64,000 nucleotides of DNA from Alphaproteobacteria bacterium (lineage in GTDB: Bacteria; Pseudomonadota; Alphaproteobacteria; Acetobacterales; Acetobacteraceae), in the NCBI GenBank assembly GCA_026400815.1, contig JAPLOI010000009.1, forward strand, positions 41,391 to 105,390, given 5' to 3'. This document shows, piece after piece, positions 1-64,000 of this stretch. Numbering within the stretch: position 1 is the first letter of the stretch; each line of letters opens with the position of its first letter. Below the pieces are notes generated by a model. That model ran no database searches. It was given only the letters and a program-made list of their open reading frames with translations, and was not told the DNA's origin. The translations under genes and the position numbers were made by a program.

Positions 1-1
1 G

Positions 2-115
2 GGCATGGCGGCAGCCTATGCCACGATGCTGATTGCCATCACCGCCGGGGCGCTGGCGTTGTTCATCCTGCTGCGGGGGCGGGGGCGGGGGGATGGGGAT
101 GTCGGCGTGCTATAG
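2..115 (+). CDS. 3' end of a membrane protein gene (partial)
   Basis: An open frame runs in from the left edge and stops at TAG 113-115, giving 37 visible residues. About 20 hydrophobic residues (Ala, Leu, Ile, Phe rich) form one probable membrane helix, followed by a short Arg/Gly-rich tail (RGRGRGDGDVGVL). This looks like the last helix and cytoplasmic tail of an integral membrane protein such as a transporter or permease. The family cannot be named from this fragment. It converges on prfB, and the gap holds a copy of the palindromic repeat family. Confidence 0.6.
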   Translation, partial: GMAAAYATMLIAITAGALALFILLRGRGRGDGDVGVL

Positions 116-248
116 GAAGCATGTTCTTTTTTGAAAAAAAGAACCAAAAAACTTTTCCGACTGGCACGCGTGCCGGTCGTCCAGCACGCGTGCCAGCAAA
201 TGAAGTCTTTTTTGCTTCTTTTTTCTTCAGAAAAAAGAAGACTCTTCC
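116..248. repeat. Convergent-gap repeat, copy A
   Basis: This copy fills the gap between two convergent genes. A first AT-rich hairpin (arms GTTCTTTTTT and AAAAAAGAAC) lies at about 123-144. A GC-rich inverted repeat forms the core at 161-196 (CTGGCACGCGTGCCGG against CCAGCACGCGTGCCAG). A second AT-rich hairpin lies at 215-240 (CTTCTTTTTTCT against AGAAAAAAGAAG). The segments flanking the core (CAAAAAACTT and AAGTCTTTTTTG) can also pair with one bulge, so the whole unit could fold as a multi-branched structure. It probably acts as a bidirectional transcription terminator. Related copies are at 15348, 37246 and 48297. Confidence 0.85.
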
Positions 249-1380
249 TTACTGCGCCTGAGAACTCGCATCGCTGCGCGTTGCCCCCACCCGCTGCGCC
301 AGCGCGGCGGCCATGAACGCATCCAGCTCCCCATCCAGCACCGCCGCCGGGTTGCCCTTTTCCACGCCGGTGCGCAGATCCTTCACCATCTGGTACGGCG
401 CCAGCACATAGCTGCGGATCTGGTGGCCCCAGCCGATATCGGTCTTGGCGGCTTCCTGCGCATTGGCCACGGCCTCGCGCTTCTGCAGCTCGGCCTCGTA
501 CATGCGGGCCTTCAGCATCTCCATCGCGGTGGCGCGGTTGCGATGCTGGCTGCGGTCGGTCTGGCAGGCCACCACGATCCCGGTGGGGATGTGCGTGATG
601 CGGATGGCCGATTCGGTCTTGTTCACGTGCTGCCCGCCGGCGCCGGAGGCGCGGTAGGTGTCCACGCGGAGATCGGAGGGATCGATCTCGATCACGATCG
701 TGTCGTCCACCACCGGATACACCCACACCGAAGCGAAACTCGTCTGCCGCCGCGCGGCAGCGTCAAAGGGCGAGATGCGCACCAGGCGGTGCACCCCGGC
801 CTCGGTCTTCAGCCAGCCATAGGCGTTCGGCCCGGTGACCTGCAGCGTGGCGGACTTGATGCCGGCCTGCTCGCCCTCGCTCTGCTCGATCAGCTGGATC
901 TTGTAGCCGCGCGCCTCGGCCCAGCGATTGTACATCCGCACCAGCATCTCGGCCCAGTCCTGGGCCTCGGTGCCGCCGGCGCCGGCGTTGATTTCCATGT
1001 AGCAGTCGCGGCCATCGGCCTCGCCGGACAGCAGCGACTCGATCTCGCGCCGCTTGGCCTCCTCGGCCAGCAGCTTCAGCGCGGCGATGCCTTCATTGGC
1101 CATGGCGGTATCGCCATCGGCCTCGGCCATCTCGATCAGCTCGCTGGTATCGGCGACGTCCTGCTCCAGCTTCTCCACGCCCTCGATGGCGGAGGCGAGC
1201 CGGTTGCGCTCGCGCATCAGCGCCTGCGCGGCGGCGGCGTCGTTCCAGAGGGTGGGGTCTTCGACCCGGTGGTTCAGTTCGTCCAGGCGGGCGCGGGCGA
1301 CATCCCAGTCAAAGATGCCTCCTCAGCAGCGCGACGGACTGCTTGATCTGCTCGTTGAGGGCGATGGATTCGGCGGACAT
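249..1380 (-). CDS. prfB: Peptide chain release factor 2 (programmed +1 frameshift)
   Basis: RF2 releases finished peptides at UAA and UGA codons. Translation starts at ATG 1380, reads 23 codons ([11 protein letters not shown]...) and meets an in-frame UGA at 1311-1309. Slipping +1 at CTT there joins it to the main frame, giving about 376 residues, the usual RF2 size. The main frame carries the SPF stop-codon recognition tripeptide ([10 protein letters not shown]) and the GGQ catalytic motif ([13 protein letters not shown]). It lies 40 bases downstream of mrcA on the same strand, a common alphaproteobacterial arrangement, so cotranscription is likely. An annotation starting at 1217 would be N-terminally truncated. 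Confidence 0.95.
1308..1323 (-). promoter_or_regulatory. prfB: prfB programmed frameshift site
   Basis: On the minus strand the codons read AGG AGG CAT CTT TGA C. This is the classical RF2 recoding signal: an internal Shine-Dalgarno-like AGGAGG, three bases, the slippery CTT, and an in-frame UGA followed by C. In known RF2 genes, low RF2 stalls the ribosome at UGA and favours slippage, so RF2 regulates its own synthesis. The match is seen directly. Its activity here is inferred from the family. Confidence 0.93.
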
Positions 1381-1420
1381 GATGGCCCTGCGCTGAGGTT
1401 TGGAGGGATCAGGGGCCGGG

Positions 1421-4147
1421 TCAATACAGCCCGCCCAGCCCGCTGTCGACTCCGCCGGCGGCGGGGCGGGGCGGGGCGGGCGTGCCGTCGGCACCCGGGG
1501 GGGCGGCCACGCCGATGATCGGCGCGGAACCCCCGGGCTCCTGCCCGGGTTTGAAGGCGTCGGTGACGGTGCCGTTGCCGGCGTCCCAGCCGGCCATCGA
1601 CACGCCCGGCGGAGCGATGAAGCGCAGCGCCGGGCGGTTCTGCTGGGCCACGGCCATGAAGTTGCGGAAGATCGGCGCCGCGTTGCCGCCGCCGGTCTCG
1701 TTGTCGCCCAGGCTGGAGGGGGTGTCGAAGCCCACCCACACGATCGCCACCATGTCGGGCGTGAAGCCGCCGAACCAGTTGTCCTGGAAATCCTGGCTGG
1801 TGCCAGTCTTGCCGGCCACCGCGGTGCGGATGCCCTGGCCGGCCGCGTTGCCGGTGCCGCGCTGCACCGCGCCCTGCAGCATGCCCACCAGCTGGTAGGT
1901 GCTCTGCGGGTCCACCACCTGCGGCCGGGTATCACGCAGCAGGGGGCGCCGGCCGGGGTCGTCGCAGCCCTCGCAGGCCAGTGCGGGCGCGCGCCAGACC
2001 ACGCGGCCCTCGCGGTCCTGCACGCTGTCGATCAACGTCGGCACCACGCGCTTGCCGCCGGCCACGAAGCTGGCATAGGCGCCGGCCTGGCGCAGCACCG
2101 TGGTTTCCACCGCGCCCAGGGCGGCGGGCAGCACGCGCGGCATGTCGTCCACCACGCCCAGCCCGATGGCCAGCTGCGCCACGCGCTCCATGCCGATCTT
2201 GTCTGCCACGCGCACGGTCACGAGGTTGAGCGACTTCTCCAGCGCCACGCGGAGTGAGACGGGGCCCGAAAAGCTCTGCTCGAAGTTGCTCGGCCGCCAC
2301 TTCCCCGCCGCCCCCTGGTCCACCACGAAGGGCGCATCGAGGAAGCGCTGGGAGGGCGAGATGCCGGATTGCAGCGCGGCCAGATATACATAGGGCTTGA
2401 AGCTGGAACCGGGCTGGCGCAGCGCCTGGGTGGCCCGGTTGAACTGGCTGGTCTCGAAGCTCCAGCCGCCGGCCATCGCCAGCACCCGCCCCGTGGCGGG
2501 ATCCAGCGCCACCAGCGCGCCCTGCACCTGCGGGATCTGGCGCAGCGCCAGGCGTTCCGGGCGGGCGGGAGTGCGGCCCTGGGCGGCGGTGGCGGCCAGC
2601 GGCTCGGCCATCACCACATCCCCGGGCTTCAGCACATCGCCCATGCGGCGCGGGGCGGGGCCTGGCTTGTCGTTGACCAAAGGCCGCGCCCAGGTGGTTT
2701 CGGCCAGCGGCATCGCCAAAAGGCGGGGCGTGGCCGGCGCGTTGGGCGGGGCGCCGACGGCGCGCTCCAGGAAGCCCAGCTTCGCCTCCGCGTCCGTGGT
2801 CTCCAGCACCATCGCCAGGCGCCACTCCACCAGCATACCGGGCGGCCGTGCCACGCCGCCCAGCAACCCGGCCCAGGTGGGCGGCGCATTGGCGGGCGGC
2901 GGGGGGGCATTGGCAGGGCGCACCGGCAGCTCCAGCTTCGCCACCGGCCCGCGCCAAGTGCCCTTCCGCTGGTCGTATCGGATCAGCCCCTCGCGCAGCG
3001 CCCGGTCGGCGGCCAGCTGCAGCGTGGGATCGACGCTGGTGCGAACGGTGTAGCCGGCCTTGGTGACCTCATCAGCGCCGAACCGGTCGATCAGCTGGCG
3101 GCGCACCTCCTCGGCGAAATACTCCGCCCCGGTCACCGATTCCGGCCTGCGGAACGGGGAGACGATGATCGCCTGCGCCCGGGCCTCCGCCGCCTGCTGG
3201 GCCGTGACGACGCGGTCCTCCTCCATGCGCCCGATCACCCAATCGCGCCGCGCGCGGCCGGCCTCGGGGAAGCGGAACGGGTTGTAGTTGTTCGGCGCCT
3301 TGGGCAGCGCGGCCAGGAAGGCGGCTTCCGGCAGGGTCAGCTCGTCCAGCGACTTGTTGAAATAGGTCTGCGCCGCAGAGGCCACGCCATAGGCCTGCAG
3401 GCCCAGGTAGATCTCGTTCAGGTACAGCTCCAGGATGCGTTCCTTGGAGAGCGACTGCTCGATGCGGAAGGCCAGGATCGCCTCGCGCACCTTGCGCCGG
3501 ATCGAGACCTCGTTGCTCAGCAGCATGTTCTTCGCCACCTGCTGCGTGATGGTCGAAGCGCCGATCGGCCGCCTGCCGGAGCCGTACTGCATCACGTCGA
3601 ACAGCGCCGCGCGGGCGATGGCGATCGGGTCCACGCCCTTGTGGTCGTAGAAATTCTGGTCCTCGGCGGAGATGAAGGCGCGCTTCACCAGCTCCGGCAC
3701 GGCGGCATAGGGCACGAAGATGCGCCGCTCTGTGGCCAGTTCCGACAGCAGCCGGGAATCCGCGGCATAGACGCGGCTCATCACCGGTGGCTGGTAGTGC
3801 GTGAGTGTCTCGTGGTCCGGCAGGTCGGCGCCGAAATGCTGCACCACCAGCACCAGCCCGGCCGCCGCCGCCACGCCGCCAACCACGGCGAGCGAGAACA
3901 ACCAGGCGAACAGGCGGCCCAGCAGGCTGCGCCGGCGCTTCGGCCGCGGCGCCCGCTTCTGGCGCGGCGGCGGGGCGCGGCCGCCCTCGCCCGGTGCCGC
4001 TTCGGGGGTGCCCTCGGCCGGCAGTGGATCGGCCGGTGGAGCCGGCGTGGGGGCCGGGGCTGCGGTACGGCCACGCGGGGCGAGCCGCTCGCCAGCAGTC
4101 AGCCGTGGGGCGGCTGGCTCGGTCGGGGGTGTCACGGGGTCGCTCAT
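1421..4147 (-). CDS. mrcA: Penicillin-binding protein 1A
   Basis: A 908-residue bifunctional class A PBP that polymerises and cross-links peptidoglycan in the periplasm. A Pro/Ala-rich cytoplasmic tail ends in an Arg/Lys cluster, followed by one membrane anchor at about residues 78-101. The GT51 glycosyltransferase domain has the catalytic EDQNFYDHKG motif near residue 160. The transpeptidase domain has SSFKP (active Ser), SLN and KTGTS. The sequence continues to a Gly/Pro-rich C-terminus. The amidase gene lies 70 bases upstream and prfB 40 bases downstream on the same strand, suggesting an amidase-mrcA-prfB operon. Confidence 0.95.
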   Translation of the reverse strand: MSDPVTPPTEPAAPRLTAGERLAPRGRTAAPAPTPAPPADPLPAEGTPEAAPGEGGRAPPPRQKRAPRPKRRRSLLGRLFAWLFSLAVVGGVAAAAGLVLVVQHFGADLPDHETLTHYQPPVMSRVYAADSRLLSELATERRIFVPYAAVPELVKRAFISAEDQNFYDHKGVDPIAIARAALFDVMQYGSGRRPIGASTITQQVAKNMLLSNEVSIRRKVREAILAFRIEQSLSKERILELYLNEIYLGLQAYGVASAAQTYFNKSLDELTLPEAAFLAALPKAPNNYNPFRFPEAGRARRDWVIGRMEEDRVVTAQQAAEARAQAIIVSPFRRPESVTGAEYFAEEVRRQLIDRFGADEVTKAGYTVRTSVDPTLQLAADRALREGLIRYDQRKGTWRGPVAKLELPVRPANAPPPPANAPPTWAGLLGGVARPPGMLVEWRLAMVLETTDAEAKLGFLERAVGAPPNAPATPRLLAMPLAETTWARPLVNDKPGPAPRRMGDVLKPGDVVMAEPLAATAAQGRTPARPERLALRQIPQVQGALVALDPATGRVLAMAGGWSFETSQFNRATQALRQPGSSFKPYVYLAALQSGISPSQRFLDAPFVVDQGAAGKWRPSNFEQSFSGPVSLRVALEKSLNLVTVRVADKIGMERVAQLAIGLGVVDDMPRVLPAALGAVETTVLRQAGAYASFVAGGKRVVPTLIDSVQDREGRVVWRAPALACEGCDDPGRRPLLRDTRPQVVDPQSTYQLVGMLQGAVQRGTGNAAGQGIRTAVAGKTGTSQDFQDNWFGGFTPDMVAIVWVGFDTPSSLGDNETGGGNAAPIFRNFMAVAQQNRPALRFIAPPGVSMAGWDAGNGTVTDAFKPGQEPGGSAPIIGVAAPPGADGTPAPPRPAAGGVDSGLGGLY

Positions 4148-4217
4148 GGCGGCGTTCTAGCCCGAAACCGGGGCGGCGCGACAGGTTGCGTGCCAGACGG
4201 GCAAGCCCTTGGGGCGA

Positions 4218-5078
4218 TCAGCCGGCGTAGCGCTCGCCCCCGGCGGCGAAATAGCCGTCGATCGCGCGCAGCATCGCGCTGGCCAGCTGGGCCCGGTGCC
4301 CCGGCCGGCGCAGCGCCGCCTCGTCCGTGCGGTTGGACATGAAGCCCATCTCCACCAGCACGCTGGGGATATCGGCCGCCTTCAGCACCATGAAGCTGGC
4401 ATGGCGCGACGGGTTGGGCAGCAACGGCACCTCCCGCCCCAGCGCATGCACCACGGAGCGCGCCATGCGGGTGGAGCCCACCCGCGTTTCCTGCCGCACC
4501 AGGCTGATCAGGATGCGCGCCACCTCCGGCGGGGTACCCTGGAAATTCGGCGTGCCGAAGCGGTCGGCGGCATTCTCGCGCTGTGCCAGGGCGGCCGTCT
4601 GCCGGTCCGACGCCGTTTCGTTCAACGTGTACACGCTGGCGCCGCGCACCGAGCTGTCGTTCAGCGCATCGGCGTGCAGGGAGACGAACAGCGCCGCCTG
4701 CCGCCGCCGCGCCATCGCCACGCGCTCCTCCAGCGCCACGAACGTGTCGCGCCCGCGCGTCATTTCCACCCGGTAGCGCTTGGTGGCCAGCAGCAGGCGC
4801 CGCAGCTCCTGCGCCGAGGCGAGGGCGACGTGTTTTTCATAGGTGCCGGAAAGGCCGATCGCCCCAGGATCCTTGCCGCCATGGCCGGGATCCAGCATCA
4901 CCAGCGGCAACCGGCTTGCCGGCGCGGCATTTCCCGGCCGCGGGCCGGGCGTGCGCTCCGGCGCCGCGGAGGCGGGGCCCGACGGCAGCAGGAAGCTGAG
5001 CGACAGGCCAGGAAACAGGAGTCGGCGAGAGATCACGGGCGTACCCTGGAAAAGGCCGGAGGCGGTATCCGCCGGCAT
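4218..5078 (-). CDS. N-acetylmuramoyl-L-alanine amidase (Amidase_3)
   Basis: This zinc hydrolase cleaves the amide between N-acetylmuramic acid and the stem peptide, mainly during cell separation. The zinc and catalytic residues of the Amidase_3 fold are visible: DPGHGG, the Glu in YEKHVALA, SLHAD, and LVEMGFMSN near the end. A signal peptide (RRLLFPGLSLSFLLPSGPASA region) precedes the domain. No N-terminal AMIN domain is present. An in-frame GTG 15 codons in, just before the signal peptide, may be the true start, since the first 14 residues look untypical. It heads the amidase-mrcA-prfB group and diverges from rne. Confidence 0.92.
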   Translation of the reverse strand: MPADTASGLFQGTPVISRRLLFPGLSLSFLLPSGPASAAPERTPGPRPGNAAPASRLPLVMLDPGHGGKDPGAIGLSGTYEKHVALASAQELRRLLLATKRYRVEMTRGRDTFVALEERVAMARRRQAALFVSLHADALNDSSVRGASVYTLNETASDRQTAALAQRENAADRFGTPNFQGTPPEVARILISLVRQETRVGSTRMARSVVHALGREVPLLPNPSRHASFMVLKAADIPSVLVEMGFMSNRTDEAALRRPGHRAQLASAMLRAIDGYFAAGGERYAG

Positions 5079-5812
5079 GGCTGCCGGCTAGGGTGTTCAT
5101 TCCTCGCACAGCACCTTTGGAAAGTCATCTTAATAATTGATATCGGCTACTTCCTATCGCGCAGGTGGGTTGCCGCGTAGCCGGCTGCGCCGCTGCTGCT
5201 TGCAGTGGCACTGGCTTTGCTCCATGTTCCCCGGGCTTCGGTGGCGCGCCGGGGCCGGCATGTGCCGGTTCCGCGCCGAACCGGCGGACAAGACGAAGTC
5301 CCGAGCACGCGCCGCACCAGCCCCCGCCGCAACCGGCCCGGGTTGCCGGCGCCGAGGGTGGCCCCAGCCGCCCGCACCGGGAGGACGCCCGCCGGGCCTC
5401 GCACCACCGGGCCGCGCCGCGCTCCCAGTTCCAGCCGCGACATCGTCGCAGCACAGGGTGGCCGCACCGGCGCGGAGATGGATCGTCCGTGCGCCGCCTT
5501 TCGGGGCCTGGCGCGGCAGATGGGCCATCAGCACCGATATCCACCGGGGCGGCGCCTTCCTTGGAGGCTCCAGCCCGCAGTTTCAGGGTCCGATGGCCGA
5601 CGCGATGACGCTCCCCCCGCAGACCGAAGAAGCCGCTTCCGCGGCTTTTCCGGCGTTTGCGCGGGGTGGGGCGCGGCCGCGACGGTCGCTTGCCATGCTC
5701 GCTCCCCTGGGTCTCCTGCGGTCAGGTCTGCCGCCTCTCCCTGCAAGCCTATCGAGCCACCCCCGCCGCGCAGTGGCGCGCGGGCAGGCGGCGCTGCGGA
5801 GTTCGCGACCCC
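5079..5812 (+). promoter_or_regulatory. Divergent promoter region and long rne leader
   Basis: This 734-base gap lies between the divergent amidase and rne genes. Its only AT-rich stretch is 5110-5160. There TTGGAA (5117-5122) and GATATC (5139-5144) are 16 bases apart and could be an rne promoter, which would leave a 5' leader of over 600 bases. The rest is very GC-rich. It carries open frames on both strands that resemble no known protein and have no convincing start sites, so I treat them as chance. Enterobacterial rne has a long, structured 5' leader used for autoregulation. A similar role here is inference. Confidence 0.4.
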
Positions 5813-8800
5813 ATGACCAAGCGTATGCTGATCGATGCCACACACGCGGAAGAAACCCGCGTGGTGGTGCTGGACGGTAACCGCCTCGAAGATTTCGACG
5901 TCGAGGCCTCCACCAAGAAACAGCTCAAGGGCAACATCTACCTGGCCAAGGTGGTCCGGGTGGAGCCGTCCCTCCAGGCTGCCTTCGTCGAATACGGCGG
6001 CGGCCGCCACGGGTTCCTCGCCTTCGGCGAAATCCACCCGGACTACTACCAGATCCCCATCGCCGACCGGCAGCGCCTGCTGAAGCTGCAGGAGGAAGAT
6101 GCCCGCGCCGCCGAGGCCGAGGAAGACGCCGAGGACGAAGCCCGCGCCAGCCGCGCCGCCCCGGCCGAAGCCGCCCCGCAGCCCCAGGTGCCCTCCGGCC
6201 GCGATGGTGGCCGCGATGGTGGCCGGGATGGAGGGCGTGACGGCGGGCGCGACCAGGCCCGTGGCCGCCGCCGCCGCCGTGGCGGCCCGCGCGAGGCCGC
6301 GCTGGAGGCCCCCGCCAGCGCCACCGCCTATGGCGAGATCGATTTCGGCGAAGTCACCCATGGCGCCTTCATCGTCGGCCAGGACGCGCCGGAGATCGAC
6401 GGCGTGGCCGAGCCCGAGGCCGAGCCCCAGTCCCAGGCCCTGGAAGCCCCCGCCTACGCCGAGACCGAGTCCTTCGACGCCGCCGACAGCCAGTCCGACA
6501 CCGGCGGCGACTCCGATCTCGACGAGGTCGAGTCCGACGAAGCCCCACCCGAGGCGCTCGGCGGCAGCGACGACGTGTTCGAAGGCAATGGCGCCGACGA
6601 GGCCTCCGAACGCCGCATGGCCCGCTTCCTGCGCAACTACCGCATCCAGGAAGTGATCCGCCGCCGCCAGATCATGCTGATCCAGGTGGTGAAGGAAGAG
6701 CGCGGCACGAAGGGCGCCGCACTCACCACCTACATCTCGCTCGCCGGCCGCTTCTGCGTGCTGATGCCCAACTCGCCCCGTGGCGGCGGCATCTCCCGCA
6801 AGATCACCTCCGCCGCCGATCGCCGTCGCCTGAAGGAGATCACCGCCGAGCTGGAGATCCCCTCCGGCATGGGCCTGATCGTCCGCACCGCCGGCGCCAA
6901 CCGGCCGAAGCCGGAGATCAAGCGCGACTGCGAATATCTGATGCGCCTGTGGGACGACATCCGCGAGCTGACCATGCGCTCCATGGCCCCCGCGCTGATC
7001 TATGAGGAAGCCAGCCTCATCAAGCGTGCCATCCGCGACGGCTACTCGCGCGATATCGACGAGGTGGTGGTGGATGGCGAGGCCGGCTGGCGGGCGGCGC
7101 GCGACTTCATGCGCATGCTGATGCCCAGCCACGCCCGCAAGGTGCAGCTCTGGCGGCCCGAGGGTGTCGGCCAGCCGCTGTTTGCCAAGCATGGCGTGGA
7201 AGACCAACTCGATTCCATGCTGGTCCCGAACGTCCAGCTCAAGAGCGGCGGCTACCTGATCATCAACCAGGCCGAGGCGCTGGTGGCGATCGACGTGAAC
7301 TCCGGCCGCTCCACCCGCGAACGCGGCATCGAGGAAACCGCGCTGCGCACCAACCTGGAGGCCGCCGACGAGGTGGCCCGCCAGCTGCGCCTGCGCGACC
7401 TCGCCGGCCTGATCGTGATCGACTTCATCGACATGGAGTCGCGCAAGCACAACGCGATGGTGGAACGCCGCCTGAAGGATGCGCTGAAGCACGACCGCGC
7501 CCGCATCCAGATCGGCAATATCAGCCATTTCGGCCTGCTGGAGATGAGCCGCCAGCGCCTGCGCCCCAGCCTCACCGAAACCAGCTTCGTCACCTGCCCG
7601 CATTGCGCCGGCCTCGGCCTGGTCCGCACCACGGAAAGTGCCGCGATCCACGTGCTGCGTGAGATCGAGGAAGAGGGCGGCAAGGCCCGCGCCGGCCACA
7701 TCATGGTCCATGCCGCCTCCTCCGTGGCCATGTACCTGCTGAACAACAAGCGCGACCGCCTGGCCGAGATCGAGGTTCGCTACGGCATGCGGGTGCACTT
7801 CAGCGCCGACGAGTCGCTGATGCCGCCCGCCATCCGCATCGACCGCCTGCGCCCGCCGCTGTCGGAGGCCGAGCGCATCGCCCTGCTGCCGCCGGCGTCC
7901 GTCGTGCCGGTTCCGCCGCCGGCCTTCGAGGCGGACGAGGACGACGACATGGCCGAGGATGCGCCGGACGTGGCCGAGGCCGTCGCCCCGCCCCCGAAGC
8001 CTGTTGCAGCCCCCGTGGTGACTGCCCCCGTGGTTGCCGCCCCCGTGGTTGCCGCCCCCGTGGTCGTGGTCGCCGCCGATGACAGCGACTCCGAGGACGA
8101 GCGTGAGGAAGGCGAGCCGGGGCAGGAGGCTGCCACCTCTGCCGAGGACGCCGAGCGCCGTCGCCGCCGTCGTCGCCGCCGCCGTGGCGGTCGCCGCGAG
8201 GATGGCGAGGAAAGCCCGGCTGCTGCTGCCGAGGCCGAAGCCCCGTTGGATCCCGATGCCGAGCAGCCCATCCCCGCGCTGCCGCCCGTCCTCGCCGAGG
8301 TCGAGCCGGCCGTCGCCGAGGCCGTGGTGGACCCGGCGGAGCAGGAACAGCCTGCGCTCGATCCCGAGGAGCTGGACGAGAACGGCCTGCCCAAGGCGCG
8401 CCGCCGAGGCCGCCGCGGTGGCCGTCGCCGGCGTCGCGACGACGGCACGGCCGACGAATCGGCCGAGGCTGCCCCGCCGGCAGAGCCTGCACCTGTTGCT
8501 GCCGCGCCCGTGCCCGCCCCGGTGCCGGCCCCCGCACCTGCGCCGCGTCCGGCACCCGCGCCGGCCTATTCCGGCCCCACGCCCGCCGATCCCTTCGGCG
8601 GCCTTCCGTCGGACATCTTCGACATCCTCGAACGGGCGGAAATGGCCGAGCAGGCCCCGCCGCCCCGGCGCGCCCCCGCGCCAGCCCCCGAGGAGCTGAA
8701 GATCCCGCCAGTTCCGGCCGATGCCACGCCGCCGGCGGACATCATCCCGGAGCCGGCGCCCGAGCCAGTGCCGGAGCCAGTACCGGAGCCCGTCGCCGTG

Positions 8801-9022
8801 GTCGTGGCGCCCGCGCCGGAGCCGGTTGTCGCTGCCCCCGTGGCCGTGGAACCGCCTCCTGCCGCCGTCGTGCCCCCGCCGGCCGCACCCGAGCCTGCGC
8901 CGGAGCCCGCCGCGGCGCCCGACTCGGCCGCACCCGCGGTTGGCCCGGCGATCAAGCCGATCGTCCTCGGTGCCGATCCCGTGCCCGTGGCGGCCCCCAA
9001 GCGCGGCTGGTGGAAGCGCTGA
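5813..9022 (+). CDS. rne: Ribonuclease E
   Basis: The endonuclease that initiates mRNA decay and matures rRNA and tRNA, about 1069 residues. MTKRMLIDATHAEETRVVVL is the usual alphaproteobacterial start, although the frame stays open upstream to 5657. The S1 domain is split by about 180 acidic and low-complexity residues (about 93-270) that include four RDGG repeats and an RGRRRRRGG stretch. Catalytic aspartates lie in AIDVNSGRST and VIDFIDMESRKH, and the zinc-link CPHCAG is near residue 595. A long Pro/Ala/Glu-rich tail holds two Arg-rich RNA-binding stretches. It ends GWWKR, matching the GWW motif that binds PNPase in Caulobacter. A strong terminator follows. Confidence 0.96.
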   Translation: MTKRMLIDATHAEETRVVVLDGNRLEDFDVEASTKKQLKGNIYLAKVVRVEPSLQAAFVEYGGGRHGFLAFGEIHPDYYQIPIADRQRLLKLQEEDARAAEAEEDAEDEARASRAAPAEAAPQPQVPSGRDGGRDGGRDGGRDGGRDQARGRRRRRGGPREAALEAPASATAYGEIDFGEVTHGAFIVGQDAPEIDGVAEPEAEPQSQALEAPAYAETESFDAADSQSDTGGDSDLDEVESDEAPPEALGGSDDVFEGNGADEASERRMARFLRNYRIQEVIRRRQIMLIQVVKEERGTKGAALTTYISLAGRFCVLMPNSPRGGGISRKITSAADRRRLKEITAELEIPSGMGLIVRTAGANRPKPEIKRDCEYLMRLWDDIRELTMRSMAPALIYEEASLIKRAIRDGYSRDIDEVVVDGEAGWRAARDFMRMLMPSHARKVQLWRPEGVGQPLFAKHGVEDQLDSMLVPNVQLKSGGYLIINQAEALVAIDVNSGRSTRERGIEETALRTNLEAADEVARQLRLRDLAGLIVIDFIDMESRKHNAMVERRLKDALKHDRARIQIGNISHFGLLEMSRQRLRPSLTETSFVTCPHCAGLGLVRTTESAAIHVLREIEEEGGKARAGHIMVHAASSVAMYLLNNKRDRLAEIEVRYGMRVHFSADESLMPPAIRIDRLRPPLSEAERIALLPPASVVPVPPPAFEADEDDDMAEDAPDVAEAVAPPPKPVAAPVVTAPVVAAPVVAAPVVVVAADDSDSEDEREEGEPGQEAATSAEDAERRRRRRRRRRGGRREDGEESPAAAAEAEAPLDPDAEQPIPALPPVLAEVEPAVAEAVVDPAEQEQPALDPEELDENGLPKARRRGRRGGRRRRRDDGTADESAEAAPPAEPAPVAAAPVPAPVPAPAPAPRPAPAPAYSGPTPADPFGGLPSDIFDILERAEMAEQAPPPRRAPAPAPEELKIPPVPADATPPADIIPEPAPEPVPEPVPEPVAVVVAPAPEPVVAAPVAVEPPPAAVVPPPAAPEPAPEPAAAPDSAAPAVGPAIKPIVLGADPVPVAAPKRGWWKR
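6203..6250 (+). repeat. RDGG-coding tandem repeat in rne
   Basis: Four tandem 12-base units encode RDGG within the insertion that splits the RNase E S1 domain. The units differ at wobble positions (GGT, GGA and GGC glycine codons), so the repeat is old or kept at protein level. An Arg-rich run follows immediately, suggesting a flexible RNA-binding loop. Confidence 0.75.
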
Positions 9023-9055
9023 TCCCGCGCTGACGCCACCGTCCAACGCCGACCC

Positions 9056-9100
9056 ATCGGCGGCCATGGCGAAAAAATCGCCATGGCCGCCGATTTTTCT
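9056..9100 (+). terminator. rne terminator
   Basis: A perfect 17-bp stem (ATCGGCGGCCATGGCGA against its complement at 9078-9094) with a short A-rich loop is followed by TTTTTCTT. It lies about 30 bases after the rne stop and is a textbook intrinsic terminator. Confidence 0.93.
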
Positions 9101-9150
9101 TGTGCGGCGCAGCAGCGAAGGGGCACGCTGCCCTTGGTCTTCAACAACTG

Positions 9151-9164
9151 AAAGGAGGTGATCC
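9151..9164 (+). promoter_or_regulatory. Shine-Dalgarno fully complementary to the 16S 3' tail
   Basis: AAAGGAGGTGATCC is the exact reverse complement of the usual bacterial 16S rRNA 3' end (GGATCACCTCCTTT). The GGAGG core is seven bases before a GTG start at 9166. Fourteen continuous complementary bases is far more than an ordinary ribosome binding site offers. Confidence 0.8.
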
Positions 9165-9165
9165 A

Positions 9166-9237
9166 GTGTCTCATTGCTCTTGGTGCCGTATGACTGGCGC
9201 GACCTGGGTCTCTGTCTCCCTCACGGTGGCAGGGTAA
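9166..9237 (+). CDS. 23-residue Cys/Trp-containing small protein
   Basis: GTG 9166 to TAA 9235 encodes MSHCSWCRMTGATWVSVSLT plus VAG. It has a CxxC pair, two Trp and a C-terminal hydrophobic stretch. The Shine-Dalgarno is the strongest possible, and an intrinsic terminator follows 36 bases after the stop, so this looks like a short, self-contained, translated transcript. It is not an obvious leader peptide, because no plus-strand gene follows before 12339. TGGCAG (9227-9232) can pair with CTGCCA (9259-9264) across the stop codon. I do not recognise the family. The RNA, rather than the peptide, could be the functional product. Confidence 0.55.
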   Translation: MSHCSWCRMTGATWVSVSLTVAG

Positions 9238-9272
9238 TCTCCGTCCGACAGCTTACGGCTGCCAGACAATGG

Positions 9273-9307
9273 AAGGCCTCGGGGGCAACCCCGGGGCCTT
9301 CGCTTTT
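9273..9307 (+). terminator. Terminator after the small ORF
   Basis: Arms AAGGCCTCGGGG (9273-9284) and CCCCGGGGCCTT (9289-9300), with one mismatch and a GCAA tetraloop, are followed by CGCTTTT. The structure fits an intrinsic terminator for the short transcript carrying the 23-codon ORF. Confidence 0.85.
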
Positions 9308-9440
9308 GGTGGGCTGTGGATGCGGCACGGCTCGCTTCTCGTCTCGCTTCCACCCCGGCCGGTAGGGGGCGTCATGCCCGAAGCACCAGCGTCCCGCACC
9401 GCCGTTCCACCAGGCCTGTGCCCCATGCCGGCGCGCAAAC

Positions 9441-9473
9441 ACGAAAAAGGGCGGCCCCTGCGGGCCGCCCTTT
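9441..9473 (-). terminator. Terminator of the F0 ATP synthase operon
   Basis: Read on the minus strand, AAAGGGCGGCCC pairs with GGGCCGCCCTTT around a four-base loop, and TTTTTCGT follows. It lies 25 bases beyond the atpF stop. The segment 9308-9440 between the two terminators shows no gene. Confidence 0.9.
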
Positions 9474-9497
9474 CGTCGTTCGATCAGTCGTGGTGGG

Positions 9498-10013
9498 TTA
9501 GGCCGCGCGCTTCGGCGCCAGGGCCGTCGGCAGGCTCGCAATCGCCCGATCCACCAGCGCGCCGCCGGCTTCCGGGGTCAGGCTCGCGCGAATCACGTTC
9601 TCGGCGGCAACGGCAGCCACTTCGGCAGCGATGCTGCGAACATCGTCCACAGCCGCCTTCTCCGCGGTCGTGATCCGGTCCACGGCCATCTTCTCGCGCC
9701 GCGCTGCAGAGGCTTCCGCCTCGGCCGCCGCACTTGCCGCGAGCTGCTGCGCCTGCGCCCGGGCACCGTCCAGCAGCGCCTTGGCATCGGCCATCGCCTG
9801 CTCGCGGCGCTTCTTCGCATCCGCCAGCAACGCCTCAGCCTCGCTGCGCAGCTTCTGCGCCTCGGCCAGTTCGGTGCGGACCTGATCGGCGCGCTTGTCC
9901 AGGATCGCGGTCAGCGCCGCCCAGATCTTCGAGCCGAACAGGATGAAGAAGATGAAGAACGCCGCGGCGACCCACGTCTTCGGATCGTCCCAGAACCCGT
10001 ATTGGTGATCCAT
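9498..10013 (-). CDS. atpF: ATP synthase F0 subunit b
   Basis: Peripheral stalk subunit b of 171 residues, holding the F1 head against rotation. One N-terminal membrane helix (WVAAAFFIFFILFGSKIWAAL) is followed by a long charged, Ala-rich coiled coil. The start MDHQYGFWDDPKTWV is chosen because GAGGAGG lies just upstream at the right spacing. An upstream extension in the same frame overlaps the b' gene and has no family resemblance. It is the last gene of the operon atpI-atpB-atpE-b'-b, and the intrinsic terminator at 9441-9473 follows. Confidence 0.95.
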   Translation of the reverse strand: MDHQYGFWDDPKTWVAAAFFIFFILFGSKIWAALTAILDKRADQVRTELAEAQKLRSEAEALLADAKKRREQAMADAKALLDGARAQAQQLAASAAAEAEASAARREKMAVDRITTAEKAAVDDVRSIAAEVAAVAAENVIRASLTPEAGGALVDRAIASLPTALAPKRAA

Positions 10014-10023
10014 CGTCCCCTCC

Positions 10024-10656
10024 TCAGCCGCGCCGGGCCGCGAGTGCCGCGTCCACCGCCTGCTCCACCGAAGCCGAGGCCGGCGCCGCACCCACAAGGC
10101 GGGTGACAACGGCGGAAGCGGTATCGGTCGCCACGTTGCGCAGCGCCCCCATGGCAGAGGCGCGGGCGGCGGCAATGCGCTGCTCGGCTTCGGCCAGCTG
10201 CTTCTCCAGGCGCGCGTTCAGGCTTGCGGCCTGCGCGGCGGCTGCCTGGGTGGCGGCGGTCACGGCGGTGTTGATCTCGGCCTGCGCCGTTGCCTGCGCC
10301 TCACGCGTTGCCGCGGTCAGCTCCGCCACCGCCGCATCGGCCGAAGCCTTGGCGGCATGCGCGGCCTGAAGGTCGGCCTGGATCCGGTTGGCACGCATCT
10401 CCAGCACCGCACCCACCTGCGGCAGTGCCCAGCGGGACAGCAGCAGGTAGAGCACGAAGAAGATGATCGCCAGCCAAACCACCTGCGAGATGGTCAGCGG
10501 GTTGGCGAAGTCGAGCTGCGGCATGCCGCCCTTCTTCTCGCCAGCCGCCGCGGCCGCAAGCGCCGTATGCGCGGCGCCCATGCCGGCCAGGAGCGCGGCA
10601 GTCGCCGCGCCCCCGAGGGCAAGCTTCCCAAGCGGGAATGTCATCGGGCGGAGCAT
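10024..10656 (-). CDS. atpF': ATP synthase F0 subunit b'
   Basis: Second, non-identical stalk subunit (b') of 210 residues, found in alphaproteobacteria and phototrophs, where b and b' form a heterodimer. A signal-like N-terminal hydrophobic segment precedes GMPQLDFANPLTISQVVWLA, which matches the b' membrane entry, and an Ala/Glu-rich coiled coil follows. GGAGGGG lies six bases upstream of the chosen ATG. The gene sits ten bases upstream of atpF and 17 bases downstream of atpE. Confidence 0.93.
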   Translation of the reverse strand: MLRPMTFPLGKLALGGAATAALLAGMGAAHTALAAAAAGEKKGGMPQLDFANPLTISQVVWLAIIFFVLYLLLSRWALPQVGAVLEMRANRIQADLQAAHAAKASADAAVAELTAATREAQATAQAEINTAVTAATQAAAAQAASLNARLEKQLAEAEQRIAAARASAMGALRNVATDTASAVVTRLVGAAPASASVEQAVDAALAARRG

Positions 10657-10673
10657 GTCCGCTCCCCTCCGGA

Positions 10674-10898
10674 TCAGGTGAAGAGGATCAGGAACGCGAT
10701 CAGCAGCGCGAACAGCGCCACGGCTTCCGTCACGGCGAAGCCGAGAATGCCGATGCCGAAAACCTGGTCGCGGGCAGACGGGTTACGGGCAACGCTCGCC
10801 ACCAGCGAAGCGAAGATGTTGCCAATGCCGATGCCGACACCCGCGAGCGCGAGCATGGCGATACCGGCACCGAGAGCCTTGGCGGCAGCAACTTCCAT
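10674..10898 (-). CDS. atpE: ATP synthase F0 subunit c
   Basis: The 74-residue proteolipid that forms the rotating c-ring. Two membrane helices are joined by the conserved polar loop (ARNPSARDQ). The proton-carrying Glu is in helix two ([14 protein letters not shown]). The Gly-rich first helix ([15 protein letters not shown]) is typical of H+-translocating rings, and no sodium-binding signature is apparent. It lies between atpB and the b' gene in the F0 operon. Confidence 0.96.
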
Positions 10899-10953
10899 GG
10901 GAGTCAGTCCTTCCTAGTTCAGAAGAGAGGTTGGGGTCTGTTCAGCCGGCAGA

Positions 10954-11709
10954 TCAGTGCAGGTGCACCGAGTCGTGCAGGTAGATGCAGGTCAGGATGG
11001 CGAACACATAAGCCTGCAGGAACGCCACCAGGAATTCGAAGCCGATCAGGATCACGTTCAGCGCCAGCGGCGCCGCGGCCCCGATCACCCCGATCGTGCC
11101 CGCGCCGGCCATCATCACCACGAAGGTGGCGAACACCTTCAGCATCACGTGGCCGGCCACCATGTTGGCGAACAGACGGACAGAGAGGCTGAGCGGACGC
11201 GAGAGATAGGAGATCACCTCCACCGGGATGATCAGCGGCGCCAATGCCTTCGGCGCGCCCGGCGGGAAGAAGTAGCTGAAGAAGTGCAGCCCGTGGATGC
11301 GCAGCGCCACCACCGTCACCACCGTGATCACCAGGAGCGCCAGCGCCATCGTTACCGCGATGTGGCTGGTGTAGGTGAAGGCCCAGGGCAGCATGCCCAG
11401 CAGGTTGCCCATCAGCACGAAGAAGAACAGCGTGAACACGAAGGGGAAGTAGCTGCGCCCTTCCGGCCCGATCTGGTCCGTGCACATCTTGAGGATGTTC
11501 TCGTAGGCCAGCTCGGCCAGCGCCTGCAGCCGGCCCGGCACGATGGCGCGCGGCTTGGCACCCAGCACCAGCATGCCGATGGTCAGCAGGCCGGCGATCA
11601 CCATGAACAGGTTCGCCTGGGTGAAGTTCACCGAGCTGCCCACCACGCCCAGAGCGGGCGTAAGAGTGAACTGGCTGAGCGCGTCGATCGCTTGTCCCTG
11701 GGCGGCCAC
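10954..11709 (-). CDS. atpB: ATP synthase F0 subunit a
   Basis: Membrane subunit a, which carries the two proton half-channels against the c-ring. The essential Arg is in PLSLSVRLFANMVAGH. Several hydrophobic helices are visible and the C-terminus is short. GTG 11709 is chosen because AAAGGA lies seven bases upstream and the resulting 251 residues fit the family. The frame stays open to another GTG at 11763, which would add 18 basic residues not typical of the family. It is the second gene of the minus-strand F0 operon. Confidence 0.93.
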   Translation of the reverse strand: MAAQGQAIDALSQFTLTPALGVVGSSVNFTQANLFMVIAGLLTIGMLVLGAKPRAIVPGRLQALAELAYENILKMCTDQIGPEGRSYFPFVFTLFFFVLMGNLLGMLPWAFTYTSHIAVTMALALLVITVVTVVALRIHGLHFFSYFFPPGAPKALAPLIIPVEVISYLSRPLSLSVRLFANMVAGHVMLKVFATFVVMMAGAGTIGVIGAAAPLALNVILIGFEFLVAFLQAYVFAILTCIYLHDSVHLH

Positions 11710-11811
11710 CGCAACGTCCTTTGCGCCACACGGCCGCCGGAGCGGCCGAAAGATCCTACTCACGCTTCCATTACGGCGGGCACGGCCCGCGCGGCAACGG
11801 CTAGTCCGAAT

Positions 11812-12186
11812 TCATTTGGCCGGAGGCTTGGGCGGCGACACCAGCCGCCACACATTGGCCACCCCGGCCGCACCCCCCAGCACGAAGAACAGCATCAGCA
11901 ACCAAGGGCGGGTGCCAAGCCATCCGTCCAGGAACCAACCGATGGCAACCGCCACGGCCAGTGCAGAGACAAGCTCGATCCCTACACGCATACCCATCCC
12001 GAGCGCGCTGCCCTGAGATGCCGACAGGCCAACGCCCGCGTTTGCGGCCGCCTCGTCCTGCCGTGGAGCCTCCAGCCCCTGTTTGCGCCGGGCAGCCGAC
12101 AACCGGTCCTCGAACGACGAACCCTGGCCGGCTGGGCCGGAGGATACATCGCGGGGCCGATCAATGGCGTCCCGTTCTTCGCTCAT
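11812..12186 (-). CDS. atpI: ATP synthase protein I
   Basis: A 124-residue AtpI-type protein that helps assemble the c-ring and has been linked to Mg2+ uptake. The first 60 residues are polar. Two membrane helices follow (GMRVGIELVSALAVAVAIGW and LLMLFFVLGGAAGVANVWRL). GGAG lies five bases before the ATG. It is the first gene of the F0 operon. The F1 genes are not in this window, as expected for alphaproteobacteria, where F0 and F1 are often separate. Confidence 0.9.
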   Translation of the reverse strand: MSEERDAIDRPRDVSSGPAGQGSSFEDRLSAARRKQGLEAPRQDEAAANAGVGLSASQGSALGMGMRVGIELVSALAVAVAIGWFLDGWLGTRPWLLMLFFVLGGAAGVANVWRLVSPPKPPAK

Positions 12187-12205
12187 ACGTTCTCCACCCG
12201 GCAGG

Positions 12206-12257
12206 TTGACATGCCGGAAGGCGGTCGGTTGCTACCGTCAGGGCAGGGGAGTGTCAA
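12206..12257. promoter_or_regulatory. Symmetric divergent promoter with a shared -10
   Basis: On the plus strand TTGACA (12206-12211) is 17 bases from TTGCTA (12229-12234). On the minus strand TTGACA (12257-12252) is 17 bases from TAGCAA, the same six positions 12234-12229. Two consensus -35 boxes therefore face each other around one shared -10. Leftward transcription would start about 40 bases before atpI, and rightward about 100 bases before the aminotransferase. The geometry is seen directly. Promoter activity is inferred, and the -10 itself is a weak match. Confidence 0.6.
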
Positions 12258-12338
12258 GGACGGTTGAACCCACTTTCCCACAGGCGCAAGCTGCCCTTGC
12301 CGAATTCCACGCCGCCGCTTTCGCCCCGGAGAGACAAG

Positions 12339-13670
12339 ATGAGCCGCATCCTGCACCGCAGCCAGCACGCCACGCCGCCCATCGCGGTCTCCGGCAAGGG
12401 CATGTACCTCATCGGCGCCGACGGGCGACAGATCATCGACGGTTCCGGCGGCGCCGCCGTCGCCTGCCTTGGCCATGGCGATGCGCGCGTGAACGCGGCC
12501 ATCAAGGCGCAGCTGGACCAGGTTGCCTATGTTCACACCGCCCTCTTCACCAACCAGGCCGCCGAGGACCTGGCCGACATCATCCTGGATGGCGCCCCGG
12601 GCGGCCTCTCGCATGCCTATATCTGCTCCTCGGGCTCCGAGGGCGCGGAAGCCGCCATCAAGATGGCGCGTCAGTACTTCCTGGAAATCGGCCAACCCCA
12701 GCGCACCCAGTACATCGCCCGCCGCGGCAGCTACCATGGCAACACCCTGGGCGCGCTTTCGGCCGGAGGCAACATGATGCGCCGCGCGCCCTACGCACCC
12801 CTGCTCTCGCCCAACTTCCACCATGTCTCCCCCGCCTTCGCCTACCGCTTCCAGGGCGAGGCCGAAACCGAGGCCCAGTATGTCGATCGCCTCGCCGCCG
12901 AGCTGGAGGCGGAATTCCAGCGACTCGGCCCGCAGAACGTCATCGCCTTCATGGCGGAGCCCGTCGTCGGCGCCACCACCGGCTGCGTCGCCGCCCCCCC
13001 GGGCTACTTCAAGAAGGTGCGCGAGATCTGCGACCGCCACGGCGCGCTGCTGATCCTCGATGAGGTGATGTGCGGCATGGGGCGCACCGGCACCATGCAT
13101 GCCTGGGAACAGGAAGGCATCACGCCCGACATCCAGATCGTCGCCAAGGGCCTGGGCGGCGGCTACCAGCCGATCGGCGGCATCCTCATCGGCGGCAAGG
13201 TCGTGGATGCCCTGCGCGCCGGCTCCGGCGCCTTCATGCATGGCCACACCTACCAGGCCCACCCCGTTGCCTGCGCCGCCGCACTCGCCGTGCAGAAGGT
13301 GATCCGCGAAGACAACCTGGTGGAAAACGTCCGCATCCAGGGCGAGCGCCTGTCGATGATGCTCACGGAGCGCCTGGGCAACCACCGCCATGTGGGCGAC
13401 ATCCGCGGCCGTGGCCTGTTCTGGGCCATCGAGCTGGTGCAGGACCGCGCCACCAAGCAGGTCTTCGACCCCGCCCTGAAGGTCAACGACCGCATCAAGC
13501 GCGAGGCGTTCGACCGTGGGCTGGCCATCTACCCAATGTCCGGCACGATCGACGGCAAGAACGGCGACCACGTGATCGTGGCCCCGCCCTACATCGCCCA
13601 GGCGACGGATATCGACGCCATCGTCGCCCGGCTGGGCGATGCGGTGGATGCGGCGGTGGCCTCGGTCTGA
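12339..13670 (+). CDS. Class III PLP-dependent aminotransferase
   Basis: A 443-residue fold-type I transaminase. The PLP Lys is in VAKGLGGGYQPIGG and the PLP-ring Asp in LILDEVMCGMGRTG. CSSGSEGAEAAIKMARQY is the conserved cofactor-phosphate region. GGAGAGA precedes the ATG of MSRILHRSQH. An in-frame upstream start at 12264 would add residues unlike the family. Class III enzymes act on omega-amino or other amino donors, and the substrate cannot be read from sequence. The next gene encodes a periplasmic peptide-binding protein, so the pair may belong to uptake and catabolism of an amine or amino acid. Confidence 0.88.
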   Translation: MSRILHRSQHATPPIAVSGKGMYLIGADGRQIIDGSGGAAVACLGHGDARVNAAIKAQLDQVAYVHTALFTNQAAEDLADIILDGAPGGLSHAYICSSGSEGAEAAIKMARQYFLEIGQPQRTQYIARRGSYHGNTLGALSAGGNMMRRAPYAPLLSPNFHHVSPAFAYRFQGEAETEAQYVDRLAAELEAEFQRLGPQNVIAFMAEPVVGATTGCVAAPPGYFKKVREICDRHGALLILDEVMCGMGRTGTMHAWEQEGITPDIQIVAKGLGGGYQPIGGILIGGKVVDALRAGSGAFMHGHTYQAHPVACAAALAVQKVIREDNLVENVRIQGERLSMMLTERLGNHRHVGDIRGRGLFWAIELVQDRATKQVFDPALKVNDRIKREAFDRGLAIYPMSGTIDGKNGDHVIVAPPYIAQATDIDAIVARLGDAVDAAVASV

Positions 13671-13736
13671 GTCCGCGCCCGCGCCGTCACCGCCGTATCC
13701 ACGGCAGTTGCGGCCGCCGATCCGATCTGACACGAT

Positions 13737-13757
13737 CCCTGTAATCAACAAACAGGG
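13737..13757 (+). promoter_or_regulatory. Possible RBS-masking hairpin
   Basis: CCCTGT (13737-13742) and ACAGGG (13752-13757) are perfect inverted repeats nine bases apart. The second arm contains the AGGGAG ribosome binding site of the next gene, so folding would hide it. No ligand domain or known riboswitch was recognised upstream. Control by this hairpin is a hypothesis. Confidence 0.35.
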
Positions 13758-13766
13758 AGCCTTTCG

Positions 13767-15347
13767 ATGAAGCGGCGCACATTCCTTGGTGCCGGTGCGG
13801 CCGGCGTGGCCACCACGGCCTTGCCGCGCGTGGCCGTCACCCAGCCCGCCAGCGCGCGGGTGCTGAAATTCGTTCCGCAGGCCAATCTCACCCTGCTGGA
13901 CCCGATCATCACCACCGCCGCCGTCACCTACAACCACGCCTACATGGTGTGGGACCTGCTGTACGGCGTGAACAGCAAGCTGGAAGCCAAGCCGCAGATG
14001 GCCGAGGGCCACACGGTCTCGGCCGACGGGCTCACCTGGCTTATCCGCCTGCGCGAGGGCCTGAAGTTCCACGATGGCGAGCCGGTGCGCGCCCAGGATT
14101 GCGCCGCCAGCCTGGAACGCTGGTCGATTCGCGATCCCTTCGGCCAGACGCTGCGCAAGGTTCTGGACAGCTTCGGCCACCAGGACGACCGCACGATCCG
14201 GGTGAAGCTCAAGAAGCCCTTCCCGCTGCTGATCGACGCGATCGCGCTGCAGGGCAGCTACATCATGCCGGAGCGCATGGCCAAGACCGACCCGTTCAGG
14301 CCGATCACCGAATTCGTCGGCTCCGGCCCGTTCCGGTTCATGGACAAGGAATTCGTCGCCGGCAGCAGCGCCGCCTGGCAGAAATTCGACGGCTACGTGC
14401 CCCGCCAGGAACAGCCGGATTGGTTCACCGGCGCCAAGATCGCCCATTTCGACCGGATCGAATGGAAGATCATCCCGGATGCCGCCACCGCCGCCGCCGC
14501 CCTGCAATCGGGCGAGGTGGATTGGTACGAGCAGGTGCAGGCCGACCTGGCCCCTATGCTCCGCCGCAACAACGCCATCCAGTTCGGGCCCTCGAACCCT
14601 ATGGGCTATATCGGCGGCATGCGCTTCAACCACCTGAACGCGCCGTTCAACGATGCGCGCATCCGCCGTGCCGTGCAGGTTGCCGTGAACCAGGAAGACT
14701 ACATGCAGGCGATCAACGGGGCAGACCGTTCGTCCTGGCAGGTCTGCCGGTCCCAGTTCCCGTGCGGCACCACCTACGGTAACCAGGTCAACCTCCCCAA
14801 CGTCCAGTCCGGGAACATCGAGCTGGCCAGGCGGATGATCCAGGAAGCCGGCTACAAGGGCGAGAAGGCGGTCATCATCAACCCGACCGACTTCCACACC
14901 ATCGGGCCGCTGGGCGACATCACCTTCGACATGCTGAAGAAGATCGGCATCAACGTGGAACTGGCCGCGACCGATTGGGGCACCGTGGTGCAGCGCCGCA
15001 GCAGCAAGGAAACGCCGGACAAGGGTGGCTGGAGCATCTTCCACACCTGGTTCACCGGCGCCTTCATCCTGAACCCGATCATCACGCCGCCCTATCGTGG
15101 GCTCGGCGCGGCCGGCTGGTTCGGCTGGTACGACAACCCCAAGGTGGAGGAACTCACCCAGGCCTGGCTCGACGCACCAGACGAGACCGGGCGCCTGCGC
15201 ATCGCCAATGAGATCCAGGTGGAGAACTACACCCAGGTGCCCACGGTCACGCTGGGCCAGTTCCAGATCCCAACGGCGTGGCGCAAGAGCCTCACCGGCA
15301 AGCTGGAAGCCACCGGGCCGTTGTTCTGGAATGTGAAGCGAGCCTAA
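13767..15347 (+). CDS. ABC transporter substrate-binding protein (peptide/opine type)
   Basis: A 526-residue periplasmic solute-binding protein of the SBP_bac_5 (DppA/OppA) family. The twin-arginine-like signal MKRRTFLGAGAAGVATTA suggests Tat export. Family landmarks include LREGLKFHDGEPVRAQDCAA and NPMGYIGGMRFNHLNAPFND. No permease or ATPase genes are next to it, so it either uses components encoded elsewhere or is an orphan. A possible RBS-masking hairpin precedes it. It converges on aspS, with repeat copy B in the gap. Confidence 0.92.
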   Translation: MKRRTFLGAGAAGVATTALPRVAVTQPASARVLKFVPQANLTLLDPIITTAAVTYNHAYMVWDLLYGVNSKLEAKPQMAEGHTVSADGLTWLIRLREGLKFHDGEPVRAQDCAASLERWSIRDPFGQTLRKVLDSFGHQDDRTIRVKLKKPFPLLIDAIALQGSYIMPERMAKTDPFRPITEFVGSGPFRFMDKEFVAGSSAAWQKFDGYVPRQEQPDWFTGAKIAHFDRIEWKIIPDAATAAAALQSGEVDWYEQVQADLAPMLRRNNAIQFGPSNPMGYIGGMRFNHLNAPFNDARIRRAVQVAVNQEDYMQAINGADRSSWQVCRSQFPCGTTYGNQVNLPNVQSGNIELARRMIQEAGYKGEKAVIINPTDFHTIGPLGDITFDMLKKIGINVELAATDWGTVVQRRSSKETPDKGGWSIFHTWFTGAFILNPIITPPYRGLGAAGWFGWYDNPKVEELTQAWLDAPDETGRLRIANEIQVENYTQVPTVTLGQFQIPTAWRKSLTGKLEATGPLFWNVKRA

Positions 15348-15477
15348 GGAAGAGCCTTCTTTTTTCTGAAGAAAAAAGAAGCAAAAAAGACTTCATTCGC
15401 TTGTGCCCGTGCCGGGTAACTGGCGCGGGCACAAGCGAATAAAAGTTTTTTGGTTCTTTTTTTCAAAAAAGAACCGC
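15348..15477. repeat. Convergent-gap repeat, copy B (inverted)
   Basis: This copy has the opposite orientation to copies A, C and D. The CTTC/GAAG hairpin comes first (about 15356-15381), then the core, then the GGTTC/GAACC hairpin (about 15452-15475). The core at 15395-15440 has a perfect 15-bp stem (ATTCGCTTGTGCCCG against CGGGCACAAGCGAAT), extendable by about four more pairs. Its sequence is unrelated to the cores of the other copies. It fills the whole space between two convergent stop codons. Confidence 0.88.
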
Positions 15478-17265
15478 TTAGTCTTTCTTGACCTTCGGCG
15501 GCAACGCCAGCGCCAAAGAAAGCTCCTTCAACCGCGCCGGCGGCACCTCGGCGGGCGCCCCCATCATCAGGTCTTCGCCCTGCTGGTTCAGCGGGAACAG
15601 GATCACCTCGCGGATATTCGGCTCATCGGCCAGCAGCATCACGATGCGGTCGATGCCCGGTGCCGAACCGCCATGGGGCGGCGCCCCATACCGAAATGCG
15701 TTCAGCATGCCGCCGAAGCGGGATTCCACGTCGGCCTGGGTGTAGCCGGCAATTTCGAACGCCTTCACCATGATGTCGGGCCGGTGGTTGCGGATGGCGC
15801 CGGACGAAAGCTCGATGCCGTTGCAGACGATGTCGTACTGGTAGGCCTTGATGGTCAGCGGGTCCTGCGTCAGCAGCGCCTCCATCTCGCCCTGCGGCAT
15901 GCTGAACGGGTTGTGGCTGAAGTCGATCTGCTTGGTTTCCTCGTTCAGCTCGTACATCGGGAAATCCGTGATCCAGCAGAAGCGGAACTCGCCCTGGGAG
16001 ATCAGGCCCAGCTCGTTGCCCAGCTTGGTGCGCACCAGGCCGGAGAACTTCGGCGCCTCGTCCTTTTTGCCGGCCACGAAGAAGATGCTGTCGCCGGGCT
16101 TGGCACCGGCGGCCACGCGGATGGCCTCCGCACGGTCGGCTTCCAGGTTGCGGGCGATCGGGCCCTTGGGGCCGTCGGCCTCGTACTGGATGTAGCCCAG
16201 GCCGCCCTGGCCCTCGCTGCGCGCCCATTCGTTCAGCTTGTCGAAGAAGCTGCGCGGGTTGCTGGCGGTGCCGGGGGCGGGCACGGCGCGGATGATGCCG
16301 CCGCTGGCCGCGATCTTGGCGAACAGCCCGAAGCCGGAGCCGGCGAAATGCTCCGTCACGTCGGTGATCTCGATCGGGTTGCGCAGGTCCGGCTTGTCGG
16401 AGCCGTATTTCAGCATCGAGGTGTCGTACGGGATGCGCACGAAGGGCGGCTTGGTCACGGCGCGGCCGTTCGCGAATTCCTCGAACACCCCGGCGATCAC
16501 GGGCTCGATCGTGTTGAACACGTCTTCCTGCGTCACGTAGCTCATCTCGAAATCGAGCTGGTAGAACTCGCCGGGCGAGCGGTCGGCCCGGCTGGCCTCG
16601 TCGCGGAAGCAGGGGGCGATCTGGAAGTAGCGGTCGAAGCCGGCCACCATGGCCAGCTGCTTGAACTGCTGCGGCGCCTGCGGCAGGGCGTAGAACTTGC
16701 CGGGGTGGTTGCGGGCCGGCACCAGGAAGTCGCGCGCGCCCTCGGGGCTGCTGGCGGTCAGGATCGGCGTCTGGAACTCGGTGAAGCCCGATTCGATCAT
16801 ACGGCGGCGGATGCTGGCGATCACGCCCGCCCGCAGCATGATGTTGCGGTGCATCTTCTCGCGCCGCAGGTCGATGAAGCGGTATTTCAGGCGCAGCTCG
16901 TCGGGGTATTTCTCCTCCCCGGCCACCTGCAGCGGCAGCACCTCGGCGGCGGATTGCACCGCCAGCGTCGCGGCGCGCAGCTCGATCTCGCCGGTGGGCA
17001 GGCGGGGGTTCACCGTGCCGTCCTGGCGCACCACCACGCTGCCGGTCACGGTGATCACGCTTTCCGGCCGCAGCTTGTCGATGGTCTCGAACGGCGCGGA
17101 GCCGGCGGCGAACACGATCTGGGTGATCCCGTAGTGGTCGCGCAGATCGACGAACAGCAGCCCGCCATGGTCGCGCTTGCTGTGCACCCAGCCCGAAAGG
17201 CGCGCGGTGCTGCCGGCATCGGTGGCGCGGAGCGCGCCGCAGGTATGTGTGCGGTAGGCGTGCAT
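15478..17265 (-). CDS. aspS: Aspartyl-tRNA synthetase
   Basis: Class II synthetase of 595 residues charging tRNA-Asp, and possibly tRNA-Asn if non-discriminating. An N-terminal OB-fold anticodon domain precedes class II motif 2 ([19 protein letters not shown]), the bacterial GAD insertion, and motif 3 near the C-terminus ([20 protein letters not shown]). [13 protein letters not shown] is the usual family start. The frame is open 20 codons further upstream, but those residues do not fit. Its product discrimination cannot be decided by eye. Confidence 0.96.
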
Positions 17266-17402
17266 GGTCGGGAACCCCATCGGTCGAGCGGCGGCACAAC
17301 AAGCGGCGGGGCGCGCGGGTGTCAAGTCGTGCGATCCACGGGGGCGATGGACCCGGGGGGCGGGTTGGGTGATTTTGCCCTCTTGGAGTGATGGAGTGGG
17401 CG

Positions 17403-18218
17403 ATGCAGGTGATCGAGGCGAACGGGATGCGGATGCCCAAGCTGGGGCTGGGCACGTGGCGGCTGAGCGGCGCGGAATGCGAGCGGGCGGTGGCCGGCGC
17501 CCTGGGGCTGGGCTACCGCCACCTGGATACGGCGCAGATGTACGGAAATGAGGAAGCGGTGGGCGCCGGCATCAAGGCGGGCGGGGTGGCGCGCGAGGCC
17601 ATCCACCTCACCACCAAGGTCTGGCCGGAGAACCTGGCCCCGGCGGCGATGCGGCGCGCGATGGAAGACAGCCTGCGCAAGCTGGGCATCGAGTATGTGG
17701 ATCTCTACCTGATCCACTGGCCATATCCCGACATGGACCTGCCGGCGGCGCTGGAAACGCTGGGGGCGTTGCAGCGCGAGGGCAAGGCCAAGGCGATCGG
17801 CGTTTCCAACTTCACCGTGGCCCTTCTGAAGCAATGCGAGGCGCTGGGCACCAAGGTGGCCTGCAATCAGGTCGAGTATCACGTGCTCCTGGACCAGGCG
17901 AAGCTGCTGTCCTACGCGCGCGGCAAGGGCATCGTCACCACCGCCTATTGCCCGCTCGCGCAGGGGCGGCTGGCCGGGCATGCGGCGCTGGATGCCATTG
18001 CCGCCAAGCATGGCTGCACCGCGGCCCAGGTGGCGATCGCATGGCTGCTGGAGCAGGACATGGTGGCGGCGATTCCGAAGGCAGGGCGGCCAGAGAGCCA
18101 GTCGGCCAATCTCGCCGCGCTGGAGATCCGGCTGGACGCGGCCGATCGGGCGGCCATCGCGGCGCTGCCGAAGGACCAGCGCTGCGTCTCGCCCAGCTTT
18201 GCGCCCGCCTGGGACTAG
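17403..18218 (+). CDS. Aldo/keto reductase (2,5-didehydrogluconate reductase type)
   Basis: A 271-residue NADPH-dependent reductase of the AKR (alpha/beta)8 family. The catalytic tetrad is visible: Asp and Tyr in [14 protein letters not shown], Lys in LTTKVWPEN, and His in YLIHWPYPD. The NADPH site is near [18 protein letters not shown] lies six bases before ATG 17403. The upstream ATG at 17391 has its GGAG too close. The substrate is unknown. Its stop codon shares CTAG with the stop of the convergent GH1-like gene. Confidence 0.9.
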
Positions 18219-19534
18219 CCCGCCAGCTTCAGCTCCTTGTGGAAGCGGTCTTCGTTCTGCCACCACCCCGGCGCATGGGCGGCGGGGTCCTCGATGCGGC
18301 CATGGTGGCCCAGCGCGTGGACGGCGTCGCCCAGCCGGGTGCGGCGCGGGGTGGTGCCGCTGATGTCAAAGCATCCGGGCTCGTAGCGATTGGTGCGGCG
18401 GGTCATCAGGCTGCACCAATCCACCGCGCCGAACAGCGTCCAGGGGGTGATCGCCAGTAGGTCGCCCCCCTCGCCGCGCAATGTGGCGACAGCGTTCCAG
18501 CATTCGGCGAGCCAGCGAACCTGATGGGCCGGGTCCTCGCAGCCGAGATGCGCCTCGGTCACGGCCAGCGGCAGGCCGGGGTAGCGGGCCACCGCCTCCC
18601 GCAGGCGCGGCAGCCAGCCGGTCTGGCCGGCAACGGCGGGAACGCGCACGGCCTCGGTATCGGCATAGGCCTCGCGCCCGTTGCCGCCATGGGTGTGGGG
18701 CGGATAGAGCGCGGTGCGGTGGTCCAGGAACCGCTCGCTGGTGATGTAGTGGTTGAACCCGAGCACCACCGGCCCGGGCACGCCTTCCCGCAGGGCTTCT
18801 AGCGTGGCGAGCGGCACCCCGGCGTGCCGCAGGCAGGCATGGAAGGGGTGGGCTTCATCCACCTTGCCCAGCACCAGGTCGAGGCTGAGCCAGCGGCGTT
18901 CGTTCTCATAGGCAGCCTGGTCGTGCAGCCTCCCGGTCGCGAAGGTCCGGCCGAGGTCTTCGGTCTGCACCAGCCGGGCATGCGGGATCTCCCGGCGGAT
19001 GGCCTGCATGGCGCGCTGGATGGCGCGGCATTGCAACGCGAGCATGCGCAGGAAGGCGGATTCGCTGGCCTGGTGCGGCGCCCAGTGGCCATAGAGGCCG
19101 GAAAAGCGGGCGGTGGTCAGCGGCTCGTTCACCGGGGTCCAGTCGGTCACCCAGGGGTAGCGCCGTGCCGCACGGCCGGCGAAGACGGCAAGCTTCTCGG
19201 GCAGGGCGTCATCCAGCAGGCAGGTATAGCCGGGCCCGCTACCGTGATGCATCAGCCCGGCAATGGGGGCGATGCCAAGGCGCCGGAGCGCGCCCAGCCG
19301 CTCGTCATGCCACGCCCAGTCGCAATCGCCGGGCTGGTCCGGGGCGATGCGTTCCCAGCTGATCGGGTAGCGCAGGCGGGTAAGGCCAAGCCCGGCCACG
19401 GCGTCGAGATCGGCGATGCGGTCATGATGCCCGGTTTCGCGGAACTGGTCGCGCAGGGTGCGGCCGACCAGGACAACACTGCATTCCAGGCCACCCCAAA
19501 GCTCGGCGGGGGGGAGTTGAGCGGGCGGGGTCAT
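18215..19534 (-). CDS. GH1-like glycosidase-fold protein
   Basis: A 439-residue protein with the beta-glucosidase (GH1) barrel pattern. WTPVNEPLTTARFSGLYGHW carries the acid/base Glu in the NEP motif, and LAVTEAHLGCED has a Glu at the nucleophile position, although the usual ENG is replaced by TEAH. This subfamily is often seen as the N-terminal half of a fusion with a dTDP-4-dehydrorhamnose reductase (RmlD-like) domain. Here it stands alone and ends before any SDR domain. AGGAGG lies ten bases upstream. Activity and substrate are unknown, but a surface-sugar role is plausible. Confidence 0.75.
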   Translation of the reverse strand: MTPPAQLPPAELWGGLECSVVLVGRTLRDQFRETGHHDRIADLDAVAGLGLTRLRYPISWERIAPDQPGDCDWAWHDERLGALRRLGIAPIAGLMHHGSGPGYTCLLDDALPEKLAVFAGRAARRYPWVTDWTPVNEPLTTARFSGLYGHWAPHQASESAFLRMLALQCRAIQRAMQAIRREIPHARLVQTEDLGRTFATGRLHDQAAYENERRWLSLDLVLGKVDEAHPFHACLRHAGVPLATLEALREGVPGPVVLGFNHYITSERFLDHRTALYPPHTHGGNGREAYADTEAVRVPAVAGQTGWLPRLREAVARYPGLPLAVTEAHLGCEDPAHQVRWLAECWNAVATLRGEGGDLLAITPWTLFGAVDWCSLMTRRTNRYEPGCFDISGTTPRRTRLGDAVHALGHHGRIEDPAAHAPGWWQNEDRFHKELKLAG

Positions 19535-19641
19535 GCCGTCTTGGCCTCCTGCGGCAGGCGGAGCGCGTGGTGCAGCAGGCGTGCTAAGTCCGTGGTTCCC
19601 GCCGGGTTGCGGCATGTGACGGGAAATCGCGCATCCGGCAG

Positions 19642-20622
19642 CTACAGCCAGCCGCGAACCCGGAACCAGACGATCGGCAGCACGGCAGAAAGGACAATCG
19701 TCATCAGGGCCATCGGGTAGCCGAAGGCCCAGTCCAGCTCCGGCATGTTCCGGTAGTTCATGCCCCACATGCTGGCGAAGAAGGTCGGCGGCACGCCCAC
19801 CACGCTCACCACCGTGAGCACGCGGATGATGTTGCTCTGCTCGATGCCGATGAAGCCGATGGTGGCCTCCAGCAGGAACTGCACCTTGTTGGCCAGATGC
19901 CCGTCGTAATCCGTCAAGGAGGCGATGTCCGCCCGCAGGATCTTGAACCGGGATTTGTGCTCCGGGGCGATCCAGGCGGCATTGGCCAGCACGAACGGGA
20001 TCATCCGGCCGAGGCCGAGCAACATGTCCCGCACCTTGGAAACAAGGTCGCCGACCCGGCCGACATTGCGCAGCTGCGCGCGCAGCTCCGTCTCCGCCCG
20101 GCGCGGGCGCACGCGCCGGGCATCGCTGGGCCGGAACACGCGGCGGGAGACGGCGTCCAGCTCCTCCCCTTCGCGTTCCAGCATGTCCGCGATGCGCTCC
20201 ACCAGCGCTTCGCACAGGCCGAGCAGCAGCGACATGCTGTTGCGGTCGCCGTTCTGGCTCAGGCGGCAGCGTGCCGCATAGGTATCGAAGGCCGGCACCG
20301 CGGCAAACCGAACCGTCAGCAGCCGTTCGGGCGAGAGAACAAAGCCGATCGGCGAGGTGCGGGATTCGCCCGCCTCCCCACGCACCAGCCCGGGCAGCGA
20401 GAGCGTGAGGGTCTCGCCCTCGCGCCACAGGCGGCTGGAGGTCTCGATCTCCGACAATTCCTCGCGGGTGGGCACGTGCAGGCCGGTCGTCGCCTCAACC
20501 AGCTGGCGGGTGGGCTCATCGGGGTTGACCATGTCGATCCACAGCGCCGCGTCGTGCAGGGCGCCATGGGGCGCGCCACCTTCGGCATGGGCCTGGGAGG
20601 GCGCGGGGAAGACGCTGAGCAT
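19642..20622 (-). CDS. CorA-family Mg2+/divalent cation channel
   Basis: A 326-residue CorA-type protein. A cytoplasmic alpha/beta domain and a long charged helix lead to two C-terminal membrane helices. The hallmark GMN motif lies in SMWGMNYRNMPELDWAFGYP between them. The C-terminus is short and basic (WFRVRGWL). These form pentameric Mg2+ (or Co2+/Ni2+) channels, and ZntB-like zinc transporters share the GMN motif, so the ion is not certain. It diverges from rnd. Confidence 0.9.
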   Translation of the reverse strand: MLSVFPAPSQAHAEGGAPHGALHDAALWIDMVNPDEPTRQLVEATTGLHVPTREELSEIETSSRLWREGETLTLSLPGLVRGEAGESRTSPIGFVLSPERLLTVRFAAVPAFDTYAARCRLSQNGDRNSMSLLLGLCEALVERIADMLEREGEELDAVSRRVFRPSDARRVRPRRAETELRAQLRNVGRVGDLVSKVRDMLLGLGRMIPFVLANAAWIAPEHKSRFKILRADIASLTDYDGHLANKVQFLLEATIGFIGIEQSNIIRVLTVVSVVGVPPTFFASMWGMNYRNMPELDWAFGYPMALMTIVLSAVLPIVWFRVRGWL

Positions 20623-20708
20623 GGGGGCTCCTCCTCTCGGCAGGCCTGCTGACGGCTGGTTGTGCCCGATGGCTTCCGGGGGCGCCAGCGTGCGTGTATG
20701 ACGGTGCC

Positions 20709-21890
20709 ATGCCCCGTACCCCTCGGCCGGAATTCCCGGCGCCTGTACTGATCACCGACACCGCCGCGCTGGAGGCCCTGTGTACGCGATTGCGTGCCGA
20801 GGCGATGGTGACGGTCGACACCGAGTTCATGCGCGAGCGCACCTACTGGCCAGAGCTGTGCGTGGTGCAGCTGGCCAGCGACACCGATGTGGCGGTGGTG
20901 GATACGCTGGCGCCGGGCATCGATCTCGCACCGCTGGGCGAACTGCTGGCCGACACCAACGTGATGAAGGTGTTCCACGCCGCCCGCCAGGATATCGAGA
21001 TCTTCGTGCTCCGCTTCGGCGACGTGCCGCGGCCGATGTTCGACACCCAGGTGGCCGCCATGGTGGCCGGCTTCGGCGACCAGGTCGGCTACGATTCGCT
21101 GGTGGCGGCCACCACGGGCGGCCATATCGACAAGGCACACCGCTTCAGCGACTGGGCGGCCCGGCCGCTGAGCACCGCGCAGATCAACTACGCCGCCGCC
21201 GACGTCACCCATCTGCGCCGTGTCTACGAAAAGCTGCAGGCGCGGCTGGAAAAGGAAGGCCGGCTGGACTGGGTGGGCCAGGAGATGGCCGTGCTGGCCG
21301 ACCCCGCCACCTACCGCGCCGACCCGGAGCTGATGTGGGAGCGGCTGCGCCCGCGCACCAGCAACCGCCGCATGCTCGGCGTGCTGCGCGCCATCGCCGC
21401 GTGGCGTGAGCGCGAGGCGCAGCGCTCCAACATCCCGCGCGGCCGCATGCTGAAGGACGAGGCGCTGCTGGAGATCGCGGCCAGTGCCCCCGATTCGATC
21501 GACTCGCTCAGCCGCATGCGCGGCGTCACCCGCGGCTTCGCCGAAGGGCGGATGGGCGAAGGCCTGCTGGCAGCCATCGCCGAGGCCAAGGCGATGCCCG
21601 AGGCGGAACTGCCCGAGGTGCCGAACCACCGCGACGGCCCCAAGCCCTCGCCGGCGCTCGTCTCCCTGCTGAAGGTCCTGCTGGCGGCGAAGTGCGAACA
21701 GCACCACGTGGCACCGAAGCTGGTGGCCAACAGCGAGGACATCGACCGCATCGCGGCGGAGGATGCCCCGGATGTGCAGGCGCTGCAGGGCTGGCGGCAC
21801 GAGGTGTTCGGCGCCGATGCGCTGGCGCTGAAAGCCGGCGGCGTGGCGCTGGGCGTGGATGGCAAGCGGATCCGCCTGATCCGAACCTAG
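20709..21890 (+). CDS. rnd: Ribonuclease D
   Basis: A 3'-5' exoribonuclease of 393 residues involved in tRNA 3' maturation. The DEDDy exonuclease site is visible: VDTEFMRERTYWPELCVVQL, FHAARQDIEIF, and the third motif with Tyr in QINYAAADVTHL. The HRDC RNA-binding domain follows (REREAQRSNIPRGRMLKDEA). MPRTPRPEFPAPVLITD is taken as the start. An upstream GTG at 20694 adds five residues, and no clear Shine-Dalgarno distinguishes them. It converges on the MFS gene with only four bases between stops. Confidence 0.94.
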   Translation: MPRTPRPEFPAPVLITDTAALEALCTRLRAEAMVTVDTEFMRERTYWPELCVVQLASDTDVAVVDTLAPGIDLAPLGELLADTNVMKVFHAARQDIEIFVLRFGDVPRPMFDTQVAAMVAGFGDQVGYDSLVAATTGGHIDKAHRFSDWAARPLSTAQINYAAADVTHLRRVYEKLQARLEKEGRLDWVGQEMAVLADPATYRADPELMWERLRPRTSNRRMLGVLRAIAAWREREAQRSNIPRGRMLKDEALLEIAASAPDSIDSLSRMRGVTRGFAEGRMGEGLLAAIAEAKAMPEAELPEVPNHRDGPKPSPALVSLLKVLLAAKCEQHHVAPKLVANSEDIDRIAAEDAPDVQALQGWRHEVFGADALALKAGGVALGVDGKRIRLIRT

Positions 21891-21894
21891 GGCC

Positions 21895-23124
21895 TTACCC
21901 GGGCCGCCTTGTCATCGCCAGCGTGGCCAGCGCGAACACGGCCAGCTGCCCGGCCGCCAGGCCGAAGGCCAGCGTGTAGCTGCCGGTCCATCGCACCACC
22001 ACGGTGAAGGCAATCGGGCCGCAGACCGAGCCGAGGAAGCCGAACAAATTGGCCGCCGAGGTTACCTCCCCCACCATGCGCGGCGGGGCAACACGCGCCA
22101 GCTCCGCCATGTGCACCCCCACCCAGCCGAAACCGCACAGCCCGGCGGCGGCAACGCAGACCGGCAGCGTCCAGTTGCCATGGTCCGCCACGGTCACCAG
22201 CGCCAGCACCGCCAGCGCCGCCGCCAGCGCCTGGGCGGTGAGCAGCTGAAGCGCGCCGCCGGCCATCCGGTCCGACAGCCAGCCGAGGCCGATGCGCCCG
22301 GCAAGGCTCGCCGCCTGCATCAGGGCCACAAGCCGGCCGGCCTCGGCCAGCGTGGCGGCATGCTGGGTCACGACATAGGTGGCCATGAAGCTGCCAAGGC
22401 AGGCCTGGACAATGGAGAACGAGGCCCCCAGCGCCGTGAGCAGCGGCAACGAGGGATGGGCCCGCAGGCTGCCCAGCGAGCGCACCAGCACCCTGGGCGA
22501 AAGCAGCGCACGGCCCCAGGCGGCGTTGGCCCCAGGCGCCGGGCCCGGTCCGTCCAGCCGGCGGCGGAAGGGCTGGATCGCCAGCATCGCCGCCAGCGCC
22601 AGGGCGATGATGCAGCCCAGCGCGGTGCCCAGGCCGTGCGACAGCGCCAACGGCGCCACAACCAGCCCGGCCAGCATGCCACCAAACGGCACCCCGGCCT
22701 GCTTGATCGAGAAGATCAGCGTCCGGTGCCGCGCCGGCGCGGCGCGGTTGAGGATCTGGCTACCGGCCGGCGTATTGGGCGCAACCCCGAAGCCCACCGC
22801 CAGCGCGCCCAACAGCCCCACCATGCCAAGCGGCTGAGACAGCACGAACAGCCCAAGCACGATGCAGACCAGGCCGATCTGCAGCGAACGGATCGCGCCA
22901 TGATGGGCCAGCATCGGCCCGCCGCAGGCCAGGTACCAGCAGATGCCGGCCGAGTTCATCGCCGACACCAGGCCGATGCTCTCCGCCGGCAGCCCGGCCC
23001 GCTCCATCAGCGGGGGGCCAAGCAGCGGGGCGCTCATGCCGGCGAAGGAGCTGATGACCTGTGCGATGAGAGTGGCCGCGAGCGCGCTGGCCCAAAGCGG
23101 CAATGTCACCTGCGTCGCATCCAC
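21895..23124 (-). CDS. MFS transporter
   Basis: A polytopic membrane protein of about 409 residues with the 12-helix pattern of the major facilitator superfamily. The family-type loop residues GWLSDRMAGG (motif A-like) fall in the second half, and a polar loop of about 40 residues separates the two six-helix bundles. GTG 23124 is chosen because the protein then begins just before the first helix. The frame stays open far upstream but overlaps the divergent M81 gene. The substrate is unknown. Confidence 0.8.
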   Translation of the reverse strand: MDATQVTLPLWASALAATLIAQVISSFAGMSAPLLGPPLMERAGLPAESIGLVSAMNSAGICWYLACGGPMLAHHGAIRSLQIGLVCIVLGLFVLSQPLGMVGLLGALAVGFGVAPNTPAGSQILNRAAPARHRTLIFSIKQAGVPFGGMLAGLVVAPLALSHGLGTALGCIIALALAAMLAIQPFRRRLDGPGPAPGANAAWGRALLSPRVLVRSLGSLRAHPSLPLLTALGASFSIVQACLGSFMATYVVTQHAATLAEAGRLVALMQAASLAGRIGLGWLSDRMAGGALQLLTAQALAAALAVLALVTVADHGNWTLPVCVAAAGLCGFGWVGVHMAELARVAPPRMVGEVTSAANLFGFLGSVCGPIAFTVVVRWTGSYTLAFGLAAGQLAVFALATLAMTRRPG

Positions 23125-23215
23125 CCGCCATCCGTGAAGGGGAGCCTGCCAGGGCCGGGGTGGGAAGACCAGGGGGCGGGCTGTAGTCTGGCCAGAACCG
23201 GAGTGGAGACCGCCC

Positions 23216-24730
23216 ATGCGCCACGTGCTTGCCGCCATGATCCTGCATGAGGCGAACAGCTTCGCAGCCCCAGCCCCGCTCGCGCATTTCGAGCGCCAGG
23301 GCGTGGTGCGCGGAACGGAAATCGGGCCGCGCTTCGGCCCGACGCGCACCGAGATGGGCGGGTTCCTCGCCTATGCCGCGGAAGCCGGCTGGCGCCTGAC
23401 CACGCCGATCGCCGTGCCATGCTCCCCAGCCGGTCCGATGGATGCCAACGCCTTCGCCGCCATCCGCGATGCCTTGGTGGCGGGCACAAGCGCCGCCGGG
23501 AAAATCGATGGCGTGCTGCTGGGCCTGCATGGCGCCTGCGTGGCGGTGGGCGAAGACGATGCCGATGGCGCCCTGGCCCAGGCGGTGCGCGATATCGTGG
23601 GGCCCGACGTGCCAATCGTCGTCACGCTCGATCCGCACAGCAACGTCTCCGACCGGCTGGCCGCCGCGGCCAATGCCATCACCGCCTATCGCACCCACCC
23701 GCATGTGGACCATTTCGAGACGGCCTCGCGGGCGGCCGGAATTCTCAAGCGGGCAATGGACGGCGAGATCAAGCCAAAGGTCCACCTGGCGCGAAGCTGG
23801 CAAATGCGCGGCTTCGATTCCACCCGCACCACCCCGCCCGATGGCCCGGCCCGGCGCGGCCAGGCCCTGGCGCGGGCCATGGAAGCCGCAGACCCTGGCG
23901 TGATCGAAGTGAGCCTGCAATCCGGCTTCGTGCTGGCCGATGTCTGGCATGTCGGCCCCTCCGTCGCGGTCACCGGGAACGGCGCCGATCCCCGCTTCGC
24001 CGCCCTGGGCGCACAGCTGGTGCGGTTCTGCTGGGATGAGCGCAACAACGACACGGTAAAGATGCACACCGTGGCCGAAGCCCTGGCCGCGGCGCGCGCC
24101 GTGCCGCCGGGGCCCGGCCCGGTGGTGGTCTCCGATTTCGGCGATGCGCCCGGCGGCGGCGGCTATGGCGACGCCACCGCGGTGCTACGGGCCATGCTGG
24201 AGAACCCCGTACCCGGCGCCGTCTTCGCCTCCATCGCCGATCCCGTGGCGGCGGAGGCCGCGCGCGCCGCCGGCGTGGGCGCGGATGTGGCACTCTCCCT
24301 CGGCGGCCACGTCGCCCCGGCCCATGGCGGCGGCCCGGTGGAAGCGGTGTTCCGGGTCCTGGCCCTGTCCGATGGCAAGTTCACCCACGAAGGGCCGTAC
24401 ACCCCGGGCCAGATGGGCCAGTTCGGCCCTTCCGCCCTGCTGGAGCGCCACGGCATCAAGGTGATCGTCACCACCTGGCAGCGCAACATCCTCGACCTGC
24501 AGCAGCTCAGGATCTTCGGCATCAACCCCACGGCCCCGCCGCTGATCGCGATCAAATGCATGGATGCGTTCCGCGCCGCCTTCGCGCCCATCGCCCGCGT
24601 CGCCATCGCCTGCGAATCCGGCGGCGTCTCCAGCCGCGTCCATACCTCCCTCACCTGGACCAAGGTGCGCCGCCCGGTCTGGCCGCTGGACCCGGACGCA
24701 GTGGTGGAAGCGGCGGCGGGGGAGGTATAG
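23216..24730 (+). CDS. M81 family metallopeptidase (MlrC-like)
   Basis: A 504-residue member of the M81/DUF1485 family, named for MlrC, which degrades linearised microcystin. Candidate metal ligands are visible: ILHEANSF near the start, VTLDPHSNVS, and YRTHPHVDHFETA. DFGDAPGGGGYGDAT opens the C-terminal MlrC domain. These proteins occur widely in soil proteobacteria beside transporters, and their natural substrates are mostly unknown. A divergent MFS carrier lies next to it, and two glycosyltransferase genes follow closely on the same strand. Confidence 0.9.
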   Translation: MRHVLAAMILHEANSFAAPAPLAHFERQGVVRGTEIGPRFGPTRTEMGGFLAYAAEAGWRLTTPIAVPCSPAGPMDANAFAAIRDALVAGTSAAGKIDGVLLGLHGACVAVGEDDADGALAQAVRDIVGPDVPIVVTLDPHSNVSDRLAAAANAITAYRTHPHVDHFETASRAAGILKRAMDGEIKPKVHLARSWQMRGFDSTRTTPPDGPARRGQALARAMEAADPGVIEVSLQSGFVLADVWHVGPSVAVTGNGADPRFAALGAQLVRFCWDERNNDTVKMHTVAEALAAARAVPPGPGPVVVSDFGDAPGGGGYGDATAVLRAMLENPVPGAVFASIADPVAAEAARAAGVGADVALSLGGHVAPAHGGGPVEAVFRVLALSDGKFTHEGPYTPGQMGQFGPSALLERHGIKVIVTTWQRNILDLQQLRIFGINPTAPPLIAIKCMDAFRAAFAPIARVAIACESGGVSSRVHTSLTWTKVRRPVWPLDPDAVVEAAAGEV

Positions 24731-24738
24731 GGGCGGGC

Positions 24739-25932
24739 ATGACCGCTTCGCCCCTTTCGCTGCTGCACCGCGCCTGGCGCACGCTGCCCGCCGGGCCGCG
24801 CCGGGCGCTGATGCGCGGGGTCACCACGGCCATGGCGCCACGGCCAGAGGCTGTGATGCCACCGGCGGGGCAGGGGATGGCGCTGCTGGGCGAGTTCGCC
24901 CGCCCCTCCGGCCTCGGCATGGGCGTGCGGCTGGTGCGCGATGCGCTGGGGGGCATGGGCGTTCCCGCCATGGCACTCGACATGGATGCCGGCCGGGCAC
25001 CACTGCCGCCGCCGGGAATGCCGCTGATGCTGCACGTGAACCCGCCCTCCCTGCCATTGGCCCTGCTCGGGCAAGACCGCGCGCTGCTGCGCGGCCGGCG
25101 CGTGGTGGGCATGTGGAACTGGGAACTGCCCGTGGTGCCCGAATCCTGGCGGATGGGCTTCCGCTTCGTGCACGAGGTATGGGTCACCAGCCGCTTCACG
25201 GCCGAGGCGATGGCCGGGGTAATGCCGCCCGGGATGGCGGTGCGGGTGGTGAACTACCCGCTGGCCGTCGCGCCTCCGGTCCCGGCCGCGATGGGGCGCG
25301 AGGCATTCGGCCTGCCGGCGGCAGCCTTGGTGGTGCTGGTATCCTTCAATCTCGCGTCAAGCTTCGTGCGCAAGAACCCCCTGGCGGCAGTGGCTGCCTT
25401 CCGCGCGGCCTTCGGGAACCGGGCAGACCGGGTGCTGTTGCTGAAGGTGGGGCATCCCGGGCATTTCCCCGAGGATTTCGCCCTGCTGCAACAGGCGGTG
25501 GCAGACATGGGCAATGTGCGGATCGAAACGCGGGAAATGGCGCTGGGCGAGGTCCATGCCCTCACGTCGTGCGCGGACATCGTGCTCTCCCTGCATCGCA
25601 GCGAGGGCTTCGGGCTGGTCCCGGCGGAAGCCATGCTGCTGGGCCGCCCGGTGGTGGCCACGGGATGGTCAGGGAACATGGATTTCATGGACGCGGACAG
25701 CGCCGCGCTGGTGCCGTTCACCCTGGTCCCGGCGCAGGATCCGCGCGGGGTGCTGGAAGTGCCGGGCGCCGTCTGGGCAGAGCCCGATATCGCCGTGGCG
25801 GCGCAAGCCCTGCGCCAACTGGCCGACGACCCCGCCGCCCGTGCGGCCCTGGGCGCGCGCGGCCAGGCCAAGGCGCGGGCTTCCCTGGGCGTGGAAAGCC
25901 TCGCGGCGGCGCTGCGCGGTTTCACCGCATGA
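24739..25932 (+). CDS. Glycosyltransferase family 4 (first)
   Basis: A 397-residue GT-B glycosyltransferase. The C-terminal donor domain has the EX7E motif in LHRSEGFGLVPAEAMLLGRP followed by VVATGWSGNMDFMD, which binds the nucleotide sugar. The N-terminal domain is less conserved (GMWNWELPVVPESW). It starts eight bases after the M81 stop. Its stop overlaps the next start as ATGA, so the two transferases are translationally coupled. Sugar and acceptor cannot be inferred, and a surface polysaccharide or glycolipid is likely given the flippase and UppP genes nearby. Confidence 0.88.
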   Translation: MTASPLSLLHRAWRTLPAGPRRALMRGVTTAMAPRPEAVMPPAGQGMALLGEFARPSGLGMGVRLVRDALGGMGVPAMALDMDAGRAPLPPPGMPLMLHVNPPSLPLALLGQDRALLRGRRVVGMWNWELPVVPESWRMGFRFVHEVWVTSRFTAEAMAGVMPPGMAVRVVNYPLAVAPPVPAAMGREAFGLPAAALVVLVSFNLASSFVRKNPLAAVAAFRAAFGNRADRVLLLKVGHPGHFPEDFALLQQAVADMGNVRIETREMALGEVHALTSCADIVLSLHRSEGFGLVPAEAMLLGRPVVATGWSGNMDFMDADSAALVPFTLVPAQDPRGVLEVPGAVWAEPDIAVAAQALRQLADDPAARAALGARGQAKARASLGVESLAAALRGFTA

Positions 25933-27044
25933 GGGTCCTGGTATGGCAATGGGGCCGCCGAGGCGCCGGGCCGCGCTACGCGGTGGAACTGGCCGCCGGC
26001 CTGCGCGGCGTGCCCGGCGTGGAAGCGCTGCTCTCCCTGTCCCGGCAGGCAGAAATCCTCGCCGGGGCAGATGCGCCGGCCTGCGACCTGCCGATCGAGA
26101 CCTATTCCGGCCTGCGCGACCTGGTGCTGCGCCTGCCCCGGCTGCCCTTCGAGGTCGGCGGCCTGGCAAAGCGCATCGCGGCGCTGCGGCCCGATGTGGC
26201 GATCTGCGCCATGCCGGCGCCGCTGGATGTGCTGATGGCCGCCGCATTGCGGCGGGCCAAGGTGCCCCATGCCGTGGTGATCCACGATGCCGATCTGCAC
26301 CCCGGCGACATCCACTCGCTCCAGATGGTCCTGCAACGCCGCCTGGCCCGGCGCGCCGATGCCGTGGTCGCCCTCAGCCGCCACGTCGGCGACCGCCTGC
26401 TGGAACAGGGCGTGGCCCGGCCCGGCCGCCTGGTGCTGACGGAACTGCCCCCGCTCTCCTACGGCGCCCCCCCACCCCCGCCACGCACCCATGGCGGCAA
26501 GCTCCGGCTGCTCTGCTTCGGCCGGCTGCTGCCCTACAAGGGCCTGGACCTGCTGGCCGAAGCCATGGCCGGGCTCGGCCCGCGCGACGACCTGGAATTG
26601 CGCGTGGTCGGCAACGGCCCGGAATCACCGGTGCTCAACCAGCTGCGCGCCCTGCCCGGCGTCACCGTGGAAAACCGCTGGGTGCCCGAAGAAGAAGTGG
26701 CCTCCATCCTGGCCTGGGCCGACGCCCTCGTGCTGCCCTACCGCGAAGCAAGCCAAAGCGGCGTGGCCGCCGCCGCCATCGCAGCCCGGCGCTTTGTGGT
26801 GGCCACACAGGTCGGCGGAATCACCGAACAGCTGGAAGGCTCCGCCATGGCCCGTCTGGTGCCGCCGGACGCCAAGGCCCTCGGCGCCGCACTGGTCGCC
26901 CTGGCAGCGGAACAAGCGCCCTTCGTCGCGCCAACGGAAGATCGCTGGCCCGGCGTGATGGCAGCGCTGGTGCGCGACCTTTCGGCGGTCATTCAAGGAA
27001 GAAAAGAAGGCCAGGGCTCTGCCCTGGACCCGCTGGGGCCTTAG
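25929..27044 (+). CDS. Glycosyltransferase family 4 (second)
   Basis: A 371-residue GT-B enzyme. KLRLLCFGRLLPYKGLDLL is the start of the donor domain, LRVVGNGPES follows, and VLPYREASQSGVAAAAIAAR is the donor-binding region. The start overlaps the previous stop (ATGA). The last 13 residues (GQGSALDPLGP region) are encoded by repeat element R1, and the TAG stop lies inside one of its palindromes. The original C-terminus was probably shorter or different. Confidence 0.88.
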   Translation: MRVLVWQWGRRGAGPRYAVELAAGLRGVPGVEALLSLSRQAEILAGADAPACDLPIETYSGLRDLVLRLPRLPFEVGGLAKRIAALRPDVAICAMPAPLDVLMAAALRRAKVPHAVVIHDADLHPGDIHSLQMVLQRRLARRADAVVALSRHVGDRLLEQGVARPGRLVLTELPPLSYGAPPPPPRTHGGKLRLLCFGRLLPYKGLDLLAEAMAGLGPRDDLELRVVGNGPESPVLNQLRALPGVTVENRWVPEEEVASILAWADALVLPYREASQSGVAAAAIAARRFVVATQVGGITEQLEGSAMARLVPPDAKALGAALVALAAEQAPFVAPTEDRWPGVMAALVRDLSAVIQGRKEGQGSALDPLGP

Positions 27045-27058
27045 GCCCCAGACCCCTT
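27006..27058 (+). repeat. Palindromic 3'-end repeat R1
   Basis: Two hairpins in series: CCAGGGC-TCT-GCCCTGG, then CTGGGGCC-TTA-GGCCCCAG, framed by GAAGG at one end and ACCCCTT at the other. R2 at 27620-27694 is the same element in inverted orientation. Each lies at the 3' end of a gene with the GAAGGCCAGG end nearer that gene. The element overlaps the glycosyltransferase coding end. There is no U-tract, so it may act as a terminator, an mRNA-end stabiliser or a REP-like unit. Confidence 0.8.
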
Positions 27059-27147
27059 GACCTGAAGTTATCACCAATCGCAAATCTGAGTACGTACGGG
27101 ATAAAAAACCTTTCCCACCGGTGTTGCGTTTGGCACAATCACCGGTG

Positions 27148-27615
27148 ATGCCACATCCCGTCGCCGCTCCGCTCGAAGCCGACGCCCTTCGCCGCCTGGC
27201 GGAGGCGATGAATCGCGTCCATTTTCCGGCGCCCCTGCTTCAGCTCCTGCTCGCCCTGCTGGCGTTCCTCTCGGGGAACAAGGCGGTCATGGCCGAACTC
27301 ACCCTGGCCACCGCCTCCGCCCGCACCTGGCGCACCCCGCTTCGGGATTGGCACTTCTCCCCCACCGGCGAAACCATCGACGACCTCGCATCCGTACTCC
27401 ACCCGCGCGCCCTGCGCCGTCTCCGCCGCCAGCGCGCCTGGATCGGCTGGATCCTGCGCGGGCGCCCCGGCCGCGGCATGCGCCGCTCAGGCCATCGCGC
27501 GCCCGCTCCCCGTCCCCTTTGCACCGCTCGCGCGCCGCCTGAGGCGGCCAGGCGTCCATTTCATCATGAATCCGTCTTTCGGCCCCCGCCTCGCGCGGCG
27601 AAGACTCGTGTCTAA
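27148..27615 (+). CDS. Hypothetical protein between inverted repeats
   Basis: A 155-residue frame not recognised as any family. Residues 1-95 look protein-like, with a Leu-rich segment (APLLQLLLALLAFLSGNKAV) and a polar Trp-containing part (TWRTPLRDWHFSPTGETIDD). The C-terminal third is Arg/Pro-rich and could be out of frame after a shift. Codon third positions are GC-rich as in neighbouring genes. No clear Shine-Dalgarno is present. Instead a palindromic octamer CACCGGTG abuts the ATG, with a second copy 24 bases upstream. It is enclosed by R1 and R2, so the locus may be an insertion. Confidence 0.4.
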   Translation: MPHPVAAPLEADALRRLAEAMNRVHFPAPLLQLLLALLAFLSGNKAVMAELTLATASARTWRTPLRDWHFSPTGETIDDLASVLHPRALRRLRRQRAWIGWILRGRPGRGMRRSGHRAPAPRPLCTARAPPEAARRPFHHESVFRPPPRAAKTRV

Positions 27616-27619
27616 AGTG

Positions 27620-27694
27620 AAGGGGTCTGGGGCCTAAGGCCCCAGCGGGTCCCCGCGGCGCCACTTGCGCCGCGCAGGCAGAGCCCTGGCCTTC
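27620..27694 (-). repeat. Palindromic 3'-end repeat R2
   Basis: This is an inverted copy of R1. Read on the minus strand it has GAAGGCCAGGGCTCTGCC, then GGACCCGCTGGGGCC and AGACCCCTT as in R1. Where R1 has only CT, R2 carries about 24 extra bases that form their own hairpin (CGCGGCGC-AAGTG-GCGCCGCG). It begins just after the stop of the hpnL-like gene. The conserved frame with a different inner palindrome parallels the behaviour of the AT-rich repeat family. Confidence 0.8.
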
Positions 27695-27698
27695 TTCC

Positions 27699-28667
27699 CT
27701 AGGACCGCCGCACCTCAAGCCATTGCCAGGCCAGTAGCCCCGGCAGGCCAAAGGCCAGTTCCCGCAGACGTTTCAGCATGGAGATGGCGATCGCCTGGTC
27801 GGGCGGCACATCGAACAGCGCGCCGATCAGCACGAAGCCGGCTTCCTGCACCCCGAGCCCACCGGGCACGGCGAAGGCGGCGCCGCGCACCGCCACGGCG
27901 AGGCTTTCGATCACCAGGGCTTCGGCGAAGCCGCCGGGATGGCCCATGGCGTGCAGCGCCAGCCACGTCTCGCCGATACCGATCAGCCAGGCGAGCAGGT
28001 GCAGGATTATCGCTTTCAACAACATGCCGGGCTGGCGCTGGCGTTCATGCAGGGCCGTGAACAGCCGGCGCACCACATCCAGCGAGAAGCGCGGGAAGAT
28101 CCGGGCCAGCGGACCGGCGATCCATTCGATCAGGCGCAGCCCGGCGCTGTGCTGCAGCACCAGGAAGGCAGCCAGGGCCACCGCCATCAGGGCGACGCTG
28201 GCCTGGACCCATGGGGTGCGCCAGGGCGAGGTCTCCGACGTGGTGATCAGCGCCAGCACAAGGATGCCGAGCAGGGTGAACAGCAACTGGCTGGCGGCTT
28301 CGATCGTCACATCGATGGTGGTGCCGGCGGTGGCGGCGGTGCCGGAAACACCGCGCCGCATCAGCAGGCGAATGCCAACGAGGTTGCCGCCGAGCTGGGC
28401 GACCGGGAGCAGCCCGTTCACGGATTCACGGATTACGCGGATGGCGAACCAGCGGCCGAGGCCCGGGGCAGGGACGCCAACCGCCCAGCGCCAAGCGATG
28501 GCGGAAAGCCATTGCGTGGCGGCATGGATGGCCAGGATCGGCGGCAGCGCCCAGGCGGCCTGCAGCACCTCGGCCCCGATGGCCGCGGCACCATGCCAGG
28601 CGATGAGCGCGACCACCCCCAGCCCGCCCGCGGCGAAGGCCAGCGTGCCCCAGGGGATGGCGCGCAT
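27699..28667 (-). CDS. hpnL: HpnL-like flippase-domain membrane protein
   Basis: A 322-residue polytopic membrane protein of the lysylphosphatidylglycerol synthase transmembrane (COG0392) family, with about eight hydrophobic helices. The segment RESVNGLLPVAQLGGNLVG and the ending GGLGVQEAGFVLIGALF match the subgroup called HpnL, found with hopanoid biosynthesis genes. Its proposed role is lipid translocation. No other hpn genes are in this window, so the subgroup assignment is moderate. It lies six bases downstream of uppP, with which it is probably cotranscribed. Confidence 0.75.
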   Translation of the reverse strand: MRAIPWGTLAFAAGGLGVVALIAWHGAAAIGAEVLQAAWALPPILAIHAATQWLSAIAWRWAVGVPAPGLGRWFAIRVIRESVNGLLPVAQLGGNLVGIRLLMRRGVSGTAATAGTTIDVTIEAASQLLFTLLGILVLALITTSETSPWRTPWVQASVALMAVALAAFLVLQHSAGLRLIEWIAGPLARIFPRFSLDVVRRLFTALHERQRQPGMLLKAIILHLLAWLIGIGETWLALHAMGHPGGFAEALVIESLAVAVRGAAFAVPGGLGVQEAGFVLIGALFDVPPDQAIAISMLKRLRELAFGLPGLLAWQWLEVRRS

Positions 28668-28673
28668 GAGGGT

Positions 28674-29477
28674 CTAGAAGATGGAGAGCAGCACCAGGGC
28701 CACGGTGCCGAGCGCGATGCGGTACCAGGCAAAGGGCGCGAAGCCATGGCGGGCGACGAAGCCGATCAGCGCCCGCACCACCAGCAGGGCAGCCACGAAG
28801 GCGGCAGCGAAGCCCACGGCGATGACGATGCCGCCATCCAGCGTCAGGGTGCCGCGGTTCTTGTAGAGGTCGTACACCGTGGCGCCGAACATGGTGGGGA
28901 TGGCCAAGAAGAAGGAGAACTCGGCGGCGGTGCGGCGGTCCACGCCCAGCAGCAGGGCGCCCATGATGGTGGCGCCGGAGCGCGAAACGCCGGGAATCAT
29001 GGCCAGGCATTGCAGGAATCCGATCGCCAGGGCGCGGCCCAGCGGCAGCTGCTCGATGGCATGGATCACCGGCTGCGGCCGGGCGCGCTCGATCAGCAGG
29101 ATGGCGATGCCGCCCACGATCAGGCTGACAGCCACCACCCAAGGGGAGAACAGCACGCTCTTGATGAAGCCATGCGCCACCACGCCGATGGCGGCGGCGG
29201 GCAGGAAGGCGAGCAGAATGGCGATGGCGAAATGGCGCGCCGCGGGGTCCCGCGGCAGGCCGGTCAGCACGCCCCAGAGCTTGGAGAAGTAGAGCAGCAC
29301 CACGGCCAGGATGGCGCCGAGCTGGATCGCGATCTCGAACACCTGGCCGGGCGGGCCTTCGAAGCCGATCACCGCCTCCATGAGGATGAGATGGCCGGTG
29401 GACGAGACGGGGATGAATTCCGTCAGCCCTTCGAGGACGCCGAGCAGGAGAACCTGGAGCCAGAGCATCGTTTCCAT
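28674..29477 (-). CDS. uppP: Undecaprenyl-diphosphatase
   Basis: A 267-residue BacA/UppP membrane enzyme that dephosphorylates undecaprenyl diphosphate, recycling the lipid carrier for peptidoglycan and surface glycans. It confers bacitracin tolerance. The catalytic (E/Q)xxxE motif is in EGLTEFIPVSSTGH and the second motif is PGVSRSGAT. About eight helices fit the family. The first ATG is at 29477, and a second three codons later is equally possible. It lies nine bases after the flippase stop and just before the HpnL-like gene, making an envelope-lipid operon. Confidence 0.95.
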   Translation of the reverse strand: METMLWLQVLLLGVLEGLTEFIPVSSTGHLILMEAVIGFEGPPGQVFEIAIQLGAILAVVLLYFSKLWGVLTGLPRDPAARHFAIAILLAFLPAAAIGVVAHGFIKSVLFSPWVVAVSLIVGGIAILLIERARPQPVIHAIEQLPLGRALAIGFLQCLAMIPGVSRSGATIMGALLLGVDRRTAAEFSFFLAIPTMFGATVYDLYKNRGTLTLDGGIVIAVGFAAAFVAALLVVRALIGFVARHGFAPFAWYRIALGTVALVLLSIF

Positions 29478-29486
29478 GGCAGCGGC

Positions 29487-30923
29487 TTACCTCTTTCGGC
29501 GCAACAGGGCCACCCTGCCCCCAATGGTGGCGTAGAGGGCGGCACGCTCGCCCGGCGGCAGGCCGTGCTGCCAGGCAAGCAGGGCCACCGGGGCCAACAG
29601 GGCAGGAAACAGGGCGAGGCGGAGCAGGGGCGCTTGGTCCGCCGCCGGCAGCGCCACGGCGAGCACGGCCAGCGTGGCGGCCAAAGCGGGGCCGAGCGCC
29701 CGCAACTCCGGCGCAAGCCGGGGATGGGCGCCCTGCGCCAGAAAAAGCCGGCAGGCAGCGGCCAGCAGCATGCGCAACGCCCAGGCGCCGGCGGCCCCGG
29801 CGATACCGTGGGCGGCCAGCGCCAGCAGCAGGATGGGCAGGTAGACCGCGAGTTCCGCAATCGCCAATGCAGCGTTGCGCGCGGCGCGGGCGGCGCCGTC
29901 GATCAGCGCGGCGGCAACGCCATCCAGCGCGAACAGCACCACGCCGGCGGCGAGCCAACGCGCCGCCGGCGTGGCGTGGCGGGCGAAATCGGCGCCAAGC
30001 CAGGCAACAAGAAGAAGATCGGCGAACAGCAGGCAGGCCAGCGCGGGCGGCAGCACCAGGGCCAGGATGGCCAGCGTGGCATGGCGGAACAGCCGGCCCG
30101 CGGCGCCGTCATCGGTGGCCAGCGCGGCGGAGAGGGCGGGAAAGGCGCCGGCCAGCACGGCTTGGGCGAGGACTGCGATGCGGATCACGAGATCGAACGG
30201 CGTGGCATAGAGCGCCGCGGCCTCGGCCGAGAGGCGGGCGGCGATGATGAAGCGGTCCAGATGCTGCGCGGCAGGGGCAAGCATGGCCGAGACGGTCATC
30301 CACCCGCCCTGGCGCAGCAGCGGCATCGCCGCGGCCGGATCGGGCCGGGCACCGCGCAGGGCCGGCAGCTCGCGCAGGCAAAGGCGCCAATAGGCCCAGG
30401 TCATCGCCGCGCGGCAGGCCACCAGCACCAGCGTGGCAGCCAGCAGGCTGTCCCACAGCGTCAGGATGGCCAGCGGGCCGGGATAGTACAGGGCCAGGAT
30501 CGGCAAATTGGCGAGATTGGCGCCGGCAAAGCGCTGGTGGGCTGCCAGCACGCCCCACAGCCCGGCATTGACCAGCACCAGCGGCGCCGCCACCGCAATC
30601 GCCAGCAGCGCGCCACGCGCCTCCGCCTGCAGCGCGGCCGGCAGGTCCAGCAGCCCGGCATAGGCCCAGGCGCCGGCCGCGCAGGCCAGCCCGGCGGCCA
30701 GGCCAAGGGCGAAGAGCATCAGCAGCCCGGTGAGCACGGCGCCGGCCACCTCCGCCGGTGGGCGCCCCTCGGCAAGCCGGGCAGCGACGAGCCGGGTGAG
30801 CGCACGGCCGACGCCGAGATCGAACACGCCGAACAGCCCGACGAGGCCGAGGGCCAACGTGAACAGGCCCCAGCGCGCCAGCCCCAGCGCCTGGATCAGG
30901 AACGGGGTAGCGGCCAGCGCCAC
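29487..30923 (-). CDS. Wzx-like polysaccharide flippase
   Basis: A polytopic protein of at least 478 residues with about 12-14 helices, resembling the MOP-superfamily flippases that move lipid-linked sugars across the inner membrane. The first usual start codon is GTG 30923, but this cuts into helix one. The same frame upstream encodes TLARGTAWNIAGRLLPLL, exactly the kind of N-terminus these proteins have. That stretch contains no ATG, GTG or TTG, and a CTG at 30992 is a possible start. It is the first gene of the flippase-uppP-hpnL set, and the glycosyltransferases downstream may make its substrate. Confidence 0.8.
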   Translation of the reverse strand: MALAATPFLIQALGLARWGLFTLALGLVGLFGVFDLGVGRALTRLVAARLAEGRPPAEVAGAVLTGLLMLFALGLAAGLACAAGAWAYAGLLDLPAALQAEARGALLAIAVAAPLVLVNAGLWGVLAAHQRFAGANLANLPILALYYPGPLAILTLWDSLLAATLVLVACRAAMTWAYWRLCLRELPALRGARPDPAAAMPLLRQGGWMTVSAMLAPAAQHLDRFIIAARLSAEAAALYATPFDLVIRIAVLAQAVLAGAFPALSAALATDDGAAGRLFRHATLAILALVLPPALACLLFADLLLVAWLGADFARHATPAARWLAAGVVLFALDGVAAALIDGAARAARNAALAIAELAVYLPILLLALAAHGIAGAAGAWALRMLLAAACRLFLAQGAHPRLAPELRALGPALAATLAVLAVALPAADQAPLLRLALFPALLAPVALLAWQHGLPPGERAALYATIGGRVALLRRKR

Positions 30924-31077
30924 CAGCAGCGGCAGCAGCCGCCCGGCGATGTTCCACGCCGTGCCGCGCGCCAGGGTGGCGGTGGAGGTCAGGTGTGACG
31001 AAGGCGTGAACGGGGAGTCATGAACAGCCTGTCATGCGGGCTTGTGACGCGCGTGCGACTCCCCTAGCCTCGCTATC

Positions 31078-31102
31078 TTGCGGGGTTGTAACCCGCGCGC
31101 AA
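31078..31102. promoter_or_regulatory. Inverted repeat upstream of livG
   Basis: TTGCG-GGGTT-GT-AACCC followed after three bases by CGCAA forms a 10-bp interrupted stem in the flippase/livG divergent region. It could be an operator or an mRNA leader hairpin of the liv operon. No regulator gene is adjacent and no promoter could be fixed with confidence. Confidence 0.35.
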
Positions 31103-31208
31103 CGAGATGGCACCGCGGGAGCGAACCCGGGACGCCGAGAAGCTGGGGGAAGTCCGTGACAAGACGGCGTCCGCATGTCGTGCCTGTTCATTCCTGGAGC
31201 GTCGGGCC

Positions 31209-32033
31209 GTGAGCGCCGTGGCGCAAGCCGCAACTGCGCCCATGGCGGCCCAGGGCCCGTTGATGCGGGTGTCCGGCGTGGAGATGCGCTTCGGCGGCAT
31301 CGTGGCGCTGGCCGGTGTGAGCTTCGATGTGAACCGCCGCGAGATCTGCGGGCTGATCGGGCCGAACGGTTCCGGCAAGACCACGATGTTCAACTGCATC
31401 AGCGGCTTCTACCGCTATGTGGTGGGCGACATCACCTTCGATGGCACCACCATCAAGGACATGCCGCGGCACCGCATGGTGGAGCTGGGCATCGGCCGCA
31501 CCTTCCAGAACGTGGCGCTGTTCCGCACCATGACGGTGCGGCAGAACATGATGGTGGGCCACCACTACCGCGGCACCTCCGGCTTCCTCTCCAACGCGCT
31601 GCAACTGCCGCAGGCGCGGGCGGATGCGGCGGAGGCGGCGCGGCGGGCGGATGAGCTGATCGAGCTGCTGGACCTCAAGGCACAGGCGGACCTGCCGGTG
31701 GGTGGCCTGCCATTCGGCTGGCAGAAGCGGGTTGAACTCGGCCGGGCCATGATCGCACGGCCCAAGATGCTGATGCTCGATGAGCCGGCCGCCGGGCTGA
31801 ACCACGGCGAGGTGGACGAGCTGGGCGACCTGATCCTGCGCCTCAAGCAGCATTTCGACCTCAGCATCCTGCTGGTGGAACATCACATGAGCCTGGTGAT
31901 GCGCGTATCCGACCGGGTGGTGGCGCTGGAATTCGGCCGCAAGATCGCCGACGGCACGCCGGAGCAGGTGCAACGCGACCCCGAGGTGATCCGCGCCTAT
32001 CTCGGCGAAGGCGAGGAGGGCGGCCATGGTTGA
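31209..32033 (+). CDS. livG: Branched-chain amino acid ABC transporter ATPase LivG
   Basis: A 274-residue ABC ATPase of the high-affinity branched-chain amino acid importer. Walker A is GPNGSGKTT, Walker B is MLMLDEPAAGL, and the signature region is LPFGWQKRVELGRAM. The C-terminus (GTPEQVQRDPEVIRAYLGE) is typical of LivG. GTG 31209, with GGAG nine bases upstream, is chosen, but the frame is open to an ATG at 31107 and the start is uncertain. It overlaps livF by eight bases and is first in livG-F-H-M-K. Confidence 0.93.
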   Translation: MSAVAQAATAPMAAQGPLMRVSGVEMRFGGIVALAGVSFDVNRREICGLIGPNGSGKTTMFNCISGFYRYVVGDITFDGTTIKDMPRHRMVELGIGRTFQNVALFRTMTVRQNMMVGHHYRGTSGFLSNALQLPQARADAAEAARRADELIELLDLKAQADLPVGGLPFGWQKRVELGRAMIARPKMLMLDEPAAGLNHGEVDELGDLILRLKQHFDLSILLVEHHMSLVMRVSDRVVALEFGRKIADGTPEQVQRDPEVIRAYLGEGEEGGHG

Positions 32034-32766
32034 TCCTGTGGCGAGCACGCCCATCCAAGGGGGGCCGATCCTGGAGGCGAAGGGCCTGCATGCGGCCTAT
32101 GGCCAGGTGCGGGTGCTGCACGGCATCGATTTCGTGGTGAACACCGGCGGTGTCACCGCGCTGCTGGGCGCCAACGGCGCGGGCAAGACCACCACGCTGC
32201 GGGCGATCTGCGGCATGGTGCGCTCCACCGGCGACCTGATGTACGACGGCAAGCGCATCAACAACCTGCCCACCGAGGCGATCGCGGCGATGCGGGTGGG
32301 GCACGTGCCCGATGGGCGCGGCACCTTCATGGAGCTGTCGGTGGAGGAGAACCTCCGCCTGGGCGGCTACACCCGCAAGGACTCGATCGAGCCTGACCTG
32401 GAGCGGATGTTCACCTACTTCCCGAAGCTGAAGGACCGGTTCCGCCAGCAGGCGGGCACGCTGTCGGGCGGCGAGCAGCAGATGCTGGCAATCGCCCGCG
32501 CCCTGATGATCAAGCCGCGGCTGCTGTTGCTGGACGAGCCGAGCTTCGGCCTGGCGCCGCTGATCGTGCGCGAGATCTTCGGGATCATGAAGCAGATCAT
32601 CGCCACCGAGCGGACCTCGATTTTGCTGGTGGAGCAGAATGCCTCGCTGGCGCTGTCGGTGGCGGACATGGCCTATCTGCTCGAGACCGGGAAGATCGTG
32701 ATGTCCGGCCCGGCGGCCGAGATCCGGCAGGACGAGTCGGTGCGCCGCGCCTACCTCGGGTACTAG
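32026..32766 (+). CDS. livF: Branched-chain amino acid ABC transporter ATPase LivF
   Basis: The second ATPase of the Liv importer, 246 residues. Walker A is GANGAGKTT, the ABC signature LSGGEQQMLAIARAL, Walker B LLLLDEPSFGL, and the H-loop-like region SILLVEQNASLAL. The start overlaps the end of livG, indicating coupling. LivF pairs with LivG on the cytoplasmic side of LivHM. It ends 12 bases before livH. Confidence 0.95.
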   Translation: MVDPVASTPIQGGPILEAKGLHAAYGQVRVLHGIDFVVNTGGVTALLGANGAGKTTTLRAICGMVRSTGDLMYDGKRINNLPTEAIAAMRVGHVPDGRGTFMELSVEENLRLGGYTRKDSIEPDLERMFTYFPKLKDRFRQQAGTLSGGEQQMLAIARALMIKPRLLLLDEPSFGLAPLIVREIFGIMKQIIATERTSILLVEQNASLALSVADMAYLLETGKIVMSGPAAEIRQDESVRRAYLGY

Positions 32767-32778
32767 GAGAAGCGACCG

Positions 32779-33651
32779 ATGGAAGGCGTTCTGCACCAGA
32801 TCATCTCGGGCATCGCGACGGGCAGCATCTATGCCTCGATCTCGCTCGCCCTGGTGATGATCTTCCTGGCCACCCACCAGATCAATTTCGCCCAGGGCGA
32901 GATGGCGATGTTCTCCACCTATGTGGCGCTCACGCTCATCCAGGCCGGCGTGCCCTATTGGGGCGCGTTCGTGCTGACCCTGGTGTTCTCCTTCATCGCC
33001 GGCATGGTGCTGCAGCGAACGCTGCTGGAACCGCTGGCGCGGGCGCCGGTATTGGCCAGCGTCGGTGCGTTCCTGGGTCTGCTGCTGATCTTCAACAACA
33101 TCGCCGGCTGGATCTTCACCTACACGCTGCAGCCCTTCCCGACGCCGTTCGGCGCCGGCGCCCCGATCCTGGGCGGCATGCTGTCGCGCCACGAACTCGG
33201 CTCCACGGCGGTGACGCTGGTGGTGCTGACGGCGGTGTGGGCGTTCTTCCGCTTCACCAGGCTGGGGCTGGCGTTGCGGGGTGCGGCCTATAACCCCGTC
33301 TCCAGCCGGCTGGTGGGCATTCCCGTGGCGCGCATGCTGTCGCTCGGTTGGGGGTTGGCGGCGGCGATTGGGGCCATCGCTGGCATGATGGTGGCGCCGA
33401 TCGTGTTCCTGGATCCCAACATGATGGCGGGTGTTCTGCTCTATGCCTTCGCCGGCGCGCTGCTGGGCGGCATCACCAGCCCGCTGGGCGCGGTGGTGGG
33501 CGGGGTGCTGATGGGGGTGATCGAGAACATCGCCGGCGCCTACATCGTGGGCACGGAGCTGAAGCTGACCACCGCGCTGGTGATCATCGTGGTGGTGCTG
33601 GTGTTCAAGCCGTCGGGCCTGTTCGGCAAGACCCTGGCGAACCGGGTGTAG
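32779..33651 (+). CDS. livH: Branched-chain amino acid ABC permease LivH
   Basis: A 290-residue integral membrane permease. The first helix region (GIATGSIYASISLALVMIF) and NFAQGEMAMFSTY are characteristic of LivH. A later GAVVGGVLMGVIEN segment forms the family's last helices. It forms the translocation path with LivM. It lies between livF and livM with gaps of 12 and 4 bases. Confidence 0.95.
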   Translation: MEGVLHQIISGIATGSIYASISLALVMIFLATHQINFAQGEMAMFSTYVALTLIQAGVPYWGAFVLTLVFSFIAGMVLQRTLLEPLARAPVLASVGAFLGLLLIFNNIAGWIFTYTLQPFPTPFGAGAPILGGMLSRHELGSTAVTLVVLTAVWAFFRFTRLGLALRGAAYNPVSSRLVGIPVARMLSLGWGLAAAIGAIAGMMVAPIVFLDPNMMAGVLLYAFAGALLGGITSPLGAVVGGVLMGVIENIAGAYIVGTELKLTTALVIIVVVLVFKPSGLFGKTLANRV

Positions 33652-33655
33652 AACG

Positions 33656-34612
33656 ATGACCCAATCCAACTCCCGCATCATGCTCATCCTGTTCGTGGTG
33701 GTCGCGGCCGTGGTGCCGCTGGTGTTCGCTTCCGGCTACCAGCTGTTCCAGCTGACGCTGGTGGTGGCCTATGCGCTGTCTGTCCTCGGAAAGAACCTTG
33801 TCACCGGCTATGGCGGCCAGGTCTCCTTGGGGCAGGGGGCGTTCTATGCCGTGGGCGCCTACACCGCGGCGATCCTGATGGAGCATTTCAACGTGCCCTA
33901 CTGGGCCACGCTGCCGGTGGCGGCGGTGGTGACGGGGATGGTGGGCCTGGCACTCGGCCTGCCTGCGCTGCGGCTGGGCGGGCTGTACCTGGCGCTGGTG
34001 ACCTTCGCCATGGCCGTGGCCGTGCCGCAGTTGCTGAAATACAAGCTGTTCGAGAACTGGACCGGCGGCGTGCAGGGCATCGTGCTGAACAAGCCGGATG
34101 CGCCGTTCGGCCTGCCGCTGGACCCGGACCAGTGGGTGTACCTGTTTACTTTGGCCGTGGGCGTGGTGCTGTTCGTGGCCGCCACCAACCTGGTGCGCAG
34201 CCGCATCGGGCTGGCGCTGATGGCCATCCGCGACCAGCCGCTGGCGGCCGAGGCGATGGGCGTGGAGCTTTCCCGCTACAAGACGCTGACCTTCGGCTTC
34301 GGTGCGCTGTTCACCGGCGTTGGTGGCGCGCTGGGGGCCATTGCCGTCGGCTTCGTCTCGCCCGACAGCTTCTCCATCGCGCTGTCGCTCACGCTGTTCG
34401 TGGGCATGGTGATCGGCGGCGCCTCCTCCATTTCCGGGGCGGTCTATGGCGCGCTGTTCATCGTGTTCGTGCCGAACCTGGCGGAGGAGATCAGCAAGGC
34501 GATCCCTGGCGCGATCTTCGGCGTGATCCTGATCCTGTTCATGTTCTTCGCACCGGGCGGCATCGCGAGCCTGCTGTCCGCCCAGATGCGCCGGTTCCGG
34601 GCAGCCCGGTAG
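33656..34612 (+). CDS. livM: Branched-chain amino acid ABC permease LivM
   Basis: A 318-residue permease partner of LivH. The conserved segment NLVTGYGGQVSLGQGAFYAV is the LivM hallmark, and RSRIGLALMAIRDQPLAAEA is the cytoplasmic EAA-like loop that contacts the ATPases. About nine helices are predicted by eye. It starts four bases after livH, and livK follows 48 bases after its stop. Confidence 0.95.
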   Translation: MTQSNSRIMLILFVVVAAVVPLVFASGYQLFQLTLVVAYALSVLGKNLVTGYGGQVSLGQGAFYAVGAYTAAILMEHFNVPYWATLPVAAVVTGMVGLALGLPALRLGGLYLALVTFAMAVAVPQLLKYKLFENWTGGVQGIVLNKPDAPFGLPLDPDQWVYLFTLAVGVVLFVAATNLVRSRIGLALMAIRDQPLAAEAMGVELSRYKTLTFGFGALFTGVGGALGAIAVGFVSPDSFSIALSLTLFVGMVIGGASSISGAVYGALFIVFVPNLAEEISKAIPGAIFGVILILFMFFAPGGIASLLSAQMRRFRAAR

Positions 34613-34660
34613 GGCTTCCCGCGTTGCCTGTTGTTCGATCCCAATGGAGTGATGCCTGAG

Positions 34661-35863
34661 ATGAAGCGTCGTACTGTTCTGGCCGGCATCGGTGCCGGCC
34701 TTGCCATGCCGCATATCCGCCCGGCCGAGGCGGCCACCGTGGTGGGCGTGACCAAGACCGAGATCAAGATCGGCCACACCATTCCGTATAGCGGCAACGC
34801 CTCCTCCTATGGCGTGATCGGCAAGAGCCACTCCGCCTACTTCAAGATGATCAACGACCAGGGCGGCATCAACGGCCGCAAGATCAACTTCATCTCGCTG
34901 GACGACGCCTACAACCCCGCCAAGACGGTGGAGCAGGTGCGCCGACTGGTGGAGCAGGACAAGGTGGCGCTGCTGTTCAACGTGCTGGGCACGCCGACCA
35001 ACTCGGCGATCCATCGCTACGTGAACCAGCGCAAGGTGCCGCATCTGTTCCTGTCCACCGGCGCGGACAAGTGGGCCAACCCGAAGGACTTCCCGTGGAC
35101 GATCGGCTGGCAGCCCAGCTACCACACGGAAGGCCAGATCTATGCCCGCTACATCCAGCAGGCGAAGCCCGGCGCGAAGGCCGCGCTGATCTACCAGAAC
35201 GACGATTTCGGCAAGGACTACCTGAACGGCCTGAAGGACGCGCTGAAGGGCGATTTCGACAAGGTGTTCATCAAGGTCCTCACCTACGAAGCGACCGATG
35301 CGACGATCGATAGCCAGGTGGTGAGCCTGAAGGAGAGCGGGGCCGACACGCTGGTGAGCGCGTGCATCCCGAAATTCTCGGCGCAGCTGATCCGCAAGGC
35401 CTATGACATCGGCTGGAAGCCCTTGCACTGCATGTCCAACGTGTCTGCCTCCGTGGGCGCCACGATCAACCCGGCGGGGCCGGAGAAGGCGGTGGGGGTG
35501 ATTTCCTCCCAGTACCTGAAGGACCACAGCGACCCCGACTGGAAGAACGATGCCGGCATGAACGAATGGCGCGCGTTCATGGCGAAGTACATCCCGGAGG
35601 GCGACATCAACGACGCCGGCTACGTGTTCGCCTATGGCGCTGTGCAGTCGATGGTGCAGACCCTGAAGCAGTGCGGCGACGACCTGTCGCGCGAGAACAT
35701 CATGAAGCAGGCGGCCAACCTGAAGCATGACGTGGGCGTGTTGCTGCCGGGCATTTCCGTGAGCACCGGGCCGAACGACTTCCATCCGATCAAGCAGATG
35801 CAGCTGACCCGCTGGACCGGCACCACCTGGGAGCGGTTCGGCGGCGTGCTCGCCTCCTCCTGA
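34661..35863 (+). CDS. livK: Branched-chain amino acid binding protein, copy 1
   Basis: A 400-residue periplasmic binding protein of the LivK/Leu-Ile-Val type I fold. The signal MKRRTVLAGIGAGLAMPHIR is Tat-like. The mature part opens with TEIKIGHTIPYSGNASSYG, the ligand-lobe signature. ATG 34661 is taken because it begins the signal peptide and GGAG is upstream. An in-frame start 10 codons earlier is possible. It is the last gene of livGFHMK and is followed by an intrinsic terminator. Its specificity may extend beyond branched-chain amino acids. Confidence 0.93.
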   Translation: MKRRTVLAGIGAGLAMPHIRPAEAATVVGVTKTEIKIGHTIPYSGNASSYGVIGKSHSAYFKMINDQGGINGRKINFISLDDAYNPAKTVEQVRRLVEQDKVALLFNVLGTPTNSAIHRYVNQRKVPHLFLSTGADKWANPKDFPWTIGWQPSYHTEGQIYARYIQQAKPGAKAALIYQNDDFGKDYLNGLKDALKGDFDKVFIKVLTYEATDATIDSQVVSLKESGADTLVSACIPKFSAQLIRKAYDIGWKPLHCMSNVSASVGATINPAGPEKAVGVISSQYLKDHSDPDWKNDAGMNEWRAFMAKYIPEGDINDAGYVFAYGAVQSMVQTLKQCGDDLSRENIMKQAANLKHDVGVLLPGISVSTGPNDFHPIKQMQLTRWTGTTWERFGGVLASS

Positions 35864-35883
35864 GCCGACTCGGCTGAAACAGA

Positions 35884-35924
35884 ACGGCCCGGCACCGGGG
35901 ACGGTGCCGGGCCGTTTCGTTTTT
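35884..35924 (+). terminator. Terminator of the liv operon
   Basis: A 13-bp perfect stem (ACGGCCCGGCACC, 35884-35896, against 35903-35915) with a six-base loop is followed by TTCGTTTTT. It separates the first livK from the second. Confidence 0.93.
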
Positions 35925-36027
35925 CGGCCGGGATGACGAAAGTTGCGGACTTTGACGCCGGCCCCTGGCTAGACTTCCTCCAGCCCCCGCAACGACGGGA
36001 GCCAATAAACAGCGAGGAAGAAGCGTT

Positions 36028-37245
36028 ATGAAACGTCGTACTGTGCTTGCTGGACTGGGACTTGCCGGCGTGGGTGGCCTTGCGGCGCCCGCGATCATCC
36101 GCCCCGCCATGGGTGCCACTGTGGTGGGCGTGACCAAGACCGAGATCAAGATCGGGCATATCGTGCCCTATAGCGGCAATGCCTCCTCCTACGGGGTGGG
36201 CGGGCGCTCTCACTCGGCGTTCTTCAAGCGAGTGAACGACATGGGCGGCGTGGCCGGGCGGAAGATCAACTTCATCTCGCTCGACGACGGCTACAACCCG
36301 GCCAAGACGGTGGAGCAGGCGCGGCGATTGGTGGAGCAGGAGCAGGTGGCCTTCCTGTTCAACCCGCTGGGCACGCCGACCAACACGGCGATCCACCGCT
36401 ACATGAACCAGCGCAAGGTGCCGCATCTGTTCCTGGCGACCAGCGCGGACAAATGGGGCGACTACAAGGCCTTCCCCTGGACGATCGGCTACGCGCCCAG
36501 CTACCGCACCGAGGCGCAGATCTACGGCAAGTACATCAAGCAGCAGCGGCCGAACGCCAAGGCGGCGCTGATCTACCAGAACGACGACTTCGGCAAGGAC
36601 TACCTGCACGGGTTGCAGGACGTGTACGGCAAGGACTTCGACAAGACCTTCATCAAGGTCGTGACCTACGAGGCCTCCGACGCCACGGTGGACAGCCAGG
36701 TGGTGACGATGAAGGACAGCGGTGCCGAGGTGCTGGTGACGGGCGCGATCCCGAAATTCTCCGCCCAGGTGATCCGCAAGGCCTTCGATATCGGCTGGAA
36801 GCCGCTGCACATCATGTCCAACGTCTCGGCCTCCATCGCCTCCACCATCACGCCGGCGGGGCCGGAGAAGGCGGAAGGGGTGATTACCTCCCAGTACCTG
36901 AAAGACCCCACCGACCCGGACTTCAAGGACGCGCCGGACATGAAGGAGTGGCGCGAATTCATGGCGAAATACCTGCCGGACGGCGACACCACCGACGCCA
37001 ACTACGTCTATGCCTACAGCGTGGCGACGCTGATGCACATTGTGCTGAAGCAGTGCGGGGAGGATTTCTCGCGCGAGAACATCATGAAGCAGGCGTCGAA
37101 TGTGAAGAAGGTGGCCCTGCCGCTGCTGCTGCCGAACATGACTGCGGCGACCACGCCGACGGATTTCCGGCCGCTGAAGCAGCTTCAGCTGGCGCGCTGG
37201 AAGAAGGATACCTGGGAGCGCTTCGGGGACATCATCGGAGCGTGA
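36028..37245 (+). CDS. livK: Branched-chain amino acid binding protein, copy 2
   Basis: A 405-residue close paralog of the preceding gene, roughly two thirds identical by eye along the whole length, including the signal (MKRRTVLAGLGLAGVGGLAA) and the start of the mature protein. Shared blocks include IYQNDDFGKDYL, IPKFSAQ and SRENIMKQA. It has its own ribosome binding site (GAGGAAGAAGCGTT before ATG) and lies beyond the operon terminator, so it is probably transcribed separately. The two proteins would feed one LivGFHM complex with different ligands or conditions. This reads as a tandem duplication. Confidence 0.93.
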   Translation: MKRRTVLAGLGLAGVGGLAAPAIIRPAMGATVVGVTKTEIKIGHIVPYSGNASSYGVGGRSHSAFFKRVNDMGGVAGRKINFISLDDGYNPAKTVEQARRLVEQEQVAFLFNPLGTPTNTAIHRYMNQRKVPHLFLATSADKWGDYKAFPWTIGYAPSYRTEAQIYGKYIKQQRPNAKAALIYQNDDFGKDYLHGLQDVYGKDFDKTFIKVVTYEASDATVDSQVVTMKDSGAEVLVTGAIPKFSAQVIRKAFDIGWKPLHIMSNVSASIASTITPAGPEKAEGVITSQYLKDPTDPDFKDAPDMKEWREFMAKYLPDGDTTDANYVYAYSVATLMHIVLKQCGEDFSRENIMKQASNVKKVALPLLLPNMTAATTPTDFRPLKQLQLARWKKDTWERFGDIIGA

Positions 37246-37381
37246 GGAAGGAAGCGGTTCTTTTTTGAAAAAAAGAACCAAAACACTTTTTCCTGTTTGG
37301 TGCGGAGAATGCATATTCTCCGCACCAAATTTGGGAAGTCTTTTTTGCTTCTTTTTTCTTCAGAAAAAAGAAGAGTCTTGT
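37246..37381. repeat. Convergent-gap repeat, copy C
   Basis: First hairpin GGTTCTTTTTT/AAAAAAGAACC at about 37257-37279. The core at 37296-37329 is a perfect 15-bp palindrome (TTTGGTGCGGAGAAT, loop GCAT, ATTCTCCGCACCAAA). The second hairpin CTTCTTTTTTCT/AGAAAAAAGAAG follows at about 37348-37373. Orientation matches copies A and D. It lies between convergent livK and the SDR gene. The core is unrelated in sequence to the other copies while the outer hairpins are nearly identical. Confidence 0.88.
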
Positions 37382-37416
37382 TTGATCGCGTGATTCACGT
37401 CTTCGACGATCACGCT

Positions 37417-38184
37417 CTACGCCGCATAGTACCCGCCATCGATGATATGGCTGGCGCCGGTCATGAAGCTGGCGCGGTCTGACAGCATCCACACCACGGC
37501 CTCTGCGATTTCGTCGGCGGTGCCCAGGCGGTTCATCGGCACCTTGGTCATCAGCGTATCGTAGCGCTCGGCCATGGTCGGGTCGGTCATCGGCGTTTTG
37601 ATGTAGCCGGGGTTCACGCAGTTCACCCGGATGTTGTCCTTGGCGTATTCCATCGCCGCGGTCTTGGTGATGCCGACCACACCGTGCTTGGACGCGACAT
37701 AGTTGGTCGCCGCGGGCAGGCCGATCAGGCCGGCGATCGAGGCGGTGTTGACGATGCTGCCGCCGCCTTGGGCCAGCATGTGCGGAATCTCGTGCTTCAT
37801 GCACAGGAACACGCCGGTGAGGTTCACCGCCAGCATGGCGTCGAAGCTCACCTGGCTCATCTCATGCGTGCGCTGGCCGGTGGGACCGACGTTGCGGGGC
37901 GAGATGCCGGCGTTGTTGAAGGCGCAGTCCAGACGGCCGAAGGCGGCCACGGTGCGGGCCACCATGGCCTGCACGTCGGCTTCCTTGGCCACGTCCCCGC
38001 CGATGGCGATGGCCTGGCCGCCGGCCTGGTTAATGAGTGCCACGGTGGCCGCCGCACTTTCCTCCGAGAGATCGGAGACGGCAACGCGCGCGCCTTCCCG
38101 CGCCATGGCAAGCGCGGTGGCGCGCCCGATGCCCGAGGCGCCGCCCGTGACGAGCGCGGTCTTGCCAGCCAGGATTCCGGCCAT
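37417..38184 (-). CDS. SDR family oxidoreductase
   Basis: A 255-residue classical short-chain dehydrogenase/reductase. The cofactor motif is TGGASGIG, the structural NNAG is present, and the catalytic Ser, Tyr and Lys fall in NTASIAGLIGLPAATNYVASK. The C-terminus (GASHIIDGGYYAA) is typical. GGAGG lies six bases before ATG 38184, so this start is preferred to one four codons upstream. Asp after the second strand (VAVSDLSEE) suggests NAD+ preference. The substrate is unknown. An esterase gene lies just upstream on the same strand. Confidence 0.9.
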   Translation of the reverse strand: MAGILAGKTALVTGGASGIGRATALAMAREGARVAVSDLSEESAAATVALINQAGGQAIAIGGDVAKEADVQAMVARTVAAFGRLDCAFNNAGISPRNVGPTGQRTHEMSQVSFDAMLAVNLTGVFLCMKHEIPHMLAQGGGSIVNTASIAGLIGLPAATNYVASKHGVVGITKTAAMEYAKDNIRVNCVNPGYIKTPMTDPTMAERYDTLMTKVPMNRLGTADEIAEAVVWMLSDRASFMTGASHIIDGGYYAA

Positions 38185-38222
38185 TGTTTCCTCCATTTAT
38201 GGGCGCCCGTTCGGGCGCGTTC

Positions 38223-39164
38223 TCAGTTCCAGGCGCGCTTGAGAGCGACCGCCATCGTGTCGATCAGCGATTGCGAGGCGCGGATCAGCTTTCCCATGGT
38301 GAGGAAGCCGTGCATCTGGTCGTTGTAGTGCACGTGGGTCACGGGCACGCCTTCACGATCAAGGCGCTTGGCGTAGTCCACGCCCTCGTCGCACAGCGGA
38401 TCGTGGGCGCAGGTGATGACCATGGCAGGCGCGGTGCCGGCCAGCGAGGCGGCGCGCAGGGGGGAGGCGCGCCAGTCTGCCACGTCCGACGGGGCGGGCA
38501 GGTAGTGGTCGATGAACCACTTCATGGTGGAGGCGACCAGCGGGTAGCCTTCCTTGATGCGCTGGTAGCTCTCGTGGCCCATGCCCATGTCGGTGACGGG
38601 GTAGATCAGCAACTGGAAGGCGATGCTGGGCAGGTAGGCGTCGCGCGACATCAGCGCCATCACGGCGGCGATGTTGCCGCCGGCGCTGTCGCCGCCCACG
38701 GCCGCGCGGGTGGGGTCGATGGCGAGATCGGCGGCGTTGGCCAGGATCCAGCGCGTGGCGGCGGCCGAATCCGAAATGGCGCCGGGGAACTTCACTTCCG
38801 GGGCCAGGCGGTAATCCACCGCCACCACGCAGCAGCCGGCGGCGTTGGCGATGGCGCGGCAGGCTTGGTCGTGGCTGTCCAGGTCGCCCAGCACCCAGCC
38901 GCCGCCGTGGTAGTAGATCAGCACCGGCAGCACGGCACCGGGGGCGCTGCCGATGGCGCGGTAGAGGCGCAGGCGCACGGGGCCGTTGGGGCCTGGGGCC
39001 TCCAGGTTGCGAACCTCCGCCACCTCGGCGGGCTCCGGCTGCATCACGGTGCGGCCGCCGGCGAAGAAGCCGCGCGCCTCGTCGGGTGAGAGGGTGTTGA
39101 AGGGCGGCCGGCCGGCGGCCTTGATCATGTCCAGCACGCGCTGGTTGTCGGGGTCTAGGATCAT
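38223..39164 (-). CDS. Alpha/beta hydrolase, HSL-type esterase
   Basis: A 313-residue hormone-sensitive-lipase family (family IV) esterase. The oxyanion motif is YYHGGGWVLGD, the nucleophile elbow GGDSAGGN, the acid Asp is in CAHDPLCDEG, and the His is in YNDQMHGFLTMG. A cap region precedes the core. It probably hydrolyses short acyl esters. It is 38 bases upstream of the SDR gene on the same strand, so the two may act in one degradative pathway. This link is inference from position. Confidence 0.92.
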   Translation of the reverse strand: MILDPDNQRVLDMIKAAGRPPFNTLSPDEARGFFAGGRTVMQPEPAEVAEVRNLEAPGPNGPVRLRLYRAIGSAPGAVLPVLIYYHGGGWVLGDLDSHDQACRAIANAAGCCVVAVDYRLAPEVKFPGAISDSAAATRWILANAADLAIDPTRAAVGGDSAGGNIAAVMALMSRDAYLPSIAFQLLIYPVTDMGMGHESYQRIKEGYPLVASTMKWFIDHYLPAPSDVADWRASPLRAASLAGTAPAMVITCAHDPLCDEGVDYAKRLDREGVPVTHVHYNDQMHGFLTMGKLIRASQSLIDTMAVALKRAWN

Positions 39165-39298
39165 CGCCGTCGCTCCTGGGCCGGGGGCATGCCCGCGGCG
39201 GCAGGAGAGGGTGCGTAGGCACTCCCGTTGCTTTGGCGGACGTTGGCGCCAGCATCCCCGGCTGCGGCGGCGGGGTCAACGGGGCAGCGGCGGCTGGG

Positions 39299-39475
39299 TC
39301 AGACCAGCAGCAGCCAGAGATAGATCAGGGCGCTGCCGCCCAGCACCGCCACGGCGACGCGCACGCGGCGCATTTCGCGCAGCCGGCACTTCTGGCCTGG
39401 CAAGGAGGGCGCCTGGCGCCGGGCGGTGAGTTCCGCAAGCTCGACCATGCTGGCTTCGGGTGCGGGTTTCGACAC
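39299..39475 (-). CDS. Small single-helix membrane protein
   Basis: A 58-residue protein starting at GTG 39475, which has GAGAGGA about four bases upstream. A polar, charged N-terminus (MVELAELTARRQAPSLPGQK) leads to one C-terminal hydrophobic helix (RVAVAVLGGSALIYLWLLLV). No family is recognised. An upstream ATG at 39499 lacks a ribosome binding site. It lies 121 bases downstream of motA on the same strand, and a motor link is unproven. Confidence 0.5.
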   Translation of the reverse strand: MSKPAPEASMVELAELTARRQAPSLPGQKCRLREMRRVRVAVAVLGGSALIYLWLLLV

Positions 39476-39596
39476 GGTTTCCTCTCGGGTCGGCGGCACC
39501 CGGGGTGAATCCCTGGGGCGCCCGGGAAACGGTGGCGATGGGCGGGCGTTCCCGACCCTCAGGCGGAACGGTTGGCAGGGCGGTATGAAGGGCGGG

Positions 39597-40463
39597 TCAG
39601 GCGATCTGCAGGTTCTGCACCGCCGCTTCCAGCTCCCCGAAGCTGGGCATGTGCTGGTTGGGGGCCATCTTGCGCCCGGTTTCCACGCTTACCTGCGGGG
39701 CGTTGCCGTGCAGGTGGGCCACGAGCACGGCGCGGATCACATCGTAGTATTTCGATTCCTCCTCCACCACGCCCTTGAGGCGCGTGGCGCAGGGGCCGAC
39801 CATGCCATAGGCCATCAGCACGCCCATGAAGGTGCCGACCAGCGCGCCGCCGATCATGCCGCCGAGCACAGCCGGCGGCTCGTTGATGGAGCCCATGGTC
39901 TTGATGACGCCCAGCACGGCGGCGACGATGCCCAGGGCGGGCAGGGCGTCGGCGATGCTTTGCAGGGCGTGGGAGGGGTGGAGTTCCTCGGCGAGGGTTT
40001 TCTTCAGCTCCCGCGTCATCAGGTCTTCGATCTGGTTGGGATCGTCGGCGTTCATGCCCACCATGCGCAGGTAGTCGCACACCATGCTCGTGGCGTGGTG
40101 GTTCTTGAGGATGGCCGGGAATTTCTGGAAGGCGACGCTGTCTGCCGGTTTTTCGATATGCGCCTCCAGCGCCATGGCGCCCTTGGTGCTGGCAAGGCGC
40201 ACGAAGTAGTAGAGCAGGCACAGCAGGTCCACGTAGTCCTGCTTCTTGTAGCTGGCGCCCTTCATGATTTTCCCGAAGCCGTGCAGCGTGTGCTTCACGT
40301 CGTGCATGCTGTTGGACATCAGGAAGGTGCCGACGGCGGCGCCGCCGATCGACCATACCTCGAACGGCAGCGCCCCCATGATGGTGCCGAACTTGCCGCC
40401 GTGGACGACATAGCTGCCGAAGACGCAGAACATCAGGAAGGCGAGGCCGCCGATGACGAGCAT
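39597..40463 (-). CDS. motA: Flagellar stator protein MotA
   Basis: A 288-residue proton-channel stator subunit. Four helices are visible. The conserved Pro region is ALPALGIVAAVLGVIKTMG, and GALVGTFMGVLMAYGMVGP is the last-helix signature. The cytoplasmic loop between helices two and three carries the torque-generating charges. It lies 38 bases downstream of motB in the order motB-motA, the reverse of the common motA-motB order. No other flagellar genes are in this window. Confidence 0.93.
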   Translation of the reverse strand: MLVIGGLAFLMFCVFGSYVVHGGKFGTIMGALPFEVWSIGGAAVGTFLMSNSMHDVKHTLHGFGKIMKGASYKKQDYVDLLCLLYYFVRLASTKGAMALEAHIEKPADSVAFQKFPAILKNHHATSMVCDYLRMVGMNADDPNQIEDLMTRELKKTLAEELHPSHALQSIADALPALGIVAAVLGVIKTMGSINEPPAVLGGMIGGALVGTFMGVLMAYGMVGPCATRLKGVVEEESKYYDVIRAVLVAHLHGNAPQVSVETGRKMAPNQHMPSFGELEAAVQNLQIA

Positions 40464-40501
40464 GGGGCGGGGCTACCTTGGGTCGGGACGGGTGCGGGGG
40501 G

Positions 40502-41623
40502 TCATGGTGTCCCTTTGGTGTCGCGCAGCACGGTGATGGCGATGCGGCGGTTGACGGCGGCGAAGGGGTCGGCGGGCAGCAGCGGATCGCGGTCGGCATT
40601 GCCGGTGACGCTGCGCAGGCGCTGCTCGGCGATGCCCTGTTCCACCAGCAGGCGGCGGGTGGCGTTGGCGCGCTCGGCAGAGAGTTCCCAGTTGCTGCGG
40701 TCGGTGCCGCGGAAGGGCGTGGCATCGGTATGGCCGGCGATGGACAGGCGCTGGTTCATCTTGGCCACCACGGGGGCGACCTTCATCAGCAGGGCGCGGG
40801 CGCGTTCGTTCAGCACGGCGGAGCCGGAGGCGAACATGGGCGAGCGGTCTTCGTCCAGCAGCTGGATGCGCAGGCCTTCCGGCGTCTGGTCGATGGCGAG
40901 CTGGTTGGCGAGGTCTTGCAGCGAGGGGTCGTTGCGCACGGCATCGCGCATCTGCTCGGCGGCCTGGTCGAAGGATTCGCGTTCCCGCCGCTCCATCTCG
41001 GCGCGCATGGCGGCGTCGTCGATCGGGCGGCCGAGGACGGTGGGGGTGGAGGATTGCGTGCCCGAGCCGGCATTGGCGAGGCGCTGGGCCTGGCCGAGGG
41101 CCTGGGCCTGGTTGGGGGAGGCGATGGCGGCGGTGCCGCCGCCGGATTCGCGCGCGCCGGCCTGGGCGCTGGCGCGGGTGCCCTTGCCGCCGCCGGGGTC
41201 GGGCTGGTTGCCCTCTGGCCGGCGCTGGTCTTCGGCGGCGCCGCGGGTGCTGGCGTTGGGGGCCTGGTCGTATTCGGGGTCGTCCTGGTCGTTCACCTGC
41301 TCCGCCTGGCCGGGCACGACGGACTTGGCGCCGCGGTCGCTGACCAGCTCGCCGCGCTCATAGGGGGTGCGGCCGCCGAAGATGCGCCCGCTGCCGGAGG
41401 AGCCCTGGCTCATGACATTGGTGGGTGTGAAATAGTCCGCGAGGCCCCGGCGCTGTTCCTCCGTGGTGGCGTTGAGCAGCCACATCAGCAGGAAGAAGGC
41501 CATCATCGCGGTGACGAAGTCGGCATAGGCCACCTTCCAGGCGCCACCATGGTGGCCGCCCTCGATGATCTCTTCTTTCTTGATGATCACCCCGCGGCCC
41601 TTGCCGCCCTGCTTGCCCGCCAT
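40502..41623 (-). CDS. motB: Flagellar stator protein MotB
   Basis: A 373-residue stator anchor. The single membrane helix carries the proton-binding Asp in YADFVTAMMAFFLLMWLLNA. A low-complexity Gly/Ala/Gln linker of about 100 residues separates it from the C-terminal OmpA-like peptidoglycan-binding domain (IAGHTDATPFRGTDRSNWEL). The linker is longer than in enteric MotB. It starts the motB-motA pair. The intergenic region upstream shows no clear sigma-28 or sigma-54 promoter. Confidence 0.93.
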   Translation of the reverse strand: MAGKQGGKGRGVIIKKEEIIEGGHHGGAWKVAYADFVTAMMAFFLLMWLLNATTEEQRRGLADYFTPTNVMSQGSSGSGRIFGGRTPYERGELVSDRGAKSVVPGQAEQVNDQDDPEYDQAPNASTRGAAEDQRRPEGNQPDPGGGKGTRASAQAGARESGGGTAAIASPNQAQALGQAQRLANAGSGTQSSTPTVLGRPIDDAAMRAEMERRERESFDQAAEQMRDAVRNDPSLQDLANQLAIDQTPEGLRIQLLDEDRSPMFASGSAVLNERARALLMKVAPVVAKMNQRLSIAGHTDATPFRGTDRSNWELSAERANATRRLLVEQGIAEQRLRSVTGNADRDPLLPADPFAAVNRRIAITVLRDTKGTP

Positions 41624-41676
41624 TCGCCTGTCCTTGCGGCCGCCGGTGGGGCAGCCCGGGTGCAGTTTGCGGGAGC

Positions 41677-42042
41677 TTGCTTAACCGAAGATTGAATGGG
41701 CGGGCGGGTTGCGCTGGTTTCGTCGAAGAGGCAGCCTGCATACGTAACGAATGGCGCGGCCCGCGCGGGCCGCAGGGCAAGGTGGCGGAGAAGAACCTCG
41801 CGGGTGGCTTCATGGAGGAGAACCCGGCCTTTCGCGCCGTGGCCGCCAACATCGCGCCGGACCGCGAGACCGGGATCGGCGCCTGGAGCGATGCCGAGAT
41901 CGCGCGCGCCATCCGCGAGGGCATCCGCCGCGACGGCCGGGTGATGGGCCCGCCGATGCCGTGCGAGCTCTATCGCAAGCTGTCGGATGCCGACACGGCG
42001 GCGATCATCGCCTATCTGCGCACGATCCCGCCGCAGGATTAG
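41677..42042 (+). pseudogene. Cytochrome c remnant lacking the heme motif
   Basis: The frame encodes a C-terminal cytochrome c-like segment (LAGGF, AANIAPDRETGIGAWSDAEI, IREGIRRDGRVMGPPMP, YRKLSDADTAAIIAYLRTIP). This closely follows proteobacterial class I cytochromes of the alcohol/aldehyde dehydrogenase type. The upstream part, which should contain CxxCH and a signal peptide, is absent or degenerate: RGPRGPQGK normally follows CHTP. A single-base change near TGCATACG (about 41737) may have destroyed the His codon. It starts at best at TTG 41677 or ATG 41812. Its stop overlaps the nth stop. Confidence 0.55.
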
Positions 42043-42770
42043 CCGGGCGCCGGGGTCTTCTCCGGGTAGCGGCACCATTGGGTGGCGACGCAGCGCCAGC
42101 ATTCAGGCCTGCGGGCCTTGCAGACGTAGCGGCCGTGCAGGATCAGCCAGTGGTGCGAATCGCGCAGCAGGTCCTTCGGGATGCGTTTGACCAGCGCATC
42201 CTCCACCGCGCGCTCGTGCTTGCCGGGGGCGACGCCGGTGCGGTTGCCCAGGCGGAAGATGTGCGTGTCCACCGCCATGGTGTCCTGCCCGAAGGCGATG
42301 TTCAGCACCACGTTGGCGGTTTTGCGGCCGACGCCGGGCAGGGCCTCCAGCGCGGCGCGGTCCTGCGGCACCTCGCCGCCATGCTGCTCGATCAGCTGGC
42401 GGGACAGCTCCACCACGTTGCGCGCCTTGCCCTGCCACAGGCCGATGGTGCGGATATGGCGCGCCACCCCATCTGAGCCGAGGGCGAGCATCGCCTGGGG
42501 TGTTGGTGCTTCCGTGAACAGGCCGGCGGTGGCGCGGTTCACCGAGGCGTCGGTGGCCTGGGCGGAGAGCACCACGGCGACGAGCAGGGTGAACGCGCTG
42601 GTGTAGTCCAGCTCGCTGCGCGGGTTGGGGTGCACGGCGGCCAGGGCGCGGATGAAGGGCTCCACCTCGGCGCGCGGCATCGGCGGGGTCTTGCGGGGCT
42701 TGCGGCCCGCGGTCTTGCTGGAGGCGGTCTTGCTGGGGGCCGTCTTGCTGGAGGCGGGGGGCTTTGACAT
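42039..42770 (-). CDS. nth: Endonuclease III
   Basis: A DNA glycosylase/AP lyase of 243 residues that removes oxidised pyrimidines. The helix-hairpin-helix with the catalytic Lys is LPGVGRKTANVVL, and the catalytic Asp lies in MAVDTHIFRLGNR. The 4Fe-4S ligands follow the C-x6-C-x2-C-x5-C spacing (CKARRPECWRCVATQWC). The N-terminus has a short Lys/Thr/Ser-rich repeat (SKTA units) encoded by about 15-base tandem repeats, and is probably disordered. It diverges from the DUF2244 gene. Confidence 0.95.
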   Translation of the reverse strand: MSKPPASSKTAPSKTASSKTAGRKPRKTPPMPRAEVEPFIRALAAVHPNPRSELDYTSAFTLLVAVVLSAQATDASVNRATAGLFTEAPTPQAMLALGSDGVARHIRTIGLWQGKARNVVELSRQLIEQHGGEVPQDRAALEALPGVGRKTANVVLNIAFGQDTMAVDTHIFRLGNRTGVAPGKHERAVEDALVKRIPKDLLRDSHHWLILHGRYVCKARRPECWRCVATQWCRYPEKTPAPG

Positions 42771-42818
42771 GAGGGGAACTCTCGCCGCGGTGGCGGGGGC
42801 GCACAAGCGGGGGCGGCG

Positions 42819-43316
42819 ATGAAGGCGCAGGAGCCAGTGCTGTTCGAGGCGGTGATCGTGCCGCATCGCAGCCTGTCCGTGGTGGGGTTGCGGATCCTGC
42901 TGGCGGCGGTGCTGGCGGCCTGCGTGGCCAGCAGCACGGCCTTCGTGCTGCTGGGGGCGTGGCCGGTGGGGGTGTTCGCCGGGCTGGAGCTGGTGCTGGC
43001 CGCGGTGCTGTTCCGGCTGCACATGAACGCCGCACGGGCGAGCGAGCTGCTGCTGCTGACGCCGGCGGGGCTGCGCATCGTGCGCACTAGCGCGCGCGGG
43101 CGGGTGGAAACGCGGGACCTGCCGGCGGACTGGATGGCGGTGCGGCTGGAGGAGCGGCGCGGGCGGGTGCCGGCGCTGGTGCTGCAGCTGCGCGGCCATG
43201 CGGTGGAGGTGGGGCGCGAGCTGGGCGAGGACGCCAAGCGCTCCCTGGCGGAGGCACTGGCCGAGGCGTTGCACCAGCGCCGCAACCCGGTGTTCGACAA
43301 TCCGCAGCTGCGCTGA
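42819..43316 (+). CDS. DUF2244 membrane protein
   Basis: A 165-residue protein with two N-terminal helices (LRILLAAVLAACVASSTAFV and GVFAGLELVLAAVLFRLH) and a C-terminal soluble beta-rich part, matching the DUF2244 pattern of alphaproteobacteria. The function is unknown. The family often sits next to nth, as here where the two genes diverge. Confidence 0.75.
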   Translation: MKAQEPVLFEAVIVPHRSLSVVGLRILLAAVLAACVASSTAFVLLGAWPVGVFAGLELVLAAVLFRLHMNAARASELLLLTPAGLRIVRTSARGRVETRDLPADWMAVRLEERRGRVPALVLQLRGHAVEVGRELGEDAKRSLAEALAEALHQRRNPVFDNPQLR

Positions 43317-43390
43317 CCGGCGCCGGCAATGATTGGTTGAGAATTGCGTCCCTAGGGTGCGGGCAAGACCTTCCAGCTTGGAGCGGGCCC

Positions 43391-45355
43391 TTGCCGCCAT
43401 TTCCCCCAACCTCAGCGGCCGGCGCCGTTCCGGCTTTGTCGTTTCGTACCGAGGCCGGTGCCCCGCGGCGCCTGGCGCCGCGGCTGGTGGCCATGCTGCT
43501 GGCCGCGGTGCTGCCGCTGGCGGTGTACCTGGCGGTGTCGGCCGAGGCGACACGGCATGCGACGCTGGGGTGGCTGGAGACGGAATTGCAGGATGCCGCC
43601 GCCCAGGCGGCGGTGCGCGAGGCGGCGGAGCTGGCCCGGGTGGGGCGGCTGATGCAGGCGGGCACCGAGGAATTGGCCGGCATGCCGGTGGCGACGCTGT
43701 GTGGGGTGGTGCGCCAGCTGCTGGAGGCGGCGTCCGTGCCCGTTACCGCGATCGCGGTGCATCGTGGCGGTGCGGTGTCGGCCTGCGGATCGGTGGGGGC
43801 GGCGCAGGTGGGTGCCGCGTTGGCGGCCGGCGGGGCAATCACGATGGCTGGCGACGCGCAGGGCGGGTTGCTGCTGGCGCGGGCGATCCCGGCCGGTGAT
43901 GGCACGGTGGCGGTGCTGACGGTGGGGCTGGAGGCGGCGCATCTGCCGCCGCTGGGGCTACCGCTGCGGCGCGACCAGGCTGGCCGGCTGCTGGTGGACC
44001 CGGATGACGGGATGGTGCTGGTGGCGATGCCCGGCCATGCCGCACGGGCCGGGCAGGGGCTGGGGATGCCACGGTTGCTGGCGGCGCTGCGTGGCAGTCT
44101 GGCCGGCGTGGCGCAGGCGCGCGACGCTGCGGGCGAGCTGCGGCTGGTGGGCCATGCGGCGCTGCCGCTGGCGGATGCGGGGGTGCGGTTCGCCGGGCGC
44201 GCGGCGCTGCTGATCGACCTGCCCTACGACGCGCTGCTGGCCGAGGCGGATATGCGGCGACGTGATCAGCTGGTGGCGGCCGGAACGCTGGCGGCGCTGG
44301 GGGCGCTGATCGCCTGGCTGATGGCGCGACGCTGGCTGTTGCGGCCGCTGCTGGCCGAAGGGGAGGAGGGGTCGGGCGCGGCCTCCCACGAGGCTCGGGC
44401 CTTGGCGGCGCTGCGGCCGGCGGGCACGTGGCTGCGCCATCAGGGCGACCTGGCCGCGGTGGCGGATGCGGCCGGGGAGATGTTCCTGCGGCTTGATCCC
44501 GATTTGCGGGTGACCTTTGCCTCCGCTGCGACGCGGGCGTTGCTGGGCTATGCGCCGGCGGAGGTGGAGGATGCCGAGCTGACGAACGAGCCGGGCTGGG
44601 AGGCGTGCCTGGTGCAGATCGCGGCGCTGCGGCAGGGCGAGATGTCGCCGGCGCCGAGCCGGTTCATGGCGCGGCGGCGCGATGACGGGGAGGTGGCGCT
44701 GGAAGTGCGGGCGCGGCGGCTGGCCGATGGCGGGTTCATGCTCGCCTGCCGCGACGTGGGCGTGGAGATGGCGCTGCAGCGCGAACTGGAGGAGGCGCAG
44801 CAGGGCCTGGCGGCGCTGTCGCTGACCGACAAGCTGACCGGGCTGGCCAACCGCAAGCGCTTCGACGAGGCGCTGGCGCAGGAGCTGGGCCGGGCGCGGC
44901 GGGCGCAGGAGCCGATCTCGCTGGTGCTGCTGCGATTGGAGGATTGGCCGGGCTGTGCGGCGAAGCTGGGCGCGCTGCAGGCGGAGGCGGCATTGCAGCA
45001 GATCGGCCGGCTGCTGACCGGGGTGCTGCGCCGGCCGGGCGATTTCGCGGCACGGCTGGACGAGGCGCTGTTCGCGGTGCTGCTGCCCACCACCGACCGG
45101 ATCGGCGCCCAGCGCGTGGCCGAACGGGTGCGCGAGGCGGTGGGCGAGGCATGGCGGCAGCTGTCGCATGCCGAGCTGGCCGCACGGATCGGCGCGGGCA
45201 GCGTGCTGCCGCTCGTGGATGGCGGGGACCCGGCAGACGGGTTGCTGGCGTTGGCCGAGCGGGCGCTGCGCGAGGAGGAAGCGGCGCATGGCACCGCGTT
45301 GCTGACGCCGCGCCTGGTGGCAGCGGGGGCCGCGGAGGCGCTGCAGGCATCCTGA
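43391..45355 (+). CDS. Membrane sensor with PAS and degenerate GGDEF domain
   Basis: A protein of about 654 residues. TTG 43391 is taken as start because GGAG lies seven bases upstream. TTG 43337 is an alternative. Helix one (LVAMLLAAVLPLAVYLAV) and helix two (LVAAGTLAALGALIAWLM) enclose a periplasmic sensor region of about 240 residues. A PAS-like region and a C-terminal GGDEF fold follow (LTDKLTGLANRKRFDEALAQ). The GGDEF signature itself reads RLDEA, and the metal-binding Asp region reads RLEDW, so cyclic-di-GMP synthesis is unlikely. It may bind nucleotide or act as a scaffold. Confidence 0.8.
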   Translation: MPPFPPTSAAGAVPALSFRTEAGAPRRLAPRLVAMLLAAVLPLAVYLAVSAEATRHATLGWLETELQDAAAQAAVREAAELARVGRLMQAGTEELAGMPVATLCGVVRQLLEAASVPVTAIAVHRGGAVSACGSVGAAQVGAALAAGGAITMAGDAQGGLLLARAIPAGDGTVAVLTVGLEAAHLPPLGLPLRRDQAGRLLVDPDDGMVLVAMPGHAARAGQGLGMPRLLAALRGSLAGVAQARDAAGELRLVGHAALPLADAGVRFAGRAALLIDLPYDALLAEADMRRRDQLVAAGTLAALGALIAWLMARRWLLRPLLAEGEEGSGAASHEARALAALRPAGTWLRHQGDLAAVADAAGEMFLRLDPDLRVTFASAATRALLGYAPAEVEDAELTNEPGWEACLVQIAALRQGEMSPAPSRFMARRRDDGEVALEVRARRLADGGFMLACRDVGVEMALQRELEEAQQGLAALSLTDKLTGLANRKRFDEALAQELGRARRAQEPISLVLLRLEDWPGCAAKLGALQAEAALQQIGRLLTGVLRRPGDFAARLDEALFAVLLPTTDRIGAQRVAERVREAVGEAWRQLSHAELAARIGAGSVLPLVDGGDPADGLLALAERALREEEAAHGTALLTPRLVAAGAAEALQAS

Positions 45356-45437
45356 CCTGCGCGGGCCCGGCTTGCCTTGGCGCCGGGTGGCGCGCAGTCT
45401 CCGGCCCCTGAAAATTCGGCCAATGAGGGGACGGTCC

Positions 45438-47000
45438 ATGAGTGATTCGAATCAGGCGATGAACGGCGCCGAGGCGCTGGTGCACACGCTGCTGGCCAGC
45501 GGGGTGGACACCTGCTTCTCCAACCCCGGCACCTCCGAGATGCATTTCGTGGCCGCGCTGGACCGGATTCCCGGCATGCGCTGCGTGCTGGGCCTGTTCG
45601 AGGGCGTGGTGACCGGGGCGGCCGATGGCTATGCCCGCATCGCCGGCAAGCCGGCCGCCACCCTGCTGCATTGCGGGCCGGGCCTGGCGAACGGCTTGGC
45701 CAACCTGCACAACGGACGCCGTGCCAGCACCATGATGGTGAACTGCGTGGGCGATCAGGCGACCTACCATCGCCCGCTGGATGCGCCGCTCACCGCCGAC
45801 ACCGAAGGCTTCGCGCGTGGCGTTTCCGGCTGGGTGCGCACCGCGATGCGCGCCGAGGACGTGGGCAACGATGCCGCGGTGGCTGCCCAGATGGCGCAGG
45901 TGTCGCCGGGCCAGATCTCCACCCTGATCCTGCCTTCGGACACCTGCTGGAACCCCGGCGGCGTGGTGGGCAAGCCCCTGCCGGTGCCGCCGGCGCCGAT
46001 GGCCACGCCGCATGCGGTGAAGGTGGCCGCACAGCTGCTGCGCGGCGGCACGAAGACCCTGCTGCTGCTGGGAGGCAACGCGCTGCGGGCCGATACGCTC
46101 GCCGAAGCGGCGCGCATCTGTGCGGCCACCGGCGCCACCATGATGAGCCAGGGCAGCAACGGGCGCATCGAGCGTGGGGTTGGGCGGCACCCGATCAACG
46201 GCATCCCATATCCGGTGGACCAGGCCGTTGCGGCGCTGAAGGATTTCGAGACCATCATCCTGGTGGGCACGCTGAAGCCGGTGATCTTCTTCGCCTATCC
46301 GAACAAGCCGGGCTCCCCGGTGCGGGCGGATGCGACGGTGCACCCGCTCTCCCGCCCCGAGCACAACCAGCTGCAGGCGCTGCAGGCGCTGGCCGAGGAA
46401 CTGGGCAACCCGGCCGCCGTGGCCGCGCCGAGCTACGGCATGGTTGAGGTGGCGAAGGGTGCCATCAGCAGCGAATCCTTCGCCCAGTCGCTGACCGCGA
46501 TGATGCCGGAGCAGGCGATCATCGTGAACGAGGCCGTGACCTTCGGCCGCGCCTTCGTCGGCGCCACCCATGGCGCCGCGCAGCATGACTGGCTGACGGT
46601 GACGGGCGGAGCGATCGGCGGCGGCATGCCGATCTCCACCGGTGCCGCCGTGGCCGCGCCGGGGCGGCGGGTGATCAACCTGCAGGCCGATGGCTCCGCG
46701 ATGTACACCATCCAGAGCCTGTGGACCCAGGCGCGCGAGAAGCTGGACGTGACCACGGTGATCTTCAACAACCGCAAGTACCAGATCCTGATTGGCGAGC
46801 TGGCCAATGTGGGCGCCAACCCGGGCCGCACGGCGATGGACATGATGGATCTGGGCAACCCGGACATCGACTTCGTGAAGATCGCCGGCGGCATGGGCGT
46901 GGAAGCGGCGCGGGCGGAGACGATGGAGCAGTTCAACGACCTGTTCGCGCAGTCCTTGAACCGCAAGGGGCCGTTCCTGATCGACCTCAAGACCGCCTGA
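45438..47000 (+). CDS. ThDP-dependent acetolactate synthase-like enzyme
   Basis: A 520-residue thiamine-diphosphate enzyme of the acetolactate synthase large-subunit/benzoylformate decarboxylase superfamily. The activating Glu lies in GLFEGVVTGAADGYAR. The Mg-ThDP motif, normally GDG...NN, reads ADGSAMYTIQSLW...VIFNN. No small regulatory subunit gene (ilvN) is adjacent, so it is probably not the biosynthetic enzyme. It may decarboxylate or carboligate another 2-oxoacid. GAGGGGACGG precedes the ATG. A strong hairpin follows the stop. Confidence 0.85.
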   Translation: MSDSNQAMNGAEALVHTLLASGVDTCFSNPGTSEMHFVAALDRIPGMRCVLGLFEGVVTGAADGYARIAGKPAATLLHCGPGLANGLANLHNGRRASTMMVNCVGDQATYHRPLDAPLTADTEGFARGVSGWVRTAMRAEDVGNDAAVAAQMAQVSPGQISTLILPSDTCWNPGGVVGKPLPVPPAPMATPHAVKVAAQLLRGGTKTLLLLGGNALRADTLAEAARICAATGATMMSQGSNGRIERGVGRHPINGIPYPVDQAVAALKDFETIILVGTLKPVIFFAYPNKPGSPVRADATVHPLSRPEHNQLQALQALAEELGNPAAVAAPSYGMVEVAKGAISSESFAQSLTAMMPEQAIIVNEAVTFGRAFVGATHGAAQHDWLTVTGGAIGGGMPISTGAAVAAPGRRVINLQADGSAMYTIQSLWTQAREKLDVTTVIFNNRKYQILIGELANVGANPGRTAMDMMDLGNPDIDFVKIAGGMGVEAARAETMEQFNDLFAQSLNRKGPFLIDLKTA

Positions 47001-47007
47001 TGTGAGG

Positions 47008-47043
47008 GGAAGCCTTCTTTTTCTTCGGAAAGAGAAGGCTTCC
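47008..47043. terminator. Bidirectional terminator, single-hairpin relative of the AT-rich repeats
   Basis: A 16-bp stem (GGAAGCCTTCTTTTTC against GAAAGAGAAGGCTTCC, one G-T pair) is capped by TTCG. It resembles the CTTC/GAAG hairpin of the convergent-gap repeats but lacks the core and the other hairpin. It fills a 51-base gap between convergent stop codons and can fold from either strand. Confidence 0.82.
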
Positions 47044-47051
47044 GTCCTTGC

Positions 47052-47498
47052 CTACCTGCGCGGCAACGGCGGCGGGAAGAAGCGGCCGGTTACGCCCGTC
47101 CAGATCAGGCCGAGGCCGAGGCCGAAGCAGCCGTTGATCAGGAAGGAGCGCAGCCAGGCCTGGCCGGCCCACCCGCCGGCGATCGGGGTCCCCTTCAGTA
47201 TGGCGACGACAAAGAAGCCCACCAGCATGGCGGCGACGCCGGTGAGCAGGCCGGCCAGCCAGAGCGGGATGGTGAAGCGCGGGGCCAGTGCGCCGAAGGC
47301 AGCGCCGTAGAGGCCGCCCCAGAAGCATTGGTTGAGCAGGGCGGGCACGCCCCAGGGGTTGGGGGCGAGATTCCAGACCCGGGCTGCGGCGGGGAGCATG
47401 CCGATCTCCCGCAGGGCGAGGATCATGCCCTGATGGAAGATCACGACGCTGAGTGCGGCGCAGAGGAAGCCGACGACGATGCGCTGGAGTGTGGACAT
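47052..47498 (-). CDS. Hypothetical four-helix membrane protein
   Basis: A 148-residue protein starting at ATG 47498 (MSTLQRIVVGFLCAALSVVI). Four hydrophobic stretches are visible. The loop after the first helix (NLAPNPWGVPALLNQCFWGG) is Pro/Trp-rich and the C-terminus is short and basic (FFPPPLPRR). No family is recognised. Similar small proteins are scattered in alphaproteobacteria without a known role. It converges on the ThDP enzyme and diverges from the SH3-domain gene. Confidence 0.75.
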   Translation of the reverse strand: MSTLQRIVVGFLCAALSVVIFHQGMILALREIGMLPAAARVWNLAPNPWGVPALLNQCFWGGLYGAAFGALAPRFTIPLWLAGLLTGVAAMLVGFFVVAILKGTPIAGGWAGQAWLRSFLINGCFGLGLGLIWTGVTGRFFPPPLPRR

Positions 47499-47606
47499 GG
47501 TGATGACCCCATTTTGTTGGGAGTGTGATGCCGAAGCGCCGCCCGAGTCCACTCCTGCAGGGTTTTCGGCTAAGCCAGGGCGTGGCGTGGGCTTGAAGGG
47601 GGCATC

Positions 47607-48296
47607 TTGGGCGAGGTGAGCGGCGAGGACCTGGAGCGGCTGGCCAACCGGATGGCGCTGCTGGTCTCCGATGATGGCGAGGCCGACAATGCCGGCCGTG
47701 CGGTGGGCCAGCTGGCGCGGCGGCTGGGGCTTTCCGGCGGCGACCTGAAGGCGCTGGTGCTGGCGAGCGCGGGCAGCGGGTTCCGGCCCGGCAGTTCACC
47801 GGCGACGCTGCGGTTGGAGCAGGAAATCGACGCGCTGCGCCAGGAATTGCGCGAGGCGCGCGAGGGCGAGCGCGCCGCGCGTGAGGATCGGGATGCGCTG
47901 GTGGCCGAGAACGGCGCGATGCGCGTGGCGATGTACCGCCGGCGTGCCGGGGCCAAGATGCGCAACTTGCTGCTGGGCTTGGGGGCGATCGGGGTGGTGG
48001 CGGTGGCGGCCGGGGTGGTGCTGCTGACGCCTGATCCGACGCCGGTGCCGATGGGCGTGCCCATGGGGGGCCGCGGCGATGGCATGGCGCCGGCGGCGCG
48101 GGTGGCCATGGTGCGTGGGGCCGGGGCGGTGCTGTATCGTGGGCCCGACCGGTCCTCGGAGGTTATCGGGCGGCTGGGGGCCGGCTCGCGGCTGCTGGTG
48201 CAGCGCACGGAATGGCGCAGCATGATGCAGTGGGTGCAGGTGGAAGTGGAGGGGCGCGTGGGATACGTGGCCACCACTGAGGTCGAGATCTTCTAA
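47607..48296 (+). CDS. Membrane-anchored SH3b-domain protein
   Basis: A 229-residue protein. An N-terminal helical region is followed by a charged coiled coil (EQEIDALRQELREAREGERA, about residues 70-105). One membrane helix follows (NLLLGLGAIGVVAVAAGVVL), then a periplasmic bacterial SH3 domain (AVLYRGPDRSSEVIGRLGAG and WVQVEVEGRVGYVATTEVE). SH3b domains commonly bind cell-wall peptides or proteins. TTG 47607 is chosen for its spacing from AGGGGG. GTG 47616 is an alternative. The cellular role is unknown. Confidence 0.75.
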   Translation: MGEVSGEDLERLANRMALLVSDDGEADNAGRAVGQLARRLGLSGGDLKALVLASAGSGFRPGSSPATLRLEQEIDALRQELREAREGERAAREDRDALVAENGAMRVAMYRRRAGAKMRNLLLGLGAIGVVAVAAGVVLLTPDPTPVPMGVPMGGRGDGMAPAARVAMVRGAGAVLYRGPDRSSEVIGRLGAGSRLLVQRTEWRSMMQWVQVEVEGRVGYVATTEVEIF

Positions 48297-48431
48297 GGGA
48301 AGCAAGCGGTTCTTTTTTGAAAAAAAAGAACCAAAAAACTTTACTGACTAGAGGCGGATGGACTGGATCTTCCCGCCTTAATAAATGAAGTTTTTTTGCT
48401 TCTTTTTGTTCACAAAAAGAAGACTCTTGCT
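48297..48431. repeat. Convergent-gap repeat, copy D
   Basis: First hairpin GGTTCTTTTTT/AAAAAAGAACC at about 48308-48332. The second hairpin at about 48399-48422 reads CTTCTTTTTGT/ACAAAAAGAAG, where a changed base pair (G-C) replaces the T-A of other copies. The core is weak: only AGGCGG (48352-48357) and CCGCCT (48373-48378) pair. Outer ends GAAGCAAG and CTTGCTTC are perfect inverted repeats, closing the unit. It lies between the convergent SH3b gene and eutC. Confidence 0.85.
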
Positions 48432-49169
48432 TCAGGCTTCACTGATCCGCGCCGCGGGCGTCGGTTGTTCGTCCTTCAGCGCCACGCCGGTAAGGCCGAG
48501 GCGGCGCATGGCGGCGATCAGCCAGAGCAGCTTCGCCGCGGCCTCGGGGATGGGCAGGCCTTCCGGGCGGATGTTGGAGATGCAGTTGCGTTCCGCGTCG
48601 GTGCGGCCGGGGCGGGGCTGCCAGGTGAGGTAGATTCCGAGGCTGTCGGGCGTGGACAGGCCCGGGCGCTCGCCGATCAGCACGGCAACAGCGTCCGCAC
48701 CCAGGGCTGCGCCGATCTCGTCGCCGAGAGCGACACGGCCCTGGCGGGCGATGATGACGGGGCCGGATTGGCCGAGGGCGGGCATCACCTGGGCCAGGAG
48801 CGGGGCGGCATGGCGCTGCACGGCGGTGGCGGAGAGGCCGTCTGCCACCACGAAGGCGATGCCCGGGGTGCGGGGAAGGCGGGCGGCTTCGCCCGGGGCG
48901 AGGCGGCGGCCGAGATCGGGGCGCAGGAGATAGGTGCGGCGATCCGGACAGGCACTGTGGATCGTGGTGCTGGACAGGCCGGCGGCGGCGAGGTCGGCGG
49001 TGAGTTGTTCCACGTTGAGTTCGGCGTGGACGGCATCGCGCGCGGCGGCGTGGGCGGCCTGGAATTCGAGATGCGCGGCGGTGGGCAGGCCGTTGCCGAC
49101 GCGCCCGAGGGCGACGCGGGCGGGGGTGAAGCGGCGCAGGTCTCGCCAGAGGGTGGGCGGCGTGCTCAT
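48432..49169 (-). CDS. eutC: Ethanolamine ammonia-lyase small subunit
   Basis: A 245-residue light chain of the adenosylcobalamin-dependent enzyme that converts ethanolamine to acetaldehyde and ammonia. Family landmarks are TPARVALGRVGNGLPT near the start, FVVADGLSATAVQRHA, and IGERPGLSTPDSLGIYLTWQ. The ATG overlaps the eutB stop as ATGA, indicating coupling. No carboxysome-type eut genes, reactivase or acetaldehyde dehydrogenase are nearby, so this is the short, cytosolic form of the pathway. Confidence 0.95.
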   Translation of the reverse strand: MSTPPTLWRDLRRFTPARVALGRVGNGLPTAAHLEFQAAHAAARDAVHAELNVEQLTADLAAAGLSSTTIHSACPDRRTYLLRPDLGRRLAPGEAARLPRTPGIAFVVADGLSATAVQRHAAPLLAQVMPALGQSGPVIIARQGRVALGDEIGAALGADAVAVLIGERPGLSTPDSLGIYLTWQPRPGRTDAERNCISNIRPEGLPIPEAAAKLLWLIAAMRRLGLTGVALKDEQPTPAARISEA

Positions 49170-50548
49170 GACAGGCCGACCAGGGCGGGGGACATGGGGG
49201 CGGGAATGCGATCGGGCGTGGAAGTGGCCAGGCCCATGCGTTCCAGCCAGGCCTCGAATTCCGGGGCGGGGCGCAGGTTGAGGGTGCTGCGGAGGTAGAG
49301 CGCGTCGTGGAAGGAGGTGCTCTGGTAGGAGAGCATCACGTCGTCCGCGCCGGGCACCCCCATGATGTAGGTGACGCCGGCGGCGCCGAGCAGGGTGAGC
49401 AGGGCGTCCATGTCGTCCTGATCCGCCTCGGCGTGGTTGGTGTAGCAAACGTCCACCCCCATCGGCAGGCCGAGGAGCTTGCCGCAGAAATGGTCCTCCA
49501 GCCCGGCGCGGATGATCTGCTTGCCGTCGTAGAGATATTCGGGGCCGATGAAGCCGACGACGGTGTTGACCAGCAGGGGCGAAAAGCGGCGGGCTACGGC
49601 GTAGGCGCGGGCTTCCACGGTTTGCTGGTCCACGCCGTGATGGGCGTTGGCGGACAGCGCGCTGCCCTGGCCGGTTTCGAAATACATCACGTTCTGGCCG
49701 ACGGTGCCGCGGTTCAGCGCCAGGGCGGCCTGCTGGGCTTCGGCGAGCAGGGCGAGGTTCACGCCGAAGCTGGTGTTGGTCGCTTCGGTGCCGCCGATGG
49801 ACTGGAAGACGAGGTCCACCGGTGCGCCTTCCTCGATGCAGCGCAGCGTGGTGGTGACGTGGGCGAGGATGCAGGTTTGGGTGGGGATGGCGTAGCGGGC
49901 GCGCACCTCATCGAGCATGTGCAGCAGGGCGGTGGTGGCGGCGACGCTGTCGGTGGCGGGGTTCACGCCGATGACGGCATCGCCGGCGCCGAGCAGCAGG
50001 CCATCCAGCGTGGAGGCGGCGACGCCGCGCGGGTCGTCGATGGGGTGGTTGGGTTGCAGGCGGACGGAGAGGCGGCCAGGCAGGCCGATGGTGTTGCGGA
50101 AGGCGGAGGTGACGCGGCATTTCGCGGCGATGGCGACGAGATCCTGCAGGCGGCAGATCTTGGAGATGGCGGCGACCATTTCCGGGGTTAGGCCGGGGCG
50201 CAGGGCGGTAAGGGTTTTGGAGGTGGCCTCGGCCAGCAGCCAGTCCCGGAAGCCGCCGATGGTCAGGTGGGCGATGGGGGCGAAGGCAGCGGCGTCGTGG
50301 CTGTCGATGATGAGGCGGGTGATCTCATCGGCCTCGTAGGGAATCACGGCTTCATTGAGGAAGGCACGCAGCGGGAGGTCCGCCAGGGCGAGCTGGGCCG
50401 CGACGCGCTCGCTGGCGGATTCCGCGGCCAGGCCGGCCAGCATGTCGCCGGAGCGCAGCGGGGTGGCGCGGGCGAGCAGGGTGCGCAGGCTATCGAAGGT
50501 GTAGCGCGTTCCGTTGACTGTGGCTGCATGTGGGGCGGCGTGCGGCAT
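49166..50548 (-). CDS. eutB: Ethanolamine ammonia-lyase large subunit
   Basis: A 460-residue heavy chain that holds the ethanolamine site in a TIM barrel. Landmarks are RLSVRLQPNHPIDDPRGVAA, FQSIGGTEATNTSFGVN, MYFETGQGSALSANAHHGVD and YTNHAEADQDDMD. The start MPHAAPHAATVNGTRYTF has GGAG at about eight bases. It is transcribed with eutC. I looked for a cobalamin riboswitch in the 244 bases upstream and did not find the conserved B12 core. Confidence 0.95.
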   Translation of the reverse strand: MPHAAPHAATVNGTRYTFDSLRTLLARATPLRSGDMLAGLAAESASERVAAQLALADLPLRAFLNEAVIPYEADEITRLIIDSHDAAAFAPIAHLTIGGFRDWLLAEATSKTLTALRPGLTPEMVAAISKICRLQDLVAIAAKCRVTSAFRNTIGLPGRLSVRLQPNHPIDDPRGVAASTLDGLLLGAGDAVIGVNPATDSVAATTALLHMLDEVRARYAIPTQTCILAHVTTTLRCIEEGAPVDLVFQSIGGTEATNTSFGVNLALLAEAQQAALALNRGTVGQNVMYFETGQGSALSANAHHGVDQQTVEARAYAVARRFSPLLVNTVVGFIGPEYLYDGKQIIRAGLEDHFCGKLLGLPMGVDVCYTNHAEADQDDMDALLTLLGAAGVTYIMGVPGADDVMLSYQSTSFHDALYLRSTLNLRPAPEFEAWLERMGLATSTPDRIPAPMSPALVGLS

Positions 50549-50792
50549 GCGGGCTCCTGTGCTGTGGCGCAGCATAGGGGTGACCCGGCACGCAGGCCAG
50601 CAATGCGCGTGTTGATGCAACCGCCAGTGGGGCACGGCGAGAAAGCGCTGGACTCGGGGGCGGGTGGAGCGTAGATGCGCCCCTCCACCGGAACGCGGGA
50701 GATGTCCGGGTGCGCTTGCGCGCCCTGGGTGTCGGTTGAACCGCGGTCCCCCAACCCTCGCCGGTGCGCCGGCGAACAGGAGCCAAGGGATC

Positions 50793-51227
50793 ATGGCGAA
50801 GAAAATCGTCGGCTACATCAAGTTGCAGATTCCGGCCGGCAAGGCCAATCCTTCCCCGCCTGTCGGCCCGGCGTTGGGCCAGCGCGGCCTGAACATCATG
50901 TCGTTCGTGAAGGAATTCAACGCCGTGACGGCGCAGATGGAGCCCGGGATGCCGGTGCCGGTGGTGATCACCGCCTTCGGCGACCGCACGTTCAGCTTCA
51001 TCACCAAGACGCCGCCGAACACCTACTTCCTGAAGAAGGCCGCAGGCATCCAGAAGGGGACCACCACCCCGGGCAAGGGTGCGCCGAGTGGCCGCGTGAC
51101 CATGGACCAGCTGCGCGAGATCGCGGCGCAGAAGATGGTCGATATGAATGCCAACGACGTCGACGGCGCAGTGCGCATGCTCGTCGGCAGTGCCCGCTCG
51201 ATGGGCCTCACCGTGGTGGAGGGCTGA
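50793..51227 (+). CDS. rplK: Ribosomal protein L11
   Basis: A 144-residue protein of the GTPase-associated centre. [20 protein letters not shown] and [16 protein letters not shown] are diagnostic. It is first in rplK-rplA-rplJ-rplL-rpoB-rpoC. The genes usually found upstream in bacteria (secE, nusG) are absent here, since eutB lies upstream and divergent. The 244-base gap holds a 7-bp hairpin (GGTGGAG at 50666 against CTCCACC ending 50692) but no convincing promoter was fixed. Confidence 0.96.
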
Positions 51228-51231
51228 GATC

Positions 51232-51921
51232 ATGGCACACAAGAAGCGTCTGGCCGCTGCCTATCAGGCCGTTGACACCGCGAAGCTGTATTCCCTGGCC
51301 GAGGCGATCGCCACGGTGCAGGCCAATGCCAAGGCGAAGTTCGACGAGACCATCGAGATCAGCATGAACCTGGGTATCGACCCGCGGCATGCCGACCAGA
51401 TGGTGCGCGGGCTCGTCGGCCTGCCGAACGGCACCGGCAAGACCCTGCGCGTGGGCGTGTTCGCCCGCGGTGCGAAGGCCGAGGAGGCGCTGGCCGCTGG
51501 GGCCGACGTGGTGGGTTCGGACGACCTGGCCGAGAAGATCCAGGCCGGCGACATCCAGTTCGACCGCTGCATCGCGACCCCGGACATGATGGGCCTGGTG
51601 GGCCGCCTGGGTAAGATCCTGGGCCCGCGCGGCCTGATGCCGAACCCCCGCCTGGGCACCGTGACCATGGACGTGAAGGGCGCGATCACCGCCGCCAAGG
51701 CCGGCCAGGTTGAGTTCCGCGCCGAGAAGGCCGGGATCGTGCATGCCGGCATCGGCAAGGCGTCCTTCCCGGCCGATAAGCTGCTGGAGAACGCGAAGGC
51801 GTTCGCCGATGCGATCGTGAAGGCCAAGCCGACCGGCGCCAAGGGCACCTATGTCCAGAAGGTCGCGGTCAGCTCCACCATGGGCCCGGGCGTTCGCGTG
51901 GACGTTGGCACGATCGCCTAA
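51232..51921 (+). CDS. rplA: Ribosomal protein L1
   Basis: A 229-residue protein of the L1 stalk, which binds 23S rRNA near the E site and often represses its own operon by binding the mRNA leader. The diagnostic region [20 protein letters not shown] and [20 protein letters not shown] are present. It starts four bases after rplK. A TTCG-capped hairpin (CCCGGCC/GGCCGGG, 51941-51958) follows the stop. Confidence 0.96.
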
Positions 51922-52271
51922 CGGCTTCAACGAGATACACCCCGGCCTTCGGGCCGGGCGTGGGCAGGGGGCGGGAGCCCCCGATCCTGTCCGAGACCGC
52001 ACGTTGCCCCCACGCCATTGGCCGGCGGGGCATTAAGGCACCTTCGGGTGCGCGCGCGGGAGACGGGGATGCCAAGGATTGAAGGGGTTCAAGCCCCGGT
52101 GTCTTTGGCGGTTCCGACTCGACTGGCGGCACCCTGTGCCGTCGGGGACAGGCGAACCGGGCTGGTCCGGGCGCCTGGAATGCACCTTCGGGTGCCAGGC
52201 GTGCGTGCTGGCCTCAGGGCAACCCGGCTGGGAGCGGTCCATACGCTTCTGGCCACCGACGGAGACGGGAT
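51922..52271 (+). promoter_or_regulatory. rplJ leader with several stable hairpins
   Basis: This 350-base segment precedes rplJ and holds no gene. Hairpins seen are CCCGGCC-TTCG-GGCCGGG (51941-51958), GGGGGC-GGGA-GCCCCC (51967-51982), GCACC-TTCG-GGTGC (52038-52051), and a repeat of the last one extended by an outer GCCTG/CAGGC stem with a four-base one-sided bulge (52173-52200). In many bacteria the rplJ leader binds L10-L12 and represses translation. That role is likely here, but the exact L10 site was not identified. Confidence 0.5.
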
Positions 52272-52805
52272 TTGGACCGTACGGAGAAGCACGCGTTCGT
52301 CGCCGAGATGGCGGCGGTGTTCGCCGAGACGTCCATGGTTGTGGTCACCCAGAACAAGGGTATGACCGTGGCCGATGTGACGAAGTTGCGGCGGCAGATG
52401 CGCGCGGCTGGCGCAACCTACAAGGTTGCGAAGAACCGGCTGGCCACCCTCGCCCTGGATGGGACCCGCTTCGATGGCATCGCACCCCTGCTGAAGGGCC
52501 CGACCGCGCTTGCGTGGTGCCGGGATCCTGTGGCGGTGGCAAAGGCAGCCATCGAGTTCGCCAAGACCAACGACAAGTTCGTGGTGCTCGGTGGTGCCCT
52601 CGGCACCCAGATGCTTGATGCATCGGGTGTGAAGGCGCTGTCCGAGCTGCCGTCGCTCGACGCACTTCGCTCTTCGATCCTGGGGCTGCTCAATGCCCCG
52701 GCGACCAAGATCGCGGCTGTGCTGCAGGCGCCGGGCGGGCAGGTCGCGCGGGTTTTGGCGGCGTATGCCACCAAGGACGAAGCGGCAACGGACGAGGCGG
52801 CCTAA
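52272..52805 (+). CDS. rplJ: Ribosomal protein L10
   Basis: A 177-residue stalk base protein that carries L7/L12 dimers. It starts at TTG 52272 (MDRTEKHAFVAEMAAVFAET) with GGAG seven bases upstream. No in-frame ATG nearby would keep the conserved N-terminus. GATYKVAKNRLATLAL is the conserved rRNA-binding region, and the C-terminal helix binds L12. It is likely autoregulated through the leader upstream. Confidence 0.95.
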   Translation: MDRTEKHAFVAEMAAVFAETSMVVVTQNKGMTVADVTKLRRQMRAAGATYKVAKNRLATLALDGTRFDGIAPLLKGPTALAWCRDPVAVAKAAIEFAKTNDKFVVLGGALGTQMLDASGVKALSELPSLDALRSSILGLLNAPATKIAAVLQAPGGQVARVLAAYATKDEAATDEAA

Positions 52806-52902
52806 GGGCTGCGCATCGCTGACTGAGTGGCAGGCGCGCGCCCCGATGGGGCAGGCGGGCTTGCTTGGAACCGACCAGAGACTAAGTTAAAGGAATATTC
52901 TG

Positions 52903-53280
52903 ATGGCCGATCTCGCGAACCTTGTGGAGCAGCTGTCCAGCCTGACCGTGCTGGAAGCCGCCGAGCTGTCGAAGATGCTGGAAGAGAAGTGGGGCGTTTC
53001 CGCCGCCGCGCCGGTGGCTGCCGCCGCGCCGGTTGCCGCCGCCGCCGCTGCCGCCCCGGTTGAGGAACAGACGGAATTCACCGTGATCCTCGCCGAAGCT
53101 GGCGACAAGAAGATCAACGTCATTAAGGAGATCCGCACGATCACCGGCCTGGGCCTGAAGGAAGCCAAGGACCTGGTCGAGGGCGCTCCCAAGACGGTGA
53201 AGGAAGGCGTGAACAAGGAAGAAGCCGGCAAGATCAAGAAGGTGCTGGAAGATAACGGCGCCAAGGTTGAGATTAAGTGA
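52903..53280 (+). CDS. rplL: Ribosomal protein L7/L12
   Basis: A 125-residue stalk protein that recruits translational GTPases. The N-terminal dimer domain leads through an Ala/Pro hinge ([20 protein letters not shown]) to the C-terminal domain with [26 protein letters not shown] lies eight bases before the ATG. It lies 97 bases downstream of rplJ, and the gap is without a clear terminator. Confidence 0.97.
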
Positions 53281-53321
53281 TAAGCTGCGCGGTGTGACAG
53301 CCGCGCAACTGCGCTGATCGG

Positions 53322-53355
53322 GCGGAGGCTACCCCCGCAGGGGGGCGGTCTCCGC
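53322..53355 (+). promoter_or_regulatory. rplL-rpoB intergenic hairpin
   Basis: GCGGAG-GCTA-CCCCC-GCAG-GGGGG-CGGT-CTCCGC forms a long stem with a symmetric internal loop and no U-tract. In E. coli the corresponding gap holds a partial attenuator and an RNase III cut site that lower rpoBC expression relative to the ribosomal genes. A similar role is inferred from position and shape. Confidence 0.5.
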
Positions 53356-53449
53356 TCGTGTCGGCGTTTCTGACGACCGGCTGACGGTTGGGCCCATGCT
53401 CCGGGCCAGGACCGGGACTACCGAATGACCCATTGTTCAGGACACGGGC

Positions 53450-57625
<4,176 letters not shown>

Positions 57626-57645
57626 CGGTCGGTTCCGCCGCCTGA

Positions 57646-61842
<4,197 letters not shown>

Positions 61843-61867
61843 CGCGACTCCGTGCATTCACGTGCTG

Positions 61868-61905
61868 GAAAGGGTGGGGAGGGCAACCTCCTCACCCTTT
61901 CTTTA
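61868..61905 (+). terminator. rpoC terminator
   Basis: GAAAGGGTGGGGAGG pairs with CCTCCTCACCCTTTC (61887-61901) around a GCAA loop, and TTTAT follows. It lies 26 bases after the rpoC stop, so rpsL is a separate transcription unit. Confidence 0.92.
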
Positions 61906-62010
61906 TGCGCCGCAGGGCGGCGTGCCAGGAACCGGTGCGCCCTTGCACGCCCGCCCCGCAGCGAACGCATGGCGCTACAGCTGATTCACAGCGGTTCCCG
62001 TCGTCTCGTG

Positions 62011-62040
62011 CTTGACTCGTCCTGCCTCAGCCCGTAGGTA
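62011..62040 (+). promoter_or_regulatory. Candidate rpsL promoter
   Basis: CTTGAC (62011-62016), the typical alphaproteobacterial -35, is followed 18 bases later by TAGGTA (62035-62040), a weak -10. A second CTTGAC at 62215-62220 lies nearer rpsL but without a good -10. The rest of 61906-62270 shows no gene, only GC-rich spacer and a leader of about 220 bases for the rpsL mRNA. Confidence 0.35.
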
Positions 62041-62270
62041 TCGCGCCCTCAGTCGGCCGCTCCCAAGGATCGGTCGGCTCGCGTTTGCAGGCACCGGTTG
62101 GGTGCGGCGCCGTCTCCCAGGCCACCGGGTGACTCAGGCCGCACACAGGTCGACCCCCGCAGGGTGGCTTAGCCATCCGCCGCGGGGTTTGCGTGTGGCG
62201 TGATGTGCGTTTGGCTTGACGATGGCTCGGGTTTTCCGGGTTATCGCTGACAGGATCGGAAAGAGGGTCT

Positions 62271-62642
62271 ATGCCGACCATCAACCAGTTGATCGCTTCG
62301 GGCCGGGTTCCCGCCCGGGCACGCAACAAGGTTCCCGCGCTGCAGGGTTGCCCGCAGAAGCGCGGCGTTTGCACCCGCGTGTACACCACCACCCCGAAGA
62401 AGCCGAACTCGGCGCTTCGTAAGGTCGCCAAGGTTCGGCTGACCAACGGCTTCGAGGTGGTGAGCTACATCCCTGGCGAAGGCCACAACCTGCAGGAGCA
62501 CAGCGTGGTGCTGATCCGCGGTGGGCGCGTCAAGGATCTTCCTGGCGTGCGCTACCACATCCTGCGCGGCGTGCTGGATACCCAGGGCATCGCCAAGCGT
62601 CGTCAGCGCCGTTCGCTCTACGGCGCGAAGCGTCCGAAGTAA
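62271..62642 (+). CDS. rpsL: Ribosomal protein S12
   Basis: A 123-residue decoding-centre protein. [20 protein letters not shown] contains the Lys at the streptomycin site, and [13 protein letters not shown] the second; both are the sensitive, wild-type form. It begins [12 protein letters not shown] after GGAAAGAGGGTCT. It lies 11 bases before rpsG. Confidence 0.97.
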
Positions 62643-62653
62643 GGAGAGGAACG

Positions 62654-63130
62654 ATGAGCCGTCGCCGCCGCGCAGTGAAGCGCGAAATCCTTCCCGACCC
62701 CAAGTTTGGTGACGTCGTCATCACGCGCTTCATGAATGCGCTGATGTACGACGGCAAGAAGTCCTCTGCCGAGACCATCGTGTATGGCGCACTCGACGTG
62801 ATGAAGCGCCGCGGGGGCAATGCCGCCGATCCGGTGCGGATGTTCCACGAAGCGCTGGACAATGTGAAGCCGGCCGTCGAGGTGCGCTCGCGTCGCGTTG
62901 GTGGCGCCACGTATCAGGTGCCCGTCGAAGTGCGCACCGAGCGTCGGCAGGCGCTGGCCATCCGCTGGATCATCGACGCCGCCCGCAAGCGTGGCGAGCA
63001 CACGATGGAAGAGCGGCTTTCGAATGAGCTGCTTGATGCGGTGAACAACCGCGGCTCGGCGGTGAAGAAGCGCGAAGACACGCACCGTATGGCAGAGGCG
63101 AACAAGGCCTTCAGCCACTACCGGTGGTAA
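62654..63130 (+). CDS. rpsG: Ribosomal protein S7
   Basis: A 158-residue primary 16S-binding protein of the small-subunit head. [20 protein letters not shown] and [19 protein letters not shown] are typical. AAGGAGAGGAACG precedes the ATG. In the standard str operon fusA comes next, but here tuf follows after 92 bases. Confidence 0.97.
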
Positions 63131-63222
63131 GGGCCGCCCGCCGCCAGCCGGCGGGCAGCACGAGGCACAGCTAGACAGATCCCCCCACCCCGGAACAGAC
63201 GTCGGGCACGGAGAATACCACG

Positions 63223-64000
63223 ATGGGTAAGGCTAAATTCGAGCGGAACAAGCCGCACTGCAACATTGGCACCATCGGTCACGTTGACCATGGCAAGACC
63301 TCGCTGACCGCCGCGATCACAAAGATCCTGGCAAAGGCCGGCGGCGCCACGTTCACGGCCTACGACCAGATCGACAAGGCCCCCGAGGAACGCGCCCGTG
63401 GCATCACCATCTCCACCGCCCACGTGGAGTATGAGACCGCCAACCGCCACTACGCCCACGTGGACTGCCCCGGCCACGCCGACTATGTGAAGAACATGAT
63501 CACCGGCGCCGCGCAGATGGATGGCGCGATCCTGGTGGTATCGGCCACTGACGGCCCGATGCCCCAGACCCGTGAGCACATCCTGCTCGCCCGCCAGGTG
63601 GGCGTGCCGGCCCTGGTGGTGTTTCTCAACAAGTGCGACATCGCCGACCCCGAGCTGCTTGAGCTGGTCGAGATGGAGCTGCGCGAACTGCTGAGCAGCT
63701 ACCAGTTCCCGGGCGACGATATCCCCATCATCCAGGGCTCGGCCGTCTGCGCCCTGAACGACACCCAGCCGGAGCTTGGCGAACAGGCGATCCTGAAGCT
63801 GATGGAGGCCGTTGACGCCTACATCCCGCAGCCGGAACGCGACATCGACAAGCCCTTCCTGATGCCAGTCGAAGACGTATTCTCGATCTCGGGTCGCGGT
63901 ACTGTTGTTACAGGTCGTGTTGAGCGCGGCATTGTCAAGGTTGGCGAAGAGATTGAGATTGTTGGTATTCGTGATACGCAAAAGACCACCTGCACGGGCG
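63223..64000 (+). CDS. tuf: Elongation factor Tu (partial, runs off the window)
   Basis: The first 259 codons of EF-Tu. GTP-binding motifs are [32 protein letters not shown] and GSAV. Domain 2 begins near residue 210 ([18 protein letters not shown]). Codons are GC-ending until about 63890, then switch for about 90 bases to T-ending forms (GTT, GGT, ATT) at roughly 48 percent GC, and return to GC-rich near the window end. It follows rpsG directly without fusA. Confidence 0.97.

Follow-up and report, generated by a model that had tools for sequence, protein, structure and literature searches.

The DNA stretch analysed here (the window, 64,000 nt of an Acetobacteraceae genome) contains four full copies of a repeat unit of ~130 bp, each located between two convergent genes: copies 1, 3 and 4 on the plus strand at 115–248, 37245–37382 and 48296–48432, and copy 2 in reverse orientation on the minus strand at 15347–15478. 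Sequence, alignment, folding and gene calls verified these sites and the layout that a first-pass annotation of the same DNA had given for them. Aligned in one orientation, the window copies begin with arm L, a GTTC-T6-loop-A6-GAAC hairpin, followed on its 3′ side by an A-tract linker (like CAAAAAACTTTT), a core palindrome, a second linker (AAGTC-T5/6-GC or AAG-T7-GC) and arm R, a CTTC-T5/6-loop-A5/6-GAAG hairpin. In copy 1, arm L (GTTC T6 G A7 GAAC) occupies 123–144 and the A-tract linker, which on the minus strand reads as a U-tract after the core, 145–156; the variable core follows at 157–202, the plus-strand U-tract linker at 203–214 and arm R (CTTC T6 CTTCAG A6 GAAG) at 215–240. On the minus strand, copy 2 has arm R at 15356–15381, a core palindrome that is diverged or replaced in relatives at 15395–15440 and arm L at 15453–15474. 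The L and R arms lie at 37257–37278 and 37348–37373 in copy 3, and at 48309–48331 and 48399–48422 in copy 4, where arm R is a GTTCAC version. The two arm patterns occur three and four times in the window, compared with a mean of 0.00 in dinucleotide shuffles, and each copy folds more stably than its shuffles on both strands (z −5.4 to −9.7).

The convergent gaps that hold the four copies measure 133, 130, 171 and 135 nt. The first-pass annotation had described them as filled almost exactly; by our own gene call, 44 nt of the 171 nt gap remain unfilled. Its description of the convergent pairs lacking a full copy was accurate for all six in the window: three overlap or stand 4 nt apart (18218/18215, 21890/21895 and 42042/42039), one has a short hairpin in the gap (47000/47052), and two have longer gaps with other palindromes (9022/9498 and 27044/27699). 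The hairpin in the 51 nt gap 47000/47052 is a simple one (47008–47043, GGAAGCC...GGCTTCC) and is possibly a reduced arm of the same repeat family. At the 27044/27699 gap, 27026–27061 and 27617–27652 are inverted arms of 36 nt that are 97% complementary and separated by 555 nt, possibly a small mobile element or its remnant. The 475 nt gap 9022–9498 carries the 16-mer AAAGGAGGTGATCCAG at 9151–9166, which we take to resemble the reverse complement of the 16S rRNA 3′ end; an Rfam scan found no rRNA in the window. Elsewhere, at 34661–37245, two neighbouring genes share stretches of 63–300 nt that are 80–86% alike at a spacing of 1382 nt, a tandem duplication.

The arm pattern used for counting, TTCTTTTT-(0-10)-AAAAAGAA, matched 554 times in the whole genome (5.11 Mb, 89 contigs), while the reversed control pattern matched 0 times. 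A covariance-model search of the genome and its relatives, as the first-pass annotation had proposed, revealed a large family. With a model of 28 own-genome copies, a cut-off of E ≤ 1e-5 and at most 150 candidates scored per genome, 150 of 150 candidates matched in the own genome (G000), which therefore contains at least 150 copies. There were likewise 150 matches each in G244, G153 and G306, 84 in G062 and 35 in G301; in three copy-poor members of the family, none of the 150 candidates scored per genome matched. Gene context was examined in a sample of 864 kb, or 16.9% of the 5.11 Mb genome, made up of the 64 kb window and 40 whole 20 kb stretches; these were taken from contigs with element matches and the window's own contig rather than at random. 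Genes were called with an in-house codon-usage script, not a published tool (737 genes, 89.6% coding in the 864 kb), and a copy was counted as full if two arm hairpins were found by exact pattern no more than 160 nt apart. The sample held 108 arm hairpins in 67 clusters, of which 41 were full copies and 26 single-arm by exact pattern, the second arm being decayed rather than absent in many of the latter. Scaled by the sample ratio, the whole genome would have roughly 340 clusters and 210 full copies. One convergent gap of 969 nt contains two single-arm clusters ~0.8 kb apart, C31:118798 and C31:119631, the exact pattern giving an L arm in one and an R arm in the other; C31:118798 has its own decayed R arm.

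Confinement to convergent gene ends, as first proposed, proved to be a property of the window only and was rejected for the genome: of the 41 full copies in the sample, 21 lay between convergent genes, 19 between co-directional and 1 between divergent ones, and of the 26 single-arm clusters 9 were convergent and 16 co-directional, with 1 in a gene or at an edge. The copies were not spread equally over gene orientations either, the outcome that the annotation had named as speaking against it. Full copies occupied 21 of the 48 convergent gaps of at least 100 nt, compared with 19 of the 141 co-directional and 1 of the 81 divergent gaps of that size (Fisher's exact test, convergent versus divergent p = 5e-10, convergent versus co-directional p = 2.8e-5). 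All 19 co-directional full copies started 5–16 nt after the upstream stop codon; random placement in the same gaps put a mean of 8.6 and a maximum of 15 copies within 16 nt of a stop in 2000 runs. Correspondingly, 18 of the 21 convergent full copies were within 20 nt of both stops. Co-directional single-arm clusters were placed more loosely than full copies, with only 6 of 16 within 20 nt of the stop. Arm L came first behind the stop in 14 of the 19 co-directional full copies, a bias that is suggestive only. The full unit is thus a marker of gene 3′ ends, tied to stop codons rather than to convergent pairs, and convergent gaps are plausibly favoured because two gene 3′ ends meet there.

Similar placement was found in other genomes. 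In 400 kb of G062, from a second genus, 23 clusters were divided into 9 convergent, 13 co-directional and 1 divergent, and 11 of the 13 co-directional ones lay within 30 nt of the upstream stop. Anchoring was looser in G153, from a third genus: 400 kb held 22 clusters (4 convergent, 17 co-directional, 1 divergent), and 11 of the 17 co-directional ones lay no more than 30 nt from the upstream stop; a further 100 kb contained 9 clusters (1 convergent, 7 co-directional, 1 divergent), with 2 of the 7 co-directional ones that close. The public annotation of two Pseudoroseomonas cervicalis plasmids agrees with this placement: it shows one copy filling the space between convergent genes and another whose end is 5 nt from a stop.

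The link to stop codons extends to their sequence. TAA was the stop of 46 of the 70 genes with a copy within 25 nt, compared with 74 of 665 other genes (Fisher's exact test, p = 3e-23), and TAA was followed by G in 45 of these 46 element-flanked genes versus 28 of 74 elsewhere. Counted from the first base of the stop, the frequency of AAG peaked at −3 (0.17), +1 (0.64), +5 (0.44) and +9 (0.16), with 0.17 also at +6; these peaks have a period of four locked to the stop codon, and other genes did not exceed 0.04 at any offset. The (NAAG)n ladder at the end of the element therefore often includes the gene's own stop codon, with N being T. The TAA enrichment was weaker in G062 (8 of 20 versus 37 of 309, p = 0.002) and in G153 (5 of 15 versus 31 of 271, p = 0.03). 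At the site of copy 2, the relatives that lack a full element have their stop, TAG, TAA or TGA, at the same position, so at that site the copy left the gene end unmoved.

We compared relatives from the same genus at seven full sites, that of copy 2 and six others, and scored 18 of 22 site-by-genome pairs. The four unscored pairs comprised a half-lost copy (G244), two with no full element (G274 and G299, each returned twice) and a mutated arm missed by the pattern (G171); a single-arm site with two relatives was kept outside the 18. Over these 18 pairs, mean identity was 93.7% in the flanks, 98.4% in arm L with its linker, 97.8% in arm R with its linker, and 75.9% in the core, and element orientation was identical throughout. 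At the copy 2 site, no two of the four genomes with a full copy have the same core, and in a fifth, G244, the R half has been lost. G274 lacks arms at this site and has other palindromes instead, and G299 has only an R arm, within a gap of ~0.9 kb. In G033 the two genes end on different contigs, neither of which shows an arm over the 200 nt next to the gene end. Other sites vary in their own ways: the core at C10:77891 is 72% identical in G297 between flanks of 96–99%, the R module at C10:71833 (linker and hairpin together) is another version in G119, and some cores are unchanged, such as that at C10:74504, which is 100% identical in G297. Paralogous cores are on average 55% identical. The palindromes that stand in place of a missing arm, of the GATTGCTTCGCTTCGCTCGCAATGACG and GGCGGAACCGCTTCGCGTTCCGCC types, suggest mosaic exchange between repeat families; they were seen at L001 and L004 and at sampled single-arm copies, e.g. 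C18:102862, C18:165942 and C31:70744.

Despite these differences in sequence, the cores mostly keep their ability to pair. Core length in the genome sample is usually 36–47 nt, and in 37 cores the two halves of the same core bind each other at −23.7 kcal/mol, compared with −14.2 kcal/mol for swapped halves (0 of 2000 permutations), with the own half being the best partner in only 12 of the 37. Unguided RNAalifold on 28 own-genome copies recovered both arm hairpins, a 9-pair core stem and a 6-pair linker stem, bearing out the suggestion of the first-pass annotation that the linkers can pair. Two-sided, pair-keeping changes occurred in 8 of the 9 pairs of the core stem in these 28 copies. As single hairpins, the cores have a mean MFE of −21.1, and folding is beyond z −2 in only 25 of 37. 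A test of fixed-register pairing in the outer nine core bases was weak (0.438 versus 0.411, reached by 144 of 2000 permutations), partly because the core ends as we had set them were out of register; the half-duplex test and RNAalifold were run afterwards. Of 108 arm hairpins, 50 are closed by a G-C pair and 53 by C-G, a difference that mostly splits L from R arms and was therefore not used as covariation. Two copies are nearly coreless, with 6 nt at C20:35571 and 17 nt at C15:20522, and lack a stable hairpin; the former is kept in three relatives. Taken together, the core drifts or is exchanged while mostly keeping its self-complementarity, which fits selection for a hairpin and not for its letters. 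Either gene conversion among the copies or purifying selection could have kept the arms constant.

From either side, the order of parts is a (NAAG)n ladder, an arm hairpin, an A-tract, a GC-rich core hairpin and a U-tract. Among full L-R copies, a left A-run of at least 5 was present in 37 of 39 and a right T-run of at least 5 in all 39, so that a U-tract follows the hairpin on both strands. A stable GC-rich hairpin is present apart from the two near-coreless copies, and the location behind gene 3′ ends was seen in the own genome, in G062 and on the two annotated plasmids, and more loosely in G153. Since an arm hairpin, A-tract, core hairpin and U-tract are found on both strands, we read this dispersed repeat of ~130 bp directly behind stop codons as, quite probably, a bidirectional intrinsic transcription terminator, a prediction from DNA sequence. 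The first-pass annotation had listed such a function among its options, and placement and architecture support it well; its overall interpretation stands in part, since the unit does not depend on a convergent arrangement. Whichever gene RNA polymerase comes from, it would transcribe in turn the stop codon, an arm hairpin, the A-tract, the core hairpin and the U-tract. Core hairpin and following U-tract are the components of an intrinsic terminator and would together release the polymerase. The two linkers pair in the consensus structure and may in this way lengthen the core stem, as happens in known bidirectional terminators, for which the available part of PMC1852404 describes complementary tails flanking the hairpin. 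More speculatively, the leading T5-6 run of the distal arm might act as a back-up U-tract, and the proximal arm might keep a terminating ribosome off the core hairpin; protection of RNA ends or a handle for recombination are other speculative arm roles. Against a terminator, the U-tract is interrupted (GAAGTC before T5-6) and starts a few bases past the GC-rich part of the stem. Termination alone also leaves unexplained why the arms are conserved beyond what a terminator needs.

The position at gene 3′ ends, the excess in convergent gaps, the stable folds on both strands and the strongly AT-rich arm palindromes would also suit a REP/BIME-like stabiliser of mRNA 3′ ends or a site where supercoils are relieved between converging genes; either would work as an RNA hairpin or a DNA cruciform that lets transcription continue. 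We consider this improbable, as it does not predict the A-tract/U-tract that lies past the core in both reading directions, nor ends locked to stop codons, and co-directional 3′ ends are used too. REP/BIME units are intergenic and palindromic, occur in hundreds of copies, are mosaic and lie at gene 3′ ends, all of which they and REPINs share with the present family; it differs in its A/T-rich arms with U-tracts, its ~130 bp unit with an exchangeable core, and a copy number unmatched by RAYT genes. A scan for the single family PF01797 in 24 copy-rich and 24 copy-poor genomes found RAYT (Y1_Tnp) in 3 of the former and 4 of the latter, and RAYT mobilisation as a current driver was rejected.

Hundreds of near-invariant words at gene ends, arranged as inverted pairs, also recall the DNA-uptake signals of Neisseria and Haemophilus, short recognition words co-opted into terminators (PMC1852404, as far as its available parts describe them). 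We think it very improbable that the present family is of this kind: the words here are hairpins of ~22–26 nt rather than 9–11 nt, and all but one of the 67 sampled clusters lie between genes. Uptake words are also found inside genes. The available parts of PMC1852404 and PMC5217627 describe uptake-signal terminators of Neisseria and Pasteurellaceae as repeated sequences that form many gene-end hairpins and are enriched between tail-to-tail genes, as here. In those systems the repeated word is itself the terminator stem; in the present family the repeated words are the outer arms, and the stem is the variable core.

Of the 299 genomes searched in the family, 111 contain one or more arm hairpins; counts range from 0 to 1213 and differ strongly within genera: three g49 genomes have 14, 476 and 1213 hairpins, and three g96 genomes have 241, 254 and 349 compared with 2, 2 and 6 in three others. 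A stricter arm pattern was found in none of 187 genomes of the class from other families (190 searched, three of which belonged to the own family). The exact 33-mer of arm L recurs across genera, in at least 115 stretches; among the 80 matches listed, most are labelled Acetobacteraceae, Rhodospirillales or named genera of the family, and others come from MAGs labelled Oscillospiraceae (3 stretches) and Acidobacteria (5). The arm is also present in 37 stretches of viral contigs. The element is also present in a MAG labelled Asaia bogorensis (L120, 70% GC at the locus), which matches the genus member G033 in its hairpin count of 896 and in size; its label may be wrong. Outside Proteobacteria, the L-type arm with its A-tract stands alone in an Oscillospiraceae-labelled MAG (L273–L292, G301), on a Parabacteroides plasmid, where it lies between convergent genes, and in the genome record of a member of the Microviridae (L341, L342). 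None of 23 sampled clusters of the Oscillospiraceae-labelled MAG had a second arm within 160 nt, and in several of 12 contexts inspected the arm immediately precedes a start codon, which means that an arm by itself does not mark a gene end everywhere. Its occurrence across phyla may be due to descent, transfer or convergence.

The patchy counts within g49 and g96 and the exact 33-mer shared across genera would be expected of a small MITE- or cruciform-like element that is mobile but not autonomous and is recognised by its arms, with the siting at stop codons due to target preference or to selection against other sites and any termination a side effect. The first-pass annotation had raised a small mobile cruciform among its options, and as an origin of the family this idea is still possible. 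In the same direction, one G153 copy is 81–88% alike, over its whole length including the core, to dozens of places in the g96 genomes G096 and G288, which points to copying of whole elements; both arms are alike in several G153 copies, and the ends are inverted (NAAG)n/(NCTT)n. Arms and NAAG/NCTT ends are inverted and near-alike, the limits of the element being approximate. Among own-genus relatives read at the seven full sites, we found no target duplication and no clean insertion or empty site; these sites were inherited, half-lost or otherwise rebuilt, and the copies were mostly inherited in place with the same orientation. The RAYT counts likewise give this explanation no help, and the copy-poor g96 genomes, at 78% identity, are too distant for an empty-site comparison. 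Judged on these sequence comparisons, the element is likely mobile, and its expansion would likely have involved copying of whole elements by a mobilising enzyme; that it is in essence a mobile element, with termination incidental, we regard as possible but short of probable, and we retain the bidirectional terminator as the preferred reading. A scenario that joins the two, which we hold to be rather doubtful in its full form, is a mobile-derived gene-ending cassette: each copy would supply or replace the stop codon through its NAAG ladder and add a two-way terminator, arms would be homogenised by gene conversion and cores swapped or left to drift, and hundreds of gene ends would have been re-equipped in some lineages and none in their relatives.

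The statement in the first-pass annotation that no named family has this layout agrees with our searches: Rfam 15 gave no match in the window at the gathering cut-off, lax filters gave 73 matches for copy 3, none at its own cut-off, and no description was found in the literature searched, a coverage that leaves most subscription journals outside. Gene-end hairpins with adenines on one side and thymines on the other are described in the available part of PMC1852404. Bidirectional intrinsic terminators (Ju 2019 and Wang 2023, as cited in the part of PMC13082048 available) share with the present unit a GC-rich hairpin between an A-tract and a U-tract, a location between or behind genes and, in principle, activity on both strands. 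As described in these parts, they are not a repeat family and have neither two added near-invariant arms nor a stop-containing end. MITEs and stem-loop families (ERIC, NEMIS and those of PMC2267715) are similar in being ~100–150 bp long, inverted-repeat and intergenic; the present family differs in the lack of target duplication at the sites read and of a parent transposase in the PF01797 scan, its hypervariable core and its stop-codon-locked ends. The parts seen of the stem-loop family table in PMC2267715 include no Acetobacteraceae. The family thus appears to be undescribed: its parts would be those of a bidirectional intrinsic terminator, but they come as a dispersed repeat in which the arms are near-invariant, the core is free and the end is locked to the stop codon.

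The usual view is that each gene acquires its intrinsic terminator separately. A repeat family whose members are copied entire, sit no more than ~16 nt from stop codons and evolve with constant ends around a freely changing core would mean that a dispersed repeat can standardise gene ends. With many natural core replacements in one frame, the dependence of terminator function on structure alone becomes testable, and with so patchy a distribution inside genera, termination could be compared between genomes that have the system and genomes that lack it.
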